A stretch of 64,000 nt of DNA from contig NZ_RFSK01000020.1 of the NCBI RefSeq assembly GCF_009923995.1, positions 1 through 64,000 of the forward strand. Direction: 5' to 3'. Positions 1 to 64,000 of the stretch are shown here, piece by piece. This stretch comes from Janthinobacterium sp. GTDB taxonomy: Bacteria; Pseudomonadota; Gammaproteobacteria; Burkholderiales; Burkholderiaceae_D. Positions within the stretch are counted from its first letter, which is position 1. Each line of letters opens with the position of its first letter. The notes below the pieces were generated by a model, which was not told where the DNA came from, ran no database searches, and saw nothing but the letters and a program-made list of their open reading frames with translations. The position numbers and the translations under genes were made by a program.

Positions 1-173
1 CTCTTGCGGTGATGCGGCGGGACCACTTGCCCGCCAGCCGTCATTATCCCCCGTTCGCAGCGCGCAGGGTATTGCCGTCATGAATACATCAGAAAAACTG
101 ACAGCTATTAACTTTTAACGTCAGCATGACTGACTTAAAATGGCCGCCACTTCACCTTTACAGGCTTTACATG

Positions 174-638
174 CAAGGCATCAAACGCAAAATCGTCTAC
201 GTCACCGCCTTTGAAATCATCGGCATGGCCATTTCCACGGCCTGGCTGACCCTGCTTTCGGGCGAATCGCCCACCAGCACGGGACCGCTGGCGGTCATGA
301 TCACCACCATCGCCGTGATCTGGAACCTGCTCTACAACACGGCCTTCGAATACTGGGAAATCCGCCAGGTATCGCGCACGCGCACCGTCTGGCGCCGCAT
401 CCTGCACGCGATCGGCTTCCAGATCACCCTCGTCATCTACCTGATCCCGCTGATCGCCTGGTGGCTGGACATCAGCCTGTGGCAAGCCTTCGTGCTGGAC
501 TTCGCGCTGATGCTGATCATCCCGTGCTACAGCTTCATCTTCAATTACTTCTTCGACGGCCTGTTCGGCGTGCCCCTGTCGGCGCAGCAGCCGAAGGAAG
601 ACGCCACCAATGTTCAGGCCGCTTCGCTGAGCAACTGA
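174..638 (+). CDS. PACE family proton-coupled efflux transporter
   Basis: Small inner-membrane exporter of the PACE (AceI-like, bacterial transmembrane pair) family, which pumps out chlorhexidine and other biocides or short diamines using the proton gradient. The protein has two repeats of two hydrophobic helices (about residues 8-28, 42-60, 85-105, 112-135). From the internal ATG at 174 it is 154 aa and begins MQGIKRKIVYVTAFE, which places a glutamate at position 15, the residue essential in AceI. An in-frame ATG at 126 would add 16 residues absent from the family, so I prefer 174, although the ribosome site is weak for both. Its 3' end overlaps the convergent LysR gene by 25 bases. The real substrate cannot be read from sequence. 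Confidence 0.85.
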   Translation, partial: QGIKRKIVYVTAFEIIGMAISTAWLTLLSGESPTSTGPLAVMITTIAVIWNLLYNTAFEYWEIRQVSRTRTVWRRILHAIGFQITLVIYLIPLIAWWLDISLWQAFVLDFALMLIIPCYSFIFNYFFDGLFGVPLSAQQPKEDATNVQAASLSN

Positions 639-1495
639 AGAAAGGACCGCGCCGCCATGCCCAGCGGCCGGTCCTTCATCCACACCAGGTGGATGGGCAC
701 GACCAGGCCATTGCCCGTGTTCTTGAACGCCACGCAGCGCACCCGCCCCGCCGCCAGAGAATGCTGGATGGCCGAGGCGGCAAAGTTGCCCCATCCCAAG
801 CCCGCTTCGACCATGGACAGGGCCATCGGCAGGCTGTCCGTGCGCCAATAGGACAGGCCCACGACGGGCCGCGCATCGGCCAGGTCCAGCTCGCGGCTGG
901 CGACGATGATCTGGCGCAAATTCACCAATTCCTCGATGTACAGGGGGCGTCCCGCCGCGCTCGGTGGATGCTGCGTGGAAATAATCGCCAGCAGGGCATC
1001 GCTGCCCACCAGCTGGAACTGCTCCTCGTGATTGATGCGCCCGCCGGCGAAGGCCATGCAGGCGCTGATGCGGCCCCGGTGCAGCATGTCGAGCACGTCG
1101 TCCTGCGGCGCCGTCAGCACTTCGATGTCGAGCAGCGGGTGGCGCAGCGACAGCGCGCGCACGGCGGCCAGGAAGGGTGCATGGTCGAGCTCGGCCGCGA
1201 TGCCCAGCGAAATGCGGCTTTCCAGCCCCTGCGACAATTCCTGCGCATGCAGGTGCAATTGCTTGAGCTGCTCGGCGATGAGGCGCGCATGGGGAATCAG
1301 GGCGCAAGCGGCCGGCGTGGGCATGGCTTCGCGGGCGCTGCGGTCGAACAGGACGATGCCCAGTTCCGCCTCGATGTTGGCAATGGCCATGCTGACGGCC
1401 GACGGCGCCCGTCCCAGGGTGCGCGCGGCGCTGGAAAACGAGCCGCCGTCGACGACGGCCAGGAACAGTTCGATGTTATGGCTGGAAAGTTTCAT
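614..1495 (-). CDS. LysR family transcriptional regulator
   Basis: DNA-binding regulator of 293 aa. The N-terminal winged helix-turn-helix (about residues 4-63) reads FLAVVDGGSFSSAARTLG followed by SAVSMAIANIEAELG, the standard LysR pattern; residues 90-285 are the effector-binding domain. The start at 1495 is set by the family N-terminus MKLSSHNIELF; the frame stays open upstream but those residues do not belong to the family. It is convergent with the PACE exporter and divergent from the small DUF3460 gene 78 bases away, so by the usual LysR rule the DUF3460 side is a possible target, but no metabolic link is visible. Effector unknown. Confidence 0.85.
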   Translation of the reverse strand: MKLSSHNIELFLAVVDGGSFSSAARTLGRAPSAVSMAIANIEAELGIVLFDRSAREAMPTPAACALIPHARLIAEQLKQLHLHAQELSQGLESRISLGIAAELDHAPFLAAVRALSLRHPLLDIEVLTAPQDDVLDMLHRGRISACMAFAGGRINHEEQFQLVGSDALLAIISTQHPPSAAGRPLYIEELVNLRQIIVASRELDLADARPVVGLSYWRTDSLPMALSMVEAGLGWGNFAASAIQHSLAAGRVRCVAFKNTGNGLVVPIHLVWMKDRPLGMAARSFLQLLSEAA

Positions 1496-1573
1496 GGGAA
1501 AGGTGGAAAGTGCGGCACTTCCGGCCGCGCGCGCGGTCAAACGGGGGAACGGCAGCAACACCCGGGAGTACAC

Positions 1574-1777
1574 ATGCGCCATCGATTCACTTACCGCCGT
1601 AGCGGCTATGTTTCGGAATTTACCCGCTTCATCGATGGCTATCTGCAGGCCCATCCCGAGGTGCAGGCCAGCCAGCGCCAGGGCTGGCGTATTTTCTGGG
1701 AGCGCCCCGTGAATTTCGGGGAGCTGCAGCGGGCCGGCACCGACAGCGTGCCGGAACCGCCATATCACTATGACTGA
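1574..1777 (+). CDS. DUF3460 family small protein
   Basis: A 67-aa soluble protein of unknown function. The core YVSEFTRFIDGYLQAHPEVQ, then the run QRQGWRIFWERP and the C-terminal VPEPPYHYD, match the pattern I recall for DUF3460, a family confined mainly to betaproteobacteria. A good ribosome site (GGGAG) lies about seven bases before the ATG, which is why I place the start here rather than in the much longer open frame. It is divergent from the LysR gene and followed by a small hairpin. No membrane segment, signal or catalytic motif is visible. Confidence 0.75.
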   Translation: MRHRFTYRRSGYVSEFTRFIDGYLQAHPEVQASQRQGWRIFWERPVNFGELQRAGTDSVPEPPYHYD

Positions 1778-1793
1778 TCAGGCAAACGCCTGA
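1778..1793 (+). terminator. Small hairpin after DUF3460 gene
   Basis: Inverted repeat TCAGGC-aaac-GCCTGA immediately after the stop codon, between convergent genes. It is short and lacks a T tract, so it may be a weak terminator or only an mRNA 3'-end stabiliser. Confidence 0.35.
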
Positions 1794-1841
1794 CGCACCA
1801 GCGCGAACGGCCGCAGGGCGGCCGCGCGAGCAGTGATCGGT

Positions 1842-2597
1842 TCAACCCTTCCAGGTGCGCTGCAGGCCCGTATCGGCATGGATCCAGCCGCCGCGGGGGC
1901 CGGAGCGGTAATAGAAGCCCACGCCGCCCTGCTTGAAGCTGCGCACGAGCGAACCGAGCACTTCCGCGTTCAGGTTGGCCACGCGGATGTCGGCGGCGCG
2001 GCCCGAGATGTGCAGCGACTGGCGCGCGGCCGGCACGCCCGCTTCGCGCAGGCGGCTGTTCGACTCGGCCGTGCGGTAGCCCGACAAGATCTCCAGCGGC
2101 TGCTCGATGCCGTAGCGGGCCACGAAGGCTTGCGTGCCCCACAGGGTTTCCAGCAGTTTAGGGTCGATGGGCGCCGTCTTCTTGCCGTTCACGTCGCGCA
2201 GCAAATGGCACAGTTCCTGGTAGGCTGAATCGATGACTTCGCCATCTTTCCAGTACAGCAGTTTCGCTTTTTCATTGCTGGCCGGGCGCACCACTTCCAG
2301 GGTGCGGGGCTTGAGCCAGAATTCCAGGTCCAGCGCCTGCGCGTCGAAGATGTCGGGTGGCGGTTCCAGTTCCGTGATGGCCTGGCGCGACTGCGAAGTG
2401 AGCGAGCGGTCCACGCTGGCCAGTTGCGTGGGCTGGGGCGGCACGGCCGTGCGCGGCGCGCGGGGCTTGGCGCTGGCCGAAGCCGAGGCGGGAGCGGCCG
2501 TGCGCGAGGCGCAGCCGATGAGAGGTGTGGCTACCAGGCCCAGCGCGGCCAGGCCCATACCATGGTGTAGAAAATTTCTGCGCGATGCCATAGTCAT
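1842..2597 (-). CDS. Tat-exported lipoprotein, M15-type peptidase (DUF882/YcbK family)
   Basis: Probable periplasmic murein-modifying peptidase, 251 aa. The N-terminus carries a twin-arginine motif SRRNFL (residues 5-10) followed by a hydrophobic stretch and a lipobox LIGC with Cys29, so it should be exported folded by Tat and then lipidated. A Ser/Ala/Pro-rich linker follows. The C-terminal Peptidase_M15_2 domain shows H196-x6-D203 (HISGRAAD) and H240 (WIH), the expected zinc ligands. Family members are annotated as DUF882 or YcbK-like. A second Met at residue 3 is an equally good start. Transcribed in the same direction as the upstream EAL gene, 93 bases apart. Confidence 0.8.
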   Translation of the reverse strand: MTMASRRNFLHHGMGLAALGLVATPLIGCASRTAAPASASASAKPRAPRTAVPPQPTQLASVDRSLTSQSRQAITELEPPPDIFDAQALDLEFWLKPRTLEVVRPASNEKAKLLYWKDGEVIDSAYQELCHLLRDVNGKKTAPIDPKLLETLWGTQAFVARYGIEQPLEILSGYRTAESNSRLREAGVPAARQSLHISGRAADIRVANLNAEVLGSLVRSFKQGGVGFYYRSGPRGGWIHADTGLQRTWKG

Positions 2598-2690
2598 TCC
2601 AATATAACGATACGAATACTATAGCCTATTGTGCTGCGAAGAAAAACCCTGTATCCCTATCGTGCCGCCCTGATTTCAGCGCATTTTTCG

Positions 2691-3527
2691 TCAGGCAGCG
2701 GCGGCGACGGGCGCGATGCCGTCCTTCGCCGTCGCCAGGGCCGTCAATGGCTTATCAAGCAGATAACCCTGCGCCACGATGGGCAAGCCCGTGGCGGCGG
2801 CGATGCGCTGCAGGGCCGCCAGCGCGGCCGGCGTGTCGAGGCGCTTGAAGACGACGCGGATCTTCGCCGCGTGGCACAGGGTGACGAAGCTGGCGGCCGC
2901 GTCCTCGTCGCTGAGGTTGCCCGCGTCCAGCTTGAAGGCGTGCGGATGCAGCCGCTCCAGCATGCCCGTCGCTTCATGCACGCTGGCCACGTTGATGGCC
3001 AGGCGGAAACCGTTGCGGCGGTAATTGTCGGCCACGTAGTTGAGCAGCCAGCCCTGGTTCGGCGTGACGGCCGGCAATTGCAGCACGATGCGCTCGATGG
3101 GCAGGCCCAGCGCATCGAGGATGCGCTGGAAGGCGTGGCCATGGTTGCTGCTGACGGCGCTGAGCAGGCGGTCGTGCACGTTCAGGTACAGGTCGGACTG
3201 CTCCGCTTCCGGCTGGCGGAAGAAATTAATGGCGTGCAGCATGCGGCACAGCCGGTCCAGTTCCACGGATTCGTCGTCGCTGGCTGCATGGTCGAGCAAA
3301 CGCCACAGCGACAGGCCTTCGTCCGCCTTCGACACGCTGCGCGCCAGGCCCTCGAACGCGAGCAGTTTTCCGCTCTGCAGTTCGCGCAGGGGCTGGAAGG
3401 CGCTCGTCATGGTGCAATTGAAAAAACGCCCCAGCGCCCTGCCCTCGTCATCGAGCCAGACGCTGGTGCCGGCCTGGGTTTGGTGCGACAGGCGGGCCAG
3501 GTAATTTTTCAGGACGGGAAATGGCAT
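2691..3527 (-). CDS. Degenerate EAL-domain protein
   Basis: A 278-aa cytoplasmic protein with an EAL fold from about residue 40 to 265. The signature glutamate is present in a variant motif (FEGLAR, E59) and the end motif is recognisable (IVAQGYLLDKPL), but the usual DDFGTG segment is replaced by NVASVHEATG and the EITE segment by VLQLPAV, so several Mg2+ ligands needed for c-di-GMP hydrolysis are missing. I infer a non-catalytic c-di-GMP receptor or a protein-interaction domain. The start at 3527 is backed by a strong AGGAG site; an open extension upstream is not supported. Divergent from the amidotransferase gene, 234 bases apart. Confidence 0.75.
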   Translation of the reverse strand: MPFPVLKNYLARLSHQTQAGTSVWLDDEGRALGRFFNCTMTSAFQPLRELQSGKLLAFEGLARSVSKADEGLSLWRLLDHAASDDESVELDRLCRMLHAINFFRQPEAEQSDLYLNVHDRLLSAVSSNHGHAFQRILDALGLPIERIVLQLPAVTPNQGWLLNYVADNYRRNGFRLAINVASVHEATGMLERLHPHAFKLDAGNLSDEDAAASFVTLCHAAKIRVVFKRLDTPAALAALQRIAAATGLPIVAQGYLLDKPLTALATAKDGIAPVAAAA

Positions 3528-3672
3528 GGAAGCTCCTTCGTAGGACTGCGCCGCCGGCCCTCGTGGGGCAGGCGACGCCAAAGTGTGCAGACTAAGGCAG
3601 GGTGAACCAAAGGAGAACGAATGGTTTCGCCATTTGATATGCACCCGGCGCATAAGGGCGTAGCGACGGCCA

Positions 3673-3685
3673 GCGCATATCGATA
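3673..3685. promoter_or_regulatory. Half-palindrome GCGCATATCGATA
   Basis: The 13-mer GCGCATATCGATA sits in the divergent EAL/amidotransferase intergenic region. The same 13 bases form most of the perfect 20-bp palindrome upstream of the molbindin gene at 6680-6699. It may be a binding site for a shared regulator; this is inference. Confidence 0.35.
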
Positions 3686-3761
3686 GTCAGAAACATTCCT
3701 TCCCGCCCCCGCCCGCGGCCAGTACTGTGGCCGGGTACCGATATCATCAGGAAGGGCCGCC

Positions 3762-4574
3762 ATGTGCCAGTTACTCGCAATGAACAGCAGCAAGCCGGCC
3801 GCGCTGGGATTTTCCTTCGCCGGCTTCGCCGAGCGGGGCGGCCGCACGGACGAGCACCGCGACGGCTGGGGCATCGCCTATCATTCCGGTAGCGGCTGCA
3901 CCCTGCTCACCGACCACCTGGCCGCCATCGATTCGCCGCTGGCCGCCACGGTGCAGCAGCATCCCGTCAAGGCGAAAAACATCGTCGCGCACATCCGCAA
4001 GGCCACGCAGGGCCGCATCGCGCCGGAAAACACCCACCCGTTCGCCCGCGAACTGTGGGGCAGGACGTGGTCCTTCGCCCACAATGGCGACCTGAAGACG
4101 TGGCGCGCGCCCGCCAACGCGCATTACCATGCCTGCGGCGACACGGACAGCGAACAGGCCTTCTGCCACCTGCTGGCCAGCCTGCGCGCGCGCTTTCCCG
4201 CCGGCGAACCGACGCGCGCCGACCTGCGCGCCGCCATAGCCGAGGTCGCCAAGGAGATCGCCGCGCACGGCACGTTCAACTTCATCCTGTCGGACGGCGA
4301 ACTGCTGTTCGCCCACTGCTCCACGCATCTGCACTATGTGATCCGCGAATACCCATTTTCCGTGGCGCAACTGATCGACTGCGAACGCAGCATCGACTTT
4401 CGCCAGCACAACCACCTCGACGACCGCATCGCCGTCATCGCCACGCACCCGCTGACGGAGAACGAGCAGTGGCTGGCGTTTGCGCCCGGCGAACTGAAAC
4501 TGTTCGCCGGCGGCACCCTGCTGCAGGCGGACGAGCGCGCGCCACGGGGCGTGTACATCCAGATCAGTTACTGA
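3762..4574 (+). CDS. Class II glutamine amidotransferase (YafJ-like)
   Basis: Stand-alone Ntn-type glutaminase domain of 270 aa. The N-terminus is MCQLLAMNS, so Met removal would expose Cys2, the catalytic nucleophile of class II amidotransferases. Downstream motifs fit the family: HRDGWGIAYH, HIRKATQG and the oxyanion-region segment FAHNGDL. No synthase or acceptor domain is fused, as in E. coli YafJ, so the ammonia acceptor is unknown. A clear AGGAAGG ribosome site precedes the ATG. The gene is monocistronic, divergent from the EAL gene and convergent with the GNAT gene. Confidence 0.88.
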   Translation: MCQLLAMNSSKPAALGFSFAGFAERGGRTDEHRDGWGIAYHSGSGCTLLTDHLAAIDSPLAATVQQHPVKAKNIVAHIRKATQGRIAPENTHPFARELWGRTWSFAHNGDLKTWRAPANAHYHACGDTDSEQAFCHLLASLRARFPAGEPTRADLRAAIAEVAKEIAAHGTFNFILSDGELLFAHCSTHLHYVIREYPFSVAQLIDCERSIDFRQHNHLDDRIAVIATHPLTENEQWLAFAPGELKLFAGGTLLQADERAPRGVYIQISY

Positions 4575-4591
4575 GGAGAAATATTGAAGGG

Positions 4592-4622
4592 GAAGAAAAG
4601 GCCCGCCGCCGGATGGGCGGGC
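4592..4622 (-). terminator. Terminator of the GNAT gene
   Basis: GCCCGCC-gccggatg-GGCGGGC hairpin (4601-4622). On the minus strand it is followed by the T-rich run CTTTTCTTCC, so it fits a rho-independent terminator for the leftward GNAT gene. Confidence 0.6.
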
Positions 4623-4640
4623 TGCAGCGCCGGCTGGCCG

Positions 4641-5171
4641 TCAGGCCGAATTGCAGTTGCAAAAGCGCTTGCGCTTGGGGTCGCCGCTGGCGATGCCTGC
4701 GGGATCAATCTGTTTCCAGCAAAAAATCGTTTCCACGCCATAGGGCGAACGCACATTGCCCGCCTCGACATAGCCCTGCTTGACGAAAAAGGCCTGGCTG
4801 CTGGCCGTGCTGTGCAGCTGCAAGGCCTTGATGCCCCACTCGCGCGCCTGCGCTTCCAGCCCTTCCACCAGCGCCTTGCCCGCGCCGCGGCCTTGCGCCT
4901 CGGGCAGCAGGTAGCACAGGGCCAGCTTGCCGGCGCGCGTCAGCAGGCCCACGCCGACGACGGCGCCCTGCTCGACGGCGACCAGCGAAAAATTGGTGGG
5001 CGACGCGAACCAGCACGCCACCATCTGCGGTGTTTTATTGCCCAGCCAGGCTTCCAGGATGGCCGGATCGTCCCGGTGATCGAGGCTGCAGCATTCGACG
5101 ATCGAGCGTCGTAATACATTGCACGCCTCGAAAGCGTCGGTCGATGTTGCAATACGAATTTCAAGACTCAT
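4641..5171 (-). CDS. GNAT family N-acetyltransferase
   Basis: Acetyl-CoA dependent acyltransferase of 176 aa with a single GNAT domain. Strand beta4 and the pyrophosphate loop are visible as CYLLPEAQGRGAGKALVEGL (Q/R-x-x-G-x-G/A), followed by LQLHSTASSQAFFVKQGYVE, the typical C-terminal half. The C-terminus KRKRFCNCNSA adds two cysteines outside the core domain, which is unusual. The acceptor substrate is unknown. Convergent with the amidotransferase gene and followed by a hairpin terminator. Confidence 0.85.
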   Translation of the reverse strand: MSLEIRIATSTDAFEACNVLRRSIVECCSLDHRDDPAILEAWLGNKTPQMVACWFASPTNFSLVAVEQGAVVGVGLLTRAGKLALCYLLPEAQGRGAGKALVEGLEAQAREWGIKALQLHSTASSQAFFVKQGYVEAGNVRSPYGVETIFCWKQIDPAGIASGDPKRKRFCNCNSA

Positions 5172-5472
5172 GTACGCTCACAAAATATTCCAGTTGCCGA
5201 TGCAGGCCGTTTCACCGTGTATCGCGCCATTCGACTATACACCAAGCGGCGCATTCGGGGTTTTTCGCGCCGCGCCACGGGCCCGTTTTGCCTGTGGCAG
5301 CCTGCTTGCAGACTAAGCCCGGATACGCGCCTTGCCCACGAATCATTTCAAAAATCCATATCTGTTTTTTGGCAGAAACGGGAATGTGATCTAAGCATAT
5401 TACGAAAAATTCGTTTCTTTTCCGGCCGGAATTTTAGACTATGTCTATCTATTCTCACAACAAGAGTTCACC
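5172..5472 (+). promoter_or_regulatory. Upstream region of the sulfate-binding protein gene
   Basis: A 301-base AT-richer stretch without a credible gene. It holds ACGAA-AAA-TTCGT (5402-5414) and the palindrome TTCCGGCCGGAA (5420-5431) shortly before a possible -10 TAGACT. The layout suits a controlled promoter of a sulfur-starvation gene (CysB would be the expected regulator), but no CysB site can be assigned with confidence. Confidence 0.45.
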
Positions 5473-6528
5473 ATGTCCCCATTCAACGCCGTAAAGACCG
5501 CCGTCCCGACGCTCACCCAACGCTCGCGCCGCTGGTTCCTGGCCAGCGCCCTGGCCGCCTCCGCCGCCGCCATGAGCCTGCCCATGGCCGCCAGCGCAGC
5601 CGAACCGGTGGTCTTGCTGAACGCCTCCTACGACGTGATGCGCGAGCTGTTCAAGGACGTGAATCCCGCATTTATTGCTGATTGGAAAGCCAAGACAGGC
5701 GAAACCATTACTATCAAGCAATCGCACGGCGGTTCCAGCAAGCAGGCGCGTTCCGTCGCCGATGGCCTGGAAGCGTCCGTCGTGACCATGAACCAGGCCA
5801 ATGACATCGACATCCTCGTCGACCGCGGTCTCGTGGTGGCCGACTGGGCCAAGAAATTCCCGAACAATGCGGCGCCGTTCTATTCCACCATGGTGTACCT
5901 GGTGCGCAAGGGCAATCCAAAACACATCAAGGACTGGGACGACCTGGCCAAGCCCGGCATCAAGGTCATCGTGCCCAATCCCAAGACGTCAGGCAACGGC
6001 CGCTACACCTACCTGGCCGCCTGGGGCTATGCCCTGAAAAAAGGCGGCAGCGAAGCGCAGGCGCGCGACCTGGTCACCAAGCTGTTCAAGAACGTGCCCG
6101 TGCTCGACGGCGGCGGCCGCGGCGCCACCACCACCTTCACGCAGCGCGAAATCGGCGACGTGCTGGTGACGTTTGAAAACGAGGTGCAACTGGTGCGCGC
6201 CGAATTCGGCGACAACTTCGAAGTGGTCTACCCGAGCATCTCCATCCTGGCCGAGTCGCCCGTGGCCGTCGTCGACAAGGTCGTCGACCGCCGCGGCATC
6301 CGCAAGGAAGCCACCGCCTACCTGCAATACCTGTACTCGGAACCGGGCCAGGAACTGGTCGCCAAGCACTACCTGCGTCCCCGTTCGGCGACGGTGGCGA
6401 AGAAATACGCGGCCAGCTTCAAGCCCATCAGCCTGTTTACCATCGACGATGTGTTCGGCGGCTGGAAACAAGCGCAAAAGAAACATTTTGACGATGGCGG
6501 CGAATTCGACAAGATTTATCAGAAGTAA
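5473..6528 (+). CDS. sbp: Periplasmic sulfate-binding protein (Sbp family)
   Basis: Solute receptor of a sulfate/thiosulfate ABC importer, 351 aa with a signal peptide of about 43 residues ending near ASAAEP. Family motifs are clear: LLNASYDVMREL at the mature N-terminus, IKQSHGGSSKQARSVADGL (sulfate-contact segment), PNPKTSGNGRYTYLAAWGYA and TFENEVQL. The leader contains SRRWFLAS, which resembles a twin-arginine motif although the family is normally Sec-exported. The permease and ATPase genes (cysT, cysW, cysA) are not adjacent, so it is an orphan receptor here. A rho-independent terminator follows. Confidence 0.92.
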   Translation: MSPFNAVKTAVPTLTQRSRRWFLASALAASAAAMSLPMAASAAEPVVLLNASYDVMRELFKDVNPAFIADWKAKTGETITIKQSHGGSSKQARSVADGLEASVVTMNQANDIDILVDRGLVVADWAKKFPNNAAPFYSTMVYLVRKGNPKHIKDWDDLAKPGIKVIVPNPKTSGNGRYTYLAAWGYALKKGGSEAQARDLVTKLFKNVPVLDGGGRGATTTFTQREIGDVLVTFENEVQLVRAEFGDNFEVVYPSISILAESPVAVVDKVVDRRGIRKEATAYLQYLYSEPGQELVAKHYLRPRSATVAKKYAASFKPISLFTIDDVFGGWKQAQKKHFDDGGEFDKIYQK

Positions 6529-6545
6529 GTTTGCGCCACATCAAG

Positions 6546-6573
6546 AAAACCGGGATACGTCCCGGTTTTTTTA
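6546..6573 (+). terminator. Rho-independent terminator after sbp
   Basis: AAAACCGGG-atacgt-CCCGGTTTT followed by a T run; a textbook intrinsic terminator 18 bases after the stop codon. Confidence 0.9.
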
Positions 6574-6679
6574 TTGGCGCGCCGTCACTGCGGTTTCCAT
6601 GGCCGCATGGCAAGCCTGCCGAGGATGTACGGACGAGTATAGGCGAATAATCTGCTTGCGCCAGGGCTGGCGCACGCTT

Positions 6680-6699
6680 TGCGCATATCGATATGCGCA
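6680..6699. promoter_or_regulatory. Perfect 20-bp palindrome upstream of molbindin gene
   Basis: TGCGCATATCGATATGCGCA is a perfect inverted repeat about 84 bases before the molbindin start. It is probably a dimeric regulator site. A ModE-type regulator would be the natural guess for a molybdate gene, but the sequence is not the enterobacterial ModE consensus. Confidence 0.5.
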
Positions 6700-6782
6700 T
6701 CGATTCGTGGTCAAAAGGGCGCGCGGGCCGTACTCTGGCCATGTCGCGCCGCACGGCGTATTACGGGCACAAAGGAAACATC

Positions 6783-7001
6783 ATGGCTATCTCGGAAGTG
6801 AATGTACGCAACCAGTTTCGCGGCAAGATCAAGGAAATCATCTTTGGCCCCGTCGTCTCGGAAGTGGACGTGGAAACGCCGCACGGCATCGTCACGTCGG
6901 TGATCACCTCGCGCTCGATCAAGGACCTGGACCTGAAGGTGGGCAGCGAAGTCATCGCCCTGGTGAAATCGACGGAAGTGTCGATCGCCAAGATCCAGTA
7001 A
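6783..7001 (+). CDS. Molbindin (TOBE/Mop-domain molybdate-binding protein)
   Basis: A 72-aa cytoplasmic protein made of one Mop/TOBE domain, the usual size of molbindins, which assemble into rings that store or buffer molybdate or tungstate. Visible features are RNQFRGKIKEI, VETPHGIVTSVIT (the oxyanion-binding SVIT/S segment) and LKVGSEVIALVKSTEVSI. AAAGGAAAC precedes the ATG at 6783; the longer upstream frame is not part of the family. No mod transport genes are nearby. A long hairpin (7020-7055) follows. Confidence 0.88.
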   Translation: MAISEVNVRNQFRGKIKEIIFGPVVSEVDVETPHGIVTSVITSRSIKDLDLKVGSEVIALVKSTEVSIAKIQ

Positions 7002-7019
7002 GCCTCGCCCCACCTGCCG

Positions 7020-7055
7020 ACGCCGCGCCCTTGCCCTCCGGCAGCGGCGCGGCGT
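7020..7055. terminator. Bidirectional hairpin between molbindin and DsrE genes
   Basis: ACGCCGCGCC (7020-7029) and GGCGCGGCGT (7046-7055) form a perfect 10-bp stem between two convergent genes. It has no T tract; likely a shared 3' structure. Confidence 0.5.
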
Positions 7056-7073
7056 TGTCGCATGGACCGGCCT

Positions 7074-7502
7074 CTACGGCTTGATATAGGCGTACCCTTC
7101 CTGCGTCTGCAGGCGGCTCAGCTCGGCCACGCCGGAAGGCACGATGACGGCTTCCGGCAGCACGCGCTGGCGCTCGATGCCGCGCCCCTGCAAGGTGTTG
7201 TTGCAGACGCGAAAGCCCACGCCGCGCCGGACCAGTTCGCGCACCGCTACGTCATACGGGTAGCCATCCTTGTCGATGGCGCCATCGAGCAGGAAATCGA
7301 TGCCGGCGCCGTGGGCGACGAGCACGATGGTCGCCTGCGGGCTGGCGTCCAGGTGATTGCGGATGTTGCGCAGCGCCGCCGCGGCATTGGCGGTGTCGTT
7401 AACGTGGTACACCACCTTTTCCACCTTCGGCGCCGCCTGGACGGCCGTGTACGACAACAGGGAAAGCAGGAAGGCGGCGAAACAGCGGCGTAGCAGTGTC
7501 AT
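7074..7502 (-). CDS. Exported DsrE/DsrF-like protein
   Basis: A 142-aa protein with a signal peptide (about 23 residues, ending VQAAP) and a DsrE-like Rossmann-type fold: KVVYHVNDTANAAAALRNIRNHLDA, TIVLVAHGAGIDFLL and VGFRVCNNTLQGRGI. The single cysteine in RVCNNTL matches the position of the reactive cysteine in DsrE/YchN proteins, which take part in sulfur transfer. Periplasmic members are common in betaproteobacteria, but their role is not established. Monocistronic on the minus strand. Confidence 0.8.
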   Translation of the reverse strand: MTLLRRCFAAFLLSLLSYTAVQAAPKVEKVVYHVNDTANAAAALRNIRNHLDASPQATIVLVAHGAGIDFLLDGAIDKDGYPYDVAVRELVRRGVGFRVCNNTLQGRGIERQRVLPEAVIVPSGVAELSRLQTQEGYAYIKP

Positions 7503-7544
7503 GGAAAATCCAGTCAGTGGCGTTAATGAAAGATTGCCATCATA

Positions 7545-8294
7545 TCAATCCCGGAACAGATACGTAAACGTGCGGCTGACGGGCAGCTTTTCCGTGCTGC
7601 CCCGCACCAGCACCTGCATGCGCTCGGCGTCGATGCGTTCGGCCGCCTCGATGGCCTTCACGTTGACCATGGTGCCGCGGTGGATCTGCCAGAACTGCTC
7701 CGGGTCCAGGCCGCCCAGCAAGTCCTTCAGCGGCGTGCGCACCAGCGCTTCCGAGCCGGCCAGCACCACGCGCGTGTACTTGGTATCGGCCTGGAAGAAC
7801 AGCACGTCGTCGATATCGATCAGGCGGATCTGCTTGCCCACGCTGGCCTTGATCCATTTCATCTTTTCGCGCGGCGGCGCCGGCAGCGCGGCCCGCAGCG
7901 ACTGCAGCAGGTGCGCCATGTCCGCCGGCTGGCCGCCCAGCTTGTCGCCCAGGCGGGCCAGGGCCCGCTGCAGGCGCTCGGCCTGCACGGGTTTCAACAG
8001 GTAGTCGACGGCGCCCGCGTCGAACGCATCGACGGCATACTGGTCGTAGGCTGTGACGAACACCACGTGGGCCCGCTTGCCGATGCGCTCGGCCACTTCC
8101 AGGCCGGACAGGCCCGGCATGCGGATGTCGAGGAACACCACTTCCGGCTCATGCTCGAGAAAGCCGTCCCAGGCGTCGTTGCCGTTTTCCGCCACCAGCA
8201 CCACCCGGGCCTGCGGCCATGCCTGTTCCAGCAAGCCCTGCAGGCGCTCGCGCATCAGGGGTTCATCCTCGGCAATCATGATCGTCGTTTTCAT
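7545..8294 (-). CDS. LytTR-family response regulator
   Basis: A 249-aa regulator with an N-terminal receiver domain (phosphoacceptor D56 in VVFLDIRMPG, acidic pair in AEDEP, K in LLKPVQ) and a C-terminal LytTR DNA-binding domain from about residue 145 (IRLIDIDDVLFFQADTKYT to LPVSRTFTYLF). It is the output partner of the kinase gene, whose stop overlaps this start by four bases (ATGA), so the two are translationally coupled. Family members (AlgR, LytR) control surface or exopolysaccharide genes; the targets here are unknown. Confidence 0.92.
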   Translation of the reverse strand: MKTTIMIAEDEPLMRERLQGLLEQAWPQARVVLVAENGNDAWDGFLEHEPEVVFLDIRMPGLSGLEVAERIGKRAHVVFVTAYDQYAVDAFDAGAVDYLLKPVQAERLQRALARLGDKLGGQPADMAHLLQSLRAALPAPPREKMKWIKASVGKQIRLIDIDDVLFFQADTKYTRVVLAGSEALVRTPLKDLLGGLDPEQFWQIHRGTMVNVKAIEAAERIDAERMQVLVRGSTEKLPVSRTFTYLFRD

Positions 8295-9550
8295 GTGCTG
8301 CTGTCCTTTGCATTGACGGGTAACAAAATATCGGCGATGACGCCGCCCTCCTCCCCATTGCGCAGCTCCAGGCGGCCTGCCGGGGCGCCGTCCTGCCCCG
8401 CCAGCCGCAGACGGCTGCGCACGTTTTCCAGGCCCAGCCCGCCACCGGCGGCGGGCACGCCGTGCTCCGCCATGCCCATGCCCGTATCCTGCACGCGCAG
8501 GCGCAGCATGCCGTCGACGTGCTCAGCCGAAATAATGACGTCGCCGCCGCGCAGGGCCGGTTCGATGCCGTGCTTGATGGCGTTCTCGGCCAGGGTCAGC
8601 ACGATCATGCTGGGCACCATGGCCTGCGCCAGGCCGGCCGGCAAGTCCAGGCGATAGCGCAGGCGCTGGCCCATGCGCGCCTGCATCACGCGCAGGTAGG
8701 CTGCCACCATGTCGAACTCGCTCTGCAGGGGCACCTGCTCGCTGCGCATCTCGGCCAGGCTGGCGCGCAGGAAGGCGATCAGGTCGGCCGTCAGGGCGGC
8801 GGCCCGCGCGGCGCCATCCGCCCCCTGCTCGGCCAGCTGCTGCACGGCGCCCAGCGTATTGAAGAGGAAATGCGGTTCGATCTGCGCCCGCAGCAGGCGC
8901 AGCTGGGATTCGCTCAGCTCGCGCGCCAGGCGGTCGCGCTCGGCATCCTGCTGCAGCTGCAGGGTCAGCGCCTCGAACTGGCGGTTGCGCCACATGGCGA
9001 CGATCCCCAGCGGCACGATGTACAGCAGGCTCACCACCAGCAGGGCGATGCCCAGGTTGCGGGCGATTTTCTCCGGCGAGAACACCATGGGCTGGTCGCT
9101 GAAGACGGCCGCCGCGCCCATGCCCACGGCCATGCCGCCCATGCAGGCCAGCAAGATGCGCAGCAAGGGCTTTACCGAGCGGTTCGCCACCAGCGTGCGG
9201 TAGTTGAACCAGACGCCCATCAGGCCGCAAGCGAGCGAAAAGCCGATCAGGTTACTCAACACCAAGGCTTCGACCCAGCTCAGCTTGCCCGGCCACAGCA
9301 GGTGCTGCAGCACGCCCAGCGCGCTGAAGGGGATGAGCAGCTTGGCGGCCGCCTTGTAGAAGCGGGCGCCGCGGTATTTCAGCAGGAATGCACGGAATTG
9401 CTGGCGCTCGATCAATGACATGGTGGCCAGGCGCGTGCCGATACAGCGCCGGTAGCCGGCCGGCAAGGTGGCGGCGGCGCCGGGCGATTCCAGCACCAGG
9501 ATGGCGTCGTCGTCCATTTGCTGGTGCAGCTGCTTGATTTTTCCCCACAT
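8291..9550 (-). CDS. LytS/AlgZ-type sensor histidine kinase
   Basis: Membrane histidine kinase of 419 aa. After a cytoplasmic lead of about 70 residues come four hydrophobic helices (roughly 70-85, 93-115, 128-150, 166-185), then a His_kinase domain (PF06580 type) with the phosphoacceptor H227 in IEPHFLFNTLGAV and an ATPase domain with LAENAIKHGIEP (N box) and GGGLGLENVRSRL (G box). AAGGAGAAC precedes the start. It is the sensor for the overlapping LytTR regulator. No recognisable periplasmic ligand domain exists, so the signal is probably sensed within the membrane. Confidence 0.9.
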   Translation of the reverse strand: MWGKIKQLHQQMDDDAILVLESPGAAATLPAGYRRCIGTRLATMSLIERQQFRAFLLKYRGARFYKAAAKLLIPFSALGVLQHLLWPGKLSWVEALVLSNLIGFSLACGLMGVWFNYRTLVANRSVKPLLRILLACMGGMAVGMGAAAVFSDQPMVFSPEKIARNLGIALLVVSLLYIVPLGIVAMWRNRQFEALTLQLQQDAERDRLARELSESQLRLLRAQIEPHFLFNTLGAVQQLAEQGADGAARAAALTADLIAFLRASLAEMRSEQVPLQSEFDMVAAYLRVMQARMGQRLRYRLDLPAGLAQAMVPSMIVLTLAENAIKHGIEPALRGGDVIISAEHVDGMLRLRVQDTGMGMAEHGVPAAGGGLGLENVRSRLRLAGQDGAPAGRLELRNGEEGGVIADILLPVNAKDSST

Positions 9551-9985
9551 GGTGCGTTCTCCTTGATAAGTTCAGATGCATGAACGCAGTCTGGGGGCAG
9601 GATGGCCCGGGGCACAGGGGCACATGACCAGGCACGAGTTTGCGGGTACGAGCGACGATGGCGGCCCATGGTGTATGCCAACCTGTATGCCAACCAGCAA
9701 GATTGCAGAAAGAGTATTAGATTTCCTAAATGAAATCAATAATACGGCGACAATTTTCAGTCAGGCAATAGTTACATGCCGGATCGCGATTATTTTCACC
9801 TTTCTCGCCGCAAAGCGGCCGGCGCGGCCAGTGTGCCGTAGACATCGCAATATTTTTAATGGTATTGTCTACACTTGGCAAATATTGCCTCCGAGACACA
9901 TACCGCGTCCCCGCGCGGTCCTGTCCCGGCTTTGCGCGCAGCGCCCTCGATGGCGCCCCAAAACTGCTTTCCCACATACGATCCC
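9551..9985. other. Gene-free region upstream of pbpG
   Basis: This 435-base stretch shows no convincing gene: the open frames lack family features and ribosome sites. The distal half is AT-rich and contains nested inverted repeats at 9838-9889, so it probably holds the promoter region of pbpG and that of the kinase operon. Confidence 0.5.
9838..9889. promoter_or_regulatory. Interleaved inverted repeats upstream of pbpG
   Basis: GTAGACA (9838-9844) pairs with TGTCTAC (9866-9872); GCAATATTT (9847-9855) pairs with AAATATTGC (9880-9888); and GGCAA-ATA-TTGCC (9877-9889) is itself a dyad. The overlap suggests either alternative DNA sites or a structured leader. Confidence 0.4.
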
Positions 9986-10864
9986 ATGCTCAAAAAAATG
10001 TTCGCCGCGGTGCTGATGACGCTTTCGACAGCGGCCATCGCCGTGCCCTTCGGTTCCCAGTCGATACTGGTGGTCGAAGACGGCACAGGTAAAGTCTTGC
10101 TTGAAAAAAATTCCAACGTGGTGGTGCCCATCGCCTCGCTGACCAAACTCATGACGGCCATGGTCGTGCTCGACTCCAAGGCGAACATGCAGGAAGAGAT
10201 CAGCATCGACCGCGAGGATGTCGACACCCTGAAACACAGCACCTCGCGCGTGCCCGTGGGCGCCACCCTGAGCCGCCACGACGTGCTGCAACTGGCCCTG
10301 ATGTCGTCCGACAACCGCGCCGCCGCCTCGCTGGCGCGCACCTACCCGGGCGGCCCGACGGCGTTCGCCGTCGCCGTGAACGCCAAGATCAAGGCCCTGG
10401 GCATGCACCAGACCGTGATCGAGGAGCCGACGGGCTTGTCGCCGAATAACCAGTCGACGGCGGCCGACCTCGTCAAGATGGCCGTGGCCGCTTCGCGCTA
10501 CCCGGAAATCAGCCGCATCACGACGGATTCGAAGGACGTGATCCAGATCAAGGGCCGCGACGTGGAATACCACAACACGAACCGCCTGGTGGGCGCCAAG
10601 GGCTGGGACATCGGCCTGTCGAAGACGGGCTACACGAATGAAGCGGGCCGCTGCCTGATCATGCGCATCAAGTCGGCCGGCAAGTTCGCCACCATGATTC
10701 TGCTCAACGCGCGCGCCAATTCCGTGCGCGCCATGGACGCCGTCAACATCCGCCGCATGCTGGCGGCCGAAAACGGCATCGAAGAGCCGAAGGTCATGCG
10801 CGCTTCCGCCAGCCGGCATAAAAAAGCGCCGGCGAAACCGAGTAAACGCCGCCGCGCCCGCTGA
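9986..10864 (+). CDS. pbpG: D-alanyl-D-alanine endopeptidase (PBP7 type)
   Basis: Periplasmic penicillin-binding protein of the S11 class, 292 aa, that cleaves D-Ala-meso-DAP cross-links in peptidoglycan. It has a signal peptide (MLKKMFAAVLMTLSTAAIA) and the three active-site motifs: SLTK (S51-K54), SDN (108-110) and KTG in SKTGYT. The C-terminus after about residue 265 is a basic tail ending KRRRAR. The start at 9986 is chosen because it begins the signal peptide; the longer frame upstream would bury it. It ends at the 27-bp hairpin repeat shared with the convergent transporter gene. Confidence 0.92.
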   Translation: MLKKMFAAVLMTLSTAAIAVPFGSQSILVVEDGTGKVLLEKNSNVVVPIASLTKLMTAMVVLDSKANMQEEISIDREDVDTLKHSTSRVPVGATLSRHDVLQLALMSSDNRAAASLARTYPGGPTAFAVAVNAKIKALGMHQTVIEEPTGLSPNNQSTAADLVKMAVAASRYPEISRITTDSKDVIQIKGRDVEYHNTNRLVGAKGWDIGLSKTGYTNEAGRCLIMRIKSAGKFATMILLNARANSVRAMDAVNIRRMLAAENGIEEPKVMRASASRHKKAPAKPSKRRRAR

Positions 10865-10879
10865 GCGCAACTGACTGCC

Positions 10880-10906
10880 GGGGTCAGACCCGACGGGTCT
10901 GACCCC
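10880..10906. repeat. 27-bp REP-like hairpin repeat, copy 1
   Basis: GGGGTCAGACCC-GAC-GGGTCTGACCCC, a perfect 12-bp stem with a 3-base loop between the convergent pbpG and EamA genes. A second version with the same 12+3+12 design occurs at 61713-61739. It has no T tract; it may act as a bidirectional terminator or mRNA-end stabiliser. Confidence 0.7.
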
Positions 10907-10910
10907 CGAA

Positions 10911-11843
10911 CTATTTCGCTTGCCGGTTGGTCATGATGACGCCGGCGATCGTCACCGCGCCGCCCACCAGCATGGAGACGAGCACCGGCTCGCCCAGCAG
11001 CGCCGCCGCCAGCACGATGCCGAACACGGGCACGAGGTTGTTGAACACGGCCGTGCGCGACGGCCCCAGCGCCTTCACCCCTTCGTAATACCAGACAAAG
11101 CCGATCACCGTGCCGAACACGCCCAGGTAGCCGATGGCGGCCCACACTTGCCAGCCGAAGCTGTGCCACGGCACGGTCGGAAATTCCACGGCCGCCCCCA
11201 CCAGCAGGAAGGCCAGACCCCACATGGCCGCATACGTGGTGGCGGCGATCGGGCTCAGGCCCTTCAGCGCCACCCTGCCGATCAGGGTGTAGGCGGCCCA
11301 GCTGGAAATGCCGCAGAACATGAAGACCTCGCCGGCGCCGATGCCGCCGCCGTTGCCGTGCAGCATGCCAGCGAGGTCGCCGCGCGTGATGACGATGGCC
11401 GTGCCGCAGAATGCCAGCAGGATGCCCAGCCACTTGAAGGAGCCGAGCCGCTCGCGGAACAGCATGGCCGAGGCCAGCGCCGTGACGATGGGATTGAGGG
11501 CGACAAACAGCGCCGTGCGCCCCGCCGGCATGCGCGACAGGGCCGCCAGGAAGCACAGGTTGTACAGGAAGATGCCCGTCAGGCCCAGGGCCGCCGTCGT
11601 CGCCAGCTGCTTGCGGTCCAGGCGCGGCAAGCCCCCTTCCAGCTTCCATGCCAGCACGACGAGCAAGAGCACGGCCACGCCGAAGCGCCCGCTGGCCGCC
11701 GTCATGGGCGGCATCTGCTGCGCCAGCACGCGCCCCGCGATAAAGGTGCCGCCCCAGAACAGGGCGACGAAGATCAGTTTGATGTAGACGAGCGGCGACT
11801 GCACGGCGAGCAGCGGCGAAGGAGGTGCGGCGGTAGTAGGCAT
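10911..11843 (-). CDS. EamA/DMT family transporter
   Basis: Inner-membrane drug/metabolite exporter of 310 aa with ten predicted hydrophobic helices in two EamA repeats (about residues 20-150 and 165-300). Family markers include LFWGGTFIAGRVLA in the first helix and PIVTALASAMLFRERL at the end of repeat one, echoed by NLVPVFGIVLAAALLGEP in repeat two. AGGA precedes the ATG at 11843, which is preferred over in-frame starts further upstream. It is divergent from a LysR gene, a common arrangement in which the LysR protein controls the exporter. Substrate unknown (amino acids or metabolites are typical). Confidence 0.88.
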   Translation of the reverse strand: MPTTAAPPSPLLAVQSPLVYIKLIFVALFWGGTFIAGRVLAQQMPPMTAASGRFGVAVLLLVVLAWKLEGGLPRLDRKQLATTAALGLTGIFLYNLCFLAALSRMPAGRTALFVALNPIVTALASAMLFRERLGSFKWLGILLAFCGTAIVITRGDLAGMLHGNGGGIGAGEVFMFCGISSWAAYTLIGRVALKGLSPIAATTYAAMWGLAFLLVGAAVEFPTVPWHSFGWQVWAAIGYLGVFGTVIGFVWYYEGVKALGPSRTAVFNNLVPVFGIVLAAALLGEPVLVSMLVGGAVTIAGVIMTNRQAK

Positions 11844-11887
11844 GGAAAGTCCTGTGATGCCGCTTGCGCGGCGGGTAGTGTCCATAT

Positions 11888-11933
11888 ATATTAATACTAA
11901 TATCAACTCATGAAATAATGAGCAAATACTCAT
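11888..11933. promoter_or_regulatory. Candidate LysR binding region between EamA and LysR genes
   Basis: ATATTA-ATAC-TAATAT (11888-11903) is a dyad of the T-N11-A type used by LysR proteins. Next to it are three evenly spaced pentamers CTCAT-N6-ATGAG-N6-CTCAT (11907-11933). The position in the divergent promoter region fits autoregulation and exporter control. Confidence 0.5.
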
Positions 11934-11952
11934 AGCTCACAAAAGCCACGCC

Positions 11953-12876
11953 ATGACCTTCACACAACTGGAAATTTTTACCCTGGTGGCCGAACTGCAC
12001 GGTTTTTCCGCCGCCGCCGCGCAGCTGGGCATCAGCCAGTCGGCCGTCTCGCATGCCTTGAAAGCGCTGGAAAAGGAGATGGGCGTGGACCTGATCGTGC
12101 GCCACCAGGCCTCGGCCGAGTTGACGGACGTGGGCCGCCAGCTGCTGGTGCGGGCGCGCGAAATCCTCGGCCTGTCCGAAGCCATGCGCCAGGAAGCGGC
12201 CGACGTGCTGGGCCAGCGCCAGGGCACCCTGCGCATCGGCTCCTTCGGCCCCACCTCCTCCTTGAACCTGCTGCCGGCCATCACGGCGCAGTTCCGCCTG
12301 CGCTATCCGGGCATCGACCTGCGCATCGACGAAGGGGCCGACCATGAAGTGGTGCAGTGGATACGCGAGCGCAGGGTCGACGTGGGCTTCGTCGTGCTGC
12401 CCGACGAGCGCTTCGACACGGCGCCGCTGGTGGAAGACCAGATGATGGCGCTGGTGCCGCGCAGCCATCCGCTGGCGCGGCTGGAAGCGATCACCCTGGC
12501 GCAGCTGTGCGAGGGGCCGTTCATCATGTCGGAAGCGGGCTGCGCCTGCCTGATCGAGCCCCTCTTCGCCAACGCGGGCCTGCAGCCGCAGGTGCCCTAC
12601 CGTATCAGCCAGGTCATCACCATCCTCGACATGGTCAGCCGCGGCGACGGCCTGTCCATCGTCGCCGAACTGGCGCTGCCGCAGCGCCTGCGCGAGCAGT
12701 ATCCGGAACTGGTCGCCCTGCCCTTGAATCCGCCCGTCAGCCGCAAGGTGGGCCTGGCCGTGCGCGACCGGCGCCAGAACACGCCCGCCACCAACGCCTT
12801 TTTCGAGGTGGCCAGGCAGATGGCGCCGACCCTGGCGCCGCGGCGCGCCTGGCAGCGCGTCGACAAAGCTGCTTAA
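11953..12876 (+). CDS. LysR family transcriptional regulator
   Basis: A 307-aa regulator with the winged helix-turn-helix at residues 3-62 ([18 protein letters not shown], then [17 protein letters not shown]) and a LysR substrate-binding domain (about 90-295). Divergent from the EamA exporter with 109 bases between starts; it most likely controls that gene in response to the exported compound. Its last four bases overlap the end of the convergent chemoreceptor gene. Confidence 0.88.
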
Positions 12877-14807
12877 AAAGTCTCCCACTCCTCCGACGGT
12901 TCCGCCTTGCGGGCAGCTGCCCTGGCGGCAGGACGGCTGGCGATGCGCGGCGCGGCGGGCGGGCGTACCGCCGGTGTCGCGGGCCGGTGCTGCTGCGCGG
13001 GCGCCTGTCCCTCATCGAGCTTGAACACGCCCACCACCTGCGCCAGGGTGCTGGCCTGCTCCTGCAGGCTTTCGGCGGCCGCCGCCGCCTCTTCCACCAG
13101 GGCCGCGTTCTGCTGCGTCACCTGGTCCATCTGCGCGATGGCCTGGTTCACCTGTTCGATGCCGGAACTCTGTTCCACGCTGGCGGACGTGATTTCGCCC
13201 ATGATGTCCGTCACGCGCTGCACGCTGTCGACGATTTCCTGCATCGTCGCACCCGCTTCGCCCACCAGGCGGTTGCCCGTATCGACGGCGCTCACGGAGT
13301 CGTCGATCAGGGCCTTGATTTCCTTGGCGGCCGCGCTCGAGCGCTGCGCCAGGCTGCGCACTTCCGTCGCCACGACGGCAAAGCCCCGTCCCTGCTCGCC
13401 CGCACGCGCCGCTTCCACGGCCGCATTGAGCGCGAGGATGTTCGTCTGGAAGGCGATGCCGTCGATGACGCCGATGATGTCGACGATCTTGCGCGACGAG
13501 GCATTGATCGAGGTCATGGTATCGACCACCTGCGCCACCACCATGCCGCCCTTGCTGGCCACGCCGGAGGCCGACACGGCCATCTGGTTGGCCTGGCGCG
13601 CATTGTCCGCATTCTGTTTCACCGTGGACGTCAGCTCCTCCATCGAGGCGGCCGTCTCTTCCAGCGAACTGGCCTGCTGTTCCGTGCGCGAGGACAGGTC
13701 CTGGTTGCCGGCGGCGATCTCCATTGATGACACCTTCACCGATTCGCTGGCCGTGCGGATCTTCACCAGCACGGCGGCGATCTTGTCGATGAAGCGGTTG
13801 AAGGCGCCCGCGATCTGCGCCAGTTCATCCGCGCCGGCAGCGTCGAGGCGGCGCGTCAGGTCGCCCTCGCCCGAGGCGATGTCGTCGAGCGCGGCGCGCA
13901 CCAGTTCCAGGCGCTTGAGCATGGCGAACACCAGGAGCGACAGCAGCAGCGCGGCCAGCCCCGTCAGCACCACGGCCGTGACGGTGGCCGTCGTCAGCAT
14001 CGTCTGCAGGGCCTGCATGGCTTCCTGCTGGTCCAGCACCACGGCCAGCAGCCAGCCGGTGCCCGCCACGCGCGTGACGTACAGCATGCCGTCGCGCCCG
14101 CCCAGGCGCACGGCTTCGCTCCGGCGCGCGCTTTCCAGCCCCTGGATCTGCGCGGCCGACAGGGCCGCGTCGAGTTTCGACACGGGCTGCAGGCTCAGCT
14201 CCTTGTCCGCATGGGCGATGATGGTGCCGTCCTCGCCGACGAGGAAGGCAAAGCTGTGCGGCGTGGGCTTGATCGCCACCACGTTGGCGATGACGGCATC
14301 GAGCGGCACGTCCGCGCCCGCCACACCCACGGGCGCGCCCTTCGGTCCCACGGGCGCCGTGAACGACACCACCAGCTGGTGGCTGGCCGCGTCCACGTAT
14401 GGCGGCGTGAGCATCGGCACGCCCGCCTTGACGGTATCCGTGTACCAGGCGCGCGCCGTGGGATCGAAATCGGCCGGCCGCCCGGGATGCGTGAAGACGG
14501 AGCGCTTGTCCGCGTAGCCGACGAAGACTTCCGAAAAGTCACCGGCCTTTTCCGCGATCTGGAAGGCGCGCAGGGGCTCGGGCGTCTCGGCCGACATCAG
14601 CACGGACGCCATGACCTTTTTCTTGCCATCGACCCATTGCGCCAGCACGGCGGACTGGCTGTGCAGCAGCTGCTGCATCTGCTGGTCGGCCGACGCCAGC
14701 ATGCTGCCGCGCGTGGTGACGTAATTGGCGACCGACAGGGCCAGCATGGACAGCATGACGATGGCGACGCAAATGAGCACCAGCCGCGTGCGCAACGATG
14801 AAAACAT
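12873..14807 (-). CDS. Methyl-accepting chemotaxis protein with dCache sensor
   Basis: Chemoreceptor of 644 aa. One N-terminal transmembrane helix (about 8-30), a periplasmic dCache_1-like sensor (about 35-270, including [11 protein letters not shown] and [19 protein letters not shown]), a second helix (about 275-297), HAMP, and a cytoplasmic signalling domain with the hairpin tip [18 protein letters not shown]. The protein ends EEWETF, which resembles the NWETF pentapeptide that tethers the methylation enzymes CheR and CheB. dCache domains with this YTD motif often bind amino acids or amines. GAGGAG precedes the start at 14807. It is a lone receptor; no che genes are nearby. Confidence 0.9.
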
Positions 14808-14983
14808 GGTGTACTCCTCGATTGTGATTTTTATGGTGTGAACCGGCAGCGATGCCGTGCCTGCCAGCCTACGCATTCTCACATAAAAATCGGAACATTA
14901 TCACTCAATATTCGGAATACACAACATATATTACCTTTTAGCAACACCCTCCCGGGCAGCGGCGCGCGTGCCGGGCCAGGCGC

Positions 14984-16966
14984 TCAGCCGATCACCTCCC
15001 GCAGCCCGCTGGCCCGCTGCGTGCGGCGCAAAATGGCGTCGAACAGCACGGCCTGCGTGGGCGAGACGAGGGTGAAGAAGTCGCGCGCCCGCGTGATGCC
15101 CGTGTAGACCAGTTCGCGCGCCAGCATGGCGCCGCCCTCCTGCGGCAGCACCAGCACGGTGTGGCGGAATTCCGAGCCCTGCGATTTGTGCACCGTCATG
15201 GCGAACGCCGTCTCCACGTGGCGCAAGCGCGTGGCCAGCACGCTGCGCACGTTCTCGCCTTCCAAAAAGTACACGCGCAGGGAGCCGGGCCGCGCCGGAT
15301 CGCGCAAGGTCAGGCCGATGTCGCCATTGAACACGCCCGTGCCGTAGTCGTTGCGCGTCACCATCACGGGGCGGCCCACATACCATTCGCTGCGGCGTAT
15401 CAGGCCTTCCCTTTCCAGCCGCAGTTCGATGGCCGTGTTCAGCCCCGCCACGCCCCACTCCCCCTCGCGCACGGCGCACAGGATGCGGAACGCTTCAAAG
15501 CGGTGCAGCACGTCGCGCACCCAGTCGTCGTGCTGCGCGTAGCCCTCCCCGCCCGCATTCACCAGTTCCAGGTAGGGCAGATAGCCGCCCGGCGCGTCCG
15601 CGCGGCCGCGCAAGGCCAGGCGCAGCACCTCGTCCGGCTGCGCCGTCACGTTCCACGCCAGCTGGCCGCCGCTGTCGCCGGCGAAACAGGCCTTGGACAG
15701 GTCGGGCCTGCCCGCGTTCACGGCCAGCGCCAGTTCGCCGATCGGGCCGCTGAAGCGGTGGCTGTGGCGCAGCATCACCGTCTGCTGCGCCAGCGCGCCC
15801 GCCGTTCCCGCAAAGGCGGCGGGGATGGCCACGCCGCTGGCCGCCTGCGCATACGCGATGGTGGCGGGCGTGTAGCCGCCCGCCTGCGCGTCGTGGCACA
15901 AGTCGCCCAGCACGGCGCCCGCCTCCACGGACGCCAGTTGATCCTTGTCGCCCAGGAGGATCAGGATCGCCGCGGGCGGCAGGGCGTCGAGCACGGACGC
16001 CATCATCTCCAGGTGCACCATCGACGCTTCATCGACGATCAGCACGTCGACGTCGAGCGGATTGCCCGCGTGGTGGGCAAAGGCGCGCGTATCGGGCCGG
16101 GCGCCCAGCAGGCTGTGCAAAGTGCGCGCGGCGCCCATGCGGCGCGCCAGTTCCAGCAGGGGCAGCGCCTCGCCCGCCTTGGCCGCCAGCCCCTCCAGGG
16201 CCTTGTCGATCGACTGCTTCAGCCGCGCGGCCGCCTTGCCCGTGGGCGCGGCCAGGGCGATGCGCAGCTGTTCCGGCTGCGGCGAGACGGCAAACAGCAG
16301 GGTCAGCAAGCTGGCCACCGTGTAGGTTTTCCCCGTCCCCGGGCCGCCCGTGATGATGGCCACCTTGCCGCGCAGGGCGACGGCGCAGGCCACCTTTTGC
16401 CAGTCCGGGGCGCCGTCCTTGGCCGGCTGGTCGAACAGCACGTCCAGCCATTGCCGCACCTGCGCCAGCGGCGGCTGCTCCAGCGCCCGCGCGCGCGCGG
16501 CGATCTTGCCGCCCACCAGGCGCTCGTCGCGCCAGTAGCGGCGCAGGTACAGCCGCGCGCCATCGAGCACCAGGGGCTGGCGCGCGTCGGGCGCATCCAC
16601 CTGCCACACCTGCGGCGCGCGCGCCAGCAGCGCGCACCAGGCGTCCAGCGATGCCGGCAGCGGGCCGGCCACGGCCAGCACGGCGTGCCACAGCTCTTCG
16701 CTCCAGCCCAGCAGCTGCGACGGCTCACTGGCCAGATCAAACAGCATCAGGCAGCTGTGCCCCCGCCCTTCCAGCTCGGACAGCACCACGCTGGCCACGG
16801 CCACGGCGGGGGCGTCGGGCCTGGCGCGCGACTCGCCGTCCAGCGTGGCGATGAAGCGGGCAAAGGCGGCGCTCAGGCGGCGCAGGTGGCCCGCTTCCGC
16901 GATGCCGTCAAGGTGGGTAAACAAGGCGTCCATCTGCAAGGCCTCCATCTGCGCATCATGCTGCAT
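14984..16966 (-). CDS. recD: Exodeoxyribonuclease V subunit alpha (RecD)
   Basis: 5'-3' helicase subunit of RecBCD, 660 aa. Walker A GGPGTGKT lies at residues 207-214, Walker B is seen in VLIVDEASMV, and the C-terminal helicase motifs include MTVHKSQGSEF and YTGITRARDFF. The N-terminal 200 residues are the RecB-binding region and are diverged, as is usual. It is the last gene of the recC-recB-recD operon; its start overlaps the recB stop by 11 bases, which suggests translational coupling. RecBCD resects double-strand breaks and degrades linear foreign DNA. Confidence 0.96.
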   Translation of the reverse strand: MQHDAQMEALQMDALFTHLDGIAEAGHLRRLSAAFARFIATLDGESRARPDAPAVAVASVVLSELEGRGHSCLMLFDLASEPSQLLGWSEELWHAVLAVAGPLPASLDAWCALLARAPQVWQVDAPDARQPLVLDGARLYLRRYWRDERLVGGKIAARARALEQPPLAQVRQWLDVLFDQPAKDGAPDWQKVACAVALRGKVAIITGGPGTGKTYTVASLLTLLFAVSPQPEQLRIALAAPTGKAAARLKQSIDKALEGLAAKAGEALPLLELARRMGAARTLHSLLGARPDTRAFAHHAGNPLDVDVLIVDEASMVHLEMMASVLDALPPAAILILLGDKDQLASVEAGAVLGDLCHDAQAGGYTPATIAYAQAASGVAIPAAFAGTAGALAQQTVMLRHSHRFSGPIGELALAVNAGRPDLSKACFAGDSGGQLAWNVTAQPDEVLRLALRGRADAPGGYLPYLELVNAGGEGYAQHDDWVRDVLHRFEAFRILCAVREGEWGVAGLNTAIELRLEREGLIRRSEWYVGRPVMVTRNDYGTGVFNGDIGLTLRDPARPGSLRVYFLEGENVRSVLATRLRHVETAFAMTVHKSQGSEFRHTVLVLPQEGGAMLARELVYTGITRARDFFTLVSPTQAVLFDAILRRTQRASGLREVIG

Positions 16967-19900
16967 GGTGTTCCGTTTCTTCTAACAGTTGATCGAGGCC
17001 GTCCAGCAGTTCCCGCTGCGGCGCCAGCCAGTAGCAGCCGTGCGTGTCCCCATTCGCGATCCCGCGCAGGAACAGGAAGATGGCGCCGCCCAGGTGCTCG
17101 GCCGGGTCGTAGGCGTCGCCGAGGCGGCTTTGCAGCAGGCGGTGCAGCGCCAGCATGTAGATGGCGCCCTGGATGTCGTAGCGGTGCTGCGCCATGCCGG
17201 CCGCCAGCGCGGCCGTGTGATAGGCGGCGTCGTTGGCACCCAGCGCATTCGACTTGTAGTCGAGCACCCAGTAGCGGCCTTCCCTTTCGATGACCAGGTC
17301 GGCGAAGCCTTTCAGCATGCCATGCAGCTGGCGCCGCGGCAGCACAGGACGGGGCGCGCCGTCGAGCAGCAGCCGCGTGCACAGCTGGTCGAGCGCCCCG
17401 GTGGACAGGTGCTCGCTGGGGAACCAGAATTCCATCTCGGACAGCGTGCTGTCGAGTTCGGACAGCGACGCGTCCAGCAGCGGCAGCGGCGTGACGGCCA
17501 CCTGCGTCAGCCAGGCGATGGCGTCTTCCTGGCGGTGGCCCCAGCCGGCCCGCTCGCAGCGCGCGGCCAGGCGCGTGGCGAAGTTGTCATCGTGGACGCA
17601 GTCGAAGCCTTCGCCGCCCATCCACTCGAGCTGCTCGTGCAGGAAGTTGCCGGGCACGGAGCCGCGCGGGAAGCGGTGCCACGGCGCGTCGGCCGCCTGC
17701 TGCTGCGGCAGGGCCGGCACGCCGGCGCCCGTGCCGTCTTCCAGCAGGGTCTCTTCCAGCGCCCGCTGCGGCACGTGGGCCGCGGCCACGGCGCCGATCT
17801 GGCGCGTCAGCGAGGTAAAGCTGCCCACCGACCAGTCGCGCTCGAAGTCTCCCGCGAACACGGGCGCGGGGCGCAGCTCGGGGCGCCGCTCGATGCGGTC
17901 GAGCACCGTGCAGGCGTCGGAGTGCGCCAGCGAGGCCACGTAGATGGCGTCGCAACTGCCCGCCACCTGCTGCCAGCGCAGCAGCAATTGTTCCGCCGGC
18001 AGCCTGTCGCCGCCCGTCAGCAAATAGCCCAGCGCCGATTCGTGCAGGGTATTTTCGCCCGCCTTGCGCGCCGCCAGCGCGGCCACGCCCAGCCACAGGA
18101 AGTGGCGCGCGCGCGTCAGCGCCACGTACAGCAGGCGCAAGTCTTCCTCGATGCGCGCCTCTTCCACGGCTGCCATGGCCTCGTCGGACAGCGACAGGTC
18201 GATGCGCCGCTCGCCGTTTTCATCCGCATATTCGAAGAAGCTGCGGTTGCGCTTGTCCACCTTGCGCGCCGTGACGGCGAACGGCAGGTACACGAGCGGG
18301 TATTCCAGGCCCTTGGATTTGTGCACGGTGATGACCTTCACCAGCTCCGCGTCGCTTTCCAGGCGCAGCACGCGCTCGTCGCCGTTGTCGCCCTCGCCCG
18401 CGATCTGCTCGGCCAGCCAGCGTATCAGCGCCTGTTCGCCATCGAGCTGGCGGCTGGCCGATTGCAGCAGTTCGGCCAGGTGCAGCAGATTCGTCAGGCG
18501 CCGCTCGCCGCCCGTCTGCTGCAGCAGCATGGCGGGCAGCTGCAGTTCGTGGATGAAGCGGCGCAGCATGGCCAGCACGCCCTGGCGCTGCCAGATCAAA
18601 TGCAGGGCTTTCAGCTGCTCGACCCTGCGCTCCCATTCCAGTTCATCGCTCGACAGGCGCGCCAGCTCGCCCAGCGACAGGCCGATGGTGCGCGTGGCCA
18701 GCGCGGCGCGCGCCAGTCCCCCGTCGAGCGGGTTGGCCAGCGCCGCCAGCCAGCGCAGCACGTCGGCCGCCTCCTCGCTGTCGACGACGGAATCCTTGTC
18801 GGACAAATACACGCTGGCGACCCGGCGGCGCGCCAGCGCGCGGCGGATGGCGGCCGCCTCCTTGCGGTCGCGCACGAGGATGGCCACGTCGGCCGGCTGC
18901 AGGCGCACGAAGCCGTCGGGGCCATCGAAACCCGCCTGCGGGTCGCCCAGCATGGCGACGATATGCTCGGCGCAGTGCTGCGCGAAATACTCGCGGTAGC
19001 CGTCGCCGCGCAGCCCTTCGTCGCTGGCGCAGGCGGCCAGCAGCGCCGGCATGGCGCCGTCCTTTGTTACCAGGTATTCGGCGCGCCCCTTGGCGTCGAC
19101 GGCCTCGAACGGCAGCGGATTCTCGTCCCCTATCCGGTAGCGGAAGGCGCCGGCCGGCACCTCGGCCCGTTCCGCATGCAGGAACAGCTGGTTGACGGCC
19201 GCCACCAGCGGCGCCGTCGAGCGGTAGTTGGTGCCCAGCTGGTAGTGGCGCCCAGCCGTGGCGCGGCGCGCCGCCAGGTAGCTCTGGATGTCGGCGCCGC
19301 GAAAGCCGTAGATCGACTGTTTCGGGTCGCCGATCAGGAACAGGCCCAGCGCCTTATCGTTGTCGGCGATGCGGTACAGCAGGTTGAAGATCTGGTACTG
19401 GGCCGGCGCCGTATCCTGGAATTCATCGACCATGGCCAACGGATACTGCTCGACGATGCGCTGGCGCAGGGCCGCGCCGTTTTCGCCCGCCAGCGCGTCG
19501 TGCAGGCGCTGCAGCATGTCGGCAAAGCCGAACTGGCGCGACTGGCGCTTCAATTGATCCATGCGCCGGGCGATGGACGCCGCCGCGTGCAGGTGCAGCT
19601 TGTGCGCTAGCGGCGTGATGGCGGCCAGAGCCAGCCCCAGCGCCTCCGTGTGTTCGAAGCACTCGGGCACCTGCGCCGTGAAACTCTTGGCAAACGCATC
19701 CTCGATGCCGAAGGGCGTCAATCGCTCCCAGGCCTTGGCCGTGATGGCCGGCTGCAGCAGCAGCGGGTCCTGCGCCCAGCGGCGCAAGCCGTCGAACCAT
19801 TTCGCCAGGTTCTCCGGCTTCATCTTGACGCCGTTAAAACACTTGGGATTGATGGCGCGGTGCTCGTTGATCCACGCGGCCATGCGGTCCACGCGCTCGA

Positions 19901-20621
19901 CCCAGCCCGCCTTCAGGCTGGCCAGCTGCGCGGCCAGCGCCCGCTGTTCGCGCCCGATCAGCGCGGACAAGGGTTCTTCCTGCGCCATGCCCGTGATGTC
20001 CGCGCGGCGCGCCAGGTCGCGCGCGCCTTTTTTGAGCGCATCCACGTCGGGCCAGCAATCGAGCAGCACCTCCAGCGCCTGCGGCGACAGGGGATACACC
20101 TGCTGGCGCCAGTAATCGTGGGCCGCATCCTCGAACAGGGCCTGCTCGTCGCTGACCAGTTCCTCGTCGAACAGGCTGCCGCTGTCGAAGGCATGCTCGC
20201 GCAGCATGCGCTGGCACCAGGCGTCGATGGTGAAGATGGCCGCTTCATCCATCGTCTCGGCGGCCAGCATCAGCCGGTGCGCCGCCTTTTGCCGTTCGCT
20301 CTCGTCCGGATACGCTTCCAGCAGGGCGTCGAGGAACGGGTCGCTGGCGCCGGATTCATGGCGGAAATAGGCGGCGGCCTCGATCAGGCGCTCGCGCACG
20401 CGGTTCGACAGTTCCCGCGTGGCGGCGCGGGTAAACGTCATCACCAGGATGTCGGCCGGCAGCAGGGGCCGCGCAAAGCGGCTGTCGTCGTCGCCGTGTC
20501 CCAGCACGAGGCGCACGTACAGCGCGGCGATGGTCCAGGTCTTGCCCGTGCCGGCGGACGCTTCGATCAGGCGCGAGCCATGCAGGGGGAATGCCAGGGG
20601 GTTGAGCAGATGACTCGTCAT
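16956..20621 (-). CDS. recB: Exodeoxyribonuclease V subunit beta (RecB)
   Basis: 3'-5' helicase and nuclease subunit of RecBCD, 1221 aa. Walker A ASAGTGKT is at residues 21-28, the DExx box is MVDEFQDTAPAQ, and motif VI is LLYVALTRARHFL. The C-terminal nuclease domain keeps its catalytic residues in GFADLVIEREGRYWVLDYKSN (Asp, then the Asp and Lys of DYK). It sits between recC (4-base ATGA overlap) and recD (11-base overlap), all on the minus strand, so the three subunits are made from one message. Confidence 0.97.
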   Translation of the reverse strand: MTSHLLNPLAFPLHGSRLIEASAGTGKTWTIAALYVRLVLGHGDDDSRFARPLLPADILVMTFTRAATRELSNRVRERLIEAAAYFRHESGASDPFLDALLEAYPDESERQKAAHRLMLAAETMDEAAIFTIDAWCQRMLREHAFDSGSLFDEELVSDEQALFEDAAHDYWRQQVYPLSPQALEVLLDCWPDVDALKKGARDLARRADITGMAQEEPLSALIGREQRALAAQLASLKAGWVERVDRMAAWINEHRAINPKCFNGVKMKPENLAKWFDGLRRWAQDPLLLQPAITAKAWERLTPFGIEDAFAKSFTAQVPECFEHTEALGLALAAITPLAHKLHLHAAASIARRMDQLKRQSRQFGFADMLQRLHDALAGENGAALRQRIVEQYPLAMVDEFQDTAPAQYQIFNLLYRIADNDKALGLFLIGDPKQSIYGFRGADIQSYLAARRATAGRHYQLGTNYRSTAPLVAAVNQLFLHAERAEVPAGAFRYRIGDENPLPFEAVDAKGRAEYLVTKDGAMPALLAACASDEGLRGDGYREYFAQHCAEHIVAMLGDPQAGFDGPDGFVRLQPADVAILVRDRKEAAAIRRALARRRVASVYLSDKDSVVDSEEAADVLRWLAALANPLDGGLARAALATRTIGLSLGELARLSSDELEWERRVEQLKALHLIWQRQGVLAMLRRFIHELQLPAMLLQQTGGERRLTNLLHLAELLQSASRQLDGEQALIRWLAEQIAGEGDNGDERVLRLESDAELVKVITVHKSKGLEYPLVYLPFAVTARKVDKRNRSFFEYADENGERRIDLSLSDEAMAAVEEARIEEDLRLLYVALTRARHFLWLGVAALAARKAGENTLHESALGYLLTGGDRLPAEQLLLRWQQVAGSCDAIYVASLAHSDACTVLDRIERRPELRPAPVFAGDFERDWSVGSFTSLTRQIGAVAAAHVPQRALEETLLEDGTGAGVPALPQQQAADAPWHRFPRGSVPGNFLHEQLEWMGGEGFDCVHDDNFATRLAARCERAGWGHRQEDAIAWLTQVAVTPLPLLDASLSELDSTLSEMEFWFPSEHLSTGALDQLCTRLLLDGAPRPVLPRRQLHGMLKGFADLVIEREGRYWVLDYKSNALGANDAAYHTAALAAGMAQHRYDIQGAIYMLALHRLLQSRLGDAYDPAEHLGGAIFLFLRGIANGDTHGCYWLAPQRELLDGLDQLLEETEHHAA

Positions 20622-23600
20622 TGTTCTTCTCCGGCGCCGTCATGGGGCGCGCTGATCGGGTCGATGGTGATGTGCTGTTGCAGCCAGTCGGCCAGCGGTC
20701 CATACAGCTCGCGCGTGCAGTCCTGCCATGCTTCGTCCGCCGCCAGGGCGGAAAACTCGGGCCACAGGCGGGCCAGGCACAGTTCCTCGCGCTCGCCCGA
20801 GACTTCAAAGCCGCCATCGTAGACGGCGCGCGGGTCGCCCTCCTGCACCAGCGCCAGGCCCGTCTTGCAGGCCGTGGGCAGCGGATGGTTCATGCCTTCG
20901 CGCCACAAGGCCAGCAGGGTGGCCAGGGCGGCGCGCGACGCGGCCGGATCGAGCGGCGCCATGCTGACGATGGCGTCGCGCGCCACCAGGTAGCCAGTAA
21001 CGGGAAAATCGAGGGCGGCGGCGGCCAGCTGGCGCAGCCACATCAGCATCAGCTTGTCGCCGCGCGCCTGGCCGCCCTTGTCCGTCACTTTCGAGGAAAT
21101 CTGCATCAGCCAGGCCGTTTCCTGGCCGTTGCTGCACAATCTGTCGAGCCAGTCGTCGATCTGCACCTCGCCGAAAGGCAGGTTGATGGCGCGCTTGTCG
21201 GCCGGCAGCGGGAACGAGGCGCGCAGGGACAGCCACGCGCTGCGCACGGGCACCAGCGCCTCGACCAGCTGCGCCTGCACCTGCTGGCCGATCAGGCCGA
21301 TGGGCAGCACGCCTTCGCGCGCCAGCTTTTCCGCGCGCGCCTCCAGGCTGGCGCGCACATCGTCCAGCGCTTCCACGGCGCCGCCATCATCGAGCATGGT
21401 GTCTTCCAGCAGATAGCGCTCGAGCGCATTCAGGCCGAACGGTTCCTCGTCCTCGCCCAGCATGGCCGCATCGGCGAAATGCACGCTGAGGCGGCGGCGG
21501 AAGAAGTACTTGACGGGCTGGCGCAAAAAGCTGGCCAGCTCGCCCAGCTTCAGGCGCGTGCCGGGATCGAGTTCGTAGGGCCCCAGCGGCAGCTCCCCGG
21601 CCTGCGTATCGGCATCGGCATCGGCATGCGCCACGCGCCATTCGCGCGCGTACGTGAGCAGGCCGCCCGCCTCGAAATAGCGGCGGCTGAACGGCTGCAG
21701 CGCGTGCTCCGTCGTCAGGCTCGCCAGGTGGCGGTCCAGCGACCAGCCGGCGGCCAGGTAGTCGCGCAGCTGCGACACCAGCACGGATGGCGGCTGTTCG
21801 GAATTGTCGCGCACATTGCGCCCCACCCAGCTCACGTAGAGCTTGTCGCGCGCGGCCAGCAGGGCTTCGAGCATCAGGTAGCGGTCGTCGTCGCGGCGCG
21901 AACGGTCGCCCGGGCGTGCCATGCCGGGCAGCGCCAGCAAGTCGAAATCGGCCTTCGGCGCGCGGCGCGGGAAGTCGCCGTCGTTCATGCCCAGCAGGCA
22001 GACGACGCGGAAGGGCACGGCGCGCATCGGCATCAGGGTGCAGAACGTCACGCCACCGGAGACAAACTGGTGGTTCAGGGTCGGCTCGTCGAGCGCGCCC
22101 AGCCACGCCACGCGCAGCACGGACAGCGGCACCTGCTCGACGAAGCCCGCGTGCTCGCACGTTTCCAGCCAGCGCAGCAAGGCGCCTTCCAGCTGCGCCA
22201 GGGTCAGGCGGTCGCCCTCGTCGTCGGCGTCGAAGAAGGCGGCCAGTAGGGCGCGCGCCTGCTCGCCCCATTCGGCGGGCGTGCGGCTGCCGGCCAGCAC
22301 GCCGCGCCAGTGCAGCAGGGCCTCGACCAGCTGCGCCAGGGAGCCTGCCAGCGCCGCATCGAGGCCGCCCACTTCCGCGTACGGCTCGATGCCGCCGAAG
22401 CTGGCGCCACCGCCGCTGGCATAGCCGAGCAGCATGCGCCGCACGCCGAAGATCCACGCATTCTGTTCGCCCGCCGCGCCCAGCCCCAGGCCGGCGCGGT
22501 GCTCCCGGTCCAGGCCCCAGCGCACGCCCGCCCCTTCGATCCACGCGCCCAGCGTGGCCAGGTCATCCGGCTGCAGGCCGAAGCGGGCCGCCAGCGCCGG
22601 CACGTCGAGCAGGTCGCGCACCTCGCTCTGGCGGCAGCGCTGCTGCGGCAGGTGCAGCAGCCATTCGAGCGCGACGAGCAGCGGATTGACGCTGCGGTCC
22701 TTCACGTCGCCGATCTCGAACGGAATGAAACGCTCGTCGTTGCGCCGGTACTGGCCGAAGACGGCGTGGATGGCGGCCGTGAAGGTGTCGATGTCGGGCA
22801 CCATCACCACCACGTCGCGCGGGCGCAGCCCCGTCTCGGCGCTGTGGGCGAACATGGCCAGCAGCTGGTCGTGCAGCACCTCCACTTCGCGCTGCACGCT
22901 GTGCGCCACGTGGAATTCGATCGAGCGGTCGGCCGCATCGGGCGGCGTTTGCGCGTGTTCGGCCAGCGGACGCAGTTCGCGGATGGCCACCTGCACCTGC
23001 TGCAGCAGGGTTGCGCCCTCCTCCTCGCCGAACAGGTCGATGCGCAGGCTGTCGTCGCGCCCTTCGGCTTGCGCATGCTCGTCGAATTCGTCGAGCATGC
23101 GGATGAAATCGCGCCCTTGCCGGCCCCAGCTCGCCAGCAGCGGATGGCTGTGCGCATGCAGTTCTTCCAGCGGGATCTGCGCCAGGTCATGGCCGTTGCG
23201 CTGCTGCTGCCGCTTGTTCGCCGCGCGCAGCAGGTCGCGCCCTTCGATGATGTCGCCCCAGTAGAACTGGCACGGGTTGGGCACGGCCAGCACCACCTGC
23301 GTGTGGCGCGCCAGCGCGGCCAGCGCCTGCAGGGTCTGGTATGGCAGGGCCGACACGCCGAACAGCACCACCCGGCGCGGCAGCTTGCCGGCGGGCCGGT
23401 CTCCGGCGGAAATCGCCGCCAGGAAGGCGTCGTGGATGTCGGCGCGGCCCGTATCGCGTTCGGCTTCGGCCACGTCGGCCGCCACGGCGCGCCACAACTG
23501 CGCCTGCCAGCGCTGCTCCTCCTTCAGCGCGATGGCTTCGTTTCTGGCCGTGCGCAGCTGGTCGCGCCCCGCGGCCCAGTCGGCCAGCCAGTCGGCGCGG

Positions 23601-24043
23601 TAGACCTGGTACTGGTCGAACAGGTCGGCCAGGCGCTCGGCCAGCTGCAGGCGGCGTTCCGCGTCGCCGTCGGCGAGGAAGTAGCGCAGCGGCGCGAAGG
23701 CGGGATCGGCCAGCAGCGATGGCAGCAGGCGCATCAAACGCCACGTCAGCGGCGACTTGTCGAACGGCGAGACGCGCGGCACGCGCTCGCGGCCCAGCAT
23801 GCCCCGGTAGCTTTCCCACAGCAGGCGCGCCGGCAGGGCGATGCGCGTGGCGGCGCACACGCCCATTTCCTCGGCCAGGGCGATCTTCAGCCACTCGGCC
23901 ACGCCGTTCGACTGCACCAGGAAGATGTCCGTTTCCAGCGGCGCCAGCGGGTGGCTGCGCAGCCACTGGAAAACGGCGGCGCGCAGCTGTTCCAGCTGGT
24001 TGCCGTGCAGGATGAGGAGGCCGGGCGTGACGGTTGTTTGCAT
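20618..24043 (-). CDS. recC: Exodeoxyribonuclease V subunit gamma (RecC)
   Basis: Chi-recognition and scaffold subunit of RecBCD, 1141 aa, close to the usual length. The N-terminus GLLILHGNQLEQLRAAVFQWL and motifs such as FLVQSNGVAEWLKIALAEEMG, DVVVMVPDIDTF, VCLLGMNDGDFPRR and a C-terminal RecC interaction region identify it. RecC is an inactivated helicase fold, so canonical Walker motifs are absent, as expected. First gene of the recCBD operon; the start codon lies 75 bases downstream of the end of the hybrid kinase gene, so the operon may have its own promoter or be read from upstream. Confidence 0.96.
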   Translation of the reverse strand: MQTTVTPGLLILHGNQLEQLRAAVFQWLRSHPLAPLETDIFLVQSNGVAEWLKIALAEEMGVCAATRIALPARLLWESYRGMLGRERVPRVSPFDKSPLTWRLMRLLPSLLADPAFAPLRYFLADGDAERRLQLAERLADLFDQYQVYRADWLADWAAGRDQLRTARNEAIALKEEQRWQAQLWRAVAADVAEAERDTGRADIHDAFLAAISAGDRPAGKLPRRVVLFGVSALPYQTLQALAALARHTQVVLAVPNPCQFYWGDIIEGRDLLRAANKRQQQRNGHDLAQIPLEELHAHSHPLLASWGRQGRDFIRMLDEFDEHAQAEGRDDSLRIDLFGEEEGATLLQQVQVAIRELRPLAEHAQTPPDAADRSIEFHVAHSVQREVEVLHDQLLAMFAHSAETGLRPRDVVVMVPDIDTFTAAIHAVFGQYRRNDERFIPFEIGDVKDRSVNPLLVALEWLLHLPQQRCRQSEVRDLLDVPALAARFGLQPDDLATLGAWIEGAGVRWGLDREHRAGLGLGAAGEQNAWIFGVRRMLLGYASGGGASFGGIEPYAEVGGLDAALAGSLAQLVEALLHWRGVLAGSRTPAEWGEQARALLAAFFDADDEGDRLTLAQLEGALLRWLETCEHAGFVEQVPLSVLRVAWLGALDEPTLNHQFVSGGVTFCTLMPMRAVPFRVVCLLGMNDGDFPRRAPKADFDLLALPGMARPGDRSRRDDDRYLMLEALLAARDKLYVSWVGRNVRDNSEQPPSVLVSQLRDYLAAGWSLDRHLASLTTEHALQPFSRRYFEAGGLLTYAREWRVAHADADADTQAGELPLGPYELDPGTRLKLGELASFLRQPVKYFFRRRLSVHFADAAMLGEDEEPFGLNALERYLLEDTMLDDGGAVEALDDVRASLEARAEKLAREGVLPIGLIGQQVQAQLVEALVPVRSAWLSLRASFPLPADKRAINLPFGEVQIDDWLDRLCSNGQETAWLMQISSKVTDKGGQARGDKLMLMWLRQLAAAALDFPVTGYLVARDAIVSMAPLDPAASRAALATLLALWREGMNHPLPTACKTGLALVQEGDPRAVYDGGFEVSGEREELCLARLWPEFSALAADEAWQDCTRELYGPLADWLQQHITIDPISAPHDGAGEEQ

Positions 24044-24118
24044 GCTGATCCGATGAGTTGGCGCGTCTCCAGCCGCATGGCCGGAGACGTCAAAGACGTA
24101 TTATCGCCGCTGCCTGCG

Positions 24119-27100
24119 TCAGGGGGCGTCGCTGGCGGCAAATTCCAGCGAAATTTGTTCCGCCACCTGCGCCAGGGCCGGGCCCAGCGCCGTCAGCAAG
24201 GCGCGCGCCTGCTGCATGTCGCCGCCCAGGCGCAAGCCTTCGATCGACAGGCACAGGGCGGCGAACGCGTGCGCGCCCACGGCCAGCGCCGATGATTTGC
24301 TGCGGTGGCCCAGGTCCGCCAGGCGTCCCAGGTCTTCCAGCGCCATGGCCTGCTCCATTTCGGCGATGCCGTCGCGCGCCGTGTCGAGGAACAGCTGGGC
24401 ATACTTGCGCATCTTGATGGCGTCATTGCTGAACGTGAGGGCCAGCGTGGCCAGGTCGAGGATGGCCGTGTCGCGCCCTTCCGGCGCCCGCGCCGCCGGC
24501 GCCGGCGCATGGCCCCGGCCCGCCGCCTGGACGTGGGCCATGCCGCCCATGCCGCCGATGCCGCCGCGCAGGCGGAACCATTTCGCCAGCAGGTGGAACA
24601 GCAGGTTGGGCGCGATCGGCTTGGTCACGAATTCGTCCATGCCCGCCTCCAGGCAGCGCGCGCGGTCCTCGCTGCCCGCGTTGGCCGTCATGGCGATCAC
24701 CAGCAGGCCGGCCAGGCGCGGATCGGCGCGGATGCGCCGCGTCGCCTCGAAGCCGTCCATTTCCGGCATCTGCACGTCCATCAGCACGCAGTCGTAGCGC
24801 TGGCGGGACAGCAGTTCCAGCGCCTCGCGGCCATTGCCGGCCACGCAGACGGTGGCGCCGGCGTCTTCCAGCAGTTCGCAGCCCACCTGCTGGCTGAAGA
24901 CATTGTCTTCCACCAGCAGGATGGACGCGCCGCGGATCACGCCCAGCACTTCCGGCTCCACTTCGGCGATGCCTTCGTCGCTGGCCTGCGCGCATTTTTC
25001 CAGGCGCGCCGTGAACCAGAAGGTGCTGCCCTGGCCCGGCTGGCTGTACACGCCCACCTTGCCCTTCATGAGTTCAGCGAGCTGCTTGCTGATCACCAGT
25101 CCCAGGCCGCTGCCGCCGTACCGGCGCGTGGTCGACGGGTCGGCCTGGTGGAAGGAGCGGAACAGCTGCGCCACCTCTTCCTGGCTCATGCCGATGCCCC
25201 GGTCCTGCACCTCGAAGCGCAGCACGGTATGGCTGGCGCGCTCCTCGGACTGGCGCACGCGCACGAAGATGCTGCCATTGTCGGAAAACTTGATGGCGTT
25301 GCTGGCCAGGTTCAGCAAGACCTGCTCCAGGCGCAGCGGGTCGCCGCGCCAGCGCTGCGGCAATTCCGGCGCGATATCGAACTGCAGCACCAGGCCCTTG
25401 ACGGCGGCCGCATCGCCCAGCTGGCTGGCGATGTTCGCCAGCAGGGTATCGAGGCGGAAGTCCAGCACTTCCAGTTCCAGCTTGCCCGCCTCGATCTTGG
25501 AAAAATCGAGGATGTCGTTGATCAGGCCCAGCAGATGCTGGCCCGAGTGGTAGATTTTTTGCAGGTAGTCGCGCTGGCGCACGTCGGCCACCGATTTCAG
25601 GGCCAGGTGCGCCATGCCGATGATGCTGTTCATCGGCGTGCGGATTTCATGGCTCATGTTCGACAGGAAGTCGCTCTTGGCCTGGCTGGCCGCGTCGGCC
25701 TGTTCCTTCAGGCGGTGCAGCTCCGTCACGTCGGTGGACAGCCCGATCAGGCCCGTCACGGGGCCGGGCAGGCCGAGCGGCACCTTGACGCTCCACAGAT
25801 GGTGCACCTGGCCCTGCGCATCGACGAAGCGCTCCTCGCCGACGAACTTGGTGCCGCTGTCGAAGACCTGGCGTTCGGTGCGCTGCGACGCGGCGGCCGC
25901 GTCACCGAGCATCAGCTCGCCGTCACGGCGGCCGATCACCTGGTCCACGGAGCGGCCCAGGATGGCCGCCGTGCGGGCATTCACGTAGCGGTAGCGCAGG
26001 TCTTCATCCTTCATGTAGACATAGGCGTCGACGCTGTCGAGCACCGTGTCGAGCAGGGTGCGCTGCGTAATGGCGCTGCGCCGCGAGCGGTACAGGGTAT
26101 AGATGTAGCCGTAGATCAGCATGGTGCCCGCCAGGCCGACGGCCAGCGCCAGCCACGGGAAATAGCGGTCAAAGCCGCTGTACAGCTCCGCCTTGCGCAC
26201 GCGGAAATGCGCTTTCCACACCCCGCCCTGGTACACGATGGGCAGCACCTGGTCGAAATAGTCCGCATCGCTGCCCGGCTGCGGCGGCGCCACCGCCAGG
26301 TCGCCGTCATCGTTGAACAGCAGGCGGTCCTGCGGCGTGATGCGCACGTCGCCATCGGCCGGCAAGGGCTCCGTGGCGCTGTACAGGATCAGGCCCAGCG
26401 GTTCGAGGGCGCTGCGTTCGAGCGCGCTGTGCACCAGCTGCGCCACGCCGAAGCCGATGCCCACGGAACCCTGGTAAGCGGCGCGGCGCTCGGCCACGCT
26501 GCCCTGCGGCATGCCGTTGCGGTACACGGGCAGGCGCATGCCCAGGCCCACGTGCGCGGGCGGCCCCTTGATCATGATCACCTGCCCCGAGGCGCCGACT
26601 TCGCCGCTGTCGCGCGCCTGCGCCAGGGCCTGCGCCACCAGCGGATTGGCGCCGATGTCGACGCCCATGCGTTCGGCCAGCAGGGAGTCGGGCTCCAGGT
26701 AGGTGAGCACCGCATATTCCGGGCGCTCGCCGGGCGGGCGGATGGCAAAGCCGGGATAGCCGCCCGGCGACAGGCTGGTGTCCTTGCGCACGGCCTCGAT
26801 ATAGGCGGCGCGCTGCGCCGGCGTCACGGCCACCGCATAGTTGACCGATTCGATGGCGGGAAACTGGCGCGCGATATCGAGGCCCGTCACGTAGTCGTGG
26901 AACTGGCGGCGCGTCAGATGGTCGCTGGTGCGGAACAGCGCTTCGAGGCCGCGCAGCAGGTCGGAATAGCTTTTGACGCGCGTGGCCAGGCTATGCTGGG
27001 CGGCGTGCGTCAGATTGTCGAAACGCTGCGCCGCGTCGTCGTTGACCGTGCGCGCCGCGCCCGCGTACAGGGCGCCGCCCACGGCCAGCGCCAGCAGCAA

Positions 27101-27157
27101 GCCTCCCGCCCAGATCCTGATGCCTGATACCGTCCCGCCCTTGCTCAAAGTGTGCAT
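24119..27157 (-). CDS. CHASE-PAS hybrid sensor histidine kinase with receiver and Hpt domains
   Basis: Membrane phosphorelay kinase of 1012 aa. Order: transmembrane helix near residues 10-35, periplasmic CHASE sensor (about 60-250), second helix (about 320-345), PAS domain (about 365-480), HisKA with SHEIRTPMNSIIG, ATPase domain, receiver with VLMDVQMPEMDG, and a C-terminal Hpt domain with GHRSKSSALAVGA. All four phosphotransfer stations are in one chain. I start it at 27157, just before a short basic lead and the first helix. No response regulator is adjacent, so the final output is unknown. CHASE domains sense small extracellular ligands. Confidence 0.9.
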   Translation of the reverse strand: MHTLSKGGTVSGIRIWAGGLLLALAVGGALYAGAARTVNDDAAQRFDNLTHAAQHSLATRVKSYSDLLRGLEALFRTSDHLTRRQFHDYVTGLDIARQFPAIESVNYAVAVTPAQRAAYIEAVRKDTSLSPGGYPGFAIRPPGERPEYAVLTYLEPDSLLAERMGVDIGANPLVAQALAQARDSGEVGASGQVIMIKGPPAHVGLGMRLPVYRNGMPQGSVAERRAAYQGSVGIGFGVAQLVHSALERSALEPLGLILYSATEPLPADGDVRITPQDRLLFNDDGDLAVAPPQPGSDADYFDQVLPIVYQGGVWKAHFRVRKAELYSGFDRYFPWLALAVGLAGTMLIYGYIYTLYRSRRSAITQRTLLDTVLDSVDAYVYMKDEDLRYRYVNARTAAILGRSVDQVIGRRDGELMLGDAAAASQRTERQVFDSGTKFVGEERFVDAQGQVHHLWSVKVPLGLPGPVTGLIGLSTDVTELHRLKEQADAASQAKSDFLSNMSHEIRTPMNSIIGMAHLALKSVADVRQRDYLQKIYHSGQHLLGLINDILDFSKIEAGKLELEVLDFRLDTLLANIASQLGDAAAVKGLVLQFDIAPELPQRWRGDPLRLEQVLLNLASNAIKFSDNGSIFVRVRQSEERASHTVLRFEVQDRGIGMSQEEVAQLFRSFHQADPSTTRRYGGSGLGLVISKQLAELMKGKVGVYSQPGQGSTFWFTARLEKCAQASDEGIAEVEPEVLGVIRGASILLVEDNVFSQQVGCELLEDAGATVCVAGNGREALELLSRQRYDCVLMDVQMPEMDGFEATRRIRADPRLAGLLVIAMTANAGSEDRARCLEAGMDEFVTKPIAPNLLFHLLAKWFRLRGGIGGMGGMAHVQAAGRGHAPAPAARAPEGRDTAILDLATLALTFSNDAIKMRKYAQLFLDTARDGIAEMEQAMALEDLGRLADLGHRSKSSALAVGAHAFAALCLSIEGLRLGGDMQQARALLTALGPALAQVAEQISLEFAASDAP

Positions 27158-27292
27158 TGTCGATCGCTTATTCCGGTTCCTCGAATGTAGGGCGCATTTG
27201 CGCACAGCAGGTACGAGGATACTATCAAAGCCCCTGCGCGACGCGCTTGCGGGCGAAAAAAAGCGCGCCCGATAGTTGCCCTGGAAAACACC

Positions 27293-28186
27293 TCAGCCCG
27301 GCTGCCATGCCTCGGCCAGGAAGTCGCAGAAGGCGCGCACCCGTTGCGGCACGTGGCGGCCGTCCGGCGTCAGCGCATACACGCCGCGCCTGGCCATGGC
27401 GTGCGACGGCAGCACGCGCGCGAGGGCGCCGCTGGCCAGCAGCGGCGCGGCGATGAACGATGGCAACGCGCCCACGCCGATGCCGGCCACCAGCATGTCG
27501 GCCAGCATCAGGCTGTTGTCGGCGGAAAAACGCACGGGCAGGACGATGCTGCTGGCCCCTTCCGGGCCGTCGAGCTGCCACACGCCGGGGCTGTCGGCCA
27601 GGCGGTAGGCCAGGCAATCGTGGCCGTGCAGATCCGTCGCCTGCCGGGGCGTGCCGCGCCGCGCCAGGTAGGCGGGCGCCGCGCAGATCATCTGCTCCAC
27701 ATCACCCAGGCGGCGCGCCACCAGGGTGGAATCGGCCAGGGCGGCGCGGATGCGCAGCGACACGTCATAGCCCTCGCCCACCACGTCGCGCAGGCGGTCG
27801 TCCAGGGTCAGCTCGGGCCTGACGTCCGGATAGCGCGCCATGAAGGCGGGCAGCAGCGGCGACAGCACTTTCAGGCCGAACGACAGGGGCGCATTCACGC
27901 GCAGCCGCCCCGCCACCTTGCCGGCGCAGCCGCGCGTGGCCACTTCCAGCGCGGCGATCTCGTCGAGCAGGCGGCAGCATTCAAGATAGTAGGCACGCCC
28001 GCCGTCCGACAGGCTCATGCGCCGCGTCGTGCGCACCAGCAGCAAGGTGCCCAGGCGCTCTTCCAGCTGGCGCACCTGCTTGCTGATGGCCGCCGCCGAC
28101 TGGTTCAGCTCCAGCGCCGCCTTGCTGAAACTGTCGCGCTCGACGACGGCGCGGAACACGCGCATGTGCGCCAGGACATCCATCAT
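27293..28186 (-). CDS. LysR family transcriptional regulator
   Basis: A 297-aa regulator of the CrgA/DsdC-like subgroup. Helix-turn-helix at about residues 8-65 (VVERDSFSKAALELNQ, then AAISKQVRQLEERLG), then the substrate-binding domain with the segment RGVYALTPDGRHVPQRVRAF near the C-terminus, which is typical of this subgroup. Divergent from the exported cyclase gene with 105 AT-rich bases between them, so control of that gene is the simplest guess. Confidence 0.87.
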   Translation of the reverse strand: MMDVLAHMRVFRAVVERDSFSKAALELNQSAAAISKQVRQLEERLGTLLLVRTTRRMSLSDGGRAYYLECCRLLDEIAALEVATRGCAGKVAGRLRVNAPLSFGLKVLSPLLPAFMARYPDVRPELTLDDRLRDVVGEGYDVSLRIRAALADSTLVARRLGDVEQMICAAPAYLARRGTPRQATDLHGHDCLAYRLADSPGVWQLDGPEGASSIVLPVRFSADNSLMLADMLVAGIGVGALPSFIAAPLLASGALARVLPSHAMARRGVYALTPDGRHVPQRVRAFCDFLAEAWQPG

Positions 28187-28291
28187 TCTTTCCTTACAGT
28201 TGAATATCTTATTATTTTATCGCTGATTATCATTGAAATGAAAAACAATATGATGGAGGCTTCTTTCCTCACCTGACACAAGGAGCACTCC

Positions 28292-29296
28292 ATGTTCACA
28301 CCAAGCACCGCCCTGGGCACCCTGCTGCTGGCCCTGCTCGCTGGCGCAGTACAGGCCGGCCCGGCCGCCCCGGCCGGCGCCACCCTGCCCGACGTGGGCA
28401 TCAGCCCCTGGGGCCCGAAGGACGAGATCGGCCGCCTGAACCTGATGACGCCGGCCTCGCGCGCCGCCATCCTGGCCCGCATCGACGGCGGCAGGAGCTA
28501 TGACCTGGCCGTCGATTTCTATGTCGGCATGCCCAGCTGGCAGGCGGCCGGCGACCCGCCCTACCAGATGTGGATGACGCATACGCCGAAGGGCAACGTG
28601 GTGGCCGATTCCATGCACGTGGGCGAACAGATGAACCGCCACGTCAGTTATACGGGCTCGGCCGTGTCCATGTATGCGCACATGGGCACGCATATCGACG
28701 CGCTGAATCACTTCGGCCTGAACGGCAAGATCTGGAACGGCTTTACGGAAGAGCAATACCTGGGCGACCGGGGCTGGACCGTGACGGGCGCGGAAAAGCT
28801 GCCGCCCATCGTCGCGCGCGGCGTGCTGATCGACGTGGCCGTGGCCAAGGGCCTGTCCCAGCTGCCCGACAATTACCGGGTCACGCGGCAGGATTTGCGC
28901 GCCGCGCTGGCGCAACAGAAGGTGACGCTGGAAAAAGGCGACGTGGTGCTGATACGCACGGGCCGCATGCAGCACTATGAGCAGGCGCAAGCCTACATGG
29001 CCAATCCGCCCGGCCTGGCGCTGGACGCGGCGAAATTCCTCGTGGAAGACGGCGGCGCCATGGTGGTGGGCGCGGATAACCTCAGCTTCGAGGCCTTCCC
29101 GTCCGAAGTGGCAGGCAATTACCTGCCCGTGCACACGTATCTGCTGGCGCAGCAGGGCACGCCCATCCTGGAACTGGTCGACCTGGAAGCCCTGTCGCGC
29201 GACAAGGTCTACCAGTTTGCCTTCATCGGCGCCTCCTTGAAATTCCGCGGCGGCGACGCGGCGCCCATCCGTCCCGTGGCGCTGCCGATCCGCTAG
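28292..29296 (+). CDS. Exported cyclase-family (kynurenine formamidase-like) hydrolase
   Basis: A 334-aa protein with a signal peptide of about 22 residues and a PF04199 cyclase domain. The metal-binding signature HMGTHIDALNHF is complete: H130, H134, D136 and H140. Related enzymes hydrolyse amide or cyclic substrates such as N-formylkynurenine or isatin with Mn2+ or Zn2+; the substrate here is unknown and the periplasmic location suggests an external compound. AAGGAG precedes the start. Likely controlled by the divergent LysR gene. Its stop overlaps the convergent cobA gene by four bases. Confidence 0.85.
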   Translation: MFTPSTALGTLLLALLAGAVQAGPAAPAGATLPDVGISPWGPKDEIGRLNLMTPASRAAILARIDGGRSYDLAVDFYVGMPSWQAAGDPPYQMWMTHTPKGNVVADSMHVGEQMNRHVSYTGSAVSMYAHMGTHIDALNHFGLNGKIWNGFTEEQYLGDRGWTVTGAEKLPPIVARGVLIDVAVAKGLSQLPDNYRVTRQDLRAALAQQKVTLEKGDVVLIRTGRMQHYEQAQAYMANPPGLALDAAKFLVEDGGAMVVGADNLSFEAFPSEVAGNYLPVHTYLLAQQGTPILELVDLEALSRDKVYQFAFIGASLKFRGGDAAPIRPVALPIR

Positions 29297-30066
29297 CGTC
29301 CGGTGGCAGCGAACACGCCCGGCGCGCCATGCGCATCCCACGCATCGGCGCAGCGCACCACTTCGCCCACGACGATGATGCTGGGGCTGCCCAGGCCGCT
29401 GGCCAGCAGGTCGGCGGGCAAGGCTTGCAAGGTGCTCAGCAGGTGGCGCTGCGCCGGCAGGCTGGCCGATTGCACCACGGCCACGGGCGTGCCGGGCACC
29501 ATGCCGCCGCCCAGCAAGCCCGCCTGGATGGCCGCCACCCTGGCCACGCCCATGTAGATGACGAGGGTGAGCCGGCTCTGCGCCAGTGCCGTCCAGTTCG
29601 GCTCAGAAGCGCTGTCCTTGCCATGGCCCGTGACGAAGATGGCGCCCTGGCTCCAGCCGCGGTGCGTCAGCGGCACGCCGATGCACGCCGGCGCGGCCAG
29701 GCCGCTGCTGATGCCCGGTATCACCTCGACGGCCACGCCGTGGCTGCGCAGGTAGGCGCGCTCCTCGCCGCCGCGCCCGAACAGATACGGGTCGCCCCCT
29801 TTCAGGCGCACCACGTGCTGCCCCGCCCGCGCTTCCGCGAGCATCAGGCGTTCGATGAAGGCTTGCGGCGTGGAAGCGCAGCCGCCCCGCTTGCCCACCT
29901 CGACCACGCGCACGCCGGGTGCCGCATGGGCCAGCACGGCCGGGTTGACGAGGTCGTCAATGAGCACCACGTCCGCCCCTGCGATGGCTTTCACGGCCTT
30001 GATCGTCAGCAAATCCGGGTCGCCGGGGCCGGCGCCCACCAGGGTCACGCTACCGAGTTGTGCCAT
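29293..30066 (-). CDS. cobA: Uroporphyrinogen-III C-methyltransferase
   Basis: SAM-dependent enzyme of 257 aa that makes precorrin-2, the precursor of siroheme and cobalamin. Motifs: VTLVGAGPGDPDLLTIKA at the N-terminus (SAM site), VVEVGKRGGCASTPQ, VRLKGGDPYLFGRGGEE and GISSGLAAPACIGVPLTHR. It lacks the CysG oxidase/chelatase part, so it is the stand-alone form. It follows nasS by 14 bases on the same strand. Since nitrite reductase uses siroheme, it most likely serves nitrate/nitrite assimilation. GAAGGGGGAC precedes the ATG at 30066. Confidence 0.93.
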   Translation of the reverse strand: MAQLGSVTLVGAGPGDPDLLTIKAVKAIAGADVVLIDDLVNPAVLAHAAPGVRVVEVGKRGGCASTPQAFIERLMLAEARAGQHVVRLKGGDPYLFGRGGEERAYLRSHGVAVEVIPGISSGLAAPACIGVPLTHRGWSQGAIFVTGHGKDSASEPNWTALAQSRLTLVIYMGVARVAAIQAGLLGGGMVPGTPVAVVQSASLPAQRHLLSTLQALPADLLASGLGSPSIIVVGEVVRCADAWDAHGAPGVFAATGR

Positions 30067-30080
30067 GAGAAAGTCCCCCT

Positions 30081-31271
30081 TCAAAAAAAATTACCAATGG
30101 CAAACGACGCCGCATACGTTTCCGGCGCGCTGCCATCCCAGACCACGCCGTCGCACAGGGTCGACGCGCGCATGAGGGACGCCGGCACGGGCGTGCCCGT
30201 CATCTCAGCCGCCTGGCGGTACAGGTCGATGCGGTTGACCTGTCCGGCCACGGCCTGGTAATCGGGTTCGTCGCGCAGCAAGCCCCAGCGCCGGTGCTGG
30301 GTCATGAACCACATGCCGTCGGACAGGTAGGGGAAATTGACGGCACCGTCGCCGTGAAAGCGCAAGCCCTGCGCCTCGTGCCACGTCCGGCCCAGGCCAT
30401 CCTGGTAGTGGCCGAGGATGCGCGGCGCCAGCATTTCCTGCGGCGTGTTCAGATAGGCGGGCTCGGCCAGGGCGCCGGCCGTGGCCAGGCGGTGTTCGTC
30501 GCTGGCATCGATCCAGCGCCCCGCCTCCAGCACGGCGGCGATCAGGGCACGGCAGGCATGCGGATGCGCGCGCGCGAAGGCGGCGCTGGTGCCCAGCACC
30601 TTGCCCGGATGCTCGGGCCAGATCTGCCCGCTGGTGACGGCCGTCACGCCTACGCCCTCGACGATGGCCTTGTAACCCCACGGCTCGCCCGCGCAAAAGC
30701 CATCCATCTGGCCCGCGCGCAAGGCGGCCACCATCTGCGACGGCGGCACCGTCATCACGCGCGCATCGCGCAGCGGATCGATGCCGTGCGCGGCCAGCCA
30801 GTATTGCAGCAGCATCGCGTGATTGCCGGTGGGGAAAGTATGCGCAAACGCAAACGGCCGCGCCGCGCCGCGCATGTGGCGCGCCAGCGACTCGCCGTCG
30901 CGTGCCCCCTCGCGCGCCAGCGCCGCCGACAGGGTCACGGCCTGGCCGCTGTGGTTGAGGTTCATCAGCACGGCCATGTCATGCTGCTGCCCGCCGATGC
31001 CCATCTGCACGCCATACACGAGGCCGTACAACACGTGGGCCGCGTCGAGTTCGCCGCTGTTCAGTTTGTCGCGCACGCCGGCCCACGACATCTCGCGGCT
31101 CAGCTCGATCTTGATGCCGTATTTTTCATCCAGCCCCAGCTTCGACGCCATCACCAGCGAGGCACAGTCGGCCAGCGGCAGGTAGCCGATGCGGATCAGC
31201 TGTTTTTCCGGCTGCGTGGAGCGCATCACCTGGGCGCTGCCGTCCGCTTGCCTGCCCGTTTGCTCTGTCAT
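30081..31271 (-). CDS. nasS: Nitrate/nitrite sensor NasS (NrtA-like, cytoplasmic)
   Basis: A 396-aa protein of the NrtA/CmpA nitrate-binding fold: IRIGYLPLADCASLVMASKLGL, ELSREMSWAGVRDKLNSGELD, QMDGFCAGEPWG and FMTQHRRWGLL. Unlike transport receptors it has no signal peptide, which matches NasS, the cytoplasmic sensor that binds NasT and releases it when nitrate or nitrite is bound. The adjacent upstream gene is an ANTAR protein, confirming the NasST pair. The start at 31271 has an AAAGGAC site; the further upstream extension is not supported. Next gene is cobA. Confidence 0.9.
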   Translation of the reverse strand: MTEQTGRQADGSAQVMRSTQPEKQLIRIGYLPLADCASLVMASKLGLDEKYGIKIELSREMSWAGVRDKLNSGELDAAHVLYGLVYGVQMGIGGQQHDMAVLMNLNHSGQAVTLSAALAREGARDGESLARHMRGAARPFAFAHTFPTGNHAMLLQYWLAAHGIDPLRDARVMTVPPSQMVAALRAGQMDGFCAGEPWGYKAIVEGVGVTAVTSGQIWPEHPGKVLGTSAAFARAHPHACRALIAAVLEAGRWIDASDEHRLATAGALAEPAYLNTPQEMLAPRILGHYQDGLGRTWHEAQGLRFHGDGAVNFPYLSDGMWFMTQHRRWGLLRDEPDYQAVAGQVNRIDLYRQAAEMTGTPVPASLMRASTLCDGVVWDGSAPETYAASFAIGNFF

Positions 31272-31306
31272 ACCCAAGTCCTTTGCTTGACGGCCCCGGC
31301 ATGGAT

Positions 31307-31330
31307 GCACCAGGATGGTGCGTTGCACCA
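31307..31330 (-). promoter_or_regulatory. Competing hairpins in the nasT-nasS gap
   Basis: GCACCA (31307-31312), TGGTGC (31316-31321) and GCACCA (31325-31330) are spaced by three bases each. The middle element can pair with either neighbour but not both, giving two mutually exclusive 6-bp hairpins in the transcript 36-59 bases before the nasS start. This may tune nasS expression; the loops are not the hexaloops known for ANTAR targets. Confidence 0.4.
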
Positions 31331-31371
31331 CGATACGTCACAAACCAGGTCACGAAAATAAGAATACCCGT

Positions 31372-32025
31372 TCATCCCAGCAAATCCTCCACGTCGAGGA
31401 TGCGCTGGGCGATATCGGCCAGTTTCAGCTTCTTGTTCATGGCCATGCTGCGCAGGCGCTGGTAGGCCTGCTCTTCCGTCAAGCCGTGGTGGGTCATCAG
31501 CAGGCCCTTGGCCCGCTCGATGACTTTGCGTTCCAGCAACTTGTGGCGCGATTCGCTCAATTCGGCCCGCAATTTCTCTTCCTGGCGAAAGCGCGCCAGC
31601 GCCACGTTCAGCACGGGCAGGATGCGTTCGGCCTGCAGGCCGGCCACGATGTAGGCGGAGACGCCCGCCGCCATGGCCGCGTCGATGCTGGCCGTGGCAC
31701 CGTCTTCCGTAAACAGGACGATGGGGCGGCGCTCGTCGCGCGTGGCGATGACGATGTGTTCGAGCACGTCGCGCGCATCCGATTCCGCATCGATGATGAT
31801 GAGGTCGGGCTGCAACTGCGCGATGCGTTCAGGAAGATAGAGGTCGGCCGGCAGCGAGGCGACGATGTCGAAGCCCGATTCCAGCAGGCCGATGCGCAAG
31901 GCGTTGCCGCGCTGCACCTGGGCCGCCAGCGCCACGTCCCCGTGCACGCCGTGCTCGACGATGGTATTGACGACAACGATGCGCAAGGGGCGGTCTGGCG
32001 CTGGCGGGGTACGGCTGGACGTCAT
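31372..32025 (-). CDS. nasT: ANTAR-domain antiterminator NasT
   Basis: RNA-binding response-regulator-like protein of 217 aa. The N-terminal receiver-like domain (LRIVVVNTIVEHG to about residue 130) has a pseudo-receiver look, and the C-terminal ANTAR domain (about 150-212: LLERKVIERAKGLLMTHHGL, EEQAYQRLRSMAM) binds paired hairpins in nascent leaders and prevents termination at nitrate-assimilation genes. It is held inactive by NasS without nitrate. ATG at 32025 is chosen over a TTG 15 bases earlier. A 13-bp hairpin lies just before the start. No nas structural genes are in the window. Confidence 0.9.
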   Translation of the reverse strand: MTSSRTPPAPDRPLRIVVVNTIVEHGVHGDVALAAQVQRGNALRIGLLESGFDIVASLPADLYLPERIAQLQPDLIIIDAESDARDVLEHIVIATRDERRPIVLFTEDGATASIDAAMAAGVSAYIVAGLQAERILPVLNVALARFRQEEKLRAELSESRHKLLERKVIERAKGLLMTHHGLTEEQAYQRLRSMAMNKKLKLADIAQRILDVEDLLG

Positions 32026-32034
32026 GGAAGTGAT

Positions 32035-32064
32035 CTGCAATGGCTAAACAATTAACCATTGCAG
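32035..32064 (-). promoter_or_regulatory. 13-bp hairpin directly before the nasT start codon
   Basis: CTGCAATGG (32035-32043) pairs with CCATTGCAG (32056-32064). In the minus-strand transcript the stem extends through a U-G wobble and UAA/UUA to a UUGU tetraloop, 13 bp in all, ending nine bases before the nasT ATG. There is no T tract, so it looks like a translational or binding-site structure rather than a terminator. Confidence 0.5.
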
Positions 32065-32100
32065 TAAGCAAGAAGCGATCCAGCCGTTTTTACAGCGGAA

Positions 32101-33600
32101 TTACTTCAGGGTCGGCATGGCAAACTCGGCCCCGGCGGCCGTCGACGCGGGCCAGCGCTGGGTCACGGCCTTCTGTTTCGTGTAGAAACGCACGGATTCC
32201 GGGCCATGCGCGTGGTGGTCGCCGAACAGGCTGCGCTTCCAGCCGCCGAAGCTGTGGAAGGCCATCGGCACGGGAATCGGTACATTCACACCCACCATCC
32301 CCACCTGCACGCGGTGCGTGTATTCGCGCGCCGTGTTGCCATCGCGCGTGTAGATGGCCGTGCCGTTGCCGTACTCGTGCGCATTGACCAGCTCCAGCGC
32401 CGTGGCAAAGTCGGGCACGCGCACGATGCACAGCACGGGGCCGAAGATTTCCTCCTTGTAGATCGTCATCTCCGGCGTGACATGGTCGAACAGGCTGCCG
32501 CCGAGGAAAAAGCCCTTTTCGTGGCCAGGCAGGACGAAACCGCGCCCGTCGGCCACCAGCCTGGCGCCTTCCTGCACGCCCGTGGCGATATAGCCGGCGA
32601 TCTTGTCCTTGTGCACCTGCGTCACCACGGGACCCATTTCCGCGCTCAAGTCCATGCCCTGCGTGATCTTCAGGGCAGCGATACGGGGCACGAGCGCCTC
32701 CACCAGCTGGTCACCCACATGGCCCACCGCCACGACGACGGAAATGGCCATGCAGCGCTCGCCGGCCGAACCGAAGGCCGCGCCCATCAGGGCGTCCACC
32801 GTCTGCGCAATATCCGCGTCCGGCATGACGACCATGTGGTTCTTCGCGCCGCCCAGGGCTTGCACGCGCTTGCCCTGGGCGCAGCCCGTGGCATAGATGT
32901 ATTCGGCGATCGGCGTGGAACCGACGAAGCTGACGGCGCGCACGTCCGGGTGGTGCAGCAAGCCGTCCACGGCTTCCTTGTCGCCCTGCACCACGTTGAA
33001 GACGCCGTCCGGCAGGCCCGCGTCCGTCAACAGCTGCGCCAGCAGCAGGCTGGCGGACGGATCGCGCTCCGACGGTTTCAAGACAAAGGTATTGCCGCAG
33101 GCTATGGCCATGGGGAACATCCACATCGGCACCATGACGGGAAAGTTGAAGGGCGTGATGCCCACACATACGCCCAGCGCCTGGCGGATGGACCAGGCGT
33201 CGATGCCGCCGGCCACCTGTTCCGAATATTCCCCCTTCATCATTTGCGGGATGCCGCAGGCAAACTCCACCACTTCGATGCCGCGCGTCACTTCCCCTTT
33301 CGCATCCGTGAAGACTTTGCCGTGCTCCGCCGTGATCAGCGCGGCCAGCTGGTCCGAATGTTCTTCCAGCAACTCCTTGAACTTGAACATGACGCGCGCA
33401 CGGCGCAGCGGCGACGTTTGCGACCAGGCGGGAAAGGCTGCGTGGGCGGCGGCCACGGCCGCGTTCAGTTCGCTCGGCGTGGCCAGCGCCACCTTGGCCG
33501 TCACGGCGCCCGTGGCGGGATTGTAGACGTCGCTCGTGCGCTCGGAGCGCGAGGCCATGGGGTTGCCACCGATAAAGTGACCGATCTGTTGCGTTGTCAT
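32101..33600 (-). CDS. iolA: CoA-acylating methylmalonate/malonate-semialdehyde dehydrogenase
   Basis: Last gene of the inositol operon, 499 aa. Converts malonate semialdehyde (from inositol) or methylmalonate semialdehyde (from valine) with NAD+ and CoA to acetyl-CoA or propionyl-CoA and CO2. Family signature: [34 protein letters not shown], and the catalytic cysteine in [12 protein letters not shown]. The length is standard for IolA/MmsA. It is 14 bases after iolB. A second role in valine breakdown is possible, but its place in the operon supports inositol. Confidence 0.95.
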
Positions 33601-33614
33601 TTTCTTGTCCTCGT

Positions 33615-34409
33615 TTATTTCGTCATCAGCCAGTCATGGGCCGGGTCGTTTTTGAAATGCCACACGCGTTTTGGGCCGGCCATCACGTTCAGGTAATAGC
33701 CGTCATAGCCATACGGCACGGTGACGGGGTGGTAGCCCCGGGGCACCATCACCACGTCGTGGTTTTCCACGGCCATGGCTTCGTCGATGGAACGGTCGTC
33801 CGTGTAGACTCTCTGGTAGGCAAAGCCCTGCTCGGGATTGAGGCGGTGGTAATACGTTTCTTCCAGCGAACTTTCCAGCGGAATATTGTCGCTGTCGTGC
33901 TTGTGCGGCGGATAACTGGACGAGTGGCCGGACGGCGTCACCACTTCCACCACCAGCAAGCCGTCCGCCTCGGCCGTCTGCGGCAGGATGTCGCACACAT
34001 AGCGGGTATTCGCGCCCTTGCCGCGCACGGAGCGCGTCATCGACTGCGGGTCGATCAGGCGCGCCGGACGGCGGGTGGTGGCCGGCGCGCTGCACAGGGC
34101 CACCTCGGCACTGCTCACGGCAGTGATGCGCACAGCTGTTTCCAGCGGCACGTACACGGCATGGGGAGAACGCTCTTCAAACACGCTTTGACGGACACCG
34201 ATCTCGCGCCACGCCTGGTCGCCCGCCTGCACCGTCACCGTGCCCGTCAGCACGACGATGCACAGTTCGCGGCTGCCCGTGTCCAGATTCAACTGTTCGC
34301 CAGCCGCCAGCCGGTGCGCGGCAAAGCCCACGTGCGTCCAGCCGGCCGACGCGGGCGTGACTTCGACGATGGTGGCGCCGGGCCCTGCCTTCACCAGAAG
34401 CGGGCTCAT
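33615..34409 (-). CDS. iolB: 5-deoxy-glucuronate isomerase
   Basis: Cupin enzyme of 264 aa that isomerises 5-deoxy-glucuronate to 2-deoxy-5-keto-gluconate in inositol breakdown. The two cupin halves are visible, with the metal site in YPPHKHDSD and [21 protein letters not shown], and [20 protein letters not shown] near the end, all typical of IolB. It overlaps iolE by four bases (start codon within the iolE stop), showing tight coupling. Confidence 0.95.
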
Positions 34410-35320
34410 GCTGCCTCCCGGCCCAGGCGGGGGATGTCAGCGACGAGCCGCGCCAGGTAATCATGGCCCATCTTGGCATATTGATAGCTGGGTGCAACGG
34501 CCGGGTCCTGCTCCGCTTCCACCACCAGCCAGCCCGTGTAGCCGTGGCGGTACAGGGCCGCCAGGATGGACGGAAAATCGATGCTGCCGTCGCCCGGCAC
34601 GCTGAAGGCGCCATTGATGACGGCCTGCAGGAAGCTCCAGTGGCCATTCCTCGCCAGCTTCACCACGCCGGGGCGCACGTCCTTGCAATGCACGTGGCAG
34701 ATGCGGGCTATATGTTGATTGAGCACCGCCAGCGCATCGCCGCCGGCAAAGGTGATGTGACCCGTGTCGAACAGCAAGCCCACTTCCGGCCCCGTCAAGG
34801 CCAACAGCTGATCCACGTCCGCCGGCGTTTCCACGTAGGCGCCCATGTGGTGGTGATAGGCCAGGCGCACGCCGTGCGCCAGCAAGTGCGCGGCAAAGGC
34901 CGTCAATTTGTCGGCATATTCCTGCCACTGCTGCTGCGTCTGGAAGCGGGGGCGCTTATATAAAGGGCGCGGCTCGCCCTGGATGGCATCGGCCACTTCG
35001 CCATAGACCATGACGGTGGCGCCGCTGTCGGCCAGCAGGCGCAGATGCGGGCCGACGGAGGCGATCTCCTCTTCGACCGAACGATGGGCCAGGCGGCCCG
35101 AATACCAGCCGGAAACGCAGGCGAGATTATATTTTCCCAGCACGGCGTTCAGGGCCGGGGCATCTTTCGGAAACTTGTTGCCCAATTCAAAGCCCACGTA
35201 GCCGATCTCGGCGCCTTCCTTCAGGGCCGTTTCCAGGGGTGTCTCGCCGCCCAGCGACGGCAAGTCGTCGTTCATCCACGAAATCGGGTTGATGCCGATC
35301 TTCACATTCCATGTGTTCAT
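34406..35320 (-). CDS. iolE: myo-Inosose-2 dehydratase
   Basis: TIM-barrel enzyme (xylose isomerase-like) of 304 aa that dehydrates 2-keto-myo-inositol to 3D-trihydroxycyclohexane-1,2-dione. Family features: KIGINPISWMNDDLPSLGG at the N-terminus, YHHHMGAYVETPADVD and LLFDTGHITFAGGD (metal ligands) and HVHCKDVRPGVV. Starts four bases inside the end of iolD and overlaps iolB by four, in the order D-E-B. Confidence 0.96.
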   Translation of the reverse strand: MNTWNVKIGINPISWMNDDLPSLGGETPLETALKEGAEIGYVGFELGNKFPKDAPALNAVLGKYNLACVSGWYSGRLAHRSVEEEIASVGPHLRLLADSGATVMVYGEVADAIQGEPRPLYKRPRFQTQQQWQEYADKLTAFAAHLLAHGVRLAYHHHMGAYVETPADVDQLLALTGPEVGLLFDTGHITFAGGDALAVLNQHIARICHVHCKDVRPGVVKLARNGHWSFLQAVINGAFSVPGDGSIDFPSILAALYRHGYTGWLVVEAEQDPAVAPSYQYAKMGHDYLARLVADIPRLGREAA

Positions 35321-37158
35321 TTCTGTTGTCCTTGGCGGTCGAGTTCATAACGGGCGCGCGCAGCTTGCACGCCGGGCTGGGTCGAGACTTCGGGCACGGC
35401 CACTTCCCACCAGCAGCCGCCCTCCTCCGTCGTGCGCTTGGCATCCGTATTGATGCAGATCAGATACGTGCGCGATGCTTCGCGGGCACGCAGCATGGCC
35501 TGTTCCAGTTCGCTAATATTGGCAACGTGCTCGGACAGCGCGCCCAGCGACCGCGCATGCAGGGCGAAGTCGATGCGGGGTGCGCTGTCGGGCAGCATGT
35601 TGTTGAACGAGGCATTGCCGCAAGCCTGCTGCAGGCGGTTGATGCAGCCGTAGCCCCGGTTGTCCAGCACGACGATGATGAGTTTTTGATCGAGCATGAC
35701 GGAGGTGGCGATTTCCGAATTCATCATCAGGTAGCTGCCGTCGCCCACCATGACGATCACATCCGCATCGGGCTTGGCCATCTTGACGCCCAGGCCGCCG
35801 GCGATCTCATAGCCCATGCAGGAGTAGCCGTATTCCATGTGGTAGCCACCGGGCGTGGACGTGCGCCACAGTTTATGCAGTTCCGCCGGCAAGGTGCCCG
35901 CCGCGCAGACGACGATGTCGCGGCTGGTCGAGTCGGCGGAAGAGCGCTGCACGGCGCCGATGACTTCGCCGTCGTACGGCAAGCCCGCCACCTCGCGCTT
36001 GCCCGTGATGCCGGCCACCGTCGCGCGCCAGGCATGGCCTGCCTGCTGTGCCCGGTCCAGCCACTGGCCCGCGCTGTTCCAGCTGCCCAGCAGACGCGAC
36101 AGGCCTTGCAAGCCCAGCGTCGCGTCCGCCTGCAGGCCCAGCCCACGGCGTTTCAGGGCGTCAAAACTGTTGACGTTCAGGCTGACCAGTTGCGCCTGCG
36201 CAAACAGCGAGTTCGAGCCCGTCGTGAAATCCTGCAGGCGCGTGCCCACGGCCAGCACCACGTCGGCGTCCGCCGCCAGGGCATTGGCGGCGGGCGAACC
36301 CGTCACGCCGATGGCGCCCAGCTGCAGCGGATGGTCCCACGGCAAGCTGCTCTTGCCCGCCTGCGTTTCCGCCACGGGTATGCCGTGGCGTTCGGCAAAC
36401 GCCTGCAAGGCGGCACTGGCCTTGCCATACAGCACGCCGCCTCCGGCCACGATCAGCGGCTGCCTGGCGTTCTTCAGCAAGGCGGCCGCTTCTTCCAGTT
36501 CCTGCTCCACGGGCGGCACGGCGCGGAAACGCACGGTGCGCGGGGTAAAGAATTCTTCCGGGTAGTCATACGCCATGGTTTGCACGTCTTGCGGCAAGGA
36601 CAAGGTGACGGGACCGCAGGCGGCCGGGTCCGTCAAGGCGGCGATGGCCCGTGGCAAGGCGGTGAGCAACTGTTCCGGATAGACGATGCGGTCGAAATAG
36701 CGCGACAAGGGTTTGAAGGCGTCGTTCACCGAGACGCTGCCATCGCCGGCATCTTCCAGCTGCTGCAGCACGGGGTCCGGCGCGCGCGAGACGAACACGT
36801 CGCCGGGCAGCAGGAGCACGGGCAAGCGATTCACGTGGGCCAGTGCCGCCGCCGTCAGCAGATTCGTGGCACCGGGGCCGATGGAGCTGGTGACGGCCAG
36901 CATGCGCCGGCGCATGTGCGCTTTCGCATAGGCAATGGCCGCATGCGCCATCGCCTGCTCGTTGTGCGCGCGGAACGTGGGAAATTGCTCGCGGTACTGG
37001 TACAGCGCCTCGCCCAGGCCCGCCACGTTGCCGTGGCCAAAGATGGCAAAGGCGCCGCCGAACAAAGGCACGCCCTCTTCCGTGCGCAGGGCGGCCAGGT
37101 AGCGGACCAGCGCCTGCGCCATGGTCAGGCGGATGGTGTTATGGCTAGTTGCGCTCAT
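35317..37158 (-). CDS. iolD: 3D-(3,5/4)-trihydroxycyclohexane-1,2-dione acylhydrolase
   Basis: Thiamine-diphosphate enzyme of 613 aa that opens the inositol-derived ring to 5-deoxy-glucuronate. The N-terminal half has GVPLFGGAFAIFGHGNVAGLGEAL, with the catalytic glutamate region and TSSIGPGATNLLTAA; the C-terminal ThDP motif is MVGDGSYLMMNSEI followed by LDNRGYGCINRLQ. The start is placed at 37158 (MSATSHN), four bases inside the end of iolC; the longer open frame upstream is out of family. Confidence 0.95.
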   Translation of the reverse strand: MSATSHNTIRLTMAQALVRYLAALRTEEGVPLFGGAFAIFGHGNVAGLGEALYQYREQFPTFRAHNEQAMAHAAIAYAKAHMRRRMLAVTSSIGPGATNLLTAAALAHVNRLPVLLLPGDVFVSRAPDPVLQQLEDAGDGSVSVNDAFKPLSRYFDRIVYPEQLLTALPRAIAALTDPAACGPVTLSLPQDVQTMAYDYPEEFFTPRTVRFRAVPPVEQELEEAAALLKNARQPLIVAGGGVLYGKASAALQAFAERHGIPVAETQAGKSSLPWDHPLQLGAIGVTGSPAANALAADADVVLAVGTRLQDFTTGSNSLFAQAQLVSLNVNSFDALKRRGLGLQADATLGLQGLSRLLGSWNSAGQWLDRAQQAGHAWRATVAGITGKREVAGLPYDGEVIGAVQRSSADSTSRDIVVCAAGTLPAELHKLWRTSTPGGYHMEYGYSCMGYEIAGGLGVKMAKPDADVIVMVGDGSYLMMNSEIATSVMLDQKLIIVVLDNRGYGCINRLQQACGNASFNNMLPDSAPRIDFALHARSLGALSEHVANISELEQAMLRAREASRTYLICINTDAKRTTEEGGCWWEVAVPEVSTQPGVQAARARYELDRQGQQK

Positions 37159-39101
37159 GCTGCACGCTCCAGGCGGTTGCGCGTGCGCTGCCACAGCACG
37201 ATGAGCTGCTCGAAGTTGGCACGCACGGCGGCGATCAGGCCCGCGTCGTCGAGTTCGCCCGCCAGCCAGCGGCGGCTCGGCTCCTGGAAGATGGTGCGCC
37301 CCACCATGAAGCCCCGGCAGGTGGTGCTGGCGCTGGCCTGCTCGAAGCTGGCAGCCAGCGCATCGATGGGGGCGTTCAAGCCGAGTAATACGACGCCACG
37401 GCAATACGGATCGCGTTCGTGCACGAGCGCATCGATGGCTTGCCATTGCTTGGCCGACATGCTTTCCAGCTTCCACCATTCCGGGTAGATGCCCAGGTTG
37501 TACAGGCGCTTGACGGCGCGCAAGACGGTGTCGTCATGCTGTGGCAGTGCGTCGGACGGAATCACTTCCAGCAGCAGTTCGTGGCCGCTCACTTGCGCCG
37601 CGTCATACAGGGCCTTGATCTGCGCTTCCTGTTCCAGCCGGTTTTCCACGGCGTCGTCCGGATGCAGCTGCACCAGGCACTTGATCACGTGCTCCTTCGG
37701 CCAGCTGAGCAGGTGCGAGCCGATGGAGCGGCCCCAGTCGAACTGCAGCGGGTTCGATCCCGGCAGTTCCACGGGACGGCCTATCCACCAGCCCCGCCCC
37801 GTCGCATCGTTGAGGGCATCGACGCCGTAGCGGCCATCGATCAGCACGCCCGTCTTGCCGGCCAGCTGCAAGGCCGTTTCCGTCTGCGCCACGGCTTGCA
37901 CCATCAGCTGCTTCAAGGCGGCGATGCGCGCTTCGGGCGCGCCCGTCTGTTGCGCCAGCTCAAAGAATTGCGTGCGGTGATCGAAGGCAAACACGCACAG
38001 CTCGTCCCACTCCTTGCGCGCCACCGTCGTGCGGTGCAGGCGGGACAGGGTGGCATCCTGGTCCGGCTGCGTGAGCCTGGCCGCATTCGCCAGGAAATAG
38101 TCGAGTTCGACGGGCGACGGCATGGCCGGCGCGCAGCCGTGGCGCGACACGACGAGGGCGCCGCAGGCATTCGCGTAGCGGCAGCAAGCCTCATAGCCTT
38201 CGCCGCGCAGCCAGCCTTTCAGGAATCCGGAAATAAAGGCGTCGCCCGCGCCCAATACGTTCAGCACCTCCACGCGCACGCCACGGTAGTTATACGCGTC
38301 GTCCAGGCTGTGCGGTACCACGCTGTCGATGACGGCGCTGCCCAGCGGTCCGCGCTTGACGACGAGCGTGGCCAGGGTGGCGGCCCGCACGGCGCGCAAG
38401 CTGGCCATGATGTCGGCGCCGCCGCCGGCGATCATGAATTCCTCTTCCGTGCCCACGACCAGGTCGAATTGCGGCAGGATGCCTTGCAGATGGCTGGTCA
38501 CGCCGTCGTTCGAGACGAAGCGCGTTTCGCCATCCGCCTTGCCCGACAAGCCCCACAGCACGGGCCGGTAATCGATGTCGAGCACGGTGCGCACATTATT
38601 GGCGCGCGCCAGTTTCAGGGCTTGCGTGCTGACGGCATGCATGGCGCTGGTCGAGAAATGCGTGCCGGTGATCAACAGCGCCTTGCTCGACGCGATGAAG
38701 GCCGCCTCCACCGACTCGGGGGCGATGGCCATGTCGGCGCAGTTTTCCCGGTAAAAAATCAGCGGGAAGGTGTTTTTATCCTTGATGCCCAGCATTACCA
38801 GGGCCGTCAGGCGTTCCTTGTCGATGCCCACATGGCTGACGTCGCAGCCTTCCTTCGACAAGGTGTCTGTGAGGAAACGGCCCATGTGGTCGTCGCCCAC
38901 TGTCGACAGCATGGCGGACTTCAAGCCCAGGCGGGCCGTGCCGAAGGCGATGTTCGCCGACGAGCCGCCCAGGTACTTGGCGAAACTCGTCGCGTCTTCC
39001 AGCGGGCTGCCGATCTGCTGCGCGTACAGGTCCACGGCCAGGCGGCCCAGGCAGATCACGTCCAGCGCGCGGCCCTGGGCAAATTGTGTCGGGTTATTCA
39101 T
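37155..39101 (-). CDS. iolC: Bifunctional 5-dehydro-2-deoxygluconokinase / DUF2090 aldolase-like protein
   Basis: A two-domain protein of 648 aa. Residues 1-330 are a PfkB kinase that phosphorylates 2-deoxy-5-keto-gluconate (GGSSANIAFGTARLGL and GAGDAF at 284-289, D287 catalytic). Residues about 345-645 are a DUF2090 domain, a TIM-barrel related to class I aldolases, expected to split the kinase product into dihydroxyacetone phosphate and malonate semialdehyde. No separate iolJ gene is found in the locus, which supports this. It is nine bases downstream of the transporter ATPase gene and overlaps iolD by four. Confidence 0.93.
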   Translation of the reverse strand: MNNPTQFAQGRALDVICLGRLAVDLYAQQIGSPLEDATSFAKYLGGSSANIAFGTARLGLKSAMLSTVGDDHMGRFLTDTLSKEGCDVSHVGIDKERLTALVMLGIKDKNTFPLIFYRENCADMAIAPESVEAAFIASSKALLITGTHFSTSAMHAVSTQALKLARANNVRTVLDIDYRPVLWGLSGKADGETRFVSNDGVTSHLQGILPQFDLVVGTEEEFMIAGGGADIMASLRAVRAATLATLVVKRGPLGSAVIDSVVPHSLDDAYNYRGVRVEVLNVLGAGDAFISGFLKGWLRGEGYEACCRYANACGALVVSRHGCAPAMPSPVELDYFLANAARLTQPDQDATLSRLHRTTVARKEWDELCVFAFDHRTQFFELAQQTGAPEARIAALKQLMVQAVAQTETALQLAGKTGVLIDGRYGVDALNDATGRGWWIGRPVELPGSNPLQFDWGRSIGSHLLSWPKEHVIKCLVQLHPDDAVENRLEQEAQIKALYDAAQVSGHELLLEVIPSDALPQHDDTVLRAVKRLYNLGIYPEWWKLESMSAKQWQAIDALVHERDPYCRGVVLLGLNAPIDALAASFEQASASTTCRGFMVGRTIFQEPSRRWLAGELDDAGLIAAVRANFEQLIVLWQRTRNRLERAA

Positions 39102-39109
39102 GGTTATCC

Positions 39110-39895
39110 TTAAATCGTGACACCGTCGAGTTCAGCCATCAGCGTTTGCATTTCCGCACCGCCCGCCATCATGTCCAGCAAGGCGTCCTTGCTCACCGTA
39201 TCCTTGGTGAAAGTGCCCAGCGACTTGCCCCGGTTCAATAACGTGAACGAGTCGCCCACCGGATACGCATGGTGCACATTATGCGTAATGAAGATGACGG
39301 AAATGCCCCGTTCGCGCGCCTTGTAGATCAGTTTCAGCACATTGAACGACTGTTTCACCCCCAGGGCCGCCGTCGGCTCGTCGAGGATCAGCACGCGGGC
39401 GCCGAAGTGGATGGCGCGGGCAATGGCCAGGCACTGCTTTTCGCCGCCGGACATGGTGCCGATGGCCTGGTGCGGGTCGCGCACCATGATGCCCATCTCG
39501 GCCAGCTTGGCGCGCGCCGTTTCGGCCGCGTAGTCGATGTCCATCACGGGCACGAGGCCCAGCAGTTTTTTCATCGGTTCCCGGCCCATGAAGAAATTGC
39601 GCGCCACGGACAAGAGCGGCACCAGCGCCAGGTCCTGGTAGACGGTGGCCACGCCCATGTCCAGCGCTTCGCTGGGCGAATTGAAGACGACGGGCCGGCC
39701 ATCGACCAGGTATTGACCGTCGGTCGGCTTGTGCACGCCGGCCAGGGTCTTGATCAGGGTGGACTTGCCGGCGCCGTTATCGCCCAGCAGGCAGTGCACT
39801 TCCCCCTCCTTGAGCCGCATGGTGATGTTCTGCAGCGCCAGCACGGAGCCGAAACGCTTGCTGACATTCTCCAGGGCAAGAATATGCTCGCTCAT
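39110..39895 (-). CDS. Sugar/inositol ABC transporter ATPase (single cassette)
   Basis: ATP-binding subunit of 261 aa with one cassette: Walker [10 protein letters not shown] (38-46), signature MSGGEKQ, Walker [14 protein letters not shown] and the switch histidine in [11 protein letters not shown]. Most carbohydrate importers of this class (RbsA, IatA) have two fused cassettes of about 500 aa; the single-cassette form resembles FrcA of the rhizobial fructose system, so two copies must pair. Between permease and iolC in the operon, so inositol is the expected substrate. Confidence 0.93.
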
Positions 39896-39898
39896 GAT

Positions 39899-41068
39899 TT
39901 ACCTCGCTTCCGTGACGCGTGAACGTACAAAGTTGTTGAACAGCACCGCAATCAGCAGCATGACGCCGAGGAAGACGCGGAACCAGTCCGAATTGATATT
40001 CGTATAAGTGATGCCGATCTGCACGACGCCAAAGATCAGCGCGCCGAAACAGGCGCCGACGACGGAGCCGTAGCCGCCCGTCAGCAAGGCGCCGCCGATG
40101 ACGGCCGCGATGATGGCTTCGAATTCCTTCTGCATGCCACGGTCGGCGGCGGCCGACCCCACATCGCATACTTGCAGGGTGGCAAACAGGCAGGCACAGA
40201 AGGCCGTGAAGACGAACAGGGAAATCTTCACCTTGCGCACCGGCACGCCCACATTCTTGGCCGCGTTGGCATCGCCGCCCACGGCGAACATCCAGTTGCC
40301 GAAGCGGGTACGCGACAGGACAAAGGCGGCGCCGGCGGCCAGCACCAGCCACCAGACGATGACTTTGGGAATGCCCTTCACGAGCGGCGAGCCATCGTCG
40401 AGAACGGCGATCCAGCCATGCGCACCCATCCAGTGGAACAAGCCCGAGGCCACGTTGCCGTGGAACAGCAGGCTGGCCAGCCAGTCCTGCGCCGCCAGGT
40501 CGCCCACGCCGCTGACGATGGTGCGGTTGGCAAACATGATCGACAGGGCCAGGGTCAGGCCCCGCAGGATGAAGAGGAAGGCCAGGGTAACGATGAACGA
40601 AGGCAAGCGCGTCTTGATGACGATGTAGCCGTTGAGCCAGCCCAGCGCCATGGAACCGGCGAAGGCGAACACGATGGCCGCCCACAATGGCCAGTGGAAA
40701 TAGATGGTGGGGATGGCGATCATCATGCCGGCAAAGCCGATCATGGAGCCGATCGACAGGTCGAATTCACCGGCGATCATCAGCAGGCAGGCGCCGATGG
40801 CGATGATGCCCAGGTAGGACGCCACCTGCATCCAGTTGACGACGCCATCGAGGTTGAACATGCCGGAATCGCCGGCCGTGATGACGAAAAAGGCAAACAC
40901 GAGCACGGCGCCGGAAATGGAGGCGAACTCGGGGCGGCCGAAAAACCGTTTGACCCAGCTGGTCGCACCCACGCGCTCGTCGGCGGTGGCGGCTGTCTTG
41001 CCGGGGGCGCCCGAAGGCGGAGGAGGATTCATGCCGGGGCTAGCCAGGCTGGATTTGAGCGCGGTCAT
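39899..41068 (-). CDS. Inositol ABC transporter permease
   Basis: Inner-membrane subunit of 389 aa of the BPD_transp_2 (RbsC/FrcC) family. A soluble N-terminal stretch of about 45 residues is followed by roughly ten hydrophobic helices; characteristic pieces are ACLLMIAGEFDLSIGSMIGFAG and AVIGGALLTGGYGSVVGACFGALIFG. AAAGGAC precedes the ATG at 41068. It lies three bases upstream of the ATPase gene and 150 bases downstream of the binding-protein gene; a hairpin in that gap probably lowers its expression relative to the receptor. Confidence 0.92.
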   Translation of the reverse strand: MTALKSSLASPGMNPPPPSGAPGKTAATADERVGATSWVKRFFGRPEFASISGAVLVFAFFVITAGDSGMFNLDGVVNWMQVASYLGIIAIGACLLMIAGEFDLSIGSMIGFAGMMIAIPTIYFHWPLWAAIVFAFAGSMALGWLNGYIVIKTRLPSFIVTLAFLFILRGLTLALSIMFANRTIVSGVGDLAAQDWLASLLFHGNVASGLFHWMGAHGWIAVLDDGSPLVKGIPKVIVWWLVLAAGAAFVLSRTRFGNWMFAVGGDANAAKNVGVPVRKVKISLFVFTAFCACLFATLQVCDVGSAAADRGMQKEFEAIIAAVIGGALLTGGYGSVVGACFGALIFGVVQIGITYTNINSDWFRVFLGVMLLIAVLFNNFVRSRVTEAR

Positions 41069-41163
41069 ACGAAGTCCTTTCAATACTACCTATCACTATA
41101 CTGAGTACCAATTCCAATTACTTTCCTGCCAGCATCGCTGATGCCAGGCGTAGCGGGTCCCTG

Positions 41164-41190
41164 CGCCGCCCGCCGGAAGGCGGTGCGGCG
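41164..41190 (-). terminator. Hairpin between binding-protein and permease genes
   Basis: CGCCGC-CCGCC and GGCGG-T-GCGGCG form an 11-bp stem with one bulge and a four-base loop. There is no T tract. Placed directly after the abundant binding-protein gene, it fits a leaky attenuator or 3'-end stabiliser as in malE-malF. Confidence 0.55.
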
Positions 41191-41218
41191 TCGGTTCAAG
41201 CTCTGGCAACGGGGTGTA

Positions 41219-42268
41219 TCAGCGGTATTGGCCGGCGTACTTTTCGACCTTGGCGATATTGTCCTTGGTCACAAAACCAGGACCGGAACTGATGTGGCGC
41301 GGGCCATAGATGGGCGTCAGGCCGTATTCCGCCAGGCGTGCCTGGTATTTCGGGTTGGCGATCAGGATAGCTTTCACCTTGGCAAGATCCGTCGTCTTCT
41401 GCTGCTTCATGATGGCCATCACGGCGACGGGGATGTAGCCTTGCAGGTAGGGCTGCTGGTCGATGGCGAACTGGATGCTGCCATCCTTGATGCCCTTGGT
41501 GATTTCTTCCGACAGGTCGAAGGTGGCAAAGTACATCTTGCCCTTCAAGCCCATTTTCTCGACGGCGCGCATGGCCGGCGGCGCCGAGTCCGGTCCCAGG
41601 GCCAGCACGGCCTGGGTCTTCGGATTGCTGCGCAGATAGGCGCTGACCTTGCTTTCGATCACGCCAGGGTCGACGCCATTCGTATCGAGCGTGGATGACT
41701 TGAAGTCAACGCCCAGGGCATCGGCAAAGCCGCGGCAGCGTTCGAACGACGAGGCATTCATCGCATAGTGATTCACGCACACGAAGGACTTGATGCCCGC
41801 TTCCTTGGCCCGCTTGCCGGCGCCCAGGCCCGCGTCATATTCGGGCTGGCCCACGTGCATGATGGCTTTCAGTTGTTCGCTTTGCGCCAGGGTGCCTGAA
41901 TTGATGGTGACGAGCATGATTTTCTTGGCCACCACCGTGCCCAGCGGTTTTTGCAGCACGCTGAAGTCGGCGATGTCGGCGATCAGGCCATCGTAGTTGC
42001 GGGCGGCCGATTGCTCGATCAGGCGCGCCATGTCGGCCAGGTCGCCGTTCGGCGGATTGCGGTAGTCGACGGACACGTTGAAATCCTCGCCGGCCTGCTT
42101 GATGGCGTTCTTGATGGTGTTCCACCAGGAATCGGAATCGGGCGCATGGCTGACGAGGACGAATTTCTCGCCCGCGGCATGGCTGGCGCCGGCGCCCAGA
42201 CCCAGGCTCAGACCCAGGCTGGCGATGGCCAGACACTTCAACAAACCCTTGCTTTTATTGCTGTGCAT
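41219..42268 (-). CDS. Inositol ABC transporter substrate-binding protein
   Basis: Periplasmic receptor of 349 aa of the Peripla_BP_4 (RbsB/FrcB) family with a signal peptide ending ASHAAGE. Motifs: FVLVSHAPDSDSWWNTIKNAI at the mature start, GLIADIADFSVLQ, and KGKMYFATFDLSEEITKGI. First gene of the large minus-strand inositol operon, divergent from the RpiR regulator across a 249-base AT-rich gap with a strong dyad. Inositol is inferred from context. Confidence 0.92.
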   Translation of the reverse strand: MHSNKSKGLLKCLAIASLGLSLGLGAGASHAAGEKFVLVSHAPDSDSWWNTIKNAIKQAGEDFNVSVDYRNPPNGDLADMARLIEQSAARNYDGLIADIADFSVLQKPLGTVVAKKIMLVTINSGTLAQSEQLKAIMHVGQPEYDAGLGAGKRAKEAGIKSFVCVNHYAMNASSFERCRGFADALGVDFKSSTLDTNGVDPGVIESKVSAYLRSNPKTQAVLALGPDSAPPAMRAVEKMGLKGKMYFATFDLSEEITKGIKDGSIQFAIDQQPYLQGYIPVAVMAIMKQQKTTDLAKVKAILIANPKYQARLAEYGLTPIYGPRHISSGPGFVTKDNIAKVEKYAGQYR

Positions 42269-42415
42269 GAATGTCTCCTAGACGGATTAATTTTTATAGT
42301 TGCGCGCTTTTATGAAGGGTGTCACCGGACTGGCCTTGCGGCACACGAACCGATGCACTGCGCACAGCTTAGGCCACAAAAAAGACAAATGCAATAAAAT
42401 TTTCAAATTAAATTT

Positions 42416-42437
42416 AAATAGAAATTCGTTTCTATTT
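42416..42437. promoter_or_regulatory. Candidate RpiR (IolR-type) operator
   Basis: AAATAGAAA-TTCG-TTTCTATTT, 9-bp arms around four bases, in the divergent promoter region of the two inositol operons, about 80 bases before the regulator start. It contains GAAA-N4-TTTC, reminiscent of the GGAA-N6-TTCC motif reported for rhizobial IolR. A single site could control both operons. Confidence 0.6.
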
Positions 42438-42517
42438 TTCAGATTCCCTCCTATAATTCTCGCCAGAAGCAGCCGCAAGAATGCAGCGGCCCAGCAAGCA
42501 CACCGAGGAAAAACACC

Positions 42518-43384
42518 ATGGCAGCCACCGCCCCCATCGAACAACTGATGCAGCACATTGCCGCCGAGTACGACAACCTGTCACGCCAGTTGAAGGTCAT
42601 CGCCCAATACATCGAGAAGCACCGGGCCAGCCTGATGCTTGAACGCATCAGCGACATCGCGGCCGCCTGCGACGTGCAGCCGTCGGCCATCGTGCGCTTC
42701 GCGCAGCGCTTTGGCTACACGGGCTTTTCCGAAATGCAGGACGTGTTCCGCCAGGCTTACACGGACCAGGCCGGCGCCACGCCCGACTACCAGCAACGCA
42801 TCCGCAAGCTCATTTCCACGCGCGACGCGGCCCTGAGCGCGGGCGACCTGACGCGCGAGTTCGTCGGCGCCAGCCGCGCCGGCCTGGACGACCTGGCTGC
42901 CGGCCTCGACGACGCGCAGCTGGAAGCGGCCGTCAACCTGCTGCTGAAAGCGGAGAATATCTATGTGATCGGCGTGCGCCGGTCCTTCCCGATCGCCTCC
43001 TACATCGCCTACGCGCTGGAACACACGGACAAGCGCGTGCACCTGATCAGCGGCCTGGGCGGCATGCACCGCGAACAGATGCGCAGCGTGCGCGAGCGCG
43101 ATGTGGCGATCGCCATCAGTTTCTCGCCTTACGGCAAGGAAACCCAGCAGTGCATCAAGGCGGCGCAGGACAAGGGCGCCAAGGTCCTGGTGATAACCGA
43201 CAGCAAGCTGGCCCCGCTCGCGCGGGCCGCCGACGCGCTGCTCACCGTCACCGAGGGCAGCGCCTTCGCCTTCCGCTCGCTGACCAGCACCATCTGCCTG
43301 TGCCAGGCGCTGTTCATCGCGCTGGCCTACAAACTTGAGCTCGACATCGAAGAAATCCACACCCCAGGAGAACATGATGATTGA
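42518..43384 (+). CDS. MurR/RpiR family regulator of inositol genes
   Basis: A 288-aa regulator with an N-terminal RpiR helix-turn-helix (about 5-77: RISDIAAACDVQPSAIVRFAQRFGYTGFSEMQ) and a C-terminal SIS domain (about 125-265) that binds phosphorylated sugars. In inositol loci the effector of such regulators (IolR in rhizobia) is a pathway intermediate such as 2-deoxy-5-keto-gluconate-6-phosphate, and the protein is a repressor. It is first in the plus-strand operon and overlaps iolG by eight bases. GAGGAAAAA precedes the start. Confidence 0.9.
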   Translation: MAATAPIEQLMQHIAAEYDNLSRQLKVIAQYIEKHRASLMLERISDIAAACDVQPSAIVRFAQRFGYTGFSEMQDVFRQAYTDQAGATPDYQQRIRKLISTRDAALSAGDLTREFVGASRAGLDDLAAGLDDAQLEAAVNLLLKAENIYVIGVRRSFPIASYIAYALEHTDKRVHLISGLGGMHREQMRSVRERDVAIAISFSPYGKETQQCIKAAQDKGAKVLVITDSKLAPLARAADALLTVTEGSAFAFRSLTSTICLCQALFIALAYKLELDIEEIHTPGEHDD

Positions 43385-44363
43385 AGTAGCGTTGTTCGGC
43401 GCCGGACGCATCGGCAAAATCCACGCGGCCAACCTGGCTGCCCAACCCGGCGTGCAGTTCAAGTACGTCGTCGACGTCAACCAGGAAGCGGCCGCCGCAC
43501 TGGCAGCCCGGCACGGCGGCAGCAGCGCCACGGTGGAAGCGGCGCTGGCCGACCCGGCCATCAAGGCCGTCGTCATCGCTTCCAGCACGGACACGCACGC
43601 GGACCTGATCCTGCGCTCGGCCGCCGCCGGCAAGGCCATCTTTTGCGAAAAACCCGTCGATTTGACGATAGACCGGGCGCGCGCCTGCGCCGCCGCCGTC
43701 AAGGAAGCGAAGGTCTTGTGCATGCTGGGCTTCCAGCGCCGCTACGACCCCACGTTCAATGCCGTCAAGACACGCCTGGAAGCGGGCGAGATCGGCACGC
43801 CCGAGTTGCTGGTCGTCACCAGCCGCGACCCGGGTCCGCCGCCCGTGAGCTACATCAAGGTTTCCGGCGGCATCTTCAAGGATATGCTGATCCACGATTT
43901 CGACATCTTCCGCTGGATACTCGACGATGAAGCCGTCAGCGTGCACGCCACTGGCAGCTGCCTCGTCGACCCCGCCATCGGCGAGGCGGGCGACCTGGAC
44001 ACGGCCGTCGTCACCATCCGCACGGCGCAGGGACGCTTGTGCCAGATCAACGCGTCGCGCCGCGCCGCCTACGGCTACGACCAGCGCTTCGAAGTGCTGG
44101 GCAGCAAGGGCATGCTGCAGGCGGGCAACCACAAGCCGACGGAAGTGACGGCCTATGGCACCGTCAACGTCAGCGTGGACAAGCCGGAAGACTTTTTCCT
44201 GGAACGCTACCGCCATGCCTACGCGCAGGAAATGGCCCACTTCTTTGACGCCCTCAGCCACGGCACGCCGCTGCGCACCACCGTCCACGATGGCTTGAAG
44301 GCACTGGAACTGGCCGAGGCGGCCACCCTGTCGTGGCGCGAACAGCGCGTGGTCACCTTATAA
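43377..44363 (+). CDS. iolG: Inositol 2-dehydrogenase
   Basis: NAD-dependent Gfo/Idh/MocA enzyme of 328 aa that oxidises myo-inositol to 2-keto-myo-inositol. Rossmann motif GAGRIGKIHAAN at the N-terminus, catalytic lysine in FCEKPVDL, and the active-site segment GGIFKDMLIHDFDIFRWI (Asp and His). Two ATGs lie in tandem (43374 and 43377); the second has better spacing to AGGAG. It overlaps the regulator gene and is followed 28 bases later by a related dehydrogenase. Confidence 0.93.
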   Translation: MIEVALFGAGRIGKIHAANLAAQPGVQFKYVVDVNQEAAAALAARHGGSSATVEAALADPAIKAVVIASSTDTHADLILRSAAAGKAIFCEKPVDLTIDRARACAAAVKEAKVLCMLGFQRRYDPTFNAVKTRLEAGEIGTPELLVVTSRDPGPPPVSYIKVSGGIFKDMLIHDFDIFRWILDDEAVSVHATGSCLVDPAIGEAGDLDTAVVTIRTAQGRLCQINASRRAAYGYDQRFEVLGSKGMLQAGNHKPTEVTAYGTVNVSVDKPEDFFLERYRHAYAQEMAHFFDALSHGTPLRTTVHDGLKALELAEAATLSWREQRVVTL

Positions 44364-44391
44364 CCCAACAATAAAAATATCTGGAGACAGC

Positions 44392-45414
44392 ATGTCATCC
44401 CCAACATTAAAAGTCGGCATCGTCGGCCTGGGCCGGCTGGGCCAGCGCCATGCCATCAACCTGGCGCAGCGCGTGCCGAATGCGCAAGTCGTGGCCGCCT
44501 GCAGTCCCGTGCCGGCGGAACTGGACTGGGCCGCCAGCACGCTCGGCATCACCACCGGCTATGCGGACTATGACGCCCTGCTGGCCCACCCGGGCCTGGA
44601 CGCCGTCTTCCTCGTCACGCCCACCTCGCTGCATGCGGAGCAGATCATCGCCGCCTTACGCGCCGGCAAGCACGTGTTTTGCGAAAAACCGCTGTCGCTG
44701 GACCTGGCCGACTGCCTGAAAGTGGAAGCGGAAGCGGCGCGCCACCCGCAACTGACCATCATGATCGGCTTCGTGCGGCGTTTCGACGCCAGCTACCATG
44801 ACGCGCAGCAAAAGATCGCCCAAAACCTGATCGGCAAGCCCTACCTCGTGCGTTCGCAAACCTGCGACCAGAACGACCCCAGCGGCGCTTTCATGCGCTT
44901 CGCTCCCACCAGCGGCGGCATCTTCCTCGACTGCAGCGTGCACGACATCGACCTGGCGCGCTGGCTGCTGGGCAATCCCGTGCCCAGGCGCGTGTATGCG
45001 AGCGGCACCAACGCCATCCACACGGGCTTGCAGGCATTCGGTGACGTCGACAATGGCCTGGCAACGGTGGAGTTTTCCGATGGCAGCATGGCCAGCTTCA
45101 TGGCGTCGCGCACCATGGCGCACGGCCATGAAACCTTGACGGAAGTGTTCGGCACGGGCGGGCGCCTCGCCGTGGGCAGCAATCCGCGCCTGAACCGGGT
45201 GGAAATTTCGGATGCGCATGGCGTGCGCAACGAGTGCACGCCCGACTTCTACGCCCGCTTCGCCGACGCCTTTCTGATCGAGGCGCAGGAGTTCACGGAT
45301 GCGGCGCTGGGCCGGCGCACCCTGTCGCTGACCTTGCACGACGCGACGGAAGCGACGCGCATCGGCCTGGCCATGACGCAGGCGATGCGCGAAGCGCGGC
45401 CCGTGGAGTTTTAA
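44392..45414 (+). CDS. Gfo/Idh/MocA family dehydrogenase (inositol locus)
   Basis: A 340-aa relative of IolG: nucleotide site VGLGRLGQRHAINL, lysine motif FCEKPLSLDLADCL, and catalytic GGIFLDCSVHDIDLARWLL. It may oxidise another inositol stereoisomer (scyllo- or D-chiro-inositol) or interconvert inososes. GGAGAC precedes the ATG. It is the third gene of the plus-strand operon and is convergent with the toxin-antitoxin pair 14 bases away. Confidence 0.88.
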   Translation: MSSPTLKVGIVGLGRLGQRHAINLAQRVPNAQVVAACSPVPAELDWAASTLGITTGYADYDALLAHPGLDAVFLVTPTSLHAEQIIAALRAGKHVFCEKPLSLDLADCLKVEAEAARHPQLTIMIGFVRRFDASYHDAQQKIAQNLIGKPYLVRSQTCDQNDPSGAFMRFAPTSGGIFLDCSVHDIDLARWLLGNPVPRRVYASGTNAIHTGLQAFGDVDNGLATVEFSDGSMASFMASRTMAHGHETLTEVFGTGGRLAVGSNPRLNRVEISDAHGVRNECTPDFYARFADAFLIEAQEFTDAALGRRTLSLTLHDATEATRIGLAMTQAMREARPVEF

Positions 45415-45427
45415 ACCGCCAGGGGAC

Positions 45428-45778
45428 TCAGGCGGCCGGCGCAGGAAACGGCTGTTTGGGTTCCACGGCCAGGCGCAAGCCCATGGCATCGAGGATGGCC
45501 GTCAAGGTGGCGAGCGATGGATTGCCATCCGGAGACAGGGTACGGTATAGCTGGGTGGCATTGAGCCTGGCCGCCTGCGCCACGGCGGGCACGCCGCCAA
45601 AGGCGCGCGTCAGCTGGCGCAGCACGGCCAGCAGTTCGCCATGCTCGCCATCGGCGAGGATATGGTTGATCAGTTCCAGGGCGAAGGCGGGGTCGTCGCG
45701 GTACAGTTCAGCCATCGCGTCGTCATGCGAACGGTCTCTTGGTGGTTTACGGATGTCCTCGCTCATGTTCTCTCTCAT
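45428..45778 (-). CDS. Antitoxin, HTH type (addiction module antidote family)
   Basis: A 116-aa protein with the pattern of the HI1420-like antidote family: ELYRDDPAFALELINHILADG, then a helix-turn-helix in AVAQAARLNATQLYRTLSPDGNPSLATLTAILDAMGLRLAVEP. It should bind the toxin and repress its own promoter. AGGAGAGG precedes the ATG at 45778, which lies inside the toxin gene, giving a 32-base overlap; an in-frame ATG at 45766 also exists. The toxin-first order is usual for this family. Confidence 0.85.
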   Translation of the reverse strand: MRENMSEDIRKPPRDRSHDDAMAELYRDDPAFALELINHILADGEHGELLAVLRQLTRAFGGVPAVAQAARLNATQLYRTLSPDGNPSLATLTAILDAMGLRLAVEPKQPFPAPAA

Positions 45779-46100
45779 GTCCCCTCTCCTTCCAGTCGTG
45801 CCAGCAGGCACACGCGTATTCGATATCCTTCGGCTGCGTGCGCTTGTCTCCGCCGCACAGCAATAAAATAATCTGTTCGCCGGCAATGGCATAGTAGATA
45901 CGGTACCCGGCCCCCACGTCGATGCGCAACTCCCACACGCCATCGCGACAAAATTTGTGGTCGCCAAAATTGCCGGGAATCATACGCAGCACGCGGCGCA
46001 CGATGGCCACCCGGGCCGTATTGTCGCGCTGGCGCTTCAGCCATTCCGTGTATAAATCCCTGCCCGATGACGTCAGGTAGTGCCGGATCTCGTACATCAT
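45747..46100 (-). CDS. RelE/HigB-like toxin (addiction module killer family)
   Basis: A 117-aa protein, HI1419-like: MYEIRHYLTSSGRDLYTEWL, then RRVLRMIPGNFGDHKFCRDGVWELRIDVGAGYRIYYAI, with the catalytic-type Arg and Tyr/aromatic pattern of RelE-fold RNases (ribosome-dependent mRNA cleavage). The last 13 residues are a charged tail with the repeat ERGH-EREH-ERGH, encoded where the antitoxin start overlaps. Two tandem ATGs (46100, 46097) are equally possible. No mobile element is adjacent. Confidence 0.85.
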   Translation of the reverse strand: MMYEIRHYLTSSGRDLYTEWLKRQRDNTARVAIVRRVLRMIPGNFGDHKFCRDGVWELRIDVGAGYRIYYAIAGEQIILLLCGGDKRTQPKDIEYACACWHDWKERGHEREHERGHP

Positions 46101-46337
46101 ATTCGTCCATAAACGAAGAAAGATCAAGGAGAAAATCACGCAGATAAGTAAAAAAAGAAGACCCCGCCATCTTGCTACCAAACCCGCTCATGCAGGCCGT
46201 GAATGCCGGGTTCACTGAGCTATATCAAGATGCGTTTCCCCAGTTACTGTAACGAAATGATGTGGCGCGTACACGCCTCACACCTGTGCCAATGCGCTAT
46301 ACAATAAGCGCCTGCCAACCGTGAAAACCTTGCCGCC

Positions 46338-47555
46338 ATGACGCATAACGATAGCAATACTCCCCTCCTTGCCGACGTGGCCGAACGCTACGTCAAACTG
46401 GTCCTGGCCATGGGCCGGCACGACGCGTCGTATGTCGATGCGTATTACGGACCGCCGGCCTGGCAGGAGGAGGCGAACGCACAGCCACGGAGCTTGCGCG
46501 ATATCCAGGCTGCGGCACAAACCGCGCTGGCCCTGCTGGCTGGTGACGCCTCCTTGCGCGCCATCAACCTGCGCACCCAGCTGCAGGCCGTGCTGGCCAA
46601 GGCGGACATGCTGCAAGGCACACGCCTCGATTTCGACACGGAAAGCGCGCGCCTGTACGACGCCGTCTCGCCGCACCATGACCGTGCCTACTACGCGGCG
46701 CTGGTGGCGGAAATCGACGCCCTGCTGCCCGGCGCCGGCTCGGTCAGCGAACGCGTGAATGCCTTGCGCGCGCAACTCATCATTCCCGCCGACAAGCTGC
46801 GCGCCGTCATGGACGCGGCCATCCGCGCCGGCCGCGAACGTACCCTGCAGCACATCGCCTTGCCGGAGGGGGAAGACTTCGTCCTGGAATTTGTCACCGA
46901 CAAGCCATGGAGCGGCTACAACTGGTACAAGGGCAACTACCAGAGCGTGATCCAGATCAATACGGACTTGCCCGTGTATATCGATCGCGCCGTCGACCTC
47001 GGCTGCCATGAAGCCTATCCGGGCCACCACGTGTACAACGTGCTGCTCGAACGCGACCTGGTGCGCGGCAGGGGCTGGGTCGAATATTGCATTTACCCCC
47101 TGTACTCGCCGCAATCGCTGATCGCCGAAGGCACGGCCAATTACGGCATCGAACTGAGTTTTACAGATGCGGAGCGGCTGGCCTTCGAGCAGCAGGTGCT
47201 GTACCCGCTGGCCGGCCTGGACCCGGCGCTGGCACCGCGCTATGCGCAGCTGAACGGGCTGCTGGCCAGGCTGAGCTATGCCGACAACGACATCGCCCGC
47301 CAATACCTCGAAGGCAGCCTCACGCGTGAAGAAGCGCTGGAATGGCTGGTCAACGTGCGCCTGTACCCGGCCGAAAAATCCGCCCAGCGCCTGCAGTTCT
47401 ACGACGCCATGGGCGCCTACGTCATCAACTACAACCTGGGCCAGGACATGGCAAAAGCCTATGTCGAACGCCAGGGCGCGACGCGCGCGCAGCACTGGGC
47501 CGCCTTCCGTGACCTGATGTCCTCGCCACGCGTGCCCAGCGCCCTGCTCCCTTAG
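46338..47555 (+). CDS. DUF885-like metallopeptidase-type protein
   Basis: A 405-aa cytoplasmic protein (no signal peptide). It has the DUF885 hallmark HEAYPGHH (H224, E225, H230, H231) and a later glutamate in LIAEGTANYG (E264), which together look like a gluzincin-type metal site with a spacing other than classic HExxH. Typical DUF885 proteins are 550-600 aa and exported; this one is shorter and lacks the leader, so it is a compact variant. Function unknown, probably hydrolysis of peptides. Its stop overlaps the convergent MFS gene by four bases. Confidence 0.75.
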   Translation: MTHNDSNTPLLADVAERYVKLVLAMGRHDASYVDAYYGPPAWQEEANAQPRSLRDIQAAAQTALALLAGDASLRAINLRTQLQAVLAKADMLQGTRLDFDTESARLYDAVSPHHDRAYYAALVAEIDALLPGAGSVSERVNALRAQLIIPADKLRAVMDAAIRAGRERTLQHIALPEGEDFVLEFVTDKPWSGYNWYKGNYQSVIQINTDLPVYIDRAVDLGCHEAYPGHHVYNVLLERDLVRGRGWVEYCIYPLYSPQSLIAEGTANYGIELSFTDAERLAFEQQVLYPLAGLDPALAPRYAQLNGLLARLSYADNDIARQYLEGSLTREEALEWLVNVRLYPAEKSAQRLQFYDAMGAYVINYNLGQDMAKAYVERQGATRAQHWAAFRDLMSSPRVPSALLP

Positions 47556-48943
47556 GCCTGGTCGGGCGCCAGCCGGTACAGCGGCAAGGCCACCGCCAGG
47601 CACGCCAGCCCCGCCAGCAGCATGGCCAGCTGGAAGCCGGCGGCCAGCGCCGCGACGTGGCCCGCCCGTTCCAGCAGGGCGGCGGCGCGCATGCTCATCA
47701 CGCTGCCCAGCACGGCCACGCCCATGGTCATGCCTGCCTGGCGCAAGGCATTCATGATGGCCGATGCCATCGCCGCACGCTCGGCGCCCACGCTGGCCAT
47801 CGCCAGCAGGCCGGTAGCAGGCACGGCCAGCCCCATGGCCACGCCCAGCAGGCCGAACAAGATACCCACGATGGCATAGGGCGTGCGCGGCGCCAGGGTC
47901 GCCGTGGCCAGCAGCACCAGGCCCGCCAGCACATAGCCGCCCAGCATCAGGCGCGGCAAGGACACATGGCGGTTGAGGCGGCCGAAACACAGGGACACGA
48001 TCGCCATGGCCGCAAACTGCGGCAACATGCGCCAGCCGCTGGCCCCTGCCGCCCAGCCCTGGATCTGCTGCAAGTACAGCGAGAAAAAGAACAGGCTGCT
48101 GTAGCAGGCAAAGCCCAGCACCAGCGAGGCCAGGTTGACCAGCGCAAAGGTGCGCTCGCGAAACAGCTGCAACGGCAACAGGGGGCGCGGCGCACGCGCC
48201 TCGACGGCCAGGAAGGCGACAAAGACCAGCAGCGCCACCGCCAGCGGCGGCCCGGCCGGCGTCTTCCCGTCACCCAGCGCAATCAAGCCATAGGTGAGCG
48301 CGCCCAGCCAGACGATGCTCAGCGCCTGGCCGGCCCGGTCCAGCGCCGCCTGCCCGCGGTACCGGCGCTCCGGAATGCCCCAGGCGCCCAGCAGCATGGC
48401 CAGCAATCCCAGCGGCAAATTGATCAGGAAAATGCTTTGCCACCCCGTGGCCTCCAGCAGCATGCCGCCCAGCAGCGGCCCCAGGATCAGCGCCAGCGCG
48501 CTGAAGGCGGACCAGCCGCCGATGACGTGCGCCCGGGCGCGCGGATCGGGGAAGGCATGGCTGAGTATCGGCATGGCGCCCGGGATCAGCAGGGCCCCTG
48601 CCACGCCCTGCACGGCGCGCCCCGCCAGGAGCAGCGGCAGGCTGGCGGCCAGGGCACACAGCAGTGAACCGGCCGTAAACAGGGCCACGCCCAGCAGCCA
48701 GATGCGCTTGTGGCCATGCCGGTCGCCCAGCGGTCCGGCCGACAGCATGCAGGCCGACAGGCATAGCGCGTACGCATTGACCACCCACTGCAAGCCCGCC
48801 ATGTCCGTGGCCAGCGCCGTCTGCAGGGTGGGCAAGGCCACGTTGACGATGCTGATATCGAGCGAGGCGAGAAAGGTGCCCAGGTAGGCAGCGGCCACCA
48901 GGGCCGCGCGGCGATAAGGCTGCATGGAGTCGCTCCAGTTCAT
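47552..48943 (-). CDS. MFS exporter, DHA2 (EmrB/QacA) family
   Basis: Inner-membrane drug:H+ antiporter of 463 aa with about 14 hydrophobic helices. Motifs: LDISIVNVALPTLQ (helix 1, motif D1), GPLGDRHGHKRIWLLG (motif A), and GWSAFSALALILGPLLGGMLLE (motif C of the 14-helix exporters). GGAAG precedes the start. It is divergent from a TetR regulator with a clear operator between them, so expression is probably induced by its own substrates (dyes, disinfectants or metabolites). Confidence 0.9.
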   Translation of the reverse strand: MNWSDSMQPYRRAALVAAAYLGTFLASLDISIVNVALPTLQTALATDMAGLQWVVNAYALCLSACMLSAGPLGDRHGHKRIWLLGVALFTAGSLLCALAASLPLLLAGRAVQGVAGALLIPGAMPILSHAFPDPRARAHVIGGWSAFSALALILGPLLGGMLLEATGWQSIFLINLPLGLLAMLLGAWGIPERRYRGQAALDRAGQALSIVWLGALTYGLIALGDGKTPAGPPLAVALLVFVAFLAVEARAPRPLLPLQLFRERTFALVNLASLVLGFACYSSLFFFSLYLQQIQGWAAGASGWRMLPQFAAMAIVSLCFGRLNRHVSLPRLMLGGYVLAGLVLLATATLAPRTPYAIVGILFGLLGVAMGLAVPATGLLAMASVGAERAAMASAIMNALRQAGMTMGVAVLGSVMSMRAAALLERAGHVAALAAGFQLAMLLAGLACLAVALPLYRLAPDQA

Positions 48944-48965
48944 GAATTCGCTTCCATCATAATTA

Positions 48966-48984
48966 TTGACTGACCGTCAGTCAA
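48966..48984. promoter_or_regulatory. TetR-type operator between MFS and TetR genes
   Basis: TTGACTGACCGTCAGTCAA, 9-bp arms around one central base, 23 bases before the MFS start in the divergent gap. Typical of a TetR dimer site controlling both genes. Confidence 0.75.
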
Positions 48985-49048
48985 TTGAAAATCAATCGTG
49001 TGCACGCGGGAACTTGGGCGGCGCCTGCGCTTCACTTATACTGGCTGC

Positions 49049-49693
49049 ATGACCATTTCCCGCCCTGCCATGCCCGATACTGCCGCCGCCACGCCAGCAC
49101 CCGTCCGCCCCCGCACCAAGCCGGCGGAAGTGCGCCTCGACGAACTGATGGCCGCCGCCGAGCGGCTATTCCTGGACAAGGGCGTGGAAGCGACCACCGT
49201 CAGCGACATCACCACCCTGGCGGGCGTGGCCAAAGGCACGTTCTACCATTACTTCCCGTCCAAGCACGAGATGCTGGCCGCGCTGGCCGCACGCTATACG
49301 GAACGCTTCCTGGCCAGCCTGGAAGCGGCCGTCGCCCTGTGCATGCCGCACGACTGGGAAGGCCGCCTGCGCGCGTGGGTGCAGGCGAACGTGGCCACCT
49401 ACCTGGACACCTGGCGCCTGCACGACATCGTCTACACGCACCAGCGCCGCAGCATCGGCATCGATCCCGTAGACAATCCCGACAAAAACGCCATCCTGGT
49501 GCAGCTGGGCGCCATCCTGGCGGGCGGCGCGGCAGCGGGTGCATGGCCCTTGCCCCAGCCGCGCCTGGCGGCCCTGATGATTTACTCGGCCGTGCATGGC
49601 GTGACGGACGACGCCATCGCCGCGCAACTGCAAGACAGCAGCGCCTTTGCCGCCGACGTGGCCGACGCCTGCCTGCGCATGCTGGGCCGCTGA
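49049..49693 (+). CDS. TetR family repressor
   Basis: A 214-aa regulator. The N-terminal helix-turn-helix (about residues 30-75) reads AAERLFLDKGVEATTVSDIT and then VAKGTFYHYFPSKHEMLAAL, the standard TetR pattern; the rest is the ligand-binding helical domain. Divergent from the MFS exporter across a perfect dyad. The start at 49049 gives a 30-residue lead; a Met at 49070 is also possible. Confidence 0.88.
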   Translation: MTISRPAMPDTAAATPAPVRPRTKPAEVRLDELMAAAERLFLDKGVEATTVSDITTLAGVAKGTFYHYFPSKHEMLAALAARYTERFLASLEAAVALCMPHDWEGRLRAWVQANVATYLDTWRLHDIVYTHQRRSIGIDPVDNPDKNAILVQLGAILAGGAAAGAWPLPQPRLAALMIYSAVHGVTDDAIAAQLQDSSAFAADVADACLRMLGR

Positions 49694-49782
49694 CAAAGCG
49701 CAGCGATTATGGGCCACTCCTGCGCGGCATCAAGCCACGGCGCCTGGCGCCATCCATACTGTATTGATTGGAGACACAGGCA

Positions 49783-50823
49783 ATGAACCGGATTCTTTCC
49801 CGCCTCCCTGCCCTGCTGCTGGCACTGTCCTGCCACGCGGCGTTCCTGGCGCCGGCGCAGGCCCGCGATGCCGCCACCCTGCCCGCCCTCAGCCCGCGCC
49901 AGCAGGCGCTGATGGCGACAGTCGTGGGCAATGCCGCCCATCCGCGCATCCTGCAGGTGCGCCTGGACGAACTGCACCCAACGCAAGCGGCCATCGGCTA
50001 CGACCAGGTGTACTACAAGCTGGGACGCTATGCGGCCGAAGAACAGCACATCGCCCACATCGCCAAGCCAAAGAAATTTGCCGACCTGTGCGAAGCCAAT
50101 GGCCAGGGCGACGTCCTGCCCGGCACGGCCAACGTGGCCGGCGCCACCCTCGCCGCGCCGCCGCCCGGCTACCGCTGCAAGGCGGCCGTGGCCAGCCGTC
50201 CCGACGACATGAAAACCGTCGTCATCGGCCCCCGCGGCGTCCTGTACCTGACGGACGGCCACCACACCTTTTCCACCTTCCGCGCGGCCGATGGCGGACG
50301 CAACGGGCAACTGCAGGTCTGGGTCAAGGTCAGCGACAACTTCAGCGCCCTGAGCGAACCCGCGTTCTGGGCCCGCATGCAGCAGGAAAGCAAGGTCTGG
50401 CTGAAGAACGGCCGCAACCAGCCGATCACGCCGCAACAGCTGCCGTCGTCCATCGGCCTGCAGTCGCTCGGCGACGACCCTTACCGTTCGCTCGTCTACT
50501 TCACGCGTGAAGTGGGCTACGCACCACCCGGGCATGCCACGGAATTCCTCGAGTTCTACTGGGCCGACTGGCTGCGTGCCCAGCCTGCGCCGGACCTGGC
50601 GCGCGTGAACCGGCTCGATCCGGCCGCATATGCCGGCGCCATCCTGCAGGCGGCACAGGCGATGGTGGCGTTGCGGCCCGATGCCATCGTCAGCGGCGGC
50701 AAGCGGGCGGCGGACCTGGGCGCGCTGGACGAAATCGACCACGAGGCACTCGATGAATTGACGCAGGAGAAAGGCAAGCTGCGCTACGCCATCGGCTACC
50801 GCAAGTCGCTGCCACGCCAGTAA
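49783..50823 (+). CDS. Exported ParB/sulfiredoxin-like (ParBc_2) protein, copy 1
   Basis: A 346-aa protein with a signal peptide (about 27 residues, ending PAQARD). The mature part matches the pattern I recall for PF08857, a putative ParB-like nuclease family: LQVRLDELHPTQ, GYDQVYYKLGRY, KKFADLCEANGQ, and LYLTDGHHTF (D158, H160, H161), which aligns with the ParB/sulfiredoxin phosphate-binding loop. Two cysteines, C103 and C132, are kept in the tandem paralog and could form a disulfide. It cannot act on chromosomal DNA if it is periplasmic, so the annotated nuclease role is doubtful. GGAG precedes the ATG. Confidence 0.75.
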   Translation: MNRILSRLPALLLALSCHAAFLAPAQARDAATLPALSPRQQALMATVVGNAAHPRILQVRLDELHPTQAAIGYDQVYYKLGRYAAEEQHIAHIAKPKKFADLCEANGQGDVLPGTANVAGATLAAPPPGYRCKAAVASRPDDMKTVVIGPRGVLYLTDGHHTFSTFRAADGGRNGQLQVWVKVSDNFSALSEPAFWARMQQESKVWLKNGRNQPITPQQLPSSIGLQSLGDDPYRSLVYFTREVGYAPPGHATEFLEFYWADWLRAQPAPDLARVNRLDPAAYAGAILQAAQAMVALRPDAIVSGGKRAADLGALDEIDHEALDELTQEKGKLRYAIGYRKSLPRQ

Positions 50824-50900
50824 CCTTTCCTCATGTCATCATCCTGACATCTGCGCCCGCTAGCATGTCGGCACTTTTCAGCCGACATCACGGGACAGAC

Positions 50901-52547
50901 ATGTACAACAGCACCACCTTGCAGCGCCGCAGCCCCCTCGCCATCGCCGTCGCCATCGCACTGGGCAGCACCCTGGCCGCCTGCGGCGGCAGCGATACGC
51001 CGGCAAGCAGCAACGACACCATCGCCCCGGCCCGCATCGTCAGCGTCGTGGCCGCCACGGGCAAGGCCGTCGCAGGCAGCGTCATCAGCGTGTACGATGC
51101 CAACAAGGACAAGGTCGGCGCCAGTGCGGCGGACGCCAGCGGCAAGGTCAACATCGCCATCAGCGCGGCTGCCAAGGCGCCCTTCCTCATTACCACCACC
51201 ACCGCCAGCGGCGACGTGCTGTACACCGTCTCGCTGAAGGAAAAAACCGTCAACCTGACACCGCTCACCTCCGTCATCACCATGCAGCTGCTGGGCAGCG
51301 CACCGGCCAGCGCGCCGGCGGCCAGCCTGGCGGCCATCGACGCGGCCAAGCTGCAAGCGGCGCAGACGCAGCTGGGCACGGCCCTGGCAGCCCCCCTGCA
51401 AACCCTGGGCATGGCGGCCAATTATGACTTCGTCAACGGCGCCCTGACGCCCGGCAGCAAGGACCCGGCCGACGTCCTGCTCGACAACCTGCAGGTGAAA
51501 CAGAGCGGCACCGATATCGACATCGTCAATGCCAGCGGCAGCATCGTCGCGCAAATCCTCAACGGCGGCGCACCGCTGGCCACCGGCAAGAGCGTGCTGG
51601 AAACGCCACCCGTCCTGAGCGCGCGCCAGCAAGTGCTGGCCGCCACGGCCGCCGGCACCGACGCGGCCCCCGTCTTCCTGCAGGTGTCGCTCGACGAGCT
51701 GCGTCCCACGCAGCCGGCCGTCGGCTACGACCAGATCTACTACAAGCTGGGCCGCTATGGCGCGGAAGACCAGATCATGGCCAAGACCAACAAGCCAAAG
51801 AAATTCGCCGAACTGTGCGAAGCCAATGGCCAGGACGACGTCATCACCAAGACGGCCAACGTGGCCGGCGCCACCCTGAGCAACCCGCCTGCCACCTTCC
51901 AGTGCAAGTCCGCCGTGGGCACCAAGCCGGGCGACATGAAGACCGTCGTCATCGGCCCGAACGGCACGCTGTACCTGACGGATGGCCACCACACGTTCAG
52001 CGCCTTCTGGGACGCCGACAATGGCCAGAACCACCAGCTGAAAGTCTGGGTCAAGGTGACGGACAATTTCAGCAAGCTCAATGAATATGATTTCTGGGCG
52101 CAGATGAAAAAGGTCAACAAGGTCTGGCTCAAGGATGGCAGCAACAAGGCGATCGCCACCAGCCAGCTGCCGGCGTCCATCGGCCTGAAATCGCTGGGCA
52201 ACGATCCTTACCGCGCCCTCGTCTACTTCACGCGCGACGCGGGCTACGTGGTGCCGGCGACTTCCACGGAATTCCTCGAGTTCTACTGGGCCGACTGGCT
52301 GCGCAAGCAGGCCGCCGTCGACCTGACCAAGACGGATACCAGCGACATCACCAGCTACATGGCCACCATCAAGACGGCTTCGCTGGCGATGGCGGGCCTG
52401 AAGGCGGGCGACATCGTCAGCGGCGGCGTCACGGCGCAGGCGCTGGGCTGGACGGGCGTCTTCAGCCAGGCGGCGCTGGACGACCTGGTCACGCCGACGG
52501 GCAAGCTGAGCTATTCCATCGCGTACAAGAAATCGCTGACGAAGTAA
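50901..52547 (+). CDS. Lipoprotein with ParB/sulfiredoxin-like (ParBc_2) domain, copy 2
   Basis: A 548-aa paralog of the preceding gene. It begins with a lipoprotein leader (lipobox LAAC, C28), then an Ala-rich module (about 42-235) that resembles a carboxypeptidase-regulatory or Ig-like domain (AGSVISVYDANKDKVGA), and then the ParBc_2-like domain (about 238-548) with DGHHTF (D361, H363, H364) and the conserved C306 and C335. Well over half the aligned positions are identical to copy 1, including blocks of near-identical DNA, so this is a tandem duplication with an added anchor module. It lies 77 bases after copy 1 and ends at a strong terminator. Confidence 0.75.
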   Translation: MYNSTTLQRRSPLAIAVAIALGSTLAACGGSDTPASSNDTIAPARIVSVVAATGKAVAGSVISVYDANKDKVGASAADASGKVNIAISAAAKAPFLITTTTASGDVLYTVSLKEKTVNLTPLTSVITMQLLGSAPASAPAASLAAIDAAKLQAAQTQLGTALAAPLQTLGMAANYDFVNGALTPGSKDPADVLLDNLQVKQSGTDIDIVNASGSIVAQILNGGAPLATGKSVLETPPVLSARQQVLAATAAGTDAAPVFLQVSLDELRPTQPAVGYDQIYYKLGRYGAEDQIMAKTNKPKKFAELCEANGQDDVITKTANVAGATLSNPPATFQCKSAVGTKPGDMKTVVIGPNGTLYLTDGHHTFSAFWDADNGQNHQLKVWVKVTDNFSKLNEYDFWAQMKKVNKVWLKDGSNKAIATSQLPASIGLKSLGNDPYRALVYFTRDAGYVVPATSTEFLEFYWADWLRKQAAVDLTKTDTSDITSYMATIKTASLAMAGLKAGDIVSGGVTAQALGWTGVFSQAALDDLVTPTGKLSYSIAYKKSLTK

Positions 52548-52561
52548 CTGCGGCGTAAACG

Positions 52562-52600
52562 ACAACGGCCCGCCTGTCAGGCTGACAGGCGGGCCGTTGT
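52562..52600. terminator. Bidirectional terminator hairpin
   Basis: A perfect 18-bp stem (starting ACAACGGCCCGCC and ending GGCGGGCCGTTGT) with a 3-base loop lies between the convergent ParB-like and ABC ATPase genes. Confidence 0.8.
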
Positions 52601-52616
52601 CTATGGCAGGTAGCGC

Positions 52617-53726
52617 TTAGGCGATGCGTTCGCCGTTGGCCGGATCAAACATGGCCGCCTTCGACAGGTTGAACGACAGCTGCATGGTCTGCCCCGGCAG
52701 CACGGCTTCACGCGGGTGCGTGCGGCACGTCACTGCCGCGCCGTTCAGGCGCGTCGTCAGCAGGGTATCGGGGCCGGTCGGCTCGACCAGGTCGATCAGG
52801 CAGCCCAGTTCCTGGCCCACGTCGCCGTGCGCGCTGCTCATGTCCGTGATCTGCTCCGGGCGCACGCCCAGGATCACGTCGCGGCCCGCATAGCTGCGCA
52901 GCTTGTCGGCGGCAAATGGCAGGGCCAGGCGCAGGCTCTTGCCCGCATTCTCGATGGCGACGAACACCTCGTTGCCCTCGATCAGCGGCTTGACGGTGAT
53001 GAAGTTCATTGAGGGCGAACCGATGAAACCGGCCACGAACAGGTTGGCCGGATTGTCGTAGATTTCCTGCGGCGTACCCAGTTGCTGCACCACCCCATCC
53101 TTCATGACGGCGATCAGATCGCCCATGGTCATCGCCTCGATCTGGTCATGCGTGACGTAGACGATGGTGGCCTTCAGGCGCTGGTGCAGCAGCTTGATCT
53201 CGGCGCGCATTTCCACGCGCAGCTTGGCGTCCAGGTTCGACAGCGGTTCGTCGAACAGGAACAGCGAGGGCTTGCGCGAGATGGCGCGGCCCATGGCCAC
53301 GCGCTGGCGCTGGCCACCCGACAGCTGCGCCGGACGGCGGTCCAGCAAGTGCGTGATCTGCAGCGTTTCGGCGACGCGGGCGACGATCTCTTCCTGCTCG
53401 GCCTTCGGCACCTTCTTGACGTTCAGGCCGAAGGCGATGTTTTCGCGCACCGTCATCGACGGATACAGGGCGTAGGACTGGAACACCATGGCGATGTCGC
53501 GGTCCTTCGGCGGCAGGTCGTTGACGACCTTGCCGTCGATGAGGATTTCGCCGGACGTGACGCTTTCCAGGCCGGCCACCATGTTGAGCAGGGTCGATTT
53601 GCCGGAGCCGGAGCCGCCGACGAGGATCAGAAACTGGCCATCCTTGATCTCGATGTCGATGCCTTTCAGGACTTCGACGCCATTCGTGTACACCTTGCGG
53701 ATGCTGCGTATCGATAAACTGGACAT
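52617..53726 (-). CDS. gtsD: Hexose ABC transporter ATPase (MalK/UgpC type)
   Basis: ATPase subunit of 369 aa: Walker A GGSGSGKST (37-45), signature LSGGQRQRVAMGRA, Walker B LFLFDEPLSNLD, switch histidine VTHDQIEAM, and a C-terminal TOBE-type regulatory region from about 240. It is the last gene of the gtsA-gtsB-gtsC-gtsD run and is nine bases after gtsC. ATPases of this kind can serve several carbohydrate importers. gts names are given by similarity of the whole set to the Pseudomonas glucose system. Confidence 0.9.
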   Translation of the reverse strand: MSSLSIRSIRKVYTNGVEVLKGIDIEIKDGQFLILVGGSGSGKSTLLNMVAGLESVTSGEILIDGKVVNDLPPKDRDIAMVFQSYALYPSMTVRENIAFGLNVKKVPKAEQEEIVARVAETLQITHLLDRRPAQLSGGQRQRVAMGRAISRKPSLFLFDEPLSNLDAKLRVEMRAEIKLLHQRLKATIVYVTHDQIEAMTMGDLIAVMKDGVVQQLGTPQEIYDNPANLFVAGFIGSPSMNFITVKPLIEGNEVFVAIENAGKSLRLALPFAADKLRSYAGRDVILGVRPEQITDMSSAHGDVGQELGCLIDLVEPTGPDTLLTTRLNGAAVTCRTHPREAVLPGQTMQLSFNLSKAAMFDPANGERIA

Positions 53727-53735
53727 ATTCTTTCC

Positions 53736-54605
53736 TTAACCTTTGACTGCGCCTGCGGTCAGACCGCGCACAAAATAACGGCCTGCGACCAGATAGACCA
53801 GCAGGGTCGGCAGCGCGGCAATCACCGCGGCCGCCATGTTGACGTTGTATTCCTTCACGCCCGTGGACGTGTTGACCAGGTTGTTCAAGCCCACCGTGAT
53901 CGGCTGCGAATCGCCGCTGGCGAAGACAATCCCGAACAGGAAGTCGTTCCAGATCTGCGTGAATTGCCAGATGATGCAGACGACGAAAATCGGACCCGAA
54001 ATCGGCAGCACGATCTTGCGGAAGATCAAGAAAAAGCCGGCGCCGTCGATGCGGGCCGCCTTGATCAGCTCTTCCGGCACGCCGATGTAATAGTTGCGGA
54101 AGAACAAGGTCGTGAAGGCGGTGCCGTACACCACGTGGACGAAGACGAGGCCCGTGGTGGTATTGGCCAGGCCGAATTCGCCCAGCAGGCGTGCCATCGG
54201 CAGGATCACCACCTGGAACGGGATGAAGCAGCCCACCAGCAAGGCGGCGAACAGGGCTTCGGAACCGCGGAAGCGCCAGTGCGCGAACACATAGCCATTG
54301 AAGGCGCCCAGGAAGGTCGAGATCAGCACGGCGGGAATCACCATCTTGATCGAGTTCCAGAAGAACGGCTGCATGCCGTCGCAGGTGACGCCCGTGCAGG
54401 CCGAGGACCAGGCCTTGGCCCAGGAATCGAACTGCCACACGTGCGGTAGTGCCAGCAGGTTGCCGCTGCGGATCTCGTCGAGCGACTTGAACGACGTCGA
54501 CAGGGTCACGTACAGGGGCACGATGTAGTACACCGCGAACAGAATCAGCAGCAGGTATACCACCACCCGTCCGAGGGTGAGGCGATTATTACGGGTAGGT
54601 GTCAT
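53736..54605 (-). CDS. gtsC: Hexose ABC transporter permease (MalG type)
   Basis: Inner-membrane subunit of 289 aa with six hydrophobic helices and the EAA loop EELIKAARIDGAGFFLIFRKIVLP near the end of the chain. It overlaps gtsB by four bases (ATGA). A periplasmic loop with two Cys (CTGVTC) between helices 1 and 2 is typical of the glucose-type GtsC proteins. Expected substrate glucose, from the neighbouring binding protein and glucokinase. Confidence 0.9.
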   Translation of the reverse strand: MTPTRNNRLTLGRVVVYLLLILFAVYYIVPLYVTLSTSFKSLDEIRSGNLLALPHVWQFDSWAKAWSSACTGVTCDGMQPFFWNSIKMVIPAVLISTFLGAFNGYVFAHWRFRGSEALFAALLVGCFIPFQVVILPMARLLGEFGLANTTTGLVFVHVVYGTAFTTLFFRNYYIGVPEELIKAARIDGAGFFLIFRKIVLPISGPIFVVCIIWQFTQIWNDFLFGIVFASGDSQPITVGLNNLVNTSTGVKEYNVNMAAAVIAALPTLLVYLVAGRYFVRGLTAGAVKG

Positions 54606-55486
54606 CTCATCGCCTTTGCGCTGCGCGTTTCCAGGTACATCAGCGGCACGAGCACGGCCACGATGGTGGCCAGCATCATCATTGCCGATGCCGAGCCCAG
54701 GCCCAGCTGGCCGCGGGTGAAGGAAAACTGGTACATGAAGATGGCCGGCACGGACGACGAGTTGCCAGGTCCGCCAGCCGTCAATGCGATGACCAGATCG
54801 AAGCTCTTGATGGCGATATGCGCCAGGATCAGCAGCACGCTGAAGAACACGGGCCGCATGGCGGGAATCACGATGCGCCAGTAGATCGTCGGCAGGGATG
54901 CGCCGTCGACTTGCGCCGCCTTGATGATCTCGTCATCGATGCCGCGCAGGCCGGCCAGGAACAGGGCCATGACGAAGCCGGACGACTGCCACACGCCGGC
55001 GATCACCACCGTGTAGATGGCCATGTCGGAGTTCACCAGCCAGTCGAAGGTAAACGAGGTCCAGCCCCAGTCGTGCATGACTTTTTCCAGCCCCAGGCTG
55101 GGATTGAGCATCCATTTCCAGGCCGTGCCGGTGACGATGAAGGACAGCGCCATCGGATACAGGTAGATGGCGCGCAGCGCGCCTTCGGCGCGGATTTTCT
55201 GGTCCAGCAGGATGGCCAGGAACAGGCCGATGGCGATGCTGCAACCGATGAACAGGACACCGAAGATGCCCAGGTTCTTGAGCGAGGTCCACCAGCGCTC
55301 GTTATCGAACAGCTCGATGTATTGCACCAGGCCGGCGAACTCGTAGTTCGGCATCAGCCGCGATTCGGTCAGCGACAGCCAACCGGTCAAAAAGATAAAA
55401 CCATAGACGAAGATCAGGCTGGCGATGAGCGTAGGGCCCAGCACCATCTGTGGTATCCATCGGTCGAAATGCTTGCGTAAGGACAT
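54602..55486 (-). CDS. gtsB: Hexose ABC transporter permease (MalF type)
   Basis: Inner-membrane subunit of 294 aa with about six hydrophobic helices and the EAA loop DEIIKAAQVDGASLPTIYWRIVIPAM. The start at 55486 (MSLRKHFDRWIPQMVL) suits the family; no clear ribosome site is visible. It follows gtsA after 128 bases that contain a 13-bp hairpin, which probably makes the binding protein more abundant than the membrane parts. Confidence 0.9.
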   Translation of the reverse strand: MSLRKHFDRWIPQMVLGPTLIASLIFVYGFIFLTGWLSLTESRLMPNYEFAGLVQYIELFDNERWWTSLKNLGIFGVLFIGCSIAIGLFLAILLDQKIRAEGALRAIYLYPMALSFIVTGTAWKWMLNPSLGLEKVMHDWGWTSFTFDWLVNSDMAIYTVVIAGVWQSSGFVMALFLAGLRGIDDEIIKAAQVDGASLPTIYWRIVIPAMRPVFFSVLLILAHIAIKSFDLVIALTAGGPGNSSSVPAIFMYQFSFTRGQLGLGSASAMMMLATIVAVLVPLMYLETRSAKAMR

Positions 55487-55562
55487 AGGACAGCCGTAGA
55501 AGTAGAACGGTGAGTGGCGCCGGCATGACCGGCGACCGCCAAGCTGCAGCAAGGCGCCGCGA

Positions 55563-55596
55563 TGGCGCACGTGTAGGGGGAGTTACACATGCGCCA
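55563..55596 (-). terminator. 13-bp hairpin between gtsA and gtsB
   Basis: Arms 55563-55575 (TGGCGCACGTGTA) and 55584-55596 (TACACATGCGCCA) pair throughout, the single C/A clash becoming a U-G wobble in the minus-strand transcript. Eight-base loop, no T tract. A likely leaky terminator or 3' stabiliser of the gtsA message. Confidence 0.6.
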
Positions 55597-55614
55597 GCGG
55601 GCGCCCCGTGCCGA

Positions 55615-56868
55615 TTACTTCACTTTTGCCGCTTTGGCCAGCTCGGCAACCGCATCTTTCGAGCTCATGTTGGTGTTCATGAACTTGGCGACGACGTCGA
55701 AAATCGCGCCTTGCGTGGCCGATGGCAGGGCCATGCCGTGGGCGAACGACGGCACCAGGCCGCCGGTCTTGTTGGTCGCGTCCATGTCATCCATCGACTT
55801 GATCGCGCAAGCGTCGAACTTGTCGCGCGAAACGCCCGAACGCACGGGGATGGAACCCTTGTTCAGGTTGAAGATCGACTGGAACTTCGGATTCATGATG
55901 GCGTTGGCCAGGGCGATCTGCCCTTTCTTCGCATTCGCATCCTTTTGCGTGAACATGGCAAACGAATCGATGTTGAAGGTGTAGGCCTTGTCCGTACCAG
56001 GAGCGGCCACGCACAGGTAGTCCTTGCCCGGCACCTTGCCGGCAGCCGTGAACTCGCCCTTGGCCCAGTCGCCCATGAACTGGAAGCCTGCCTTGTTGTT
56101 GATGACCATGGCGGTCGCCAGGTTCCAGTCGCGGCCTGCCGCATCCTTGTCGATGTAGGTCTTGACCTTGCCCAGGGTGTCGAACACCTTGAGCATGGTC
56201 GGGCCGGTCAATTCCTTCTGGTCCAGCTTCAGGATGGCCTTCTTGTAGAACTCCGTGCCGCCCACGCCCAGCGCGACCGATTCAAACACGGTGGCGTCCT
56301 GCCATGGCTGGCCGCCGTGGGCAATCGCGATGCCGCCCGATTTCTTGATCTTTTCAGCCGCTTCGAAGAAGGCTGGCCAGGTGGTTGGCGTGGCGGTCAC
56401 GCCGGCTTTTTTCAGCACTTCCGGGTTGACCCACATCCAGTTGACGCGGTGGACGTTGACTGGCGCGGCAACGTAGTGGCCCTTGTACTTCATGATGTCG
56501 GCGACGACTTTCGGCAGCACGGCATCCCATTTGCCTGGAATGGCAGCATCATCGATATTGGCCAGCACGCCTTCCGCGCCCCACTCCTGGATCGACGGAC
56601 CCTTGATCTGCGCGGCCGTTGGCGGATTGCCGGAAATGACGCGGGTTTTCAGTGCGGTCGCGGCGTTTTCGCCTGCGCCGCCAGCCACGGCAAAGTCTTT
56701 CCAGCCATAGCCGCTTTCTTTCACGATTTGCTGCAACTGGCCCACGGACTTGGCTTCGCCGCCGGACGTCCAGTAGTGCAGCACTTCCACGTCGGTCGCG
56801 AAGGCGCTGCCGGCGAATGCGAGGGTGGTCAATGCGGCCAGTTGGGTAATCTTGAATTTCAGTTTCAT
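55615..56868 (-). CDS. gtsA: Glucose/hexose ABC transporter binding protein
   Basis: Periplasmic receptor of 417 aa with a signal peptide ending GSAFATDVEV. The mature sequence VLHYWTSGGEAKSVGQL, AQIKGPSIQEWG, HRVNWMWVNPEVLKKAG, AHGGQPWQDATVFE and FQFMGDWAKGEF closely follow the Pseudomonas glucose-binding GtsA as I recall it. First gene of the ABC operon. I use the ATG at 56868 with AGGAATGTGGAG in front; a GTG six bases earlier is possible. Confidence 0.9.
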   Translation of the reverse strand: MKLKFKITQLAALTTLAFAGSAFATDVEVLHYWTSGGEAKSVGQLQQIVKESGYGWKDFAVAGGAGENAATALKTRVISGNPPTAAQIKGPSIQEWGAEGVLANIDDAAIPGKWDAVLPKVVADIMKYKGHYVAAPVNVHRVNWMWVNPEVLKKAGVTATPTTWPAFFEAAEKIKKSGGIAIAHGGQPWQDATVFESVALGVGGTEFYKKAILKLDQKELTGPTMLKVFDTLGKVKTYIDKDAAGRDWNLATAMVINNKAGFQFMGDWAKGEFTAAGKVPGKDYLCVAAPGTDKAYTFNIDSFAMFTQKDANAKKGQIALANAIMNPKFQSIFNLNKGSIPVRSGVSRDKFDACAIKSMDDMDATNKTGGLVPSFAHGMALPSATQGAIFDVVAKFMNTNMSSKDAVAELAKAAKVK

Positions 56869-57054
56869 CTCCACATTCCTTTTTTGATCAAGCTTTTAGG
56901 GGGCTTCGGCATACGGGGCCGAAAAAGGTGAAATGTGCGCCTGTGCCGGCGCTCTTGTGCTCAGACCCGCTTGCAAACGGGCATCATCTACAGTGAAAAG
57001 ACGGCGCCGTGATCCATGACATGACTACATTGCATTTATATCACGGGACGGCGC

Positions 57055-57079
57055 CAAAAACGCATCCGCGAAGGATGCG
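57055..57079 (-). terminator. Rho-independent terminator after lamB
   Basis: CGCATCC-gcgaa-GGATGCG (57061-57079) followed on the minus strand by a T run (complement of 57055-57060). It separates lamB from the downstream gts genes. Confidence 0.75.
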
Positions 57080-57112
57080 CCAGGTTGATCTAGACTTACA
57101 ACGCCGGCTAAA

Positions 57113-58411
57113 TTAGAACCAAGTTTCCACTTGGAAACCATACGACGTGCCGCTGGTATTGTTGTTGTAGATCGGGCCGCCGTTGTTGGACGCGTTGACC
57201 GAGGCGGTGGCCGCATCGTTCCACTTGCCGTACGTCACGAAAGCGCGCAGCTCGGGACGCGACCACAGGCCAGGACCGGCCGAGATCGTCGGCGCGATGG
57301 TCAGCTTGGTCAGGCGCTTGGCCGGCAGGCCGCCGGCTTGCGTCACGCGGTCCGTGCCCAGTTCGCCCACCAGCTTGAAGTTGTTGGTGAAGGCGTAGAC
57401 GGGACGCACGCCCACCGAGGTCCAGGTCGAAGAACCGGTGGCGTTGGACTCATCTTTTTGCCACAGGGCAACGAATTCCATGCCGAAGTTTTCCATCGGC
57501 TGGATCGCCATGTCATTGAAGACGCGGGTGCGCTTGCGGTCCGAACCGAAAGCCGTGTTGCCCGAGGCGCCGAACTGGCCGTTGCCGTCGCCGCCGATAC
57601 CAGGGCCGACGCCGTACTGCACGCCGAAGGTATTGCCGCCGCCAAACACCTTGCCTTGACGGTGGAAGGCCGACAGTTGCCAGCCGTTATGTTTCGGGCC
57701 GTAGATGTCGTTATCCTTGCCTTCGGCCGTGATGATGGTGGCGGCCAGGTCCAGGGTGCCGTTTTCATTCACGGGAATTTCGCCGTAGATGAAGTTCTGG
57801 CGCACGGCCGAACGGGTGCCGAGGATGGCGCCCGTGACGGGATCGCGGGCATTGATGTCGTTATCCTTGAAGAAGGCGTACGAGAATTTGCCCGGGCCGG
57901 CGGGAATGCGGTCCAGGCCGGCACCCGTGCCGTTCATATTGATGTACTGCATATCCAGCATGTGGATGTCGGGACGGTAGTAGAAACGCTTGCCGACCCA
58001 GGCCGTGCCGCCGTTCAGGAAGTCGAGTCCCTGTGCTTCGACGTAGGCCTTGACGATGCCCAGCTTGTTGTCACCGAAATCGGAATTCGGCGCGTAGGCG
58101 TTGACCCAGATGGTGGCCAGGTAGTTCACGCCGCCGGACTTGGCGATGGACTTGGTGTAGCCGAACTCCGTGTAGGCGTCGCACTCATTGCCCAGACGGT
58201 ATTTCATGGTATTGCCGCCCAGACCGAAACAGCCTTGTGAGCCGCCATCGCCCGAGGTATTGCTGCCGGCGCCAGCGCGCAGGTAGCCGTGGAAGCCTTC
58301 GGAGTCGGATGGGTACATGGGGTCGGCAGCTGCGGAACCGCTGGCGATGGCTAAGACGATGGCAGCAGGCAGTGTCTTCAACACAGCCTTCAACATGTTG
58401 CGATGCAGCAT
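57113..58411 (-). CDS. lamB: Maltoporin-family outer-membrane carbohydrate porin
   Basis: Outer-membrane porin of 432 aa with a signal peptide ending SAAADPMYP. It starts EGFHGYLRAGAGSNTSGDGGSQGCFG, the LamB N-terminal pattern, continues with FYYRPDIHMLDMQYINMNGTGAG, and ends with the aromatic terminal residue F (VETWF) that the outer-membrane assembly machine recognises. Next to a glucose-type ABC system it probably passes glucose or maltodextrins. GAGGAG precedes the start, and it has its own terminator, so it is transcribed apart from gtsA. Confidence 0.93.
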   Translation of the reverse strand: MLHRNMLKAVLKTLPAAIVLAIASGSAAADPMYPSDSEGFHGYLRAGAGSNTSGDGGSQGCFGLGGNTMKYRLGNECDAYTEFGYTKSIAKSGGVNYLATIWVNAYAPNSDFGDNKLGIVKAYVEAQGLDFLNGGTAWVGKRFYYRPDIHMLDMQYINMNGTGAGLDRIPAGPGKFSYAFFKDNDINARDPVTGAILGTRSAVRQNFIYGEIPVNENGTLDLAATIITAEGKDNDIYGPKHNGWQLSAFHRQGKVFGGGNTFGVQYGVGPGIGGDGNGQFGASGNTAFGSDRKRTRVFNDMAIQPMENFGMEFVALWQKDESNATGSSTWTSVGVRPVYAFTNNFKLVGELGTDRVTQAGGLPAKRLTKLTIAPTISAGPGLWSRPELRAFVTYGKWNDAATASVNASNNGGPIYNNNTSGTSYGFQVETWF

Positions 58412-58758
58412 GGTAAGTCTCCTCAGTAGTTATTTTTTATCTAGTCATTCGTGGCCGAATGTACTGGCCAGAATTCTTTCCAGCAGGGACATAGTAACTA
58501 TACTACGAACAAATATCAACATATTATGTTGTAATCCTACGACTACTCTGCGACACTTTATTGGCGCTCTTATTTGCCGTCTGCCTGCCCCGCTTTTGCA
58601 GCGTGGCGCGTCCGTTTTTTGACGCCACGCATGCGCATCTGCAAGACCGGGCTGCATTTTTCGGCACGCGGGACGTATACGAATTAAAATCCTTGGTTTT
58701 TGCCCATAACGACAGTGCGCCGCCACGACAGCGCACGCATACGAGATAAAGCACCGCC
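58412..58758. promoter_or_regulatory. Divergent promoter region lamB / glucokinase with two dyads
   Basis: 347 bases without a gene, AT-rich in the lamB-proximal half. TAGTA-ACTA-TACTA (58492-58505) resembles HexR-type sites (TGTARt-N-aYTACA), and CAACATA-T-TATGTTG (58517-58531) is a second dyad. The neighbouring glucokinase carries a HexR-like DNA-binding domain, so autoregulation and control of lamB are plausible. Confidence 0.5.
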
Positions 58759-60672
58759 ATGAAAATTGATGAAAAAATGGAAGTAGCAGGCAGCGACCCG
58801 GCGGAGCGCTTCACTGACGGGCCGCGCCTGCTGGCCGACATCGGCGGCACCAATGCCCGTTTCGTGCTCGAGACGCGCCAGGGCCACCTGGAGGCCGTGG
58901 CCGTGCTGCCCTGCGACGACTACGCCTCGCTGCTCGACGCCATCACCGCCTACATGGACAGCAGCGATGCGCGCGCGGCCGGCTCGGCGCGCGTGCGCCA
59001 CGCCGCCATCGCGATTGCCAACCCCATCGACGACGACACCATCCGCATGATGAACCACCACTGGTTCTTCTCGATCGAAGCCATGCGCGACGCGCTGGGC
59101 CTCGACACCCTGCTGGTGGTAAACGACTTCACGGCGCTGGCCATGGCCTTGCCCTACCTGCGGCCGGACCAGCGCCAGCAGATCGGCGGCGGCATGGCGC
59201 GCGCCGACAGCGTCATCGGCCTGCTCGGTTCGGGCACGGGCCTGGGCGTATCCGGCATGATCCCGGCGGAAGACCGCTGGATCGCGCTGGGCAGCGAAGG
59301 CGGCCATGTCAGCTTCGCCCCCTGCGACCAGCGCGAGATGGACGTGCTGTCCTTCGCCTGGCGCGAACTGTCGCACGTCTCGGCCGAGCGCCTCGCTTCC
59401 GGCCGCGGGCTGGAACTGATCTACCGCGCCCTGTCCGAACGCGCCGGCCATCCCGACGCCCTGCCCTTGCCGGCGGCCGAAATCACCAGCCGCGCCCTGG
59501 CCAACGAATGCGACGTGTGCATCGAGGCCGTGGACTGCTTCTGCGCCATCCTCGGCTCCATCGCGGGCAACGTGGCCATGACCCTGGGCGCGCTGGGCGG
59601 CATCTATATCGGCGGCGGCATCGTGCCGCGCCTGGGCCCCTTGTTCGAGCAGTCGCAGTTCCGCGCCCGTTTCGAGCAGAAGGGCCGCCTGAACGAATAC
59701 CTGGCGCAGATTCCCACCTTTCTGATCACGGCCGAACTGCCGACCTTCCTGGGCATCGCCGCCATCCTGGCGCAAAAGCTCAAGCGCGCCCATTCCGGCG
59801 CGCCCGTGCTCGAATCCGTGCGCCAGGCGCGCGGGCGCATGAGCCCTTCCGAATGCAAGGTGGCCGACTGGGTACTGAAGGAACCGAACGCTATGCTGAC
59901 CCTGCCCATCGCGGAAATCGCCCAGCGCGTCGGCGTGAGCCAGCCCACGGTGATGCGCTTCTGTCGCTCGATCGGCGTGCAGGGCCTGGCAGATTTCAAG
60001 CTGAAGCTGGCATCCGGCCTGACGGGCGGCGCCATCACGGTGGCCCACTGCCACGTGGAGATCTCGGATTCCGACGCCGAACTGGCGCGCAAGGTGCTGG
60101 GCAATAACGCCTCGGCCGCGCTGGCCCTGCGCGACATGCTCGACGTGAAGGCCCTGACGGCCGCCATCGAACTGCTGCGCAGCGCGCAGCGCGTGGAATT
60201 GCTGGCCGTCGGCAGCGCCCGCGTGGTGGCCGACGACATGCAGCAGAAACTGCTCAACCTGGGCATCGTCAGCAGCTTCTTCGCCGACCCGCAGGCGCAG
60301 GAAATGAGCGCCGCCATGCTGAAACCGGGCGACGTGGCGCTGGTCATTTCCCGCTCGGGCGCCCTGCCCGACCTGCTGCGCACCGTGAAAGTGGCGCAGG
60401 GCTGCGGCGCGCGCGTGCTGGCCATCACGGCCAGCGGCTCGCCGCTGGCCAAGGTGGCCGACGTGCTGCTGACCCTGAACCACCCGGAAGGCAACCTCAA
60501 TTTCGTGCCCATGATCGTGCGCCTGCTGCAGCTGATGATGCTCGATATCCTGTCCGTCGGCCTGGCGCGGCGCGATACGGCGCAGCGCACCAGCGCGGCC
60601 GAACTGGAAGAGGGACAGTTGCACGGCATGCGCATCAGCGGCAAGCTGAAATTCGGTGGCCACCTCGAATAA
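58759..60672 (+). CDS. glk: Bifunctional glucokinase / RpiR (HexR-like) regulator
   Basis: A 637-aa fusion. Residues about 20-335 are a bacterial glucokinase (DIGGTNARFVLE phosphate site; ANPIDDDTIRMMNHHW, VNDFTALAMALPYL with the catalytic Asp, GSGTGLGVSGMIP) that makes glucose-6-phosphate. Residues about 345-637 are an RpiR regulator with helix-turn-helix VGVSQPTVMRFCRSIGVQG and a SIS sugar-phosphate domain, most similar to HexR. The enzyme therefore carries its own sensor for phosphorylated sugars. This fusion is known from Burkholderia and relatives. Its end overlaps the LacI gene start by 17 bases. Confidence 0.93.
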   Translation: MKIDEKMEVAGSDPAERFTDGPRLLADIGGTNARFVLETRQGHLEAVAVLPCDDYASLLDAITAYMDSSDARAAGSARVRHAAIAIANPIDDDTIRMMNHHWFFSIEAMRDALGLDTLLVVNDFTALAMALPYLRPDQRQQIGGGMARADSVIGLLGSGTGLGVSGMIPAEDRWIALGSEGGHVSFAPCDQREMDVLSFAWRELSHVSAERLASGRGLELIYRALSERAGHPDALPLPAAEITSRALANECDVCIEAVDCFCAILGSIAGNVAMTLGALGGIYIGGGIVPRLGPLFEQSQFRARFEQKGRLNEYLAQIPTFLITAELPTFLGIAAILAQKLKRAHSGAPVLESVRQARGRMSPSECKVADWVLKEPNAMLTLPIAEIAQRVGVSQPTVMRFCRSIGVQGLADFKLKLASGLTGGAITVAHCHVEISDSDAELARKVLGNNASAALALRDMLDVKALTAAIELLRSAQRVELLAVGSARVVADDMQQKLLNLGIVSSFFADPQAQEMSAAMLKPGDVALVISRSGALPDLLRTVKVAQGCGARVLAITASGSPLAKVADVLLTLNHPEGNLNFVPMIVRLLQLMMLDILSVGLARRDTAQRTSAAELEEGQLHGMRISGKLKFGGHLE

Positions 60673-61735
60673 GGCGGCGCCGGCCGCCCTGGACACGAGC
60701 AGCGGCGCCACCGTGCACGACGTGGCGCGCCTGGCCGGCGTGTCGGCCATGACGGTGTCGCGCGTCATCAACGGGCGCGCCAGCGTCAGCGCCGCCACGC
60801 GCGGCAAGGTCGAGGCCGCGATCGCCAGCCTGCACTACCAGCCGAATCTGGCGGCGCGCGCGGCGCGCACGGGCACCCTGCGCATCGGCCTGTTGTACAG
60901 CAACCCCAGCGCCGCCTTCCTCAGCGAATTTCTGGTCGGCGCCATGGACCAGTGCCGCCAGGGCGGCGGCCAGCTGCTGCTGGAGCGCTGCGGCGACCTG
61001 GCCAGCCAGCGCGCCGCCATCGGCTGCCTGGTGGCGGCCGGCGTGGACGGCATCCTCGTGCCGCCGCCCCTGTGCGATTCGCCGCAGGTGCTGGCGCAGC
61101 TGAACCAGATGGGCATCCCCGCCATCGCCGTGGCCACGGCGCGGCCCTCGCCGGACGTCTCGGCCGTGCGCATCGACGACTACGAGGGCGCGCTGGCCAT
61201 GATGCGCCACCTGCTCGCGCTGGGCCACCGCGACATCGGCTTCATCGAGGGCGACCCGGCCCATACGCCCGCCCTGCTGCGCCGCCAGGCCTACGACGAC
61301 GCCATGCGGGACGCAGGCTTGCAGGTGCGGCCAGAGCGCGTGGCGCAAGGCTATTTCACCTACCGTTCGGGACTCGACGCGGCGCGCCAGCTGCTGGCCG
61401 CAGCGACCCTGCCCAGCGCCATCTTCGCCAGCAATGACGACATGGCCGCCGCCACCCTGGCCGTGGCGCACGGCATGGGCTTGCAGGTGCCGCTGGCATT
61501 GAGCGTGTGCGGCTTCGACGACACGCCCGTCGCCACCACCGTGTGGCCCGAGCTGAGCACCATCCACCAGCCCATCGCCGACATGGCGCGCGCCGCCGTC
61601 ACCCTGGTGATCGACGAGATCCGCCAGCGCCGCGCGGGAGAACTGGCGCCCGCCACGCATCACCTGATGCCGTTTACCCTGATGACGCGGGCATCGACGG
61701 GACCCGTTGCGCGGGATCAGCCCCGCCGGGCCTGA
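60656..61735 (+). CDS. LacI family transcriptional regulator
   Basis: A 359-aa repressor type protein. Helix-turn-helix at about residues 18-40 (TVHDVARLAGVSAMTVSRVING), hinge region, then a periplasmic-binding-protein-like ligand domain (about 75-345, with SVCGFDDTPVATTVWPELSTI near the end). It starts with GTG inside the end of glk, so the two are co-translated. A natural target is the palindrome at 63921-63938 upstream of the sugar isomerase/fructokinase genes. Confidence 0.9.
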   Translation: MATSNKAAPAALDTSSGATVHDVARLAGVSAMTVSRVINGRASVSAATRGKVEAAIASLHYQPNLAARAARTGTLRIGLLYSNPSAAFLSEFLVGAMDQCRQGGGQLLLERCGDLASQRAAIGCLVAAGVDGILVPPPLCDSPQVLAQLNQMGIPAIAVATARPSPDVSAVRIDDYEGALAMMRHLLALGHRDIGFIEGDPAHTPALLRRQAYDDAMRDAGLQVRPERVAQGYFTYRSGLDAARQLLAAATLPSAIFASNDDMAAATLAVAHGMGLQVPLALSVCGFDDTPVATTVWPELSTIHQPIADMARAAVTLVIDEIRQRRAGELAPATHHLMPFTLMTRASTGPVARDQPRRA

Positions 61736-61739
61736 TCCC
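61713..61739. repeat. 27-bp REP-like hairpin repeat, copy 2
   Basis: GGGATCAGCCCC-GCC-GGGCCTGATCCC, between (and partly inside the end of) the LacI gene and the convergent fructokinase gene. Same 12+3+12 layout as the copy at 10880-10906; one of the differences is compensatory (G-C to A-T), the other leaves a C/C mismatch. Confidence 0.6.
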
Positions 61740-61762
61740 GGCGGCTCGCTGGACTACTGCAG

Positions 61763-62695
61763 CTAGCGCACCACCGTGCGCGCCGCCAGCGACTCCACCA
61801 GCGCCACGGACGGCGGCGAGCCGCCGGCGGCCAGGCAGGCGCCCGCCCCGGCCGCCACGGCGAAGCGCAAGTGCTCGCCCCAGTCCGCGTCAGGCCGGTA
61901 CATCAGGCTGTACAGCAAGCCGCCGATGCTGGCGTCGCCCGCGCCGACGGAATCGACCACCTCGATCTGCGGCGGTGCCGCCTGCCATGTCTGCTCGCCC
62001 CGGTACAGGGCCGCGCCCTGCGCGCCGCACGTATACAAATAGGTGGCCTGCGGGTTCCAGCCGCGCAGGGTGGCGAATGCGCTGTTGATATCGTCGTGGC
62101 GGAACAGGCCCGCCAGGTCTTCATCGGACACCTTCACCACGTCGGCCAGCTGCGTCATGCGGTGCAGGGTGGCGTCGTAGCGTTCATCCATCATGACGCG
62201 GAAGTTCGGGTCGTAGCTGATCTTCACGCCGGCCGCCTTGAGTTCCTGCGCCAGCGCCACCAGCTTGCCCGCCAGCGGTTCGCGCGCCAGGCTGATGCCG
62301 CCGAAATGCACCCATTGCGCCCCCGCCATCCAGCCTTCCGGCAGCAGGGCCGCGTCGAAATGCAGGTCGGCGCTGTCGTCACCGATGAAATAATAGGTGG
62401 GCGGATGCAGTTCGTGCACGATGGCCAGCAGGGGCGACTTCGCATGGCGCTGCAAGAAACGCATGTCCAGCCCCGCCACGTCGGTCGCCTGCGCCAGCGC
62501 GTCGCCGAACACGTCCAGGCTGACGGCGCCCGCAAAGGCGCTGGGCACGCCCAGGCGCGCCATCACGCGCGCCACGTTCCAGGTCGAGCCGCCCACCTGG
62601 CTGCTCCATTCATCGGCGCCCGTGCGCAGCATGTCCGTCAGCGCCTCGCCGGCGGAGACGAAACGGGGGAAAGAGGGAAAAGCGGCGGCGCTCAT
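61763..62695 (-). CDS. Fructokinase-like PfkB carbohydrate kinase
   Basis: A 310-aa ribokinase-family kinase. It has SQVGGSTWNVARVMARLGVPSAFAG near the N-terminus and VVDSVGAGDASIGGLLYS, with the catalytic Asp of the GAGD motif. Like the usual fructokinase it probably makes fructose-6-phosphate. It is translated from an ATGA overlap with the AGE isomerase gene upstream, which supports a mannose or fructose pathway. Confidence 0.85.
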   Translation of the reverse strand: MSAAAFPSFPRFVSAGEALTDMLRTGADEWSSQVGGSTWNVARVMARLGVPSAFAGAVSLDVFGDALAQATDVAGLDMRFLQRHAKSPLLAIVHELHPPTYYFIGDDSADLHFDAALLPEGWMAGAQWVHFGGISLAREPLAGKLVALAQELKAAGVKISYDPNFRVMMDERYDATLHRMTQLADVVKVSDEDLAGLFRHDDINSAFATLRGWNPQATYLYTCGAQGAALYRGEQTWQAAPPQIEVVDSVGAGDASIGGLLYSLMYRPDADWGEHLRFAVAAGAGACLAAGGSPPSVALVESLAARTVVR

Positions 62696-63906
62696 ACGGC
62701 ACCGCCGATCACGTTCAGCACTTCGTAGCAGGCGCCCATGGTGTGGTAATCGACCTTGCCGGCCGGGCTTTTCTCGTTGCTGATTTTCTGGTTCTCGGGC
62801 GTGAGGATGCGGTACCAGGCGCCATGCTCGTGGTCGACGAAATGCTGCCAGCTGTAGTCCCAGATCCTGTCATAGCTGGTCCAGTAGCCCTCTTCCCCCG
62901 TGCGGGCGGCCAGCACAGCGGCGGCGGCAAAGCTTTCCGCCTGCACCCAGAAGTATTTGTCGCCATCGCAGATTTCATCGTGCGGGCCGAATCCGTAGTG
63001 GATGCCGCCATGCTGGCCGTCCCAGGCCTTGGCCAGGGCCGTATCGTACAGTGCGCGCGCGCGCGGCAGCAGCCAGTCGGACGGCCCCGCCATGAACCTG
63101 GCGTGGCGCTCCATGATCAGCAGCAGCTTGGCCCACTCCGTGAAGTGGCCGGGCTGGTAGCCCCAGGGACGGAAGATATTGCTCTTGTCGTGCAGGTTGT
63201 AGTCCCAGTCGATCGACCAGTCAGGCTTGTAGTGCTCCCAGATCATGCCGTTCGCCAGGCCCGCCTGGCGCACCGTGATATTGTGCGCCAAGGTTTCCGC
63301 GCGGTGCAGGTAGCGCGCTTCGCCCGTCGCCTCGAACGCGGCCAGCATGGCTTCGCAGGCATGCATGTTGGCGTTCTGGCCACGGTAGCCGTCCAGCGTG
63401 GCCCAGTCGGCGCTGGCCACGTCCGCGTACAGGCCGTGTTCGGGCAGCCAGAAACGCTGCTCCATCAGCTCGAAGGTTTCGTCCAGGTAGGCGCGCGCTT
63501 CCGGCATGCCCGCCTGCAGCGCATGCGCATAGGCGAGCAGCACGAAGGCCAGGCCGTAGCAGTGGTTGGCGCCATCTTCCACCGTGCCGACGCCGTCCTG
63601 CCACTTCAGTTGCCAGGCATAGCCGCCCGTGGCCGGGTCGCGGTGCGCGTCGCGCAGGAAGGCCACGCCGTGGCGCAGGGCCGCCTGGTAGTCGTCGCCG
63701 CCGAAATGGCGGCAAGCCATGGCGTAATTGAAGATGAAGCGCGTGCTGCTGACCAGGTGGCGCGTGCTGGCGTCGTACACCGTGCCATCGTCGAGGAAGA
63801 AGTGATAGAAGCCGCCGCTGGGATCGATGGCGCGCGGATGGTAGAAGCGCATGGTGTGCAGAATATGCGCTTCGAGCATGTCCTTGGAACGAAAATCGGG
63901 ATTCAT
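62692..63906 (-). CDS. AGE family sugar epimerase/isomerase (mannose isomerase-like)
   Basis: A 404-aa (alpha/alpha)6-barrel enzyme of the N-acylglucosamine 2-epimerase family. Marker residues are in SSTRFIFNYAMACRHFGG, RGQNANMHACEAMLAAFEATGE, FRPWGYQPGHFTEWAKLLL and KYFWVQAESFAAAAVL, which place two catalytic histidines. Members of this kind (YihS-like) interconvert mannose and fructose. Paired with fructokinase, the route mannose to fructose to fructose-6-phosphate is likely. Preceded by a LacI-type operator. Confidence 0.87.
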   Translation of the reverse strand: MNPDFRSKDMLEAHILHTMRFYHPRAIDPSGGFYHFFLDDGTVYDASTRHLVSSTRFIFNYAMACRHFGGDDYQAALRHGVAFLRDAHRDPATGGYAWQLKWQDGVGTVEDGANHCYGLAFVLLAYAHALQAGMPEARAYLDETFELMEQRFWLPEHGLYADVASADWATLDGYRGQNANMHACEAMLAAFEATGEARYLHRAETLAHNITVRQAGLANGMIWEHYKPDWSIDWDYNLHDKSNIFRPWGYQPGHFTEWAKLLLIMERHARFMAGPSDWLLPRARALYDTALAKAWDGQHGGIHYGFGPHDEICDGDKYFWVQAESFAAAAVLAARTGEEGYWTSYDRIWDYSWQHFVDHEHGAWYRILTPENQKISNEKSPAGKVDYHTMGACYEVLNVIGGAV

Positions 63907-63920
63907 GAATATCTCATATA

Positions 63921-63938
63921 ATTGTTATCGATAACAAT
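63921..63938. promoter_or_regulatory. LacI-type operator upstream of AGE isomerase gene
   Basis: ATTGTTATCGATAACAAT, a perfect 18-bp palindrome with the central CG typical of LacI family sites, 15 bases before the start of the isomerase-fructokinase operon. The LacI gene at 60656 is the obvious candidate to bind it. Confidence 0.75.
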
Positions 63939-64000
63939 GATGATAGCATGCCGTTTTCACGCCGTCTCGGTCTATCAGGGGGCCGGCGCGCTCCGCAGCT

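Follow-up and report, generated by a model that had tools for sequence, protein, structure and literature searches.

Phosphate-starved Pseudomonas fluorescens SBW25 was found to secrete a lipoprotein of the Pfam family PF08857 (ParBc_2) in a 2016 exoproteome study, the available excerpts of which offer only a guess at its function, as UshA-like (PMC5082522). This lipoprotein, seen under phosphate starvation, shares its Pfam domain and its secretion with the proteins described here. No follow-up of the study was recognised among the matches listed in our literature search, which returned no paper for PF08857 and, among the matches listed, off-topic ones for ParBc_2. In the ParB-type NTP switch, the arginine of the box II motif GxxR is needed for NTP binding, according to excerpts of a study whose fold survey used PF02195 (TIGR00180 for ParB) and whose main text, in those excerpts, does not mention PF08857 (PMC12704722). 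TK0378, an archaeal free serine kinase, was also once annotated as ParB (PMC5120207, in excerpt). Among the structures compared, the only close solved one is Atu1540 (2HWJ), and no paper naming Atu1540 was found in the literature search.

The DNA examined here is a 64,000-nt window (the whole stretch analysed) of Janthinobacterium sp. (GCF_009923995.1, contig NZ_RFSK01000020.1). It contains two tandem genes, designated A and B, which together with all features given below lie on the + strand. Gene A (49783..50823, starting at ATG 49783) encodes a protein of 346 residues and is preceded by an RBS-like motif. Its predicted Sec signal peptide (49783..49863), MNRILSRLPALLLALSCHAAFLAPAQA, has a hydrophobic 12-mer with a mean KD of 2.14, and the cut, read from the sequence, is predicted between AQA and RD. 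The PF08857 domain of gene A (49954..50577) contains PTQ 66-68, C103, C132, D158-G-H-H161, R235, R242, and E257. Gene B (50901..52547, starting at ATG 50901, with an alternative in-frame ATG upstream at 50865) encodes a lipoprotein of 548 residues with the lipobox LAAC (50973..50984, Cys28). An N-terminal spacer (50985..51599), weakly Ig/MG-like by matches to bMG3 and Big_6 at E ~1e-3 that are below their cut-offs, leads to the PF08857 domain (51681..52307; C306, C335, and DGHH 361-364).

The two proteins are paralogs with 60% identity over 314 residues, in agreement with a preliminary description made from the letters of the window, which had read them as tandem exported proteins with a signal peptide in one and a lipobox in the other. 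The profile search proposed there placed both in PF08857, with scores of 154.3 bits for gene A (E 3.7e-45) and 150.5 bits for gene B (E 5.5e-44) against a curated cut-off of 23.6. The conserved motifs PTQ, GYDQ.YYKLGRY, and LTDGHHTF were likewise found in the pair, and D158/H160/H161 and C103/C132 of gene A have their counterparts in D361/H363/H364 and C306/C335 of gene B. Searches of NCBIfam, PADLOC, and PHROG with the conserved domain returned no family. The local context was uninformative: judged by reading the list of open reading frames, TetR- and MFS-like genes lie upstream and ABC-transporter genes downstream.

An AlphaFold model (pLDDT 91.9) was used for fold comparison. In the VIA-align list, which was pre-filtered by Foldseek, rows 1-32 of the 36 listed comprised 2HWJ (Z 19.3) followed only by ParB/Srx-type entries (sulfiredoxin, ParB, Noc, KorB, PadC, SerK, SbnI, and 1vk1) at low Z values of 5.0 to 3.0, and the first unrelated row had a Z of 2.7. 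Beyond 2HWJ, no Foldseek match reached E 0.001, the best being 0.2 or worse. The comparison, at low Z, supports the ParB/sulfiredoxin superfamily fold that had been suggested for the pair. When PDB sequences were searched with a profile, SerK, Srx, and ParB were all absent from the matches, and the two RACK1 sequences that appeared at E ~1e-4 look fortuitous. Atu1540 was matched by Foldseek (E 5e-12), by VIA-align (Z 19.3 over 187 residues, 28% identity), and by sequence (E 1e-10). It differs from A and B in that its PTQ motif is near the N-terminus, as in the leaderless branch of the family, its motif is DHHH instead of DGHH, and no cysteine is aligned with the A/B pair in the stretches shown.

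Sulfiredoxin (6ky4, Z 5.0) carries a catalytic cysteine in its phosphate-binding motif, whereas the motif of the A/B clade is DGHH, devoid of cysteine, in 78 of 78 aligned rows. The ParB/Noc CTPases (Z ~4.7) differ from A and B, which are exported and have no box II arginine and, by Pfam, neither the ParB HTH nor the dimer domain; hmmscan at E values up to 1 detected no chromosome-partitioning ParB domain (HTH PF17762, dimerisation) in either protein. If DGHH is taken as the equivalent of box II, the following residue is T in 52, G in 25, I in 1, and R in none of the 78 rows, and F in 13 and L in 2 of the 15 leaderless rows. The A/B clade therefore appears to lack the ParB-type NTP switch.

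In a tree of 64 of 200 rows, from which near copies had been removed, A and B group together in a single clade of Pseudomonadota proteins that are exported and have two cysteines. A hydrophobic leader was present in 79 of 83 distinct proteins of this clade (38 with a lipobox) versus 0 of 14 in the leaderless clade, as counted with a start picker that favoured leaders yet was identical for both sets. Six of the 115 homologous frames were dropped for want of a usable start, and two loci (L018 and L030) were excluded from the exported counts. In the domain alignment, which retained 95 of 102 rows as distinct and aligned, the two cysteines noted in the preliminary description were present in 77 of 78 exported domains, and the single exception has neither. 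Being kept or lost together, C103 and C132 behave like a structural pair and may form a disulfide. D74, Q75, R82, D158, H160, H161, R235, R242, and E257 were invariant in a 35-row alignment spanning members from Oxalobacteraceae, Burkholderia, Pseudomonas, Marinomonas, Vibrio, and Acinetobacter, and the larger alignment retains this polar set in 78 of 78 rows. In four divergent exported rows (L222-L225), the cysteine pair and both histidines remain, while D158 is replaced by Q, N, or K and R235 by L; these two residues are therefore dispensable in parts of the exported clade. The loss of D158 bears on the putative nucleotide pocket lined by D158/H160/H161 that the preliminary description had raised, as does the missing box II arginine.

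Gene B has a PhoB-type promoter of its own. A predicted Pho box, ATGTCAT-CATC-CTGACAT (50833..50850), agrees at 12 of 14 positions with CTGTCAT-N4-CTGTCAT and starts 68 bp before the ATG, and a predicted -10 element, TAGCAT (50861..50866), lies 10 bp past the box. This layout of a box with a spaced -10 element matches that upstream of pstS in the same genome, where 39 Pho-box sites were found at ≤2 mismatches versus 8 for a backward control. Among non-redundant upstream regions, 10 of 32 from the exported clade scored ≥13 of 17 versus 2 of 340 controls (Fisher 3e-10), the two sets having been treated differently in that control starts were the first starts of a mechanical gene caller and exported starts were picked by leader and RBS. 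When split by base composition, the same comparison gave 5/19 vs 1/242 and 4/10 vs 1/98. PhoB-type promoters are thus enriched upstream of the exported clade, with Janthinobacterium gene-B orthologs accounting for 3 of the 10 high-scoring regions. Several observations count against a Pho reading or bear on its extent. The remaining 22 of 32 exported upstream regions scored below 13, and the gene B promoter sits after gene A, upstream of which no Pho box was found (best 9 of 14, and 10 of 17 with the -10 element). None of the Pseudomonas members examined had a clear Pho box, and their porin and pyrophosphatase genes are preceded by only partial or half-site-like sequences. Control of gene B by PhoB in vivo is probable from this promoter layout.

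Genes for phosphorus handling adjoin PF08857 genes in some relatives. In Pseudomonas, a PF07396-type phosphate-selective porin gene is directly upstream on the same strand in 9 of 30 fetched loci, and in 4 of these 9 an exported inorganic pyrophosphatase gene stands beside the porin/PF08857 pair; counted against the linkage, the porin is missing within 1.5 kb in 21 of the 30 loci and the pyrophosphatase in 26. The Pfam check covered 5 porins and 3 pyrophosphatases plus the NCCP-436 pair, and leaders were checked for the 4 pyrophosphatases of these loci. In Vibrionaceae, a fusion of the PF08857 domain with a pyrophosphatase was present in 10 of 29 loci newly fetched (L201, counted among the 10, is the Photobacterium locus L096), and likewise in L142, L194, and L145. 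A survey of 20 genomes covered 24 PF00719 genes, of which just 2 were read as exported, both joined or adjacent to a PF08857 gene; the second copies carried by Pseudomonas NFR16, Acinetobacter, and Burkholderia are leaderless. The Janthinobacterium genome itself has no PF07396 gene and a single PF00719 gene, leaderless and cytoplasmic, and hence this host lacks the porin/pyrophosphatase cassette.

The main rival to a phosphohydrolase is an extracellular DNase or RNase, as the Pfam label implies, that would draw phosphorus from environmental nucleic acid by degrading it in phosphate starvation. The Pho link (gene B promoter and context) fits such an enzyme, and DNase activity is cited for several ParB-fold proteins (PMC5512222, in excerpt). 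However, whether the fold deserves its nuclease label is disputed (PMC3482391, in excerpt), and PF0380, for which nuclease activity had been reported, is closely homologous to the serine kinase TK0378 (PMC5120207, in excerpt). In addition, a nuclease yields no pyrophosphate, so a nuclease alone leaves the fused or adjacent exported pyrophosphatases unexplained, and we consider this rival unlikely. Rather less probable still is a non-catalytic binder of nucleotides or polyphosphate that would feed other enzymes, including any attached pyrophosphatase. It would agree with the lost box II arginine, the loss of D158 and R235 in the divergent exported subgroup, lipid anchoring, and fusion to a separate catalytic domain, but the invariant polar set (D74 to E257) exceeds the usual need of simple binding.

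The preliminary description had dismissed DNA partitioning outside the cytoplasm, a view we share, and had named a periplasmic phosphoryl or redox enzyme and a nuclease against incoming DNA as alternatives. The function points to phosphorus acquisition instead. Of these alternatives, a phosphoryl enzyme fits the new evidence best, and the other two fared poorly. A kinase akin to SerK or a redox enzyme akin to sulfiredoxin would share the fold (5x0b, Z 4.2, and 5ujd, Z 3.2, for SerK and SbnI), but SerK and SbnI are kinases with nucleotide donors, and A and B reside outside the cytoplasm, away from any supply of ATP. The box II arginine is also missing in 78/78, and a redox role is not supported because the DGHH motif has no cysteine and the conserved cysteines, kept or lost jointly like a structural pair, lie elsewhere. 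The literature search found no paper on a pyrophosphate-dependent serine kinase and ParB, and we regard this alternative as very improbable. Slighter again is the chance of a secreted toxin or defence nuclease: polymorphic toxin systems do include ParB-fold toxins, Tox-ParB and Tox-ParBL1 (PMC3482391, in excerpt), but neither A nor B has a toxin-delivery domain by Pfam, the context is that of phosphate, and action against incoming DNA is not supported since searches of PADLOC, PHROG, and phage records gave no match.

The A/B pair is most likely part of the phosphate-starvation machinery and would aid phosphorus release outside the cytoplasm, a link that goes beyond the preliminary description and draws on the gene B promoter, the porin, the pyrophosphatase, and the exoproteome. 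As for the exact reaction, the best reading is a phosphohydrolase of the periplasm or outer membrane, under Pho control and perhaps releasing pyrophosphate. The leaders, the clade, the paired cysteines, the porin/pyrophosphatase linkage, and the gene B promoter are read from sequence, and the chemistry is inferred. Besides the missing Pho boxes, the lost box II arginine and the absence of D158 and R235 from the divergent subgroup weigh against this reading. In the full reading, which we hold to be somewhat more probable than its negation, A and B belong to a divergent, Pho-linked, exported branch of the ParB/Srx superfamily hydrolysing environmental phosphorus compounds. A would be secreted and B lipid-anchored, both obtaining phosphorus under phosphate scarcity, with PhoB switching on gene B through its own promoter. 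The PF08857 domain would hydrolyse environmental nucleotides or polyphosphate-like phosphoanhydrides to pyrophosphate and/or phosphate; in some relatives, the phosphate-selective porin would pass substrate or product across the outer membrane and the exported pyrophosphatase, adjacent or fused, would split the pyrophosphate. More tentatively, and with the balance tilted against it, the exported PF08857 clade may form a new class of phosphohydrolase, extracellular and built on the ParB/Srx fold. Lacking the NTP-switch arginine and placed outside the ATP pool, such an enzyme would cut environmental phosphoanhydrides to pyrophosphate, to be passed on to an exported pyrophosphatase dedicated to this step and to a porin of the phosphate type.

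The literature search found no description of a periplasmic route for phosphorus with the three steps of a ParB-fold protein, an exported pyrophosphatase, and a porin, and the operon of these three genes, together with the fusion, would make the chemistry directly testable. If the proposal is true, the family of "putative ParB-like nuclease" proteins would be re-filed as phosphate-starvation exoproteins. Studied members of the ParB/Srx fold use NTPs within the cell; the fold would then extend to extracellular phosphorus turnover, which would concern soil and marine Pseudomonadota.

The tandem lies on the forward strand of the window, with gene A at 49783–50823 (346 aa) and gene B at 50901–52547 (548 aa). 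In a Pfam profile search, both products far exceeded the cut-off of PF08857 (ParBc_2), the family proposed in the preliminary description, and they share 60% identity over 314 residues. The product of gene A begins with a Sec signal peptide, and gene B encodes a lipoprotein with an additional N-terminal spacer that weakly resembles Ig-like domains in Pfam. A third PF08857 gene elsewhere in the host genome is leaderless (206 aa), and at least one match was found in 28 of the 39 genomes searched from the same genus. A and B cluster together on a tree of 64 rows, from which near copies were taken out (SH-aLRT 99), so the tandem arose by duplication within the Janthinobacterium lineage.

The AlphaFold model (pLDDT 91.9) matched 2HWJ, the solved structure of Atu1540, in Foldseek (E 5e-12), with no other match under E 0.001. 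A second structural alignment again placed 2HWJ on top (Z 19.3), followed by sulfiredoxin, ParB, Noc, KorB, PadC, SerK, SbnI, and 1vk1 (Z 5.0 to 3.0), and unrelated entries ranked only below these. The predicted ParB/sulfiredoxin-like fold is supported in this model, at low Z. The DGHH motif (D158-G-H160-H161 of gene A) sits between a strand (154–156) and a helix (160–172), and the superfamily binds phosphate at junctions of this kind. ParB-type NTP binders need the arginine of box II (GxxR) for NTP binding, according to PMC12704722, whereas the predicted equivalent position is T, G, or I in all 78 aligned rows of the exported clade. The names CTPase, ParB protein, and sulfiredoxin were rejected for the pair.

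With a single start picker that favoured leaders, hydrophobic leaders were found in 79 of 83 distinct exported-clade proteins (38 with a lipobox; the exceptions are L080, L085, L098, and L104) as opposed to 0 of 14 leaderless-clade proteins, which together with the leaders of A and B bears out the proposed export of both paralogs. On the tree, a branch supported at SH-aLRT 99 separates the exported core (36 rows) from all other rows, of which five look leader-bearing by eye. Of the 78 aligned exported rows, 77 have the cysteine pair previously noted in both proteins (C103 and C132 of gene A); none of the 15 leaderless rows has Cys at these positions. Proteins of an oxidising compartment that rely on a structural disulfide would show this pattern, and the bond itself is a prediction from sequence. 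The sole exception, L098 from Candidatus Burkholderia humilis, lost both cysteines and has no clear leader, and perhaps is a copy decaying in an endosymbiont. Among 37 Vibrionaceae loci, 33 (8 already counted in the first set) fit the motif pattern with exactly two cysteines between PTQ and DGHH. The remaining four, a divergent exported subgroup (L222–L225; genomes G535, G523, G571, and G606), also keep the cysteines and both histidines; Q, N, or K replaces D158 and L replaces R235, and they are perhaps a non-catalytic side branch. In L030/L191 (genome G109), a long frame of 693–975 aa carries the domain towards its C-terminus, and Pfam matched nothing in the N-terminal part.

In Pseudomonas sp. 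NCCP-436, a phosphate-selective porin gene (PF07396) precedes the PF08857 gene, which faces a gene for an inorganic pyrophosphatase (PF00719) bearing a signal peptide. The gene was found in 36 of 298 Pseudomonas genomes; of the 30 loci fetched, including NCCP-436, 9 have the porin gene immediately before it in the same orientation, and an exported pyrophosphatase gene accompanies 4 of these 9. In Vibrionaceae, 60 of 247 genomes have the gene; among 29 newly fetched loci, 10 encode a fusion of the domain with a pyrophosphatase, one being the Photobacterium locus L096 where the fusion was first spotted. Three more fusions occur on two Vibrio pelagius plasmids and in genome G365. The pyrophosphatase signature was found in all three loci inspected (L096, L142, and L047). 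PF00719 was detected in 18 of 20 genomes scanned (24 genes), and just two of the genes are exported by sequence, both fused to or adjoining a PF08857 gene. Counting against the link, neither partner was seen in the flanks covered for the majority of exported members; the host genome lacks a PF07396 porin and its sole pyrophosphatase is leaderless. The element CTGCAATATATCTCTAAC is located 64–80 bp upstream of all four exported pyrophosphatase genes found (L281, L282, L283, and L289) and matches the Pho box at just 9 of 14 positions.

The Pho box is CTGTCAT-N4-CTGTCAT (14 letters). Gene B is preceded by a predicted box at 50833–50850 (12/14), followed after 10 bp by a predicted -10 element, TAGCAT. 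In the host genome, the pattern with up to two mismatches occurs at 39 sites, versus 8 with a backward control. Taken alone the site would be unremarkable, since chance would account for about one fifth of such sites. The site is conserved in Janthinobacterium gene B orthologs (68–69 bp), and the same layout precedes host pstS and genes for a GNAT acyltransferase-like protein and a calcineurin-type phosphoesterase lipoprotein. Other predicted Pho-box genes in the host include the latter two, a TonB plug protein, and a transglycosylase SLT (L117, L133, L114, and L115). The site also recurs across genera: when the box was scored together with the -10 element (3 letters, 9–11 bp further downstream), 10 of 32 non-redundant exported upstreams reached at least 13, three of them non-independent Janthinobacterium gene B orthologs, versus 2 of 340 control upstreams, taken from the remaining, mechanically called genes of those loci (Fisher p = 3e-10). 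Split by base composition, the proportions were 5/19 versus 1/242 and 4/10 versus 1/98. No clear Pho box was present upstream of gene A or of any Pseudomonas member examined.

The leaderless gene adjoins a SulP-type sulfate/anion transporter gene, in either order; this holds for 14 of 15 loci from the host's family, mostly one genus, and for L170, L186, and L195 from outside it. Examples include L001, L179 (C90 of the host genome), and L182. SulP was not seen in the available flanks of many other leaderless loci. Both branches can thus neighbour genes for the handling of inorganic anions, perhaps a sign of common chemistry. On two different Vibrio plasmids (L142 and L143), an isochorismatase/cysteine-hydrolase family gene adjoins the exported gene in differing orientations. 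At L178 (genome G483, 3105–8177), the exported gene is followed by genes read as response regulator-like and histidine kinase-like, with a TonB-dependent receptor gene (Pfam) on the opposite strand.

We suggest that the exported ParB/Srx-fold domain with paired cysteines would serve phosphate acquisition, and a role of A and B in phosphate is quite probable. Because it is joined or adjacent to a pyrophosphate-consuming enzyme in two bacterial families, the domain may produce pyrophosphate; most simply, it would act on extracytoplasmic phosphorus compounds and yield pyrophosphate, or phosphate and pyrophosphate. Nucleotides would be in keeping with the superfamily history and polyphosphates with the porin. 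We lean slightly toward a putative phosphorus-releasing enzyme, and anhydride chemistry is put forward tentatively. A DNase is less probable, as a pure nuclease would have no need of a pyrophosphatase partner, but the fusion might also bundle two independent scavenging activities.

A secreted PF08857 lipoprotein of phosphate-starved P. fluorescens SBW25 is reported in PMC5082522, and our literature searches found no later study building on it. The involvement of such a protein in the phosphate response is therefore already in print for one strain; the exported clade, its promoter, the linkage with porin and pyrophosphatase, and the lost box II arginine are new here.
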